Source: Acidimicrobiaceae bacterium (GTDB lineage: Bacteria > Actinomycetota > Acidimicrobiia > Acidimicrobiales > Ilumatobacteraceae). From it: a stretch of DNA of 33,480 nt. The notes below the pieces were generated by a model. It was given only the letters and a program-made list of their open reading frames with translations. It was not told the DNA's origin and ran no database searches. The position numbers and the translations under genes were made by a program. Positions 1 through 33,480 of this stretch are shown here, in pieces; the first letter of the stretch is position 1; every line of letters starts with the position of its first letter. The DNA lies in the NCBI GenBank assembly GCA_002698945.1, contig NZZV01000213.1, positions 1 through 33,480 of the forward strand, in the 5' to 3' direction.

Positions 1-282
1 ACGCCTCGATCTCCGCTTCGAGCCCGATCGCGCGAGCGGTTGCTGCGATCACAGCCTTGAGCTCGCGATGCGCAGCTGTCTCACCGTTCGAGGGACAGTC
101 CGGAGAAACGCGATCGTGGGCGAAGAAGCGAAGGCCCGACTTGGAGACCTTCGCATGCATGGGTCGGCTACACGAGCGACAGCCCAACGTTGGTCGCGGC
201 CGCGTTCGATAAATCGTCCCCCACCTGACTTCTCCAACAACGGTGGAGTCGATCAGGCTTCCCTGCTCGTCGCAGCAAACTA
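1..282 (-). pseudogene. CoiA-like competence/nuclease family protein, 5'-truncated by IS630, continues off the left edge
   Basis: On the minus strand one frame is open from base 280 to base 2 (93 codons) with no stop and no usable start. The translation carries a C-x2-C pair (GCRSC), then PMHAKVSKSGLRFFAHDR, then ETAAHRELKAVIAATAR. This is the order seen in actinobacterial CoiA-like proteins: a short N-terminal segment, a zinc-ribbon-like cysteine pair, the RFFAH motif, then the start of the restriction-endonuclease-like domain. CoiA itself is a competence-linked protein, but the actinobacterial relatives are uncharacterised, so the role here is not known. Coding similarity runs right up to the IS630 TA target. 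Across the IS the same frame reaches a TGA after about ten codons without ATG, GTG or TTG, so the native start is missing and the gene is probably dead. The family call is from memory of motifs, not a search. Confidence 0.6.
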
Positions 283-302
283 GTGCCGTGACCGGCAACG
301 TT
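283..302 (+). repeat. IS630 left terminal inverted repeat
   Basis: The 20 bases start GTGCCGTGAC and end AACGTT. They match the reverse complement of 1476-1495 at 17 of 20 positions; mismatches are at positions 7, 9 and 11. The outer flank is the TA at 281-282. Confidence 0.9.
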
Positions 303-353
303 GTTGGGTCGCGCGTCCACCACTGAGGTCGTCGGATCTGTTTTCCTTGGTGG

Positions 354-1487
354 ATGGCCAAACGTGTCGTCGTGAGAGACCTGGCCCCTCAAGAGGGCCA
401 GAAGTTGTTGCAGATCATCCGGCGTGGCACGGGCTCCGTCGTCCGGTGGCGAAGAGCCCAGATCGTGTTGTGGTCCGCACAGCGCATGTCGGTGGCCCAG
501 ATCGCTGAGATCGCGTTCACGTCGCCGGATCGGGTGCGTGAGGTGATCCACAACTTCAACGCCGACGGCTTCGACTCGTTGACGCCGAAGTACGCCGGTG
601 GACGCCCGCCGACGTTCACGCTGCCCCAACGCCAAGACATCAAGAAGATCGCGTTGTCGCGACCCCAAGATCACGGGTTGCCGTTCTCGACCTGGTCACT
701 CAGCAAGCTCGCTGAGTTCCTGGTCGCTGAGGGGGTGGTCGACGACATCAGCCATGAGGGCCTCCGGGTTCTGCTCCGCGAGGAGGGCGTGTCGTTTCAA
801 GTGATCAAGACCTTCAAACAATCGAACGACCCGGACTTCGAAGCCAAGAAGAACCGGATCCTCGAGCTCTACGCGATCGCCGATGGCACCGTCGAGGCCG
901 GTGAGGGTGATCCGACCGTGATCGTCTGCGTCGACGAGTTCGGACCGCTCAACCTGCAACCCCACCCCGGCAAACAGTGGGCACCAGTCGCTGCCGGCAA
1001 GGGCCAAGTCGATGCGCCGCGGCGTCGCCGGCGACGGGCCACCTACAACCGTCCCCACGGAGTGCGGCACATGATGGGCGCCTACGACCTGAACCGCGAT
1101 CGCCTCTACGGACACATCGTCGCCCGCAAGGACCGGACCGCGTTCTTGCGGTTCCTGCGCTACATCCGCTCCTGGTATCCGCCCGACGTGCGGATCGGGA
1201 TCGTGCTCGACAACTTCGCACCGCACCTGTCCACCAAGACCGACCAGCGGGTCGGTGAGTGGGCCGCGGCGAACAACGTCGAACTCGCCTACACACCGAC
1301 CTACTCGTCGTGGCTGAACCGAATCGAAGCCCAGTTCCAGGCGCTGCGCTACTTCACCCTCGACGGCACCGACCACGCCTCACACCGCGAGCAAGCCAGC
1401 ATGATCCGCCGCTACATCATCTGGCGCAACCGCAACGCACACGACCGAACCCTCCGCGACTACGTCAAACGCGCAAACGTTGCCTGA
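354..1487 (+). CDS. IS630-family DDE transposase
   Basis: A 377-residue protein catalysing cut-and-paste transposition. The N-terminal third (about 1-115) is a helix-turn-helix DNA-binding region containing MSVAQIAEIAF. The catalytic DDE triad is visible as VCVDEFGP (first Asp), IVLDNFAPHLS (second Asp) and WLNRIEAQF (Glu), the usual IS630 signatures. The length fits the family and no frameshift is present, so the element is not one of the two-ORF IS630 types. ATG at 354 is the first good start after the left inverted repeat; no clear Shine-Dalgarno is seen. The TGA stop (1485-1487) lies within the right inverted repeat. Read-through from this gene is the only obvious upstream transcription source for the pilus-like gene that follows. 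Confidence 0.93.
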   Translation: MAKRVVVRDLAPQEGQKLLQIIRRGTGSVVRWRRAQIVLWSAQRMSVAQIAEIAFTSPDRVREVIHNFNADGFDSLTPKYAGGRPPTFTLPQRQDIKKIALSRPQDHGLPFSTWSLSKLAEFLVAEGVVDDISHEGLRVLLREEGVSFQVIKTFKQSNDPDFEAKKNRILELYAIADGTVEAGEGDPTVIVCVDEFGPLNLQPHPGKQWAPVAAGKGQVDAPRRRRRRATYNRPHGVRHMMGAYDLNRDRLYGHIVARKDRTAFLRFLRYIRSWYPPDVRIGIVLDNFAPHLSTKTDQRVGEWAAANNVELAYTPTYSSWLNRIEAQFQALRYFTLDGTDHASHREQASMIRRYIIWRNRNAHDRTLRDYVKRANVA

Positions 1488-1495
1488 CGCGGCAC
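1476..1495 (-). repeat. IS630 right terminal inverted repeat
   Basis: Partner of 283-302 (17/20). It overlaps the last codons and stop of the transposase. The outer flank is the TA at 1496-1497, which forms the start of the next gene's TAGGAAAG ribosome-binding region. Confidence 0.9.
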
Positions 1496-1511
1496 TAGGA
1501 AAGAAGCCGTG

Positions 1512-2981
1512 ATGATGCGTGCCGGTCAACCCCGTCGTGATCGCGGCTCAGTTCTGATTTTGACCGTTGTCGTGATCACGATTCTGGGGCTCGTTGTGGT
1601 CGCCGTTGCGTCCTACTCGGTGTCCGTGCTCCGCAAGGGTCAGATCACCGAAGATCGAGCGGATCGCCTCTCGGCCGCCGAGGGTGCGATGCGGGACCTG
1701 ATTGATCGACTGGGTGGCGACGGCACCCTGTGCACCACCGCTTTTGGGAGCACGGGAACTCCGTTTCCCTTCGCTTTCCCGCTGAACGATGTCGCAGTCG
1801 ACCTGTCGTGCCAGCCAGTCGGCCTCAGCCTCAGCGAGACGACGGGCTGGGCTGTCGTTGTCACGGGCGAGGGAGTACCGGATGGCGAGGGCCTTCAGAC
1901 GCAGAGCGGAGGTGACAAGGTGTTCGGCGGAAACACCTACGTCGAACGCACGAGTCTCCTTGACCTGAAATCGCCGCTCACCATCAAGTTCGGCGACCTC
2001 TTCTACACCGACCCTTCATGTGGCGCAGCCGGTGAGTTCGATGCGACCCCGATCTCCGGCCTTTCATTCGAACCAGCGGGGCAGAACGGTTTGTGGTGTA
2101 CCAGCCAGGCGTGGTCGGACCTCTTCCCAGAACCGGATGTGCCCAACCTGGGCTCGCTGACGAACCGCACCAACTCGGTGTTTGACGCCACAACGAACCC
2201 GAACGGTGCGTATCGAACTGACGGCGGTTGCCGGATCTACTACCCCGGCCGCTATACGTTCGCGCCCGACTTCGGAACCAACGCATACCTCCGGTCGGGT
2301 GACTATCTCTTCGATCTCCCTGGAGATGCCTCCGCGGCTCAAATCAGGGTCGACAAGGCCAAGGTATCAGCGGGCTTCCCGGTGATCGCCGGAGATGAGC
2401 AAGTCATCGCAAATGCTCCGTGCGAGGATGCGATGGTCGACGACTCAGGAACGGGAGGTGCAACCTTCTATGTCGCTGGCAAGACGAACTTCTCAATCGA
2501 AAAGGGTACGGGTCCCAACTCCGGTTCGCTCGAGATCTTTCGCCGCGAGCAGGGTACGAACCCGACCAACTACGTGAGCATCCACGCAGTCGGATCCACC
2601 CTCGCGCACCCTGAGACGATCATCTCGACCGCCGCCGGCAACAACAAGGAGATGGCCATTCACGGCCAGATCTGGGCGCCTGAGGCCGGTATTGCGTTCG
2701 GAGAGGTGACGAATGATGCCAAGGGTCAGCTACTCGGTGGTGCTGTCGTTGCCTCTATCGATGCTCGCTCGTCGGCATCGGCAAGCGGTTTCGTGATCCA
2801 GGTTGCCGGCGGCCCTCAAGAGGCAAGGTTTCGCTTGCGGGCGGTGGCGAGCAAGTCCGGCACCACCGTGGTGCAGGTTGTCGCGCAGTTGCGATTTGAC
2901 CCACCCGAGAGCGGGACCGATCTCGGTCAATGGCAACTCGCCGTGAACTCCTGGCGTGTTTGCGATGCTGCCGTCTGCTGA
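1512..2981 (+). CDS. PilX-like pilus assembly protein, paralogue of the gene at 6601-8001
   Basis: About 489 residues. A short basic N-terminus (RDRGS) is followed by one hydrophobic helix (VLILTVVVITILGLVVVAV), then an acidic/amphipathic segment and a large exported domain. This is the layout of PilX-type minor pilins, which often lack the canonical GFTLIE cleavage motif, as here. The C-terminal half aligns by eye with the gene at 6601-8001: TGWAVVVTGEG versus DGWAIVITEEG, NKEMAIHGQIWAP versus KKEVALQGLLWAP, LLGGAVVAS versus LRGGAVVAG, ASGFVIQV versus AVGFVIEV. ATG 1512 is chosen over GTG 1509 because of spacing to AGGAAAG at 1497-1503. Base composition is unlike its neighbours (1-kb context looks AT-richer; 2461-2520 is 50% G+C against 63% at 7201-7260), suggesting separate acquisition. 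The IS630 element sits ten bases upstream of the start and must have displaced the native promoter. Confidence 0.65.
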   Translation: MMRAGQPRRDRGSVLILTVVVITILGLVVVAVASYSVSVLRKGQITEDRADRLSAAEGAMRDLIDRLGGDGTLCTTAFGSTGTPFPFAFPLNDVAVDLSCQPVGLSLSETTGWAVVVTGEGVPDGEGLQTQSGGDKVFGGNTYVERTSLLDLKSPLTIKFGDLFYTDPSCGAAGEFDATPISGLSFEPAGQNGLWCTSQAWSDLFPEPDVPNLGSLTNRTNSVFDATTNPNGAYRTDGGCRIYYPGRYTFAPDFGTNAYLRSGDYLFDLPGDASAAQIRVDKAKVSAGFPVIAGDEQVIANAPCEDAMVDDSGTGGATFYVAGKTNFSIEKGTGPNSGSLEIFRREQGTNPTNYVSIHAVGSTLAHPETIISTAAGNNKEMAIHGQIWAPEAGIAFGEVTNDAKGQLLGGAVVASIDARSSASASGFVIQVAGGPQEARFRLRAVASKSGTTVVQVVAQLRFDPPESGTDLGQWQLAVNSWRVCDAAVC

Positions 2982-2999
2982 CGTTCGGTGCAACCGGTC

Positions 3000-3005
3000 T
3001 ACGAT
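3000..3005 (+). promoter_or_regulatory. -10 box (TACGAT) for a leaderless LarA-like gene
   Basis: TACGAT ends six bases before ATG 3012. This places the expected transcription start at or next to the start codon. The same TANNNT-to-start spacing recurs at many genes in the window. Confidence 0.55.
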
Positions 3006-3011
3006 CACTCC

Positions 3012-4238
3012 ATGTCGTGGGAGCAACTCGTCACTGGGGTGGAGCTGCCGTTTCCGGATGGCTTGACCGTTCCTGAGCTGCATCGGCTGGAGCTGGAGGT
3101 GCCTTCGCCGCCGGGGGTGCAGGACATCGAGGCGGCGGCGTTCACTGCCACCGTCGACACGTTCACCGATGACGTCACCGACGGGATGACGGTCGCCGTC
3201 GGCGCCGGTTCCCGCGGTCTGACCGGTCGGGTCGAGGTGCTCCGCGGCACCATCCGCGCCCTCAGGCAGCTGGGCGCCGAGCCGTTCGTGGTGCCCGCGA
3301 TGGGGTCGCACGGCGGCGCCACCGCCGACGGCCAACGTCAGATGTTGCACGACCTCGGCATGACCGAGGAAGCACTCGGCGCCGAGATCCGGGCGACGAT
3401 GGACACCGTCGTCGTCGCTCACACGCCATCCGGCACGCCCGTCCACCTCGACGCCAACGCCGCTGCCGCCGACCGCTTCCTGCCGGTCAATCGGGTCAAG
3501 CCGCACACCTGCTTCAAGGGGCCGGTCGAGTCGGGCTGCATGAAGATGGCCGTGGTCGGCTTCGGTAAGCAGCCGGGAGCGGCACTCGTCCACACGTGCG
3601 GGCCGATCGAGATGCGCGACCGCCTCCTCGACGCGTGCGCCGCGCTGCGCGACACCGGCCGCCTGCTCGGCGGCATCGCCACGGTCGAGGCCGGCACCGG
3701 CGAGGTCGTCCGGGTCGAGGGACTCCGCACCGCCGACGTCGGCGGCGACTACGAACACGAACTCACCGAGTACGCACGCGCCCTCGTCCCACCGCTCCCG
3801 TTCGACGAGATCGACGTGCTCATCATCGAGCGCGGCGGCAAGGACATCTCCGGCACGACGATGGACCCCAACGTGACCGGCCGCTTCTGGGTGCCCGGCC
3901 TCGACGATCTCGCCAAGCCACGGGTCAGTTCGATCGTCCTGCTCGACCTGACCGAGGTGAGCGGCGGCAACGCCCTCGGCATGGGGTTCGCCGACTTCAT
4001 CCCGGCGTCGCTCGCGAACAAGCTCGACTTCCGCAAGACCTACATCAACTGCTTCACCGCCGGTCCGGCCGGCATGCGTCGTGCCCGTCTGCCGATGGTG
4101 CTCCCCGACGAGGAGTCGTGCATCAAGGCCGCCGTCGCGATGTGTGGCCGCCCGACGGGCGAACCACTCCGGATCGTTCGCATCGCCAGCACCCTGCACC
4201 TCACCGAGTGCTGGGTCAGCGACGCGCTGCTCCCCTGA
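3012..4238 (+). CDS. Lactate-racemase-domain (LarA N-domain / DUF2088) protein
   Basis: 408 residues. The protein resembles the LarA family of nickel-pincer racemases/epimerases. Visible landmarks are GAGSRGLTG (64-72), VPAMGSHGGATADGQ with His100, and NRVKPHTCFKG with His165, followed by ESGCMKMAVVGFGKQPGA with Lys178 and Lys186 as candidates for the cofactor-bearing lysine. The last two histidine regions match where LarA has its catalytic pair, but I cannot align them exactly, so the substrate is unknown. No larB, larC or larE maturation genes lie nearby. ATG 3012 is preferred to GTG 2988 because a TACGAT -10 box sits six bases upstream and family similarity begins soon after. The gene lies alone between two pilus-like units, 31 bases after the first, and looks functionally unrelated to them. 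Confidence 0.75.
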   Translation: MSWEQLVTGVELPFPDGLTVPELHRLELEVPSPPGVQDIEAAAFTATVDTFTDDVTDGMTVAVGAGSRGLTGRVEVLRGTIRALRQLGAEPFVVPAMGSHGGATADGQRQMLHDLGMTEEALGAEIRATMDTVVVAHTPSGTPVHLDANAAAADRFLPVNRVKPHTCFKGPVESGCMKMAVVGFGKQPGAALVHTCGPIEMRDRLLDACAALRDTGRLLGGIATVEAGTGEVVRVEGLRTADVGGDYEHELTEYARALVPPLPFDEIDVLIIERGGKDISGTTMDPNVTGRFWVPGLDDLAKPRVSSIVLLDLTEVSGGNALGMGFADFIPASLANKLDFRKTYINCFTAGPAGMRRARLPMVLPDEESCIKAAVAMCGRPTGEPLRIVRIASTLHLTECWVSDALLP

Positions 4239-4359
4239 CGCCCACTTCCGCGCCGGTCGCGGGCGACTGCGTCACACCCACCCCTCAAGTTCTGTCCTCC
4301 GCGCGCCGATGAGCTGACGAGCGCCATCCCGCACACGGGCGCTACCAGGGAAAGCGGAC

Positions 4360-4884
4360 ATGGAACACAGGGAACTCATGCGCGGCGCTCGTCGTCGCGA
4401 CACCGGAGCGACGCTCGTCGAGATCGTGATCGCCGTCGTACTCGTCGGCATGGTGCTGACGGTCGTACTCGGCGCCGCACAAGCCTCGATCATCGGGACG
4501 CGGCTCGAACGCGACCACGCCAAGTCCTACCAATGGTTGCAGTCGGCGAACGGCGTGCTCCAAGCCGCCGACCGCGTGAGCTGCGAACACGACCCGGTCA
4601 ACGTGCCGGGTGACGCCGCGTTCGCCAACGGCGAGGACAAGGTCCGCTCGACCTACGAACAGACCCTCCGTACCGGTGTCGTCAACCCGCCGGAGTGGGC
4701 CGACCACCAGCTCAGCGTTCTCTACCCCGTCATGGTGTGGGACGGCTCCCGGTATTGGGACCCCGCCCTGGCACCGAAGCCCTGCTACGACGCCGACGGT
4801 TACCTCCTGCAGTTGGTCACCCTGCAAGTGACGAGCCCGGACGGCGACATCATCGAGACCATCCAGGTGGTGAAGCGTGATTGA
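4360..4884 (+). CDS. Type IV prepilin-like protein (PilV/PulG type)
   Basis: 174 residues. A basic leader (MEHRELMRGARRRDTG) is followed by ATLVEIVIAVVLVGMVL, a class III prepilin signal: cleavage after Gly16, Glu at mature position 5 (Glu21), then a hydrophobic helix that would pack in a pilus or pseudopilus core. The remaining ~130 residues are a small soluble domain with Cys residues (VSCEHD, KPCYDAD) that could form a disulphide. A GGGAAAG ribosome-binding site precedes ATG 4360. It is the first gene of a tight operon: its stop overlaps the GTG of the next prepilin by 8 bases. Role inferred as a minor pilin of a type IV or tight-adherence-like system; no assembly ATPase, platform protein or prepilin peptidase is in the window. 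Confidence 0.8.
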   Translation: MEHRELMRGARRRDTGATLVEIVIAVVLVGMVLTVVLGAAQASIIGTRLERDHAKSYQWLQSANGVLQAADRVSCEHDPVNVPGDAAFANGEDKVRSTYEQTLRTGVVNPPEWADHQLSVLYPVMVWDGSRYWDPALAPKPCYDADGYLLQLVTLQVTSPDGDIIETIQVVKRD

Positions 4885-6601
4885 GCGACCCGCCGAGCGA
4901 CCGGTCGTTCGACCCACCGAACGACCCACCGAGCGACCCGCCGAACGAGCGGTCGTCGGTCCAGCCATGCGACCGGTGACCCGTCGGTCTCGGGACGGGT
5001 TCACCCTGATCGAGGTCCTCATCGTCGTGACGATCATGGGGGTGATCTCGGCTGCACTCGCCGTGGCCTTCACGGTCGTCGTGCGTACTGCGCCCCCCAC
5101 CGAAGCGCGCGCCGACGACGCCCGGTCGCTGCTCGGTATCTCGACCTGGCTACCGGCCGACGTGAGCGCCACTCCTCATGCGCCCGAGACGGCAGCGACC
5201 AACTTCTGGGACGACTCACCTGGGCGCACGACGGGCTGTACCGGCGGTGACGCCGGCATCAACCTCGTTCGCCTCAGCTGGCGCGAGTCGGTCAGCGGCG
5301 CACCGAACATCTTCGTGGCGTCGTACCGTCTCCTCGACGAGGGCGATTCGAGCACGATCGTGCGAGTCTCGTGCGTCAACGGTGGCACGGCCGAGACGCA
5401 GAACCTGACCGCCGGGCTGCCTCCCGTGGCGAGCAACCCGGCCACGGTGACGTGGAAGACGAGTGTCATCGACGGTGTCGTGAACATCATCGGCGTCGAA
5501 CTCGAACTCACGACGTTCGATGGTGACACGCTTCGCGTCGACGCCGCATCTCGCAACCCGGCCGAGACGTTGAGCACGCTTCCGTCTGCCGGCACGACGA
5601 CGACGACCGCACCGCCGACCACCACGTCGACGACCACGACCACGATCCCGAATCAGCCGCCGGTCGCCGACCCGCTCGACTTCAACGCCAACCCCTCGGT
5701 GCCGGTCACGTTCACCCTTCCGGCGTACGACCCCGAGGGTCTCGCTCTCACGGTGACGCTCACGAACGTGCCGGCGACGTGGACATCGTCGGTGTCGGGC
5801 CTCGACGTGACGTTGACCCCCGACGACGTCCACGCCGATTACGTGATCGACTACACCGTGACCGACCCCGGCGGCCTCTCGACGAGCTCCACGATCACGG
5901 TGAAGGTGAATCCGTCGACGACCACGACCACGACGCTCCCGCCGAACGACCCTCCGACCGCAGCTCCGGTCTTGGTGGCCACCGACCCGGGCGTCGAGGT
6001 CGGCGTCAACCTCCCGGTCGTCGACCCGAACGTCGACCCGCTCACCGTGACCCTCGGCACCCTGCCCGACGGATGGTCGGCGCAAGTCGTCACCCTCGAC
6101 GCCGGAGCAACCGCGATCGACGTCGAGATCACGCCGCCAGCGAGCGCCTCACCGGGCATCGCGACGATCGAGTACACCGTGACCGACCCGAGCGGCGCGA
6201 GTGCCACCTCGGTGATCGACGTCGATGTCAGCCGTATCCCGTGTGTCGCGTCGATCCAGTCGGTCAACCCGAACCCGGTCGCCAACGCAAGCAAGAACGG
6301 CAACGGCAACGGCAGCCTGATCGCCCCGCTCGTCGAAGACGTCGACGTCACGATCACGAAGTCGGGCAACTGCAGCGAACTCGTGCTCCGGTACACCCGT
6401 GTGGTCAGTGGACCGACCGGTCACGCTTCCGACGACGATCGGCAACCACAGGTCGACACGTTCGGCGACGGAATCTTGCTCACCTTGCTCTCGTCGTCGG
6501 TCGAGCGCTGGCAGGAAGGCAATCGCCTGCTCCAGCTCGTCGAGTTCGCCGGGCTACCCGAAGAGATCGTCCACGATTCCGAAACCCTGGTGGTGGAGTG
6601 A
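4877..6601 (+). CDS. Large prepilin-like protein with Ig/cadherin-like modules
   Basis: 574 residues from GTG 4877, which overlaps the previous stop and has AGGTGG seven bases upstream. The prepilin motif DGFTLIEVLIVVTIM starts at residue 40, so this start gives an unusual 41-residue leader built of R-P-x-x repeats. An in-frame ATG at 4967 would give a conventional 11-residue leader. After the pilin helix comes a ~180-residue globular domain. A Thr-rich linker follows (around 235-255), then an Ig/cadherin-like module (NQPPVADPLDF to TVTDPGGLSTSS), a second Thr linker, a second module (TDPGVEVGVNLP to TVTDPSGASATS), and a C-terminal domain with NGNGNG and paired cysteines. It would sit at a pilus tip or surface as an adhesive or structural subunit; that role is inference. 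Stop and next start overlap as TGATG. Confidence 0.78.
   Translation: MIERPAERPVVRPTERPTERPAERAVVGPAMRPVTRRSRDGFTLIEVLIVVTIMGVISAALAVAFTVVVRTAPPTEARADDARSLLGISTWLPADVSATPHAPETAATNFWDDSPGRTTGCTGGDAGINLVRLSWRESVSGAPNIFVASYRLLDEGDSSTIVRVSCVNGGTAETQNLTAGLPPVASNPATVTWKTSVIDGVVNIIGVELELTTFDGDTLRVDAASRNPAETLSTLPSAGTTTTTAPPTTTSTTTTTIPNQPPVADPLDFNANPSVPVTFTLPAYDPEGLALTVTLTNVPATWTSSVSGLDVTLTPDDVHADYVIDYTVTDPGGLSTSSTITVKVNPSTTTTTTLPPNDPPTAAPVLVATDPGVEVGVNLPVVDPNVDPLTVTLGTLPDGWSAQVVTLDAGATAIDVEITPPASASPGIATIEYTVTDPSGASATSVIDVDVSRIPCVASIQSVNPNPVANASKNGNGNGSLIAPLVEDVDVTITKSGNCSELVLRYTRVVSGPTGHASDDDRQPQVDTFGDGILLTLLSSSVERWQEGNRLLQLVEFAGLPEEIVHDSETLVVE
4886..4957 (+). repeat. Six imperfect 12-nt repeats encoding R-P-x-x in the prepilin leader
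   Basis: Six consecutive 12-base units beginning CGACC (or CGAGC in the last) encode RPAE, RPVV, RPTE, RPTE, RPAE, RAVV. They lie between the GTG start at 4877 and the alternative ATG at 4967. Unit length is a multiple of three, so copy-number change would preserve the frame. Confidence 0.75.
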
Positions 6602-8001
6602 TGCAACGTTCCCCGAACACGTCCCGCGACGACGGCGCGATCCTGCCGCTCGTGTTGGTGGTGACGGTCGTGTTGTCGTTGATCGTCGTGGGCATCGCCA
6701 CGTACACCTCGGCGGCGCTGCGCTACGGCCAGGTCTCCGAGGCGCGAGCCGGGCGTCTCGCATCGGCCCAGGGAGCGATGGACGACGCGCTCGAGCAGCT
6801 CTCGTTGCGGAGCTCGTTGTGCGCCACCGCCGCCGGCGGTGCCGGTATCGATGTGCCGTTCCCCGCAACGGTCAACGATAGCGAGGTCATCGTCTCGTGC
6901 CGCATCGTGGGTGGCTCGCTGCCGCCGGCCGATGGCTGGGCAATCGTCATCACCGAGGAAGGTGCCCCCGCCACCGGCAACACGTTCGAGTTCAGCCTGG
7001 GTGGCAAGCCCGAGATCAACGGACCCGTCTTCTTGAACTCGCCATCGCGCAGCCTGTTCTCACAACCGACCACGATCGTCGAAGGTGATATCTGGTATCC
7101 GGACGACGCCTGCGCCACCTCGAACCCCTCCGACAGCGGCGTGCAGTTCGCCCGCTCATCGATGACGCTCCCCAACCTCACCTTCGATCCGACGACACGC
7201 GGCATCCACTGCGTCAACCGGGAGTGGGACGAGTTGTTCGGCACCAACCTCATCGTCGCCCCCGAGGTGGCCACGTACGACAACGGCGCCAACCCCACGT
7301 ATCTGAATCCGCCGTACGACGTCGAAGGCTCGTGTCGCGTGTTCGAGCCGGGCTACTACACGAACCTGCCGCTCGGCAACGACAACTACTTCAAGTCGGG
7401 CGTCTACGTGTTCGACAACGTCGGTCACGTCGTGCTCAAGGGTCAGACGATGACGATGGGCAACATCACTCGTCAGGAATATCCGGCGGTCGACAACACG
7501 GCGTGCGACACGGTTCGTCTCGATGACAGCGACCTTGGCGCCACCCTGTACACCCGAGGCAACACACGTTTCGAAAGCCAATCCAACAGCGGTATCGAGG
7601 TGTCTGGTCGGCTACAGAACACGGCGTGGGTCGCCGTTCACGTGCTCGACTCGACGCTCGGCTACAGCACCCCACTGTTCACCGCCAACACCGGTGCCAA
7701 GAAGGAAGTGGCGCTCCAGGGCTTGCTCTGGGCGCCGTACAACTCGCTCCAGTTCGAGACCATCCCGGCGCAGAAGGCGGCCGTCCTGCGCGGCGGCGCG
7801 GTCGTGGCCGGCTTCCGAGGAGGGGTGTCGGCCGCCGCAGTCGGGTTCGTGATCGAAGTGCCGACGTCGGCTGCCTCGACCCGACTGCTGCTCGAGTCGA
7901 CCGCGACCGACAGCATGGGCGCCAACACGGTCCGCGTGGTGGCCGACTACCGCCCGTCGACGGGCGAGGTTGCCGTCGCCTCGCGTCGGGTGCTCGACTG
8001 A
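6601..8001 (+). CDS. PilX-like pilus assembly protein
   Basis: 466 residues, starting at an ATG that shares one base with the preceding TGA (TGATG), so it is translationally coupled to the large prepilin. A short leader (MQRSPNTSRDDGA) precedes one hydrophobic helix (ILPLVLVVTVVLSLIVVGI), with no Glu5, as in PilX-type proteins. The long C-terminal domain holds cysteines and aromatic-Gly motifs (SGVYVFDN, LQGLLWAP, LRGGAVVAGF) shared with the paralogue at 1512-2981. Family knowledge suggests a minor pilin/pseudopilin that helps initiate or stabilise the filament. The gene is the last of the 4360-8001 operon; convergent pyrE ends only three bases later, leaving no room for a separate terminator. 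Confidence 0.7.
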   Translation: MQRSPNTSRDDGAILPLVLVVTVVLSLIVVGIATYTSAALRYGQVSEARAGRLASAQGAMDDALEQLSLRSSLCATAAGGAGIDVPFPATVNDSEVIVSCRIVGGSLPPADGWAIVITEEGAPATGNTFEFSLGGKPEINGPVFLNSPSRSLFSQPTTIVEGDIWYPDDACATSNPSDSGVQFARSSMTLPNLTFDPTTRGIHCVNREWDELFGTNLIVAPEVATYDNGANPTYLNPPYDVEGSCRVFEPGYYTNLPLGNDNYFKSGVYVFDNVGHVVLKGQTMTMGNITRQEYPAVDNTACDTVRLDDSDLGATLYTRGNTRFESQSNSGIEVSGRLQNTAWVAVHVLDSTLGYSTPLFTANTGAKKEVALQGLLWAPYNSLQFETIPAQKAAVLRGGAVVAGFRGGVSAAAVGFVIEVPTSAASTRLLLESTATDSMGANTVRVVADYRPSTGEVAVASRRVLD

Positions 8002-8004
8002 CCG

Positions 8005-8574
8005 TCAGTCGTCCGGGCCGAAGCCCAGGTCGGCGGCGGTGAGGAGAGGTCGATAACGAACGCCCGCCTCCTCGCACAGCGCGGCGCAGGTGTCGCCGCG
8101 GTCGACGATCAGGGTGACGAGCACGACCTCGCAGCCGTACTCGCGCACGACCTCGACCGCCTCCATGAGCGAGGTGCCGCGGGTGGTGGTGTCCTCGGTG
8201 ATGACGACCCGATCACCGGGTTGCAGCGCCCCGGCGAGGCGACCGGTCACGCCGTGACCCTTGGCCTCCTTGCGCACGCTGAAGCTGCGGAGATCGCGAC
8301 CTCGGGTCGCGGCGACCGCGGCGACGCCGAAGGCGACCGGGTCGGCCCCCATCGTCAATCCGCCGATGGCGTTGGCGTCGTCGGGGATGATCGCCAGCAT
8401 CGCGTCGGCGACGGCGAGGATGCCGTCGGGTCGACATGCGGTCTGCTTCGTGTCGAGGAACCAGGACGAGGGCGCTCCCGACTTGAGGGTGAACTCGCCC
8501 CGCTTCACCGAGTGCTCCAACACGTGCGTCCGCACGGCGTCGAGTTCGGGCGAGAGCGGGGGCAGGTCGTGCAT
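8005..8574 (-). CDS. pyrE: Orotate phosphoribosyltransferase
   Basis: 189 residues. The enzyme joins orotate to PRPP, the fifth step of de novo pyrimidine synthesis, in the cytoplasm. The type I PRTase PRPP loop is visible as VVITEDTTTRGTSLMEAV (123-140), and the flexible catalytic loop as RKEAKGHG (101-108), with SGAPSSWFLDTK near the N-terminus contacting orotate. It is somewhat shorter than the ~210-residue E. coli enzyme but complete in motifs. ATG 8574 lies nine bases after a TAACGT -10 box (minus strand, 8584-8589), so the transcript may be nearly leaderless. It is transcribed towards the pilus operon and divergently from the LLM oxidoreductase gene. Confidence 0.93.
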   Translation of the reverse strand: MHDLPPLSPELDAVRTHVLEHSVKRGEFTLKSGAPSSWFLDTKQTACRPDGILAVADAMLAIIPDDANAIGGLTMGADPVAFGVAAVAATRGRDLRSFSVRKEAKGHGVTGRLAGALQPGDRVVITEDTTTRGTSLMEAVEVVREYGCEVVLVTLIVDRGDTCAALCEEAGVRYRPLLTAADLGFGPDD

Positions 8575-8606
8575 CGGTGATGAACGTTAGTGGCCGCCGC
8601 GATGCT

Positions 8607-8666
8607 CGGGTCGGGTGACCAACGGTAACGGCTCGTTCCTCGCCGTCACCTCTGGCACCCGACCCG
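8607..8666. repeat. Short inverted-repeat element, GGGTCGGGTG type
   Basis: Perfect 11-bp arms CGGGTCGGGTG (8607-8617) and CACCCGACCCG (8656-8666) enclose 38 bases. It lies between the divergent pyrE and LLM genes, so it is not a terminator of either. The right half (8633-8667, reverse complement) matches the 39-nt tandem-repeat unit at 33361-33480 at 32 of 35 positions. Confidence 0.75.
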
Positions 8667-8674
8667 CGTCGGCG

Positions 8675-8680
8675 TAGGGT
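8675..8680 (+). promoter_or_regulatory. -10 box (TAGGGT) for the LLM oxidoreductase
   Basis: TAGGGT is followed by seven bases (CTGGAGG) and ATG 8688. The GGAGG could also act as a Shine-Dalgarno on a longer transcript, but it abuts the start codon too closely to be ideal. Confidence 0.5.
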
Positions 8681-8687
8681 CTGGAGG

Positions 8688-9626
8688 ATGGAACTTGCCG
8701 ACCTTCGGATCTTCACCGAGCCCCAGCAGGGCGCCACGTACGACACCCTCCTCGCCGTTGCGCAGCGGGCGGAGCAGCTCGGCTACGGGGCATTCTTCCG
8801 CAGCGACCACTATGTGAAGATGGGTGATGTCGATGGGCTGCCCGGCCCGACCGACGCCTGGGTCACCCTCGGCGGCATCGCCCGCGAGACCTCCACCATC
8901 CGGCTCGGCACCCTCGTCACCGCCGCCACGTTCCGGATGCCCGGCCCGCTCGCCATCTCGATCGCCCAGGTCGACCAGATGTCGAACGGCCGGGTCGACT
9001 TCGGATTCGGCGCCGGCTGGTTCGAGGAGGAACACACCGCCTACGGCATCCCGTTCCCCGAACTCGGCGAGCGGTTCGACAACCTCGAGGAACAGATGGC
9101 GATCATCCACGGCCTCTGGAACACGCCCGACGGTGAGACGTTCTCGTACGAGGGCGAGGTGTGGCGGGTGGTCGATTCGCCGGCCCTCCCGAAGCCTGTC
9201 CAGGCGGGCGGGCCGCCGATCATCGTCGGCGGCAAGGGCAAGAACCGCACCCCCAAGCTCGCCGCCACGTACGCGTCGGAGTTCAACCTGCCGTTCGTGT
9301 CCCGCGACGTGTTCGAGTCGCAGTGCGCCGTCGTGCGCGACGCATGCACCGACGCCGGTCGTGACCCGTCCACGATGACGTGGTCGGCCGCGCTCATCGC
9401 CTGCGTCGGTGCCGATGAGGCCGAGGTCGAACGGCGTGCGGCGGCGATCGGTCGCGAGCCCGACGAGCTGCGCGAGAACGGCATCGCCGGGACGCCAGAG
9501 GAAGCGGCCGCGACGATCCGGGCGTGGGCCGAGTCGGGTGCCGAACGGCTGTACCTCCAGATCCTCGACCTCGACGACCTCGATCACCTCGACCTCATCG
9601 CCGAAGCCGTCGCCCCGCTGCTTTGA
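8688..9626 (+). CDS. LLM-class (luciferase-like) F420-dependent oxidoreductase
   Basis: 312 residues forming a bacterial-luciferase-type TIM barrel. Typical features are the N-terminal EQLGYGAFFRSDHY, the TSTIRLGTLVTAATFR strand-loop, the FGFGAGWFEEEH segment and PPIIVGGKGKNRT near the phosphate-binding site. These match the actinobacterial subfamily that uses reduced F420 (or FMN) with an unknown substrate. The length is standard. The gene stands alone: divergent from pyrE and convergent with tesB, with an inverted-repeat element after its stop. Cofactor preference is inferred from the family in actinobacteria and cannot be decided from the sequence alone. Confidence 0.87.
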   Translation: MELADLRIFTEPQQGATYDTLLAVAQRAEQLGYGAFFRSDHYVKMGDVDGLPGPTDAWVTLGGIARETSTIRLGTLVTAATFRMPGPLAISIAQVDQMSNGRVDFGFGAGWFEEEHTAYGIPFPELGERFDNLEEQMAIIHGLWNTPDGETFSYEGEVWRVVDSPALPKPVQAGGPPIIVGGKGKNRTPKLAATYASEFNLPFVSRDVFESQCAVVRDACTDAGRDPSTMTWSAALIACVGADEAEVERRAAAIGREPDELRENGIAGTPEEAAATIRAWAESGAERLYLQILDLDDLDHLDLIAEAVAPLL

Positions 9627-9644
9627 CCGGATGGCGTTGGCCGA

Positions 9645-9729
9645 GTCGGTTGGGGTCAGACCACAACCGACCTCGCCGTCGGCTGGACGTCCGAGACATC
9701 TTGTCGGTTGTGGTCTGACCCCAACCGAC
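9645..9729. repeat. REPIN-like inverted-repeat element, GGTCAGACC type (85 bp)
   Basis: Two perfect inverted 27-bp arms (9645-9671 and 9703-9729) flank a 31-base spacer. Each arm is itself a quasi-palindrome: GTCGGTTG pairs with CAACCGAC and GGTC with GACC around a central A, with a mismatch only at arm positions 9 and 19. It lies between convergent LLM and tesB genes, so it could also end both transcripts, but no T-run follows. Confidence 0.85.
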
Positions 9730-9744
9730 CTGACCCCTTTCTGG

Positions 9745-10548
9745 CTACTTGGGTTCTCTCAGGAGGACTTCTTGGGACACGGTGGCGATGTGGGTGCCGT
9801 CCGGTTGGAACACGTGACCGACGGCGAGACCGCGACTGCCGGTGAAGTGGTGGCACGAGAAGTCGTGCAACTGCCAGACGTCGGTGCGGAACGGCCGGTG
9901 AAACCAGATCGTGTGGTCGAGGCTCACACCCGAATAGTGCGGCTCACCATCGTCGTTCCGGTGCAATGTGTGTGCTGCCCGCACGGTGTCGGTGGCGAGG
10001 TCATCGGACAGAAACGCCAGCCAGCATTGTTGGATGATGTCGGCATCCGGCGCGCCGGGGCCGGGGAGTTCGTGCGGCACCCTCATCCACGCCATCACCC
10101 GACCTTCGCCGTCTCGACCGACGGAGTTGCCGGGCGTCGGTTCGGTGAATCGTCGGTCGAAGTCACTGGAAAATGCGGTGTTCTCCACCTGCTCGGGCGG
10201 GGTGACCGACGGCGCCTGGATCGTCTGGATGTCGAGTGACTCTTCCGGACGCTGGAACGAACACTCGGCATTGAGGATCGCACCGACCGCCTGACGGGCG
10301 ACCACACGCCGGGTCACGAAGCTCCGACCGTTCCGGATCCGGTCGACCTCGTACCGAACCGGCTCCTGATGGTCGCCGCGCCGGATGAAATAGGCACGGA
10401 TGGAATGGGCCCGATAGTCGTCGTCGACCGTCAGTGCCGCGGCACGAAGGGCTTGGGCCACGATCTGGCCACCGTAGAGTCCGCCCCACGGATAACGCGG
10501 TCCGGTTCCGACGAAAGTGTCGGGTCCGTGATTCACCAATTCGAACAT
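9745..10548 (-). CDS. tesB: Acyl-CoA thioesterase II (TesB family)
   Basis: 267 residues with the double-hotdog fold that hydrolyses acyl-CoA to free acid and CoA. N-terminal hotdog landmarks are RYPWGGLYGGQIVAQAL and SIRAYFIRRGDH. The C-terminal hotdog shows SLDHTIWFHRPFRTDVW, containing the Asp of the D-T-Q active site, and IATVSQEVLLR with the Gln. ATG 10548 is chosen over upstream starts because homology begins at MFELV; bases further upstream are an AT-rich divergent promoter region shared with the gene at 10597. The range of chain lengths used cannot be told from sequence. Confidence 0.9.
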   Translation of the reverse strand: MFELVNHGPDTFVGTGPRYPWGGLYGGQIVAQALRAAALTVDDDYRAHSIRAYFIRRGDHQEPVRYEVDRIRNGRSFVTRRVVARQAVGAILNAECSFQRPEESLDIQTIQAPSVTPPEQVENTAFSSDFDRRFTEPTPGNSVGRDGEGRVMAWMRVPHELPGPGAPDADIIQQCWLAFLSDDLATDTVRAAHTLHRNDDGEPHYSGVSLDHTIWFHRPFRTDVWQLHDFSCHHFTGSRGLAVGHVFQPDGTHIATVSQEVLLREPK

Positions 10549-10583
10549 GTTGCAACCCCTGGCTGGAAATAAAGATCGTGATA

Positions 10584-10589
10584 TAGGAT
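10584..10589 (+). promoter_or_regulatory. -10 box (TAGGAT) for the small basic protein gene
   Basis: TAGGAT is followed by seven bases and ATG 10597. This spacing makes 10597 a better start than ATG 10588, which overlaps the box. The region 10549-10583 is noticeably AT-rich and serves the divergent tesB as well. Confidence 0.55.
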
Positions 10590-10596
10590 GGCGCGT

Positions 10597-11010
10597 ATGG
10601 CAGGCAAGCGTGGTCCGAAGTCGATGACCGATGAACACAAGGCAGCGCTCGAGCGCGGGCGTGCCGAAGGCCGCATCGTGCGTGACTATCTCGAAGCACT
10701 CCGCAACAGTAAGCCCAAACGAGGGCGGAAGCGGACGCCCGATTCGATCAAGGCCCGGTTGACCAAGATCGAATCCGAGCTCGAGACGGCGACGGCCATC
10801 GAGGAGCTGCAGTTGGTGCAGGAGCGGCGCGACCTGACCGAAGAACTCGAGTCGTTCAACTCGGCGGTCGACGTCACCAAGCTCGAAGGCGACTTCGTCA
10901 AGGTGGCGAAGTCGTACGCCGACCGGAAGGGCATCTCGTACTCGTCGTGGCGCGACGTCGGCGTCCCCGCGGCGACCCTCACCAAGGCCGGCATCAAGCG
11001 CGGTTCGTGA
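10597..11010 (+). CDS. Conserved hypothetical basic coiled-coil protein
   Basis: 137 residues. The N-terminus is very basic (MAGKRGPKSMTDEHKAALER, then PKRGRKRTPDSIKAR). A predicted helical hairpin follows (LTKIESELETATAIEELQL, then ERRDLTEELESF), and the C-terminal segment ends VAKSYADRKGISYSSWRDVG, reading like a small DNA-binding or helix-turn-helix tail. I recognise it as a protein widespread in actinobacteria with no assigned function that I know of. Nucleic-acid binding is inference from charge only. It is a single gene between tesB (divergent) and the HisD-family gene (convergent). Confidence 0.75.
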   Translation: MAGKRGPKSMTDEHKAALERGRAEGRIVRDYLEALRNSKPKRGRKRTPDSIKARLTKIESELETATAIEELQLVQERRDLTEELESFNSAVDVTKLEGDFVKVAKSYADRKGISYSSWRDVGVPAATLTKAGIKRGS

Positions 11011-11026
11011 CCCCCAGCACTTGTGG

Positions 11027-11110
11027 GTCGGATGAGGTCAGACCCCATCCGACATGGCTTGCCGGGGTCCGACCTCGTGGGTGGTCGGATGGGGTCTGAC
11101 CTCATCCGAC
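11027..11110. repeat. REPIN-like inverted-repeat element, GGTCAGACC type (84 bp)
   Basis: Perfect inverted 27-bp arms (11027-11053 and 11084-11110) flank a 30-base spacer. Each arm is quasi-palindromic (GTCGGATG / CATCCGAC, GGTC-A-GACC) with a mismatch at arm positions 9/19, exactly as in the element at 9645. It fills the gap between two convergent genes and ends four bases before the stop of the HisD-family gene. Confidence 0.87.
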
Positions 11111-11114
11111 GGGT

Positions 11115-12434
11115 TCAGGTGCGGTTGCGGAGGGCGGCGGCGTGGGCGGGGAAGCCTTCGTGGTCGGCGAGTGCGACGACCGACGGGGTCATGCGGGCCA
11201 ACGCGCGTTCGTCGGCGCGGGCGATCGCCGTCCGCTTCAGGAACGTCGAGGCGGTGATGCCCGAACTCACGTTGGCGAATCCACTCGTCGGCAGCGACGC
11301 GGGGCAGCCGATCACGAAGTTCGCGGCCGAGAACGGGGTGTGCTGGCCGATCAGGATCTCGCCGGCGTTGACCAACCGGTCGACCACCTCGTCGACCGCG
11401 TCGTCGGTGACAGCGATCTGCAGGTGCTCCGGCGCGTAGCGACTGGCGACGTCGGCCGCCGTCAACACGTCGTCGGTGAGCACGCACCCACCGTTGTCGC
11501 CGAGCGCCGCACGGGCAGCGGTCGCCCGCACGTCGGGCAGGTCGCTCAGCTGACGTTCGAGTTCACGGTCGACGGCATCGGCCAGTGATCCGCTCGGCGT
11601 GATCAGCACGACCGAACTGTCGGTGCCGTGCTCGGCCTCGATCAGCAGGTCGGCGGCGAGGCGCACGGGGTCGGCGGTCTCGTCGGCGACGACGACGCTC
11701 TCGGTCGGGCCGAGCAACATGACGGTGCTCACGCCGTGGCGTTGCATCTCGACCTGGGCGATGGTGACCGCCGGCGACCCGGGGCCCATCAGCTTGGCGA
11801 CGCGTGGGATCCGCTCGGTGCCGAACCCCATCGCGGCGATACCGGCCGGACCGTTCACCCGGAACACGTCCCGGATGCCGAGCTTGCGACACACCGTGAG
11901 CACGGCCGGATCGACCTCGCCGGCACCGCCGGGCACCGGCGGCACGACGACCACGATCGTCCCGACACCGGCCACCCGGGCCGGCACGGCGAGCTGGAAG
12001 GTGACGCTCGGGTAGCTGGCCTTTCCCGACGGGGTGAACAAGCCGGCGGAGGCGATCGGGGTGATCTTCTCGCCGACCGTCAGTCCGGGCTCCGACTCGA
12101 ACGACCAGTCCGCGAACCGTGCCATCTGTTGCTCGTTGAAGGCCCGGAGGTGCTCGATCGAATCGTCGATCGCGGCGTCGACCTCCGCGGACACCGACGC
12201 CGAGTCGATCTCGTCGTCGGTCACCTGCAACCCGTCGGGTTCGATTTCGATGCCGTCGAAGCGGGCGAGCGCCTCGCACACGGCGACGTCGCCCCGGTCA
12301 CGCACGTCGAGCAACAGTTCTCCGATCGAGGCGCGGAGCCCGTCGTCGAAGATGTCGGCCAGCCCGCGGTCGAACAAGTCACGCCGAGCCGACTCGTCCA
12401 TCTCGGCCCAGATCTGCCTGCGCATCACTGCCAC
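11115..12434 (-). CDS. Histidinol dehydrogenase-family protein with altered active site
   Basis: 439 residues from GTG 12434, chosen because TACCCT lies eight bases upstream; ATG 12425 is the alternative. Fold-level similarity to HisD is clear: FTPSGKASYPS, VVVVPPVPGGAGEVDP, YAPEHLQI and LPTSGFANVSSGI. Of the E. coli catalytic and zinc residues, Glu326-His327 (here Glu336-His337), His262 (His269) and His419 (His431) are present. Gln259 is replaced by Glu266, Asp360 by Asn372, and His367 by Ala379. HisD normally oxidises histidinol to histidine with Zn and NAD. Losing two zinc ligands and the substrate-binding His suggests a different substrate, as in HisD-like sulfonate or guanidino dehydrogenases. 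No other his genes are adjacent; the divergent neighbour is purA. Confidence 0.75.
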   Translation of the reverse strand: MAVMRRQIWAEMDESARRDLFDRGLADIFDDGLRASIGELLLDVRDRGDVAVCEALARFDGIEIEPDGLQVTDDEIDSASVSAEVDAAIDDSIEHLRAFNEQQMARFADWSFESEPGLTVGEKITPIASAGLFTPSGKASYPSVTFQLAVPARVAGVGTIVVVVPPVPGGAGEVDPAVLTVCRKLGIRDVFRVNGPAGIAAMGFGTERIPRVAKLMGPGSPAVTIAQVEMQRHGVSTVMLLGPTESVVVADETADPVRLAADLLIEAEHGTDSSVVLITPSGSLADAVDRELERQLSDLPDVRATAARAALGDNGGCVLTDDVLTAADVASRYAPEHLQIAVTDDAVDEVVDRLVNAGEILIGQHTPFSAANFVIGCPASLPTSGFANVSSGITASTFLKRTAIARADERALARMTPSVVALADHEGFPAHAAALRNRT

Positions 12435-12442
12435 GGGATCTG

Positions 12443-12448
12443 AGGGTA
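12443..12448 (-). promoter_or_regulatory. -10 box for the HisD-family gene
   Basis: Minus-strand TACCCT lies eight bases before GTG 12434, supporting a leaderless GTG start rather than ATG 12425. Confidence 0.45.
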
Positions 12449-12463
12449 TCGGTGCGCCTCTGG

Positions 12464-12469
12464 TACGAT
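12464..12469 (+). promoter_or_regulatory. -10 box (TACGAT) for purA
   Basis: TACGAT lies about 40 bases before ATG 12510. Unlike most genes here, purA would have a short 5' leader with a GGGGAG Shine-Dalgarno at 12497-12502. Confidence 0.45.
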
Positions 12470-12509
12470 CACCACACGTTCCAGTCCGCATCAATCGGGG
12501 AGCGTGCCC

Positions 12510-13784
12510 ATGCCTGTCACCGTCGTCGTCGGAGCCCAATGGGGTGACGAAGGCAAGGCCAAGATCATCGACCTGCTCTCCAAGGAGCACACCTACGTGG
12601 TGCGCTACCAGGGTGGGCACAACGCCGGACACACCGTCGTCGTCGATGGCGAGAAGTACGCCCTCCAGCTCGTGCCGAGCGGTGTGCTCTACGACCACGT
12701 GATCCCCGTGATCGCCAACGGCGTCGTGGTCGACTTGCCGACCCTGTTCCACGAGATCGACATGCTCGAGAGCCGCGGCATCTCGTGCGCCGATCTGAAG
12801 GTGTCGAGCCGGGCTCACCTCATCTTCCCGTGGCACCAGGCGCACGATGCGATCGCCGAGGCGATGCGTGGCGACGACAAGATCGGTACCACCCTCAAGG
12901 GCATCGGCCCCGCCTACGCCGACAAGGCCCGCCGTGTCGGCGTGCGGATCGGCGAGGTCGTCGACCTCGACCACTTCGCCGAGACGGTGCGTGCTCGGGC
13001 GATCGCGGAGAACCTGGTCATCGTCCAGGCCGGTGAAGATCCGCTCGACGTCGACGACATCGTCGAGCGTTTCGTCGAGTTCGGCCGCCGGCTGCAGCCG
13101 TACGTCACCGACACGGTCACCCTGCTCCACGAGGCCCTCGCACGAGGCGAGCAGGTCTTGCTCGAAGGTGCGCAGGCCACGTTCCTCGATCTCGACCACG
13201 GCACCTATCCGTACGTCACCTCGTCGAACCCGACCGCGGGCGGCGCGTGCGCCGGTTCGGGGCTCGGCCCGCGCGACATCGACCGCATCGTCGGCATCAC
13301 CAAGGCGTACACGACCCGTGTCGGCGCCGGTCCGTTCCCGACCGAGCTGCTCGACGACGACGGCGACACCCTGATCGACGTCGGCAAAGAGTTCGGCACC
13401 GTGACCGGGCGCCGTCGCCGCGCCGGCTGGCTCGACTGCGTCATGCTTCGTCAGGCCGTCCGGCTCAACAGCCTCACCGAACTCGCCCTCACCAAGCTCG
13501 ACATCCTCGATGGGTTCGACGAGGTGAAGGTCTGCACCGGCTACCGGCTCGACGGGCAGCCGATCGACTTCTACCCCGACCGTTCCGACATCCTCGCCCG
13601 GGTCGAACCCGTCTACGAGACGCTGTCCGGTTGGAAGACCGACCTGTCCGGCGCCCGCGAGCGCGGTCAGCTGCCGCCTGCGGCTCAGGAGTTCCTGGCG
13701 ATCGTCGAACGCGAGGTCGGCGTGCCGGTCAACGTCGTCGGCGTCGGCGCGGACCGCGACGACTACCTCCTCTGGACCGCCTGA
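12510..13784 (+). CDS. purA: Adenylosuccinate synthetase
   Basis: 424 residues. The enzyme makes adenylosuccinate from IMP, aspartate and GTP, the first committed step to AMP. The GTP-binding/catalytic loop GAQWGDEGKAK (8-18) holds Asp13, and His41 lies in GGHNAGHT, at the same positions as in E. coli. Also visible are GTTLKGIGPAYADKARR, EGAQATFLDLDHGTYP and the C-terminal TKLDILDG base-specificity motif. ATG 12510 is chosen over GTG 12504 because of the GGGGAG ribosome-binding site seven bases upstream. The next gene on the strand is purB, the following enzyme of the branch, 214 bases downstream across a repeat-filled gap. Confidence 0.96.
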   Translation: MPVTVVVGAQWGDEGKAKIIDLLSKEHTYVVRYQGGHNAGHTVVVDGEKYALQLVPSGVLYDHVIPVIANGVVVDLPTLFHEIDMLESRGISCADLKVSSRAHLIFPWHQAHDAIAEAMRGDDKIGTTLKGIGPAYADKARRVGVRIGEVVDLDHFAETVRARAIAENLVIVQAGEDPLDVDDIVERFVEFGRRLQPYVTDTVTLLHEALARGEQVLLEGAQATFLDLDHGTYPYVTSSNPTAGGACAGSGLGPRDIDRIVGITKAYTTRVGAGPFPTELLDDDGDTLIDVGKEFGTVTGRRRRAGWLDCVMLRQAVRLNSLTELALTKLDILDGFDEVKVCTGYRLDGQPIDFYPDRSDILARVEPVYETLSGWKTDLSGARERGQLPPAAQEFLAIVEREVGVPVNVVGVGADRDDYLLWTA

Positions 13785-13796
13785 TGGTGGGACGGC

Positions 13797-13976
13797 GGGT
13801 CGGGTGTCGCAGGGAACGACGACGGAGTCGCCGTTTCCGGAGATCACCCGACTCCGGTCCCGTGGCGCGCGTCTCCGCCGGGTCGGGTGATCTCCCGAAA
13901 CGCCTCGGCTGCGCCTCGCCGTTCCGTACGACACCCGACCCGGCTGGTCTCGCGTTCCGTACGACACCCGACCCGA
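13797..13976. repeat. Cluster of GGGTCGGGTG-type repeat arms between purA and purB
   Basis: CGGGTCGGGTG occurs at 13797-13807 and 13879-13889. The complement CACCCGACCCG occurs at 13932-13942 and 13966-13976, the last two inside a repeated block beginning CGTTCCGTACGACACCC. A degenerate arm (CACCCGACTCCG) starts near 13845. The pair 13879/13932 gives a 64-bp hairpin, similar in size to those at 8607 and 17467. The block almost fills the 214-base purA-purB gap. Confidence 0.75.
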
Positions 13977-13998
13977 GACTGTTGATGAAGGACGCGAC

Positions 13999-15309
<1,311 letters not shown>

Positions 15310-15321
15310 CAGGGAAGGTGA

Positions 15322-15406
15322 CACGGAAGGTGTCGGATCCCTTGCGTGCATCGACCCCGGTGGCGGCCCAACCAGTCGCGACGCAAGGGATCCGACACCT
15401 TCCGTG
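15322..15406. repeat. REPIN-like inverted-repeat element, GGTGTCGGAT type (85 bp)
   Basis: Perfect inverted 26-bp arms (15322-15347 and 15381-15406) flank a 33-base spacer. The arm core is GGTGTCGGATCCC, quasi-palindromic around the central G. It lies 12 bases after the purB stop. A single GGGTCGGGTG-type arm (CACCCGACCCG, 15426-15436) follows, so two repeat types sit side by side. Confidence 0.87.
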
Positions 15407-15485
15407 CTCTCGGTGGTCCGTACGACACCCGACCCGAGGTGGGGATTCGCGACGCGTGGCGCGTGATGTGACCCGCTGGGTGGCG

Positions 15486-15491
15486 TACGAT
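15486..15491 (+). promoter_or_regulatory. -10 box (TACGAT) for the response regulator
   Basis: TACGAT is followed by seven bases and GTG 15499. The ATG at 15490 overlaps the box, which argues for the GTG start. Confidence 0.6.
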
Positions 15492-15498
15492 GCAACGC

Positions 15499-16179
15499 GT
15501 GACCACGATCCTGCTGGTTGAAGATGACGAACGGATCAGCGAGCCCCTTTTGCGCGTGTTGGGCAGCGAGGGTTACGACGTCATCCACACCTCGACCGGC
15601 GGTGACGGACTCCACGCCGTCGAGACCCGCAAACCCGATCTGCTCCTGCTCGATCTGACCCTGCCCGACATCGACGGTCTCGACGTCTGCCGCAAGGTCC
15701 GCGAGGAGCGGCCCGAGCTCCCGATCATCATGCTGACCGCACGCGCCGAGGAGATGGACATCATCGTCGGACTCGGTGCCGGCGCCGACGACTACGTGCC
15801 CAAGCCGTTCCGGCTCGCCGAGCTGGTCGCACGCATCAAGGCTCGGCTGCGCGTCGCCCAAGTCGCCCATCAGATCCCGCGTGAACTGAGCGGCGGCCCG
15901 CTGCGGGTCAACACCGAATCGCGTCGTGCGTACCTGAACGGTGAGGAACTCGAACTCACCTCGAAAGAGTTCGATCTGCTCGCGCTCCTGATGAGCAAGC
16001 CCGACGCCACGTTCACCCGCGAACAGATCATGGCCTCGGTGTGGGACGAGAACTACTGGGGCTCGACCCGCACCCTCGACACCCACATCTCGACGCTGCG
16101 CCGCAAGATCGGCGACGACTCCGACCCGCCGGCGCTGATCGTGACCGTACGCGGCGTCGGCTTCCGTTTCGAGGGGTAG
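15499..16179 (+). CDS. OmpR/PhoB-family response regulator
   Basis: 226 residues from GTG 15499. The receiver domain (1-~118) has the acidic pair Asp9-Asp10, phosphoacceptor Asp52 (LLLLDLTLPDIDG), Thr80 and Lys102 (VPKPF). The winged-helix DNA-binding domain (about 130-226) shows LTSKEFDLLALLMSKPDATF and the recognition-helix region STRTLDTHISTLRRKIGDD, ending TVRGVGFRFE. Phosphorylation by the kinase 12 bases downstream is the expected partner reaction. The target genes and signal are unknown. Start choice follows the leaderless -10 spacing and the usual MTTILLVEDD beginning. Confidence 0.92.
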   Translation: MTTILLVEDDERISEPLLRVLGSEGYDVIHTSTGGDGLHAVETRKPDLLLLDLTLPDIDGLDVCRKVREERPELPIIMLTARAEEMDIIVGLGAGADDYVPKPFRLAELVARIKARLRVAQVAHQIPRELSGGPLRVNTESRRAYLNGEELELTSKEFDLLALLMSKPDATFTREQIMASVWDENYWGSTRTLDTHISTLRRKIGDDSDPPALIVTVRGVGFRFEG

Positions 16180-16191
16180 CCCACTCCGGCC

Positions 16192-17433
16192 ATGCGCCGC
16201 CGGCTCGTCGTCTCGACGATCGCGATCGTGTTGGTCGTGTTGGGCACGCTCGCGCTCCCGATCGGGATCGTCGTCTACAACACGGCCGAGGATCAGCTCA
16301 ACGCGACCTTGACCGACCAGGCGAACACCGTCGCAGCGATCATCTCGGAGAACGCTTCGCTCGACCGGCCGACGAACTACGCGCAGCTCGACGTCAACCT
16401 CGGCCCGAACGAGGGGCTGGAAGTGATCAGTGCCGACGGTCAGATGCTCTACAGCGAGCCCGCGACCGGCGGCTCGCTCCGATGGGCGAGCGCGCGGACC
16501 GCCAACCTCGACCTCGTCACCGTGTCGACGTCGGCCGAGCTGCTCGACGAGAACTTCCAATCGCAGTTGCAGGTGCTGCTCCTGCTCGCGTTGGGCGCGA
16601 TCGCGGCGGCGGCGGGGCTCGCGGCCGTCCAGGCTCACCAGCTCGCGCGCCCGCTCGAGCGATTGGCGCGACGCGCGGGAGCGATCGGTGAGGGCGACTT
16701 CTCGCTCGGCCCGTTCGTGCGCACCCGGATTCCGGAGATCGACGGGATCGGGTCGGCGCTCGAGACCAGCTCGCAACGGGTCCACACCCTGCTCGCCAAC
16801 GAGCGGCACTTCACCGCCGACGCCACCCATCAGCTGCGCACCGGCATCGCCGGCATCGCGATGCGGGTCGAGATCCTGTCGATGAGCGCCGATCCCGACA
16901 TCGCCGGCGAGGCGCGCACGATCCTCAGCCAGACCGACCAGCTGAACGCCACGATCGACGAGCTGCTGGCAGCGGCTCGCAACCGTTCGACGAGCGAGCG
17001 CAGCGACTTCGACCTGACCGCGCTCGTCGAACACCACGTCGACGAATGGCAGCCGCGCTACGCAACGGCACGCCGCCACATCGGTCTGGTGGTCACCACC
17101 CCGTCGCCGCTCGTGCACGGCACGCGCGGGCTGGCCGGTCAGGTGATCGACGTGTTGGTCGACAACTCGTTGCGCCACGGCGCCGGTTCGGTCACCGCCC
17201 TGATCGACGGACCGTCGGTGACGATCATCGACCAGGGCCCCGGTGTCGAGCCCGAACGGTTGAAGTCACTGTTCGACGGGCCGGTCGATCCGGCTGCCCG
17301 CCACGGCCGCGGCCTGTCGCTGGCCCGACGCCTCGCGCAGGTGGACGGGGCATCGCTCGACGTCGTCGGCAACCGTCCGCTGCGGCTCCGGCTCACCCTG
17401 CCTCGCGCCGAGTCGGCGCCGAGCGGGACGTGA
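16192..17433 (+). CDS. Membrane sensor histidine kinase
   Basis: 413 residues. Two membrane helices (about 5-28 and 127-147) bracket a ~95-residue extracytoplasmic sensor segment, followed by a HAMP-like linker (PLERLARRAGAIGEGDF). The HisKA domain carries His213 in ATHQLRTGI; the family usually has Pro where this protein has Gly217. The ATPase domain shows the N box LVDNSLRHG (Asn325), G1 IDQGPGV (347-352) and G2 GRGLSLARR (372-380). ATP-binding boxes are complete, so it should be an active kinase. It is co-transcribed with the response regulator (12-base gap, no visible Shine-Dalgarno). The ligand cannot be told from sequence. Confidence 0.92.
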   Translation: MRRRLVVSTIAIVLVVLGTLALPIGIVVYNTAEDQLNATLTDQANTVAAIISENASLDRPTNYAQLDVNLGPNEGLEVISADGQMLYSEPATGGSLRWASARTANLDLVTVSTSAELLDENFQSQLQVLLLLALGAIAAAAGLAAVQAHQLARPLERLARRAGAIGEGDFSLGPFVRTRIPEIDGIGSALETSSQRVHTLLANERHFTADATHQLRTGIAGIAMRVEILSMSADPDIAGEARTILSQTDQLNATIDELLAAARNRSTSERSDFDLTALVEHHVDEWQPRYATARRHIGLVVTTPSPLVHGTRGLAGQVIDVLVDNSLRHGAGSVTALIDGPSVTIIDQGPGVEPERLKSLFDGPVDPAARHGRGLSLARRLAQVDGASLDVVGNRPLRLRLTLPRAESAPSGT

Positions 17434-17466
17434 CGCGGGTGGCGTCCACGGTGGGCAGATGTGAGC

Positions 17467-17532
17467 CGGGTCGGGTGATCTCCGTGAACGCTTCGCCCTG
17501 GGGGCGAGTCGTCCCCTCCGACACCCGACCCG
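17467..17532. repeat. Short inverted-repeat element, GGGTCGGGTG type
   Basis: Perfect 11-bp arms CGGGTCGGGTG (17467-17477) and CACCCGACCCG (17522-17532) enclose 44 bases. It sits between the convergent kinase gene and the membrane protein gene, so here it could act as a shared transcription end. Confidence 0.75.
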
Positions 17533-17554
17533 CAGGTGGGGTGCGGGAGGGGTG

Positions 17555-19291
17555 TCAGATGCACAGGTCGGGTGAGAACTCCTGGTGGCCGCGGCCGGGT
17601 TGGCACGACTGGCTCCACTGACCGGACTCGAAGCGGAACCGACCGTCGTCGCCGCGGGTGAGCACGAGGACCCAGCGCACGGCCTCCACCGAATCGTCGA
17701 ACAGGTTCGAGGTCGTCACCTCAACGGTCCATTCGCCCTCGGACCACCGGGTGGCGTCGATCGTTCGCACCTCGTTGACCTCCGGTGACCCGGCGACCGC
17801 GGCAGCGAACTCGACCGGGCTGGTCGCCCACGTCGCTCCGGCGTCGACCGCCTCGTCGATCCCGGGCAGCTCGATCGTGCCGGTGCCCGGTTCGCCGAAC
17901 TCGGCTCGGCCGTCCCACGTGTCGACGCCGTCGGGGAACGGGTCGACGCGGGCGGACCGCCCGTCGATCTCGCCGACGTCGGCGACCTCGAACCGACCGG
18001 CCGGGTCGACCGCGTCGACGTAGAGCACATCGTCGATCACGATCTGGTCGATGCTCCCGTCGGTGTAGCCGCGTGCGATCGAGTACCCCTGCCCGAACTC
18101 GGTGGCGAGGAAGCCGCCGTCGTACGTCGCGGTCAGCGTCGGCATGCCTCGCGGCTGCCACTCGCCGGCCGGTTCGTAGGTCCAGGTGCGGGTCGTGCCG
18201 GTGACCGGGTCGTCGCGATGCACGACGAGCGTCGGGTAGACCACCTCGACGCGGAACGTCGGCGCATCAAAGGTCACGGGTTCGCCGTCGAGGTCGAGCC
18301 AGGGGACGAGCACCTCGGCGTCGGGTGCCGGGCGCACCTCGTCGGGGCCGCAGCAGCCGACGTTGACCAGGCCGGCCGGGGTCGCGACCAGTTCGGAGTC
18401 GCCGACGTTGTCGGTGACTCGGGCCCACCGGCCGAGTTCGCGTCCGGCGTCGCCGGCGGCGAGGGTGACGGCGACCACGTCGACGGCGAGCTCGGCCGGC
18501 GTCTCGGGATCGACCACCAGGTACACCACGTCGTCGGTGCCGGGGTGCACCACGTAGCTGTCGCCGTACTCGGCGGGCAGGGTCGCGGTGACCGGCGGCG
18601 TGCTGTGCCGCGTCAGCTCGCGGGTGGTCGGGTCGTAGGTGAGCGGGATTCCGTCGGCGCCGTACTCGAGCTGGGTGCAACCGGTGCCGCCGGACGGGCA
18701 CCGTCGGTCGATCGACGCCGCTTCCCACCGCAGGTCGCGCCACTCGACCAGTGGTACGTCCTGGCTGCCCGCGGGCTCGGTCGTGCTGGGAGCCGGCGGT
18801 GCGGTGGTCGCTACGACGGTGGTGACGGGAGGATCCGAGGTGCCGGTCGCGGCGCTTGTGGCCGGCGTGGCGAGACTGGACGCCGGGGACGTTGGCGACG
18901 ACGGATCGGGTGCAGAGGGTGCGGTGGTCGCAGGCGGAGGGTCGCTCGCCGGCACGGTCGTCGCGACCGGTGTCGCCGTCACCGTGTTGGTGGCCGTCGT
19001 CGGCGGAGCGCCGCTCGTCGCTGTGGACGCGACCTCGATCGAGTCGTCGCGACCACCCACGAACCAGAACCCAGCGGTGAGCGCGACGATCGCGATCGCA
19101 GCGACCGCGAGCCAGCCTGCCCGTCGGGTACCGGCGCGGTCTCCTGGCCGAGCCTCCCGGGCGAGCGTGACCGAGGCGGGGTCGTGCCGTTGCGTGGTGG
19201 TGAGCTCGGCCTCCACGTCGAGCCCGGCCTCGACCTCGGCGCGCGCCCCGCGGGCGAGATCGCGGAGCTGGCGTTCGATCCGATCATCCAT
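17555..19291 (-). CDS. Putative anti-sigma/sensor membrane protein with large extracytoplasmic domain
   Basis: 578 residues. The N-terminal ~55 residues are cytoplasmic (MDDRIERQLRDLARGARAEV), a size fitting a sigma-binding segment, though no HxxxCxxC zinc motif is present. One membrane helix follows (AGWLAVAAIAIVALTAGFWF, about 58-77), then a ~100-residue Thr/Pro/Ser/Ala-rich stalk (VTATPVATTVPASDPPP region). The large C-terminal domain of ~390 residues has repeated D-G and W/Y motifs suggestive of a beta-rich, possibly propeller, fold, and cysteine pairs (CPSGGTGC, VGCCGPDE, QSCQP). Its ATG overlaps the sigma-factor stop by 8 bases, giving translational coupling and the main reason for the anti-sigma call. 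I do not recognise the outer domain. Confidence 0.6.
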   Translation of the reverse strand: MDDRIERQLRDLARGARAEVEAGLDVEAELTTTQRHDPASVTLAREARPGDRAGTRRAGWLAVAAIAIVALTAGFWFVGGRDDSIEVASTATSGAPPTTATNTVTATPVATTVPASDPPPATTAPSAPDPSSPTSPASSLATPATSAATGTSDPPVTTVVATTAPPAPSTTEPAGSQDVPLVEWRDLRWEAASIDRRCPSGGTGCTQLEYGADGIPLTYDPTTRELTRHSTPPVTATLPAEYGDSYVVHPGTDDVVYLVVDPETPAELAVDVVAVTLAAGDAGRELGRWARVTDNVGDSELVATPAGLVNVGCCGPDEVRPAPDAEVLVPWLDLDGEPVTFDAPTFRVEVVYPTLVVHRDDPVTGTTRTWTYEPAGEWQPRGMPTLTATYDGGFLATEFGQGYSIARGYTDGSIDQIVIDDVLYVDAVDPAGRFEVADVGEIDGRSARVDPFPDGVDTWDGRAEFGEPGTGTIELPGIDEAVDAGATWATSPVEFAAAVAGSPEVNEVRTIDATRWSEGEWTVEVTTSNLFDDSVEAVRWVLVLTRGDDGRFRFESGQWSQSCQPGRGHQEFSPDLCI

Positions 19292-19844
19292 GGTCGTCTC
19301 CGATGTCGTCAGATGCCTCGCCGGCAGCCGGTGCCGCGTCGGCGTCGACGTGCTTGCGCAGCGCGCGGCGAGCCTTGAACAGCGACGCCTTCACGGCGCC
19401 GCGGCTGGTGCCGAGCAGGGCGGCGATCTGGGCGACGGACAGGTCGTCTGCGTAGTACAGCGTCACGATCGTGCGGTGTCGGTCCGACAGTGGCGCGACG
19501 AGTTCGTTCCACCGATCGAGCGCCGACGCAGCCGTGCGGTCGGCGGACGGTGCGGTCGCCGGGTCGCGGTCGAGTCGGGCGCCGAGTCGGTCGACGGCCC
19601 GCCGTTCCGACGCGGCGGACCGATGATGGTCGATGAGGAGGTTGCTCATCACGGTGTGGCACCAGGCCTCGGGTGCGTCGTAGGTGCGCAGTTCGTCCCA
19701 GCGGGCGTGGGCGCGCAGCATCGTCTCCTGCGCGAGATCGTGGGCGACGTCGGTGCGGCCGGTCTGGAGCGCACCCAGCGAGACGAGGCGCGGGAACACG
19801 GCGCGGAACACCGTCTCGAAGTCGTGTGTCGCCACCACCGTCAC
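19284..19844 (-). CDS. ECF (sigma-70 family) RNA polymerase sigma factor
   Basis: 186 residues. Region 2 spans about 8-75 with DVAHDLAQETMLRAHARW (core-binding) and PEAWCHTVMSNLLIDHHR (-10 recognition). Region 4 spans about 118-170 with PLSDRHRTIVTLYY and the helix-turn-helix LSVAQIAALLGTSRGAVK followed by SLFKARRALRKH. Regions 1 and 3 are absent, as in ECF/SigE-like factors. GTG 19844 is the start used. The downstream overlapping membrane protein is the likely regulator. The target regulon is unknown, and no obvious autoregulatory promoter was recognised. Confidence 0.9.
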   Translation of the reverse strand: MTVVATHDFETVFRAVFPRLVSLGALQTGRTDVAHDLAQETMLRAHARWDELRTYDAPEAWCHTVMSNLLIDHHRSAASERRAVDRLGARLDRDPATAPSADRTAASALDRWNELVAPLSDRHRTIVTLYYADDLSVAQIAALLGTSRGAVKASLFKARRALRKHVDADAAPAAGEASDDIGDDHG

Positions 19845-19886
19845 AACACCTACACGGATCAGCGACGCCGACGGTTACCGGATGCT

Positions 19887-19975
19887 GCACAGATGGTGTC
19901 GGATCCCTTCCGTGCGGGACACGTTCGGTCCCGATCGCGGTCGATGCACGGAAAGGGATCCGACACCATCTGTGC
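19887..19975. repeat. REPIN-like inverted-repeat element, GGTGTCGGAT type (89 bp)
   Basis: Arms at 19887-19915 and 19946-19975 are reverse complements except for one extra T/A in the right arm (29 versus 30 bases); the spacer is 30 bases. The core GGTGTCGGATCCC is shared with the element at 15322, and AGATGGTGTCGGAT with the element at 27873. It lies between the clpB terminator and the upstream region of the sigma factor gene. Confidence 0.85.
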
Positions 19976-20005
19976 CGGTGGGTCAGCTGCCCGACACCGG
20001 TCCGG

Positions 20006-20053
20006 AAAAACCAATCGCCGCCTCACAGACGGCGGGAGTGCTGTGAGGCGGCG
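20006..20053 (-). terminator. Rho-independent-like terminator of clpB
   Basis: A perfect 13-bp GC-rich stem (20041-20053 with 20016-20028, CGCCGCCTCACAG) closes a 12-base loop. On the minus strand it is followed within six bases by a TTTTT run (20010-20006). It lies 60 bases after the clpB stop. Confidence 0.75.
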
Positions 20054-20112
20054 AGCGGAAGGAAACATCAGTAGCTTGCCCGACCACGTGTCAGTGGTCG
20101 GCCAACGCTCCG

Positions 20113-22629
<2,517 letters not shown>

Positions 22630-22635
22630 GGGTGC

Positions 22636-22664
22636 ATCGTACGACCAACGACCAAACTTGACAA
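22636..22664 (-). promoter_or_regulatory. clpB promoter (TTGTCA - 17 nt - TACGAT), leaderless
   Basis: On the minus strand, -35 TTGTCA (22664-22659) and -10 TACGAT (22641-22636) are separated by 17 bases. Six bases separate the -10 box from ATG 22629, so the mRNA should start at or next to the start codon. Confidence 0.7.
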
Positions 22665-22677
22665 CAGTCGACTCAAC
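22657..22677. promoter_or_regulatory. HAIR-like operator (HspR binding site) upstream of clpB
   Basis: CTTGACA-N7-ACTCAAC matches the known HAIR consensus CTTGAGT-N7-ACTCAAG at 11 of 14 fixed positions. It overlaps the clpB -35 box, where a bound repressor would block RNA polymerase. HspR/HAIR control of clpB is established in Streptomyces and Mycobacterium; here it is inferred from the site alone. Confidence 0.65.
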
Positions 22678-22684
22678 TTTCCTG

Positions 22685-24049
22685 TCATGAACCTCCAGAT
22701 CGTGGGACGGACACGTCGACGGCCACCACGCTGCCGTCGGCGGCGTAGCCCTGCGCCGACATGCCGGCGAGGAACGCCACGACGTCGGGGTGGTCGACGT
22801 CGGCGACGTGATCGATGTAGTTGGCGGGATGATGGCCGCCCCCGCGGCTGCCGCCCTCGAACACGTCGACGACGGCGTGATCGCCGACCCGTTCCACACC
22901 CGGTTCGAGCGTGAGCAACTCGGCTGCACTGCCGCGGGCCAGACCGACGTCGCCCGTTCCCACTCCGGTGACGAGTCGGGCGATGTCGTCGCCGTGATCC
23001 CACGCGAACTCGCCGAGGTCGACGGCGGTCGCGATGTCGTGCTCGACGGCCTCGACCACGTGCCCGAACGCGCCGGGCAGGTCGAACCGGGCGGCATCGG
23101 CGACCACGTTCACCCGCGACGTCACCGACTTCGACGCGTTGGAGTGGCCCAGGCCCTCGACGATGACCGCGGCGTCGCGATGGTTCTGGAGGACGAGCAC
23201 TTCGGTGCCGTCGACCACGTCGGGCAACTGTGGCCGTGAGTGGTAGCCGGCCGCGACGACGTGGGTCACCGTCCATCGCCCACCGTTGAACACGGGATCG
23301 GCGGCGAGGTCGAGTGCGGTGTCGGCGCCGAACGAGTGGCCGACGATCAGCAGCTCGGCGCCCTCCGGGACGTCGTGCTCGTCGAGCGCCGCCCACACCA
23401 TCGACGCATAGCGGTTGTCGTCGACCGCCGAGGATCGGGACGACGCAACGGCGTACTGGTCGAGGTCGCGCACGCTGCGGTGATCCTCGCTCAGGGACAA
23501 GTCGGGTCGGGACAGGTCGGTCACGCCGGGGAGGACGACGACGAAACGGTCGTCGGCGACGCGGACGAGTGCGAACTCGTCCTCGCGGATCTGCATCGGG
23601 TCGGACAGATCGGCGAGCAGACGCGCCAGCACCGACCGCGCACGTCCGACCCCGTCGGCGCCGTACACCTGGAGCGGCCGGCGCAGCTCGGCATCGAACG
23701 TTCCCGTGCGGTCGCCGCCGAGCGGTGACGCACCGAGCCGGGCTCGCAACGGGCCGAGCCACCCGCGCCGACCGGCCGAACCACCCGCCAGTTGCCACAG
23801 CGCAGCCGCATCGATCGGCACCGCGTCGGCGCCGATCACCCGGTCGCTCACCAGGCCGAGGAACGCGGCGTTGCGCCACAGTTCCTCCGCCGCTTGCTCG
23901 ACGGCGCGGCGAGCCGGCAGCCCGTGGCCCGCCAGCTCGAGTTCGGCGAGGCGTGCCCGCCAGGCGAACGCCTGGGTGTACAGGGAGTTGCCGCTCGCGG
24001 CGAGGCTGCGCGCGACCGTCCGCGCCGCTGCGGGATCGAGCGCGAGCAT
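22685..24049 (-). CDS. Alpha/beta hydrolase, DUF1023-like
   Basis: 454 residues. The N-terminal ~110 residues are helical and Ala-rich ([20 protein letters not shown]). The hydrolase core has the nucleophile elbow [17 protein letters not shown] and a strand-loop [20 protein letters not shown] where the acid residue is expected. The tail [18 protein letters not shown] may carry the catalytic histidine. The layout resembles actinobacterial DUF1023 esterases, which are often linked to secretion of WXG100-like proteins; no signal peptide is present. The ATG shares one base with the stop of the upstream small gene (TGATG), so the two are coupled. The substrate is unknown. Its stop lies just before the clpB operator. 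Confidence 0.7.
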
Positions 24050-24384
24050 CACCCGACGACCCACGGCGCAGGCGGGAGCGGCGGCGAGACCGACCATCGA
24101 TCGATCCACGGGAGGTCGCGCCACGCCCGCACGGAGCGGTCGTACGCATCGCAGACCTCGGCGCGGCGATCGCACTCGACGGCCAGGCGACTCATCTCGT
24201 CGGACGCCGTCGCCAGGTACGCGCCCACGACTTCGACCGACCGGTCGTGCAGGGTCGCGACGGGTCCGGCAGCGGCGAACGTGCCGGCGTCGAGGCGCCG
24301 GTGGAGCAGCGCGAGGTCGGCGAGGTCGTGACTCGACCGGCGAAGGTCGGCGGCGGTGGCGCGATAGGACGATGCACGGGACAT
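24049..24384 (-). CDS. Small helical protein coupled to the hydrolase
   Basis: 111 residues with a strong Shine-Dalgarno GGAGG a few bases before ATG 24384. The first ~90 residues read as two or three amphipathic helices (ATAADLRRSSHDLADLALL; YLATASDEMSRLAVECDRRA), then WRDLPWIDRW and a Pro-rich tail. Size and helical hairpin pattern recall WXG100/ESX-like or chaperone-like partners of DUF1023 hydrolases. The central W-x-G is not evident, so I do not assign the family. TGATG overlap with the hydrolase start implies a fixed ratio of the two products. A minus-strand TAGGTT at 24440-24435 is a possible -10 box. Confidence 0.6.
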   Translation of the reverse strand: MSRASSYRATAADLRRSSHDLADLALLHRRLDAGTFAAAGPVATLHDRSVEVVGAYLATASDEMSRLAVECDRRAEVCDAYDRSVRAWRDLPWIDRWSVSPPLPPAPWVVG

Positions 24385-24621
24385 GGTCACCTCCGGAGGT
24401 CCGGGACGGTTCGGGCGCGATGCCGATGGATCCGAACCTACGGTCAGCCGGAGTTGGGAGACATGGGGACGACTCCCCGCCGCTCGGGCCACCGATCTGC
24501 TGTCGTGGTGGTTCCGCCGATCCGATGAGGATCTGATGCCGGCGGCCGGTGGCTGGCGGTGTGGGTCGGGTCGCGGCTCGCCCGGTGGCGCCCACCAGCA
24601 CGCCCGACCCCGACCCGGACC

Positions 24622-24627
24622 TACGAT
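24622..24627 (+). promoter_or_regulatory. -10 box (TACGAT) for the Imm5-like gene
   Basis: TACGAT is followed by six bases and ATG 24634, which favours this start over an in-frame upstream ATG at 24559. Confidence 0.6.
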
Positions 24628-24633
24628 CCGACG

Positions 24634-25182
24634 ATGGCTCCGTCTCCCCAGACCCTCAGCGTCGACGACCGTCGTCGACTCGCTGCGTGGGCGGCCGACT
24701 GTGCCGAGCACGTCCTCCACATCTACGAGGTCGCCGTGCCGGGCGACGCCAGGGTGCGAGCCGCGATCGATCAGGCGCGGTCCTTCTCGGCGGGCGACCT
24801 CGACGCCGGCGAGGCGGTGCGCCGTCGGGGCGGCGCTGCAGGTGCAGCTGCTCGGAACGCACCAACTCCGGCCGCGAAGGCAGCGGCCTACGCCGCCGAA
24901 CAGGCTGCCGCCGTCGCGCACATGGGAGCCCATGCGCTCGGCGCGGCCGGATACGCGGCCAAGGCATCCTCGCTCGACGTCGGTTGCGAGGACGACGCCG
25001 TCGCCCGATCGGAGGCCCATCGCCAGGTGGCCGACATGACCGACCTCGCCGCCCGTGCGGTCTCGCGCCTTCCTGCCCTCGGGGAGAACCGCAGCGGCCC
25101 ACTCGGTCCCGGCCGCCTGAGCCTCGGTCACGTCGGTGTGACCATCCGAGAAATCCGACGACTGCTGCCCGAGCACCCGTGA
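24634..25182 (+). CDS. Imm5-like putative immunity protein
   Basis: 182 residues, nearly all helical and Ala-rich. The opening LSVDDRRRLAAWAADCAEHV with LHIYEVAVPGDARVRAAID, then repeated Ala/His helices (AAYAAEQAAAVAHMGAHALG), matches what I recall of the Imm-5-like family found near polymorphic toxins. Members also occur as solitary genes of unknown role, so immunity function is not shown here. It is divergent from the helical-protein/hydrolase pair, with 249 bases between them. The leaderless promoter sets the start at ATG 24634. No toxin domain that I can name is adjacent, unless the hydrolase is one. Confidence 0.62.
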   Translation: MAPSPQTLSVDDRRRLAAWAADCAEHVLHIYEVAVPGDARVRAAIDQARSFSAGDLDAGEAVRRRGGAAGAAARNAPTPAAKAAAYAAEQAAAVAHMGAHALGAAGYAAKASSLDVGCEDDAVARSEAHRQVADMTDLAARAVSRLPALGENRSGPLGPGRLSLGHVGVTIREIRRLLPEHP

Positions 25183-25240
25183 GCGTCGTGCACCTGCGCC
25201 GCGTCGTCGCAGGGCAGGGCGGACGTGGCCCGACGAAGCG

Positions 25241-25843
25241 TTAGCCGCAGGTGATGTCGAACTCGGCGGCGCCGGCGTCCGTGAACTGAGCGGTGCCGGT
25301 GATCGTGCGGTCGACGCGCTCGAAGTCGACGGTCGTCGCCGTCTCCCGCATGATCGATTCGCCGAACTCGGCACGCGGTTCGCCGTCACTGATGCCGAAC
25401 GAGAACTCGAGATCGTCGTCGAGGCCGACGATGATGTTGGCGTCGCCGGGGAACGCGGGGTTGTCGGCTTCGCAGATGAGGAAGTCGCCGTCGAGTTGGA
25501 CGAACTCGCCATCCTCGAGCGCCTGAGCGAATCCGGCGACCTCCCAGGTCTGATCTGCGACGGTGATCGTGCCGGTCGGCTCGGCGAGCTCGGCCGGGTC
25601 GTCGGGCACCTCGTCGACCTCGACGCCCCCGTCGACCGCCGTGGTCGCCGTCGCCCCGGAGTCGGTGGCGGAGTCGGCGTCGTTCGGCGGCGCGGTCGGT
25701 GGGACACCTGACTCGGCCCCCGTGTCGGTGCCGGTGTCGGGTGCGGTGTCCGTGTCGTCGTCACCGCCGCAGGCGCCGAGCATGCCGACGGCGACGACGG
25801 TCACGAGTGTGCTGATGCGTCGGGGTGTCGTCCGGCTGGCCAT
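25241..25843 (-). CDS. Secreted lipoprotein of unknown function
   Basis: 200 residues. A basic start (MASRTTPRR), a hydrophobic stretch (ISTLVTVVAVGMLG) and the lipobox LGAC give signal peptidase II cleavage with Cys25 as the lipidated residue. An acidic, Asp/Thr-rich linker of ~65 residues follows (DDDTDTAPDTGTDTGAE). The outer domain of ~110 residues has beta-rich character (GTITVADQTWEVAGFAQALE, then RTITGTAQFTDAGAAEFDI) and two cysteines (FLICEAD, DITCG) likely to pair. This resembles mycobacterial lipoproteins of the LpqH/19-kDa type in layout (TITVADQTW...C...GTAQF), but I cannot confirm the family. ATG 25843 follows TACGGT by seven bases. Confidence 0.75.
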   Translation of the reverse strand: MASRTTPRRISTLVTVVAVGMLGACGGDDDTDTAPDTGTDTGAESGVPPTAPPNDADSATDSGATATTAVDGGVEVDEVPDDPAELAEPTGTITVADQTWEVAGFAQALEDGEFVQLDGDFLICEADNPAFPGDANIIVGLDDDLEFSFGISDGEPRAEFGESIMRETATTVDFERVDRTITGTAQFTDAGAAEFDITCG

Positions 25844-25850
25844 GGGGCCG

Positions 25851-25856
25851 ACCGTA
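25851..25856 (-). promoter_or_regulatory. -10 box for the lipoprotein gene
   Basis: Minus-strand TACGGT lies seven bases before ATG 25843, the same leaderless spacing as at other genes here. Confidence 0.5.
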
Positions 25857-25881
25857 CCGAAGTCCCGAGCCGTCTTCCAGC

Positions 25882-26011
25882 GAGTCGGTCGATGTCAGAC
25901 CACGACCGACATGTCAGTCGGTTGTGAGTCGGTCGATGTCAGACCACGACCGACATGTCATGAACCGGGGATCGAAGTAGTGCGGTCGGTCGTGGTCTGA
26001 CATCGGCCGAC
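25882..26011. repeat. Three-armed REPIN-like element, GGTCAGACC-related type
   Basis: A 35-base direct repeat (25882-25916 and 25926-25960) holds two identical 27-bp arms (25884-25910, 25928-25954). An inverted third arm (25985-26011) matches with one substitution. Arms two and three form the standard 84-bp element with a 30-base spacer. The arm ends are GTCGGTCG and CGACCGAC around GTCAGAC. It lies between the acyl-CoA dehydrogenase stop and the lipoprotein promoter. Confidence 0.85.
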
Positions 26012-26039
26012 GGACATCGACCGACGACGGCGCCGTCGG

Positions 26040-27854
26040 TCAGGCGAACTGGGTGGCGTCGAGTGCGTAGAGGTCGTCGGCGGTCGCCTGGACGGCGGGG
26101 AGCAGGCCCTGCACCGACGGCAGGATCTGCTCGCCGAAGAACTTCGCCGACACGACCTTGGCGCGACCGAAGTCGTCGCCCCGTTCCGCTGCGGCGACCG
26201 CGCCCTTCGCGACGAGGCCGGCGCACACGGTCGTACCGAGCAGCCGCAGATACGGCGTCGACGCACCGAGCAGCGTCTTCGGGTCGGTCTGGCCGACCTC
26301 GAGGAGGTGCGTCGTGGCCGTGCGGGCGGTGGCGACCGCCTCGCGCAACCGGTCACCGAATGCACCCATGCCGTCGACCGCATCGGTGGCCGCGGCGTGC
26401 TGCTCGCACTCGTCGAGCAGGTCGGTGACGACACCGCCGCGGCGCATCCCGAGCTTGCGACCGACGAGGTCGGCGGCCTGGATACCGTTGGTGCCTTCGT
26501 AGATGGCGGCGATGCGGGCGTCGCGGTAGTGCTGGGCGACACCGGTTTCCTCGACGTAGCCCATCCCGCCGTGCACCTGCACGGCGAGCGACGTCATCTC
26601 GTTGCCGACATCTGTACACAACCCCTTGGTGAGGGGGATCAGCAGGTCGGCGCGCTCCTGCCAGCGGCGGGCCTCGTCGGCGTCGCCGGCGGCCTTGGCG
26701 GCGTCGGCACGGTCGAGCGCTGCCGCGTTGCTGTAGACGAGGGCGCGCATCGCGTCGATCCACGACCGCTGCGTCATCAGCATGCGACGCACGTCGGGAT
26801 GGTCGATGATCGGGCTCGATTCGCCGGCGGGCGCACCGATGGCGCGGCCCTGGAGGCGCTCCTGTGCGTACTGGAGCGCGTCCTGGTAGGCGCGTTCGGA
26901 GATGCTGAGGCCTTCCAGGCCGACCGACAGGCGGGCGTTGTTCATCATCGTGAACATGTTCCGCATGCCTTCGTGCTCGCCACCGACCAGCCAGCCGATC
27001 GCGTTCTCGTACGACATCACGCACGTGGGTGAACCATGGATGCCGAGCTTGTGCTCGATCGACACGCACGACGCCGCGTTGCGATCGCCGATCGAACCGT
27101 CGGACTCGAGGAGGAACTTCGGCACGAGGAACATCGAGATGCCCTTGGTGCCGGGAGGCGACCCGGGCGTGCGGGCCAGCACGAGGTGGACGATGTTGTC
27201 GGTGAAGTCCTGCTCGCCCCACGTGATGAAGATCTTCTGGCCGGAGATGCGGTAGGCGTCGGCACCCCAGCGCTCCGAGGCCTCGGCGTCGGGTTCGGCC
27301 TTGGTGGTGACGGCCCCGACGTCGGAGCCGGCCTGCGGCTCGGTCAGGTTCATCGTGCCGGTCCACTCGCCGGTGAGCATTTTGGGGAGATAGGTGGCCT
27401 TCTGCTCGTCGGACCCGTGGGCGTGGATCGCGTCGATCGCACCCTGGGTGAGCAGCGGGCACAGCGACAGCGCCATGTTGGCGCTGGTGAGCAGTTCCTG
27501 GACGGCGATCGCGGAGAGCCACGGGAACCCGGCGCCGCCGTAGTCGGGGTCGAACGGCATTGCGCCGAAGCCCGACTCGACCCACTTGGCGTAGGCCGGT
27601 TTGAAGCTGTCGGGTGTGACGACCGTGGGGAAGGCGTCGCCGTCGCCGGCGTGCCACTGCGAGCCGATGGTGTCGCCGTCGCGGTTGGTCGGGGCGACGA
27701 CCTCGGCCATGAACCGGCCGACCTCGGCGATGACGTCGTGCACCGTGTCGCTGTCGACGTGGGAGAACAGCTCCGTGCCGGTGATCGTGTCGAGGTCGGC
27801 GACCTGATCCATCACGAACCGGATGTCGTCGAGAGGCGGCTGGTAGTCACTCAT
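26040..27854 (-). CDS. Acyl-CoA dehydrogenase, long (~600-residue) DmdC-like type
   Basis: 604 residues. FAD enzyme that forms the alpha-beta double bond of an acyl-CoA. An extra N-terminal segment ([19 protein letters not shown]) precedes the usual domains: [12 protein letters not shown] and [15 protein letters not shown] in the N and middle domains, then [17 protein letters not shown]. The C-terminal helical domain has the catalytic-base motif [17 protein letters not shown] (Glu near 453). A further ~140-residue C-terminal extension follows. This size and layout match 3-methylmercaptopropionyl-CoA dehydrogenase (DmdC) and related fatty-acyl enzymes; the substrate cannot be settled from sequence. 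ATG 27854 follows TAGCCT by eight bases. The PaaI thioesterase upstream is in the same direction but separated by a hairpin element. Confidence 0.88.
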
Positions 27855-27862
27855 CACCCCCC

Positions 27863-27868
27863 AGGCTA
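27863..27868 (-). promoter_or_regulatory. -10 box for the acyl-CoA dehydrogenase
   Basis: Minus-strand TAGCCT lies eight bases before ATG 27854. The repeat element starts five bases further upstream and would occupy the -35 position. Confidence 0.4.
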
Positions 27869-27872
27869 CGGC

Positions 27873-27958
27873 GGACAGATGGTGTCGGATACCTCCTGTC
27901 CGTCGCCTCAGAACCGCCGCATGCCGGGCGGACAGGAGGTATCCGACACCATCTGTCC
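27873..27958. repeat. REPIN-like inverted-repeat element, GGTGTCGGAT type (86 bp)
   Basis: Perfect inverted 30-bp arms (27873-27902 and 27929-27958) flank a 26-base spacer. Arm ends GGACAG/CTGTCC and core GGTGTCGGATACC are quasi-palindromic around a central G. It fills the gap between two same-strand genes, just after the PaaI stop (27963) and immediately before the acyl-CoA dehydrogenase promoter. Confidence 0.88.
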
Positions 27959-27962
27959 CTGG

Positions 27963-28355
27963 TCAGCCGACGGAGCGGGTGCGGCCTCGGAACAGGGCGA
28001 TGGTCGTGTCGTCCGCGGTGACGGTGATGTCCCACAGGCCCGACCGTTTGCTGCCCCACCGCCGGGTGGCGGTGGCGACGAGGGTCTGGCCGGCGCGGGC
28101 GGGAGCGAGCCAGTCGATCTCGGCGGAAGTGGCGACCGCCGCGGACGGCCCGGAGTTGCTGGCGAACGCCATCGCCGAGTCGGCGAGCAGGAACACCATC
28201 CCGCCGTGCACGATGCCGAGTCCGTTGCACATCCCGGGCTGGATCACCATCTTCACGTGAGCGCCATCGGTGTCGGCCGCGACCAACTCGATCCCGTACG
28301 TGACGGCCGACGGGTCGTTCGCGTACAACGCCGCCGCCTCCTCGCTGATCCCCAT
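27963..28355 (-). CDS. PaaI-family hotdog thioesterase
   Basis: 130 residues, a single hotdog domain. The helix signature CNGLGIVHGGMVFLLADSA contains the family's HGG motif, with Asp in ADSAMAF as the likely catalytic acid. The strand SAEIDWLAPARAGQTLVATA follows. Members hydrolyse aryl- or acyl-CoAs, classically in phenylacetate degradation. No paa genes are nearby, so the substrate is open. ATG 28355 is chosen because TACGGT lies seven bases upstream; GTG 28364 overlaps that box. Acyl-CoA dehydrogenase lies downstream on the same strand, hinting at shared acyl-CoA metabolism, but an 86-bp hairpin separates them. Confidence 0.87.
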   Translation of the reverse strand: MGISEEAAALYANDPSAVTYGIELVAADTDGAHVKMVIQPGMCNGLGIVHGGMVFLLADSAMAFASNSGPSAAVATSAEIDWLAPARAGQTLVATATRRWGSKRSGLWDITVTADDTTIALFRGRTRSVG

Positions 28356-28362
28356 CCCGAGC

Positions 28363-28368
28363 ACCGTA
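28363..28368 (-). promoter_or_regulatory. -10 box for the PaaI thioesterase
   Basis: Minus-strand TACGGT is followed by seven bases and ATG 28355. Confidence 0.5.
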
Positions 28369-28387
28369 CCTGCCCAGCCCTGCCCAC

Positions 28388-28513
28388 TTTGTGGAAGCGA
28401 ACGTGCTCGCCGCCGTCCTGATGGCTGCCACAGCGTGGACGTCGGAATTCTGCGGAAGCGAACATGCTCTCAGGAGGTCATCGTCGCTTCCACAGAATTC
28501 GTCCACAGAATTC
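28388..28513. repeat. Mixed direct/inverted repeat cluster in a divergent intergenic region
   Basis: GTGGAAGCGAACGTGCTC (28391-28408) recurs as GCGGAAGCGAACATGCTC (28452-28469), 16 of 18 identical. GAATTCTGCGGAAGC (28445-28459) is inverted at 28486-28500 with one difference. A CCACAGAATTC unit is directly repeated at 28490-28500 and 28503-28513. The rest of 28356-28609 shows only the promoter of the following gene. Confidence 0.65.
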
Positions 28514-28595
28514 GGAGGGGGCGGGCAGGGCGCGCCGCCGAGGCGCGGTGGGTCGGCGGCCGCGGGCTGGATGGGTCGCGGCGGGTCGGGATCGG

Positions 28596-28601
28596 TACGC
28601 T
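28596..28601 (+). promoter_or_regulatory. -10 box (TACGCT) for the CAP-domain gene
   Basis: TACGCT is followed by eight bases and GTG 28610, the codon that also places a signal peptide exactly at the N-terminus. Confidence 0.5.
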
Positions 28602-28609
28602 CGGCGATC

Positions 28610-29149
28610 GTGCCCGCCCGACGTCGTCTCGCCGCTGGACTCGTCGCGCTCGTGGCGTTCGGAGCGGTCTGCGTCGTGCCGGTCGTGTCGGCCGGTCCGG
28701 TCCACGAACCGGCCCGGGTCGAGGACCGGGCGTGGCGGGTCGATCCCCCCGACGACGTGGCCGATCCCGCCGGGCACCTCCGGACCGAGACGCTCGACGC
28801 CATCAACGAGGTGCGCGTCGCCGGATCGATGCCCGAGTTGCAGCTCCACGACCGGGTCACGGCCGCCGCGCAGGCACACGCCGACTACCTCGCCTCGATC
28901 CGCTCCCTCAGCCATGCCGGCCCGGGCGGCACCGACACCGGGTTCCGGCTCCAGCAGGCCGGCTTCGCCTGGGTCGCCTGGGGGGAGAACGTCGGCGCGG
29001 GATTCCGTGATCCAGAGCTGCTCGTCGACCGCTGGGTCGACAGTTCCGCCCACCACGCCCAGCTCGTGGGCGAGTACCGATACGCGGGCATCGGCGTCGC
29101 CGCCAGCCCGGACGGCGTTCCCTACTGGGTCCTCGTCCTGGCCACCTGA
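28610..29149 (+). CDS. Secreted CAP (SCP/PR-1-like) domain protein
   Basis: 179 residues from GTG 28610. MPARRR and a hydrophobic core (LAAGLVALVAFGAVCVVPVV) followed by SAGP form a Sec signal peptide. The CAP domain (about 60-179) has LDAINEVRVAGSMPELQL, AAQAHADYLASIRSLSHAGP, the WGENVGAG motif and WVDSSAHHAQLVGEYRYAGI, then the closing strand VPYWVLVLAT. The conserved His pair and Glu of the CAP cavity are visible (SLSHAG, GENVG, SAHH). Bacterial members are extracellular and mostly of unknown activity. A longer frame upstream to 28391 is open but lacks a signal peptide at its start and crosses a repeat cluster, so it was not used. Confidence 0.85.
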   Translation: MPARRRLAAGLVALVAFGAVCVVPVVSAGPVHEPARVEDRAWRVDPPDDVADPAGHLRTETLDAINEVRVAGSMPELQLHDRVTAAAQAHADYLASIRSLSHAGPGGTDTGFRLQQAGFAWVAWGENVGAGFRDPELLVDRWVDSSAHHAQLVGEYRYAGIGVAASPDGVPYWVLVLAT

Positions 29150-29187
29150 CTCGGCGTCCGTCGGCATCGGTCTGTCACGATGATGGC

Positions 29188-30282
29188 ATGATCCTGCGCG
29201 ACCTCGATGCCGGCACCGACGAGTTCGAACGGGCGACCGGGTGGAAGATCCGGCCGGAGGGCGCGTGCCGTGGTGACGTCTGCGTCCCGCTCGGCGACGC
29301 CGTGCGCGACGGACGGATCGACGTCGCCGCCGCGTCGCAACGGATGGGCATGCCGCTCGTGCGGGACGACCAACACGATCTGTGGGCGCTCGGACCGTGG
29401 ACCGGCTCGGGCCGGGCGCTCGTGTCGGCCGAGGCACCCGAACTGGCGCTGCCCGACCTCGACGGTGACGAGTTCCGGCTGTCGTCACTGCGCGGCCAGA
29501 AGGTGCTCGTTCTGTCGTGGGCACCATATTGAGGCTGCTCCCGTGACCTGCCCGTGTGGCGGGAGTTGCGTGACGAGCTGTATCCGGCGGGCTTCGAGCT
29601 CGTCACGGTCGGCATGGACACCGTCGGCGCCGATGCCTGCCGACCGTTCATCGAGGCGGCCGCGCCGACGCACCCGTCGCTGATCGACGAGCACCACGCG
29701 ATGGCCGAGCTGTTCGGCGTGGTCAACATCCCGAACAGCGTGTGGATCGACGAAGCGGGCACGATCGTCCGCCCGGCCGAGGCGGCACCTCCGCCCCGTC
29801 GGGAGGAGCGTCCCGGCGCCGCTCCGAGCGACATCCCGGGGCGGTTCGGCGAGATCCTGGGCGAGGCCGCGAAGATCCGGACCGACGCCGAGGCCTACCA
29901 CGCCGCCCTGCGCGACTGGGTCGAGCGGGGTGGCGACAGCGAGTTCGCCCTCGCGCCGGACGAGGTGGTCGAGCGGTCACGCCCGAGAGACGCCGACGCC
30001 GCTCGCGGCACGGCGCACTTCGAGCTCGCCACCCACCTCGAGCAGCAGGGTCACCACGACGCCGCGGTCGACCACTTCCGAGAGGCGCATCGACTGGTGC
30101 CCGACAACTTCTCGTACAAGCGGCAGGCCTGGTCGTTGGAGCCGGGCGCCGACGGCCCGCTCGCCCGGTTCTGGCAGGGTCCGAGCGACGACGACCCGGA
30201 CGCCTGGCCGTACGACGGCGACTGGCTCACCGACGTCCGCGAGTTCGGCGCCGAGAACTACTACCCGTCGTTCACGCCCTGA
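29188..30282 (+). CDS. Thioredoxin-like (redoxin) protein, probable selenoprotein with UGA-encoded Sec115
   Basis: Read through one in-frame TGA (29530-29532) the gene gives 364 residues. The N-terminal part (1-75) has WKIRPEGACRGDVCVPL with Cys27 and Cys32. The redoxin domain (about 80-200) begins AEAPELALPDLDGDEFRLSS, then VLVLSWAPY-U-GCSRDLPVW with Sec at 115 and Cys117. It continues FELVTVGMDTVGADACRPFIE and NIPNSVWIDE with the cis-Pro (182). The C-terminal part (about 235-330) has TPR-like helices (ATHLEQQGHHDAAVDHFREA). Cys-containing relatives that I recall read W-A-x-W-C-G-C, putting Cys exactly at the TGA. A SECIS-like hairpin follows the TGA. ATG 29188 lies six bases after CACGAT. 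Conventional gene calling would split it into 114- and ~243-residue pieces. A nonsense mutation is the alternative. Confidence 0.72.
29538..29565 (+). promoter_or_regulatory. Candidate bacterial SECIS hairpin
   Basis: Six bases after the TGA, CTCCCG (29538-29543) can pair with CGGGAG (29560-29565). Within it CCCG (29551-29554) can alternatively pair with CGGG (29560-29563), closing a TGTGG loop that starts 22 bases after the TGA with a G in its first two positions. That fits the loose bacterial SECIS rules (apical loop 16-37 nt after UGA). The fold was judged by eye only. Confidence 0.5.
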
Positions 30283-30341
30283 CGAGAGAAACGATCGACT
30301 GCGCAGCGTCACGTCGGGGTCTCGTTGCGACACCCGCTCGG

Positions 30342-30347
30342 TACTCT
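30342..30347 (+). promoter_or_regulatory. -10 box (TACTCT) for the SNF2 helicase
   Basis: TACTCT is followed by seven bases (GCGAAGG) and ATG 30355, preferred over the in-frame start at 30325 that lies before the box. Confidence 0.5.
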
Positions 30348-30354
30348 GCGAAGG

Positions 30355-33339
30355 ATGTCCCGCGAACGTGCGCCGTTCATCGCCCAGGGCACCTGGCGGT
30401 CCGGCGCGCTGCACGTGTGGGGCTGGAACGGCGACTCGCCGGCGTCGGCGGCGTGGCTGTACGGCGGGTTCGGACGCAGCCGGTGGAGCGGCCGCGACGA
30501 CCGCACCTGGCACGACTCCCCGATCTCGTACGGCGAACTCGGCCGGCTCCAGCTCGATCTCGGAGACGCCGGCCAGCGCGGCATCCCCGCTGTCAAGCTC
30601 GACCCGTTCGGCGCCGCCGTCTGGCTGAGCGAGACCCCGTCCGGCGACCAGCTCAGCCCGTCGCTCGCCTGGTTCGCGAGCCTCACCCAGTTCGCGGTGC
30701 GGGTCGTGGCGGCCCGTCGGGTCGTGCCCGAGGTGCTCGACGAGGGCCCCTTCACCGTGGCTCGCTGGCGTCCGGTCCTGAGCGACGTCCAACGCGAGGC
30801 GGTCGCCCACGCGGCGGCGTCGGCGCCGCCGATCTGTCGGAACGGGTCGTCGGCCACCACCGACGACATCGTCGCGGCGCTGGTCGACGGCCTCGCCAGA
30901 TCGGTGCTGCACCACGCCGGCTGGAAGCCCGACCTCGGCCGCAAACGATCGCCCGAGGTGCAGGCCGCCCGCGGCGTGTTCGCCGCGCTGGCGAAGCCCG
31001 ACCCGGTGATCCGATCCGGGAGTGACGACTTCGAACGCACGGTCGCCGAGACCGCGACGATCCTCGACCGTCACCGGCGCCGCCTGGCCGGTGAGCCGGT
31101 CGTGCGCGGCCGGGTGCGGCTGACCCTCCCCGACGACGCCCACGACCCGTGGCTCGTCGACCTCGAGCTCGTCGACGACGCCGACCCCGGGCGGTGGTGC
31201 ACGGTCGCCGACTTGCGCGCCGACGGATCGCGGGCGCTCGATCTTGCCGGTGGATCGCCGGCGCGGCTGGGGGCGTTGCACGAGGAGGCCGAGCGGCTCG
31301 TCACCGCGGTCGCGAACGCCGTCCCGATGCTCGAGCAGGTGGCCGAGGCCAACCATGACGGCCACGTCGAGCTCGACATCGACGACGCGGACGACTTCAT
31401 CGAACAGGCACCACTCCAACTCGAACAGGCCAACGTCGAACTGATCGGACCCGAGCACCTGGTGCGGGCCAAGGTGTCGGTCAAGGGCACCGCCCGCGAA
31501 GGTCCGACCGACGATCGCCGCGGTCGGTTCGGCAAGGAGGCCCTCGTCGAGTGGCAGGCCGTGATCGACGAGACCCCGATCTCGGCGGCCGATCTCGAGC
31601 GGGCCGAGGCGGCCGGTGTCAGCCTGCTGCGCACCGGTCATCGCTGGGTGCGCATCGACACCGCGGCGCTCCGCAAGGCGCGCAAGACCTTGAGCGAGCA
31701 GGTGGAGGAGAAGTCGTCGATCTCGGCGCTCGAACTGCTGCAGCTGATGGCGGGGTCCGGTGGCGACGACGACCTGGCGATCGACCTCGAACTCGCCGCC
31801 GAACTCGGTGAGGCGGCCGGCGAGGGTGATCCGGCCGAGACCGACGGGGTCGACGGGTCGTGGATCCACGAGCTCGTCGCCGGCCTGCCCGACGACCGGC
31901 TCGCGGAGGCGTGCGAGGCCGAGGGGTTCGTCGGCGAGCTGCGCCACTACCAGCGGCGCGCCCTGTCGTGGATGCAGTTCCTGGCCCGCACGGGTCTCGG
32001 CGGGTGCCTCGCGGACGACATGGGTCTCGGCAAGACCGCCACCACGCTCGCGCACCTGCTCGAGCGTCCGGGTCCGCACCTCGTGGTGTGTCCCCTCAGC
32101 GTGGTGCACAACTGGGAGGCCGAGGCCCACCGGTTCACGCCGGGTCGCACGGTGATCGTCCACCACGGCTCCGATCGGCACCAGGGCGAGCCGGCACTGT
32201 TCGGGCTGGCCGACGCCGACATCGTCATCACCACCTATGGGCTGCTCCCGCGCGACCTCGAGTCGTTGGCGGCGATCGACTGGACGACCGTCGTGCTCGA
32301 CGAGGCGCAGATGGTGAAGAACCCCGCCACCAAGGCGGCCAAGGCGGTGCGCAAGCTGCGCGCCACGCAGAAGTTGGCGCTCACCGGCACGCCGGTCGAG
32401 AACCGGTTGAGCGAGCTGTGGGCGATCCTCGACGCGTGCAATCCGGGGCTGCTCGGGAGCCAGCAGCGGTTCCGGGAGGAGTTCGCGACGGCGATCGAAC
32501 GCAACAACAGCGAGGAGGCCGCCGCCCGGTTGCGTCAACTGACCCAGCCGTTCGTGCTGCGGCGCACCAAGGCCGACAAGCGGCTGTTGCCCGACCTGCC
32601 CGACAAGATCGAACAGATCGCCTACGCCCAGCTCACCAAGGAACAGGCGACCCTGTACCAGGGCGTGGTCGACCAGCTGCTCGTCGATGCCAAGGACCTG
32701 GAGGGCATGCAGCGGCGCGGTCGCGTGCTCGCCGCGCTGACCCGGCTCAAGCAGATCTGCAACCACCCCGCCCACGCGCTCAAGGACGGTTCGCGCCTGG
32801 CGGGCCGTTCCGGCAAGCTGAACCGGTTCGACGAGTTGATCACCGAACTGCTCGACGTCGACGAACGGGCGCTCGTGTTCACCCAGTTCCGCGAGATGGG
32901 CGACCTGTTGCAGACGCATCTCCAGTCGCGGTTCGACATCGACGCGCCGTTCCTGCACGGCGGGGTGTCCAAGGCTCGCCGCGATCGCATGGTCGCCGAG
33001 TTCCAGGAAGGTCTCGGCGCGCCGCTGCTGCTGGTGTCGCTGAAGGCCGGCGGCACCGGGCTGAACCTGACCGCCGCGAGCCAGGTGATCCACTACGACC
33101 GCTGGTGGAACCCGGCGGTCGAGGATCAGGCGACCGACCGAGCGTGGCGGATGGGCCAGCAGCGAACAGTGAACGTCCACAAGCTCGTGTGTCAGGGCAC
33201 CGTCGAGGAGCGGATCGGTCAGGTGATCGACGACAAGCGTGCGATCGCCGACGCCGTCATCGGCACCGGCGAGGCCTGGCTCAGCGAACTGTCGACCGAC
33301 GAACTCGCCGACTTGGTCACCCTCGAGGTCCCCCGATGA
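30355..33339 (+). CDS. SNF2-family DEAD/H helicase
   Basis: 994 residues. The N-terminal half holds the DUF3670-type bacterial SNF2 accessory domain (FGKEALVEWQAVIDETPISA, then FLRTGHRWVRID-like segment LLRTGHRWVRID). The ATPase begins at HYQRRALSWMQF (Q-motif region), with Walker A DDMGLGKTATT (near 551-561), DEAQ box (649-652), LTGTPVENRLSELW (motif III), and the second lobe LVFTQFREMGDLL, FLHGGVSKARRDRM, SLKAGGTGLNLTAASQV and DQATDRAWRMGQ (motif VI). It is a double-strand DNA translocase of the group often paired with a SWIM zinc-finger protein in actinobacteria. Its stop overlaps the ATG of the next frame (ATGA), consistent with that pairing. Cellular role is unproven; repair or defence has been suggested for relatives. 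Confidence 0.92.
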   Translation: MSRERAPFIAQGTWRSGALHVWGWNGDSPASAAWLYGGFGRSRWSGRDDRTWHDSPISYGELGRLQLDLGDAGQRGIPAVKLDPFGAAVWLSETPSGDQLSPSLAWFASLTQFAVRVVAARRVVPEVLDEGPFTVARWRPVLSDVQREAVAHAAASAPPICRNGSSATTDDIVAALVDGLARSVLHHAGWKPDLGRKRSPEVQAARGVFAALAKPDPVIRSGSDDFERTVAETATILDRHRRRLAGEPVVRGRVRLTLPDDAHDPWLVDLELVDDADPGRWCTVADLRADGSRALDLAGGSPARLGALHEEAERLVTAVANAVPMLEQVAEANHDGHVELDIDDADDFIEQAPLQLEQANVELIGPEHLVRAKVSVKGTAREGPTDDRRGRFGKEALVEWQAVIDETPISAADLERAEAAGVSLLRTGHRWVRIDTAALRKARKTLSEQVEEKSSISALELLQLMAGSGGDDDLAIDLELAAELGEAAGEGDPAETDGVDGSWIHELVAGLPDDRLAEACEAEGFVGELRHYQRRALSWMQFLARTGLGGCLADDMGLGKTATTLAHLLERPGPHLVVCPLSVVHNWEAEAHRFTPGRTVIVHHGSDRHQGEPALFGLADADIVITTYGLLPRDLESLAAIDWTTVVLDEAQMVKNPATKAAKAVRKLRATQKLALTGTPVENRLSELWAILDACNPGLLGSQQRFREEFATAIERNNSEEAAARLRQLTQPFVLRRTKADKRLLPDLPDKIEQIAYAQLTKEQATLYQGVVDQLLVDAKDLEGMQRRGRVLAALTRLKQICNHPAHALKDGSRLAGRSGKLNRFDELITELLDVDERALVFTQFREMGDLLQTHLQSRFDIDAPFLHGGVSKARRDRMVAEFQEGLGAPLLLVSLKAGGTGLNLTAASQVIHYDRWWNPAVEDQATDRAWRMGQQRTVNVHKLVCQGTVEERIGQVIDDKRAIADAVIGTGEAWLSELSTDELADLVTLEVPR

Positions 33340-33480
33340 GTCGCTTCGTCGACGGAGGTCGCGGGTCAGGTGTCGGAGGTGACGGCGAGGAACGAGGTTG
33401 CGGGTCAGGTGTCGGAGGTGACGGCGAGGAACGAGGTTGCGGGTCAGGTGTCGGAGGTGACGGCGAGGAACGAGGTTGCG
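33336..33480 (+). CDS. Start of a gene coupled to the SNF2 helicase, N-terminus made of 13-residue repeats (partial)
   Basis: ATG 33336 overlaps the helicase stop as ATGA. It reads MSRFVDGGR, then repeats of GSGVGGDGEERGC to the window edge with no stop. The repeat unit is 39 bases, so each copy adds 13 residues in frame. By context (after an SNF2 helicase in actinobacteria) the gene should encode a SWIM zinc-finger protein, but no SWIM motif is within the window. The repeat DNA is also found as non-coding sequence at 8633-8667, so this may be an intergenic repeat array that merely happens to be open, or an insertion into the first codons of the gene. Confidence 0.5.
   Translation, partial: MSRFVDGGRGSGVGGDGEERGCGSGVGGDGEERGCGSGVGGDGEERGC
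33361..33480 (+). repeat. 39-nt tandem repeat array, three full copies plus start of a fourth
   Basis: Units start at 33361, 33400, 33439 and 33478 (period exactly 39) and are identical in the part visible. Each begins GCGGGTCAGGTGTCGGAGG and ends GAACGAGGTT. There are no spacers. The reverse complement matches 8633-8667 at 32 of 35 positions, including 20 consecutive bases. The array continues past the right edge. Confidence 0.93.

Follow-up and report, generated by a model that had tools for sequence, protein, structure and literature searches.

The UGA at codon 115 of a gene from an Acidimicrobiaceae bacterium very probably encodes selenocysteine (Sec) as an active-site residue of a bacterial redox enzyme. 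The gene lies within a stretch of 33,480 nucleotides of contig NZZV01000213.1, here called the window, and belongs to a family that earlier work has listed as a predicted selenoprotein; less known are its N-terminal domain, which carries a CX4C cysteine pair, and a set of short-form relatives that also carry the TGA. The explanation in which we have high confidence as a whole is that this is a genuine selenoprotein of the NF041054 family (ResA-like WAxxUGC), with Sec115 decoded with the help of an RNA hairpin and with a likely redox role of the disulfide type. The features of the gene are the following.

29188-30282, + strand: whole putative selenoprotein gene, 364 residues, stop codon TGA 30280-30282; NCBIfam NF041054 WAxxUGC_long.
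29188-29421, + strand: N-terminal domain, about 78 residues, unmatched in Pfam, the PDB and the other NCBIfam models.
29266-29283, + strand: CX4C pair, Cys27 (29266-29268) and Cys32 (29281-29283), recognized by conservation.
29425-29787, + strand: thioredoxin-fold redoxin domain, residues 80-200; PF00578 AhpC-TSA 50.4 bits, PF08534 Redoxin 41 bits.
29530-29532, + strand: in-frame TGA, codon 115, predicted selenocysteine, from the reading frame and the Cys alignment.
29536-29538, + strand: codon of Cys117, second half of the UGC redox motif, from the alignment of copies.
29547-29563, + strand: bacterial SECIS-like hairpin with a 6 bp stem and the 5 nt loop CGUGU (29553-29557).
30013-30108, + strand: single weak TPR-like repeat, residues 276-307; PF07719 24.7 bits, below the cut-off of 27.

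In frame 1 of 29188-30282 the sole internal stop is TGA 29530-29532, codon 115, which stands between ...VLSWAPY and GCSRDLPVW.... The initial annotation had read both sides of this codon as a single protein, and this is confirmed by the single internal stop together with an end-to-end match to the equivalog model NF041054.1, "ResA-like WAxxUGC motif-containing protein" (555 bits against a cut-off of 300; model positions 1-353 of 354, residues 1-363 of 364). It had also expected standard annotation to split the gene, and plain ORF finding does return two pieces, 29188-29532 (114 aa) and 29554-30282 (242 aa). Since plain ORF calling cuts such genes in two, the enzyme is easily missed in draft genomes. 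An Rfam scan of the window at gathering scores gave no match. The neighbors of the gene in the window encode a CAP-domain protein and an SNF2-type helicase, and at 354-1487 there is a 377 aa ORF that by eye resembles an IS630-type transposase.

Relatives were collected by searching 61 related genomes with the read-through protein (members at E <1e-20), by a survey of the class covering 198 genomes, to which further stretches were added, and by a scan of a genome collection that found at least 583 relatives, from which the 80 most similar were retained. Comparison of the last 150 residues reduced the 194 copies to 175 distinct ones, and to 174 when the non-member L059 was dropped. Among these 174 distinct copies, which include that of the window and draw in part on the best 80 of at least 583 loci, 163 have TGA and 11 have a Cys codon (TGC or TGT). 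These counts should not be taken as a fair TGA:Cys frequency, because one of the two search patterns of the collection scan contains CGC written in Cys codons and the ranking favors near relatives of a TGA form. The TGA copies include records titled as Actinomycetota, Pseudomonadota, Acidobacteriota and Chloroflexota groups. Within the 61 related genomes, TGA-bearing members occur in 27 and Cys-bearing members alone in 3.

Gly-Cys follows the Sec/Cys codon in every one of the 174 distinct copies among the matches listed. In an alignment of 39 rows from which partial copies were excluded (A1), Cys27, Cys32, Sec/Cys115, Gly116 and Cys117 are invariant, and the same five positions are invariant in a second alignment (A2) of the window with 55 of the best 80 of at least 583 loci. 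Across residue 115 the Cys homologues align as WCGC, which bears out the proposal that the TGA takes the place of the first Cys of a W-C-G-C motif.

On one contig (G024:C519; L047/L111), three diverged TGA paralogues lie within about 5 kb, at 72-1187 and 1243-2280 on the minus strand and at 4050-5132 on the plus strand. Genome G040 has five matches to the N-terminal domain, one of them in a frame-shifted copy, L051. L091, L092 and L094, which also carry the gene, are metagenome bins whose titles, Klebsiella pneumoniae and Bifidobacterium breve, look wrong for these sequences.

The TGA is followed by a hairpin, CCUGCC-CGUGU-GGCGGG. A hairpin with G in its loop had been placed about 22 nt downstream; the hairpin itself is there, and the distance needs correction, as it begins 14 nt and its loop 20 nt after the TGA. 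The bSECIS model as outlined in a 2026 review has a loop of 3-9 nt, an upper stem of 4-16 bp, G in loop positions 1-2 and a loop 16-37 nt from the UGA (PMC13188914). A SECIS assessment of the sequence downstream of the TGA, made by hand, found agreement with each of these published constraints: the loop is 5 nt, the stem 6 bp, G is at position 2 and the distance is 20 nt.

The hairpin is nearly always whole in TGA copies and rarely in Cys copies. All six pairs are present in 153 of the 163 TGA copies among the matches listed and five pairs in the other 10, where the outer pair is absent in 9 and an inner pair in L188; one Cys copy in 11 (L179) has all six. Codons on the two sides of the stem are coupled: Leu CTG occurs with CAG or CGG in 146 of 146 cases and Leu TTG with CAA or CGA in 11 of 15 (Fisher p = 6e-13 for the first 113 copies, with kinship ignored). 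In L190, Leu CTT and Lys AAG turn a G-C pair into T-A, a compensatory double change. The Leu codon of the stem ends in G in all 113 copies of the first set, whereas in the rest of these genes 51.6% of the 2790 Leu codons do. Within this first set 677 of the 678 stem pairs form, a proportion that falls to between 24 and 71% when the 3' partner is slid by 1 to 3 bases. The second base of the loop is G in all 163 TGA copies and in 7 of the 11 Cys copies.

Folding predictions for the window copy are less straightforward. In a free 45-nt RNA, a longer competing hairpin is predicted at -20.6 kcal/mol versus -9.7 kcal/mol for the conserved one; the conserved hairpin dominates with 12 or 14 nt past the UGA treated as covered, and not with 6 or 9. 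For this copy the explanation requires the assumption that the competing hairpin is removed by the ribosome. Over the family, the inner five pairs reach a mean P > 0.5 in 135 of 163 TGA copies as free RNA, a number that rises to 151 when 12 nt are covered, and in 2 of the 11 Cys copies, free or covered alike.

The host genome (G000; 4.36 Mb in 226 contigs, 81.8% complete) has the machinery to decode such a codon. Its tRNA-Sec, with anticodon TCA, scores 66.6 bits, the next-best match to the model in this genome being well below at 43.2 bits; SelA scores 413 bits, SelB, directly after SelA on contig C151, 249 bits, and SelD 323.6 bits. Each of the four, whose presence in the same genome the initial annotation had proposed as a check, is over its curated cut-off; a genome devoid of selA, selB and tRNA-Sec, the outcome it had set against itself, is not what we find. 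For comparison, in 14 control genomes the tRNA-Sec, SelB and SelD models match in all 14 at E 0.001 and are over cut-off in 5, 2 and 2, respectively, and the SelA model matches in 4 at E 0.001 and is over cut-off in 1.

Across genomes, SelA over cut-off accompanies the TGA form in 26 of 27 cases versus 0 of 3 for the Cys form among the 61 relatives, and in 50 of 52 versus 1 of 8 in the class survey, from whose TGA/Cys counts G087 is excluded as its fragment stops short of the Sec site. Both sets combined give 67 of 70 TGA-form versus 1 of 8 Cys-form genomes, in a class where SelA is common anyway (82 of 137 member-free genomes carry it). On a quick tree of 93 members from these genomes with at least 180 residues, 8 of them Cys, a minimum of 5 changes between Sec and Cys is required, of which well-supported branches force 3. 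The association between Sec and SelA cannot reach significance on the tree because it offers 3 independent pairs only (sign test p 0.25).

The exceptions fall on both sides. Three TGA-form genomes, G015, G230 and G217 (90, 79 and 70% complete), have no SelA match and no SelB over cut-off; their tRNA-Sec matches score 66.8 bits, 68 bits and just 42.7 bits, respectively, and the selAB stretch may be absent from the assemblies of G015 and G230. In the 8 Cys-form genomes the best matches to the tRNA-Sec model range from 41.9 to 47.5 bits, the gathering score being 47; those of G058 and G232, at 47.5 bits half a bit above it, are taken for ordinary tRNAs. The Cys-form genome G205 has SelA and SelB, with no tRNA-Sec over 44.9 bits. 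There, SelA (602.9 bits) adjoins SelB (378.9 bits) on contig C418, which may be a contaminating contig or hold a different SelA type. Both forms are seen within one genus (g105), where G159 has Cys and lacks SelA, SelB over cut-off and tRNA-Sec over 44.5 bits, and G135 and G213 have TGA along with SelA, SelB and tRNA-Sec. The family provides a natural series of Sec/Cys exchange, with both forms in one genus and the Cys form alongside missing Sec machinery.

The redoxin domain that holds the UGC motif is preceded by a domain with no annotation of its own. A profile of 23 N-terminal rows had a best E of 0.26 against the PDB, which we take as chance, and the 23 members searched against Pfam and NCBIfam gave, besides NF041054, scattered weak matches in 1-2 members each (best 0.067 for Pfam and 0.013 for NCBIfam). 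In the 61 relatives, the domain profile yields 43 matches in 30 genomes, all at loci of the NF041054 family. Of the copies among the matches listed, 172 could be scored for a CX4C pair in the 105 residues upstream, and 171 have it; two further copies were too short, and in L158 both Cys are kept at a spacing wider than CX4C. This unannotated CX4C domain poses a concrete and cheap biochemical question.

Gene neighborhoods are variable. Clustering of neighboring ORFs in the best 80 of at least 583 loci and the window, many of them with short flanks, found no gene shared more widely than within a clade. In 13 of those loci a gene that looks GST-like by eye is located no more than 4 kb away, at varying distance and on varying strand, and 9 Acidobacteria-titled loci have in common an upstream ORF that by eye is protease-like. 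A protein search of a plasmid collection (E 1e-10) gave a fragment match alone, to residues 233-320, on two Rhodococcus plasmids. On one of these, Rhodococcus qingshengii plasmid pLP4 (L220), the stretch 3001-3264 resembles residues 233-320 with the redoxin part absent and overlaps a CDS for a 93 aa hypothetical protein; it is perhaps a remnant.

Judged from sequence, the likely role is that of a cytosolic ResA/TlpA-like selenol-disulfide oxidoreductase in which UGC and CX4C would act in relay. UGA 115 would be decoded as Sec by SelB and tRNA-Sec, aided by the hairpin 14 nt downstream, a step for which the sequence support is strong. The protein is probably cytosolic, and by eye no signal peptide is evident in the read-through protein. 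From position and chemistry, Sec115 would most likely attack a disulfide or oxidized thiol substrate, and Cys117 would resolve the Sec115 adduct, giving an internal selenosulfide. The invariance of the Cys27/Cys32 pair suggests that it may take over or deliver electrons, and the TPR-like part at the C-terminus probably serves to hold a partner or substrate.

The protein could also be a real selenoprotein that is chiefly a peroxidase, with Sec115 reducing hydroperoxides and Cys117 and the CX4C pair recycling Sec115. PF00578 AhpC-TSA as the top Pfam match would agree with this, as would the name Prx-like given to the family in papers of 2008 and 2022 (PMC2398784, PMC9312934). However, the named NCBIfam neighbors and the best solved structures are mostly disulfide reductases of the TlpA/ResA/DsbE type, and a second Cys two residues on would be better suited to a disulfide-exchange center. 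We consider a chiefly peroxidatic role unlikely, while granting it some plausibility.

Binding of a metal or metalloid (Hg, As or Zn) by the CX4C domain, in a protein that detoxifies or moves it with UGC as a soft ligand, is improbable. An invariant Cys pair in a domain without a match in the PDB might be read in this way, and UGC and CX4C are soft ligand sets, but the ORF clustering, with neighbors judged by eye, reveals no constant neighbor gene, so that no metal operon shows.

We reject the idea that the gene is a pseudogene or an assembly error, that is, that a Cys codon has mutated to TGA or been misread as such, and we give it hardly any credence. The suspicion might arise because the stop lies in frame and the genome is a draft in 226 contigs, and one paralogue in another genome is indeed frame-shifted: L051, a TGA copy of G040, has a frameshift after the Sec site, with 3 TGA counted. 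The same TGA, however, is common to 163 distinct copies among the matches listed, the hairpin is conserved, and purifying selection persists beyond the TGA. Relative to L018, the nearest relative (91% identity), dN/dS is 0.11 upstream of the TGA and 0.10 downstream by our own Nei-Gojobori script; read in its two wrong frames, the downstream part gives 2.6 and 5.7. Of the first 128 copies 122 have TGA, and the aligned stretch of every one of these contains a single stop; the TGA rows of the class survey each show 1 TGA. Decay of the downstream part in close relatives, which had been raised as a sign of a pseudogene, is not seen in these copies apart from the single frame-shifted paralogue L051. 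Genome-wide reassignment of TGA, for example to Trp or Gly (NCBI codes 4 and 25), has nothing but the in-frame TGA in its favor and is rejected as next to inconceivable, as the gene and its neighbor ORF at 28391-29149 both terminate in TGA, the internal TGA aligns with Cys and not with Trp or Gly, and tRNA-Sec and SelA, SelB and SelD are present.

Machinery, Cys alignment and hairpin together argue that the protein is a UGC-motif selenoprotein, as first predicted. Its WAPYUGC motif fits the name of the NF041054 model, from which it differs in nothing of substance, and which matches all 39 members of alignment A1 at E 0.001 or better. The name "WAxxUGC" was not found in the papers searched; the family is known under other words, so that newness is not implied. 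A 2008 ocean survey counted 46 "Prx-like (UGC-containing)" selenoproteins (PMC2398784), and reviews of 2022 and 2026 list a UGC-containing Prx-like or TlpA-family protein (PMC9312934, PMC13188914). As those sources describe them, these selenoproteins combine a pfam00578 or cd02966 domain with UGC, as does the protein of the window (PMC2398784, PMC9312934, PMC13188914), and from the descriptions we infer that they are the NF041054 family. In the published passages on them the N-terminal CX4C domain goes unnamed.

A short-form TGA branch is also left unnamed by the curated model NF041054. In the class survey, 30 of 52 TGA-form genomes have matches of less than 300 bits alone, and 22 of the 23 genomes over the cut-off are of the TGA form; none of the sub-cut-off matches, which are the short forms, extends past position 322 of the 354 in the model. 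A scan of 39 members, which include short forms, showed no other NCBIfam model with a UGC motif. Short-form relatives with an in-frame TGA and five or six hairpin pairs are L172-L176, L185-L215, L042, L045, L056 and L057. Tentatively, and with more doubt than conviction, we suggest that this layout, which has no match in the libraries searched, could represent a self-contained Sec oxidoreductase, with a new N-terminal CX4C fold serving as the built-in electron partner of a UGC thioredoxin center shortened by one residue, a selenosulfide and disulfide relay in one chain, which together with the short-form TGA branch would make up a larger selenoprotein superfamily than is now curated.

With ResA, TlpA and DsbE the protein shares the thioredoxin fold, as residues 81-197 match structure 3kcm at E 1.5e-12 and residues 79-199 match TlpA 1jfu at 5.3e-11. 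It is ResA-like and not ResA, because its scores of 54.4 bits for the ResA model and 37.8 bits for the TlpA model are far under the cut-offs of 170 and 230. Compared with the CxxC of ResA and TlpA, its motif is U/C-G-C, with one residue missing in the structure alignment, and, unlike ResA, TlpA and DsbE, it is by eye without a signal peptide and carries extra N- and C-terminal parts.
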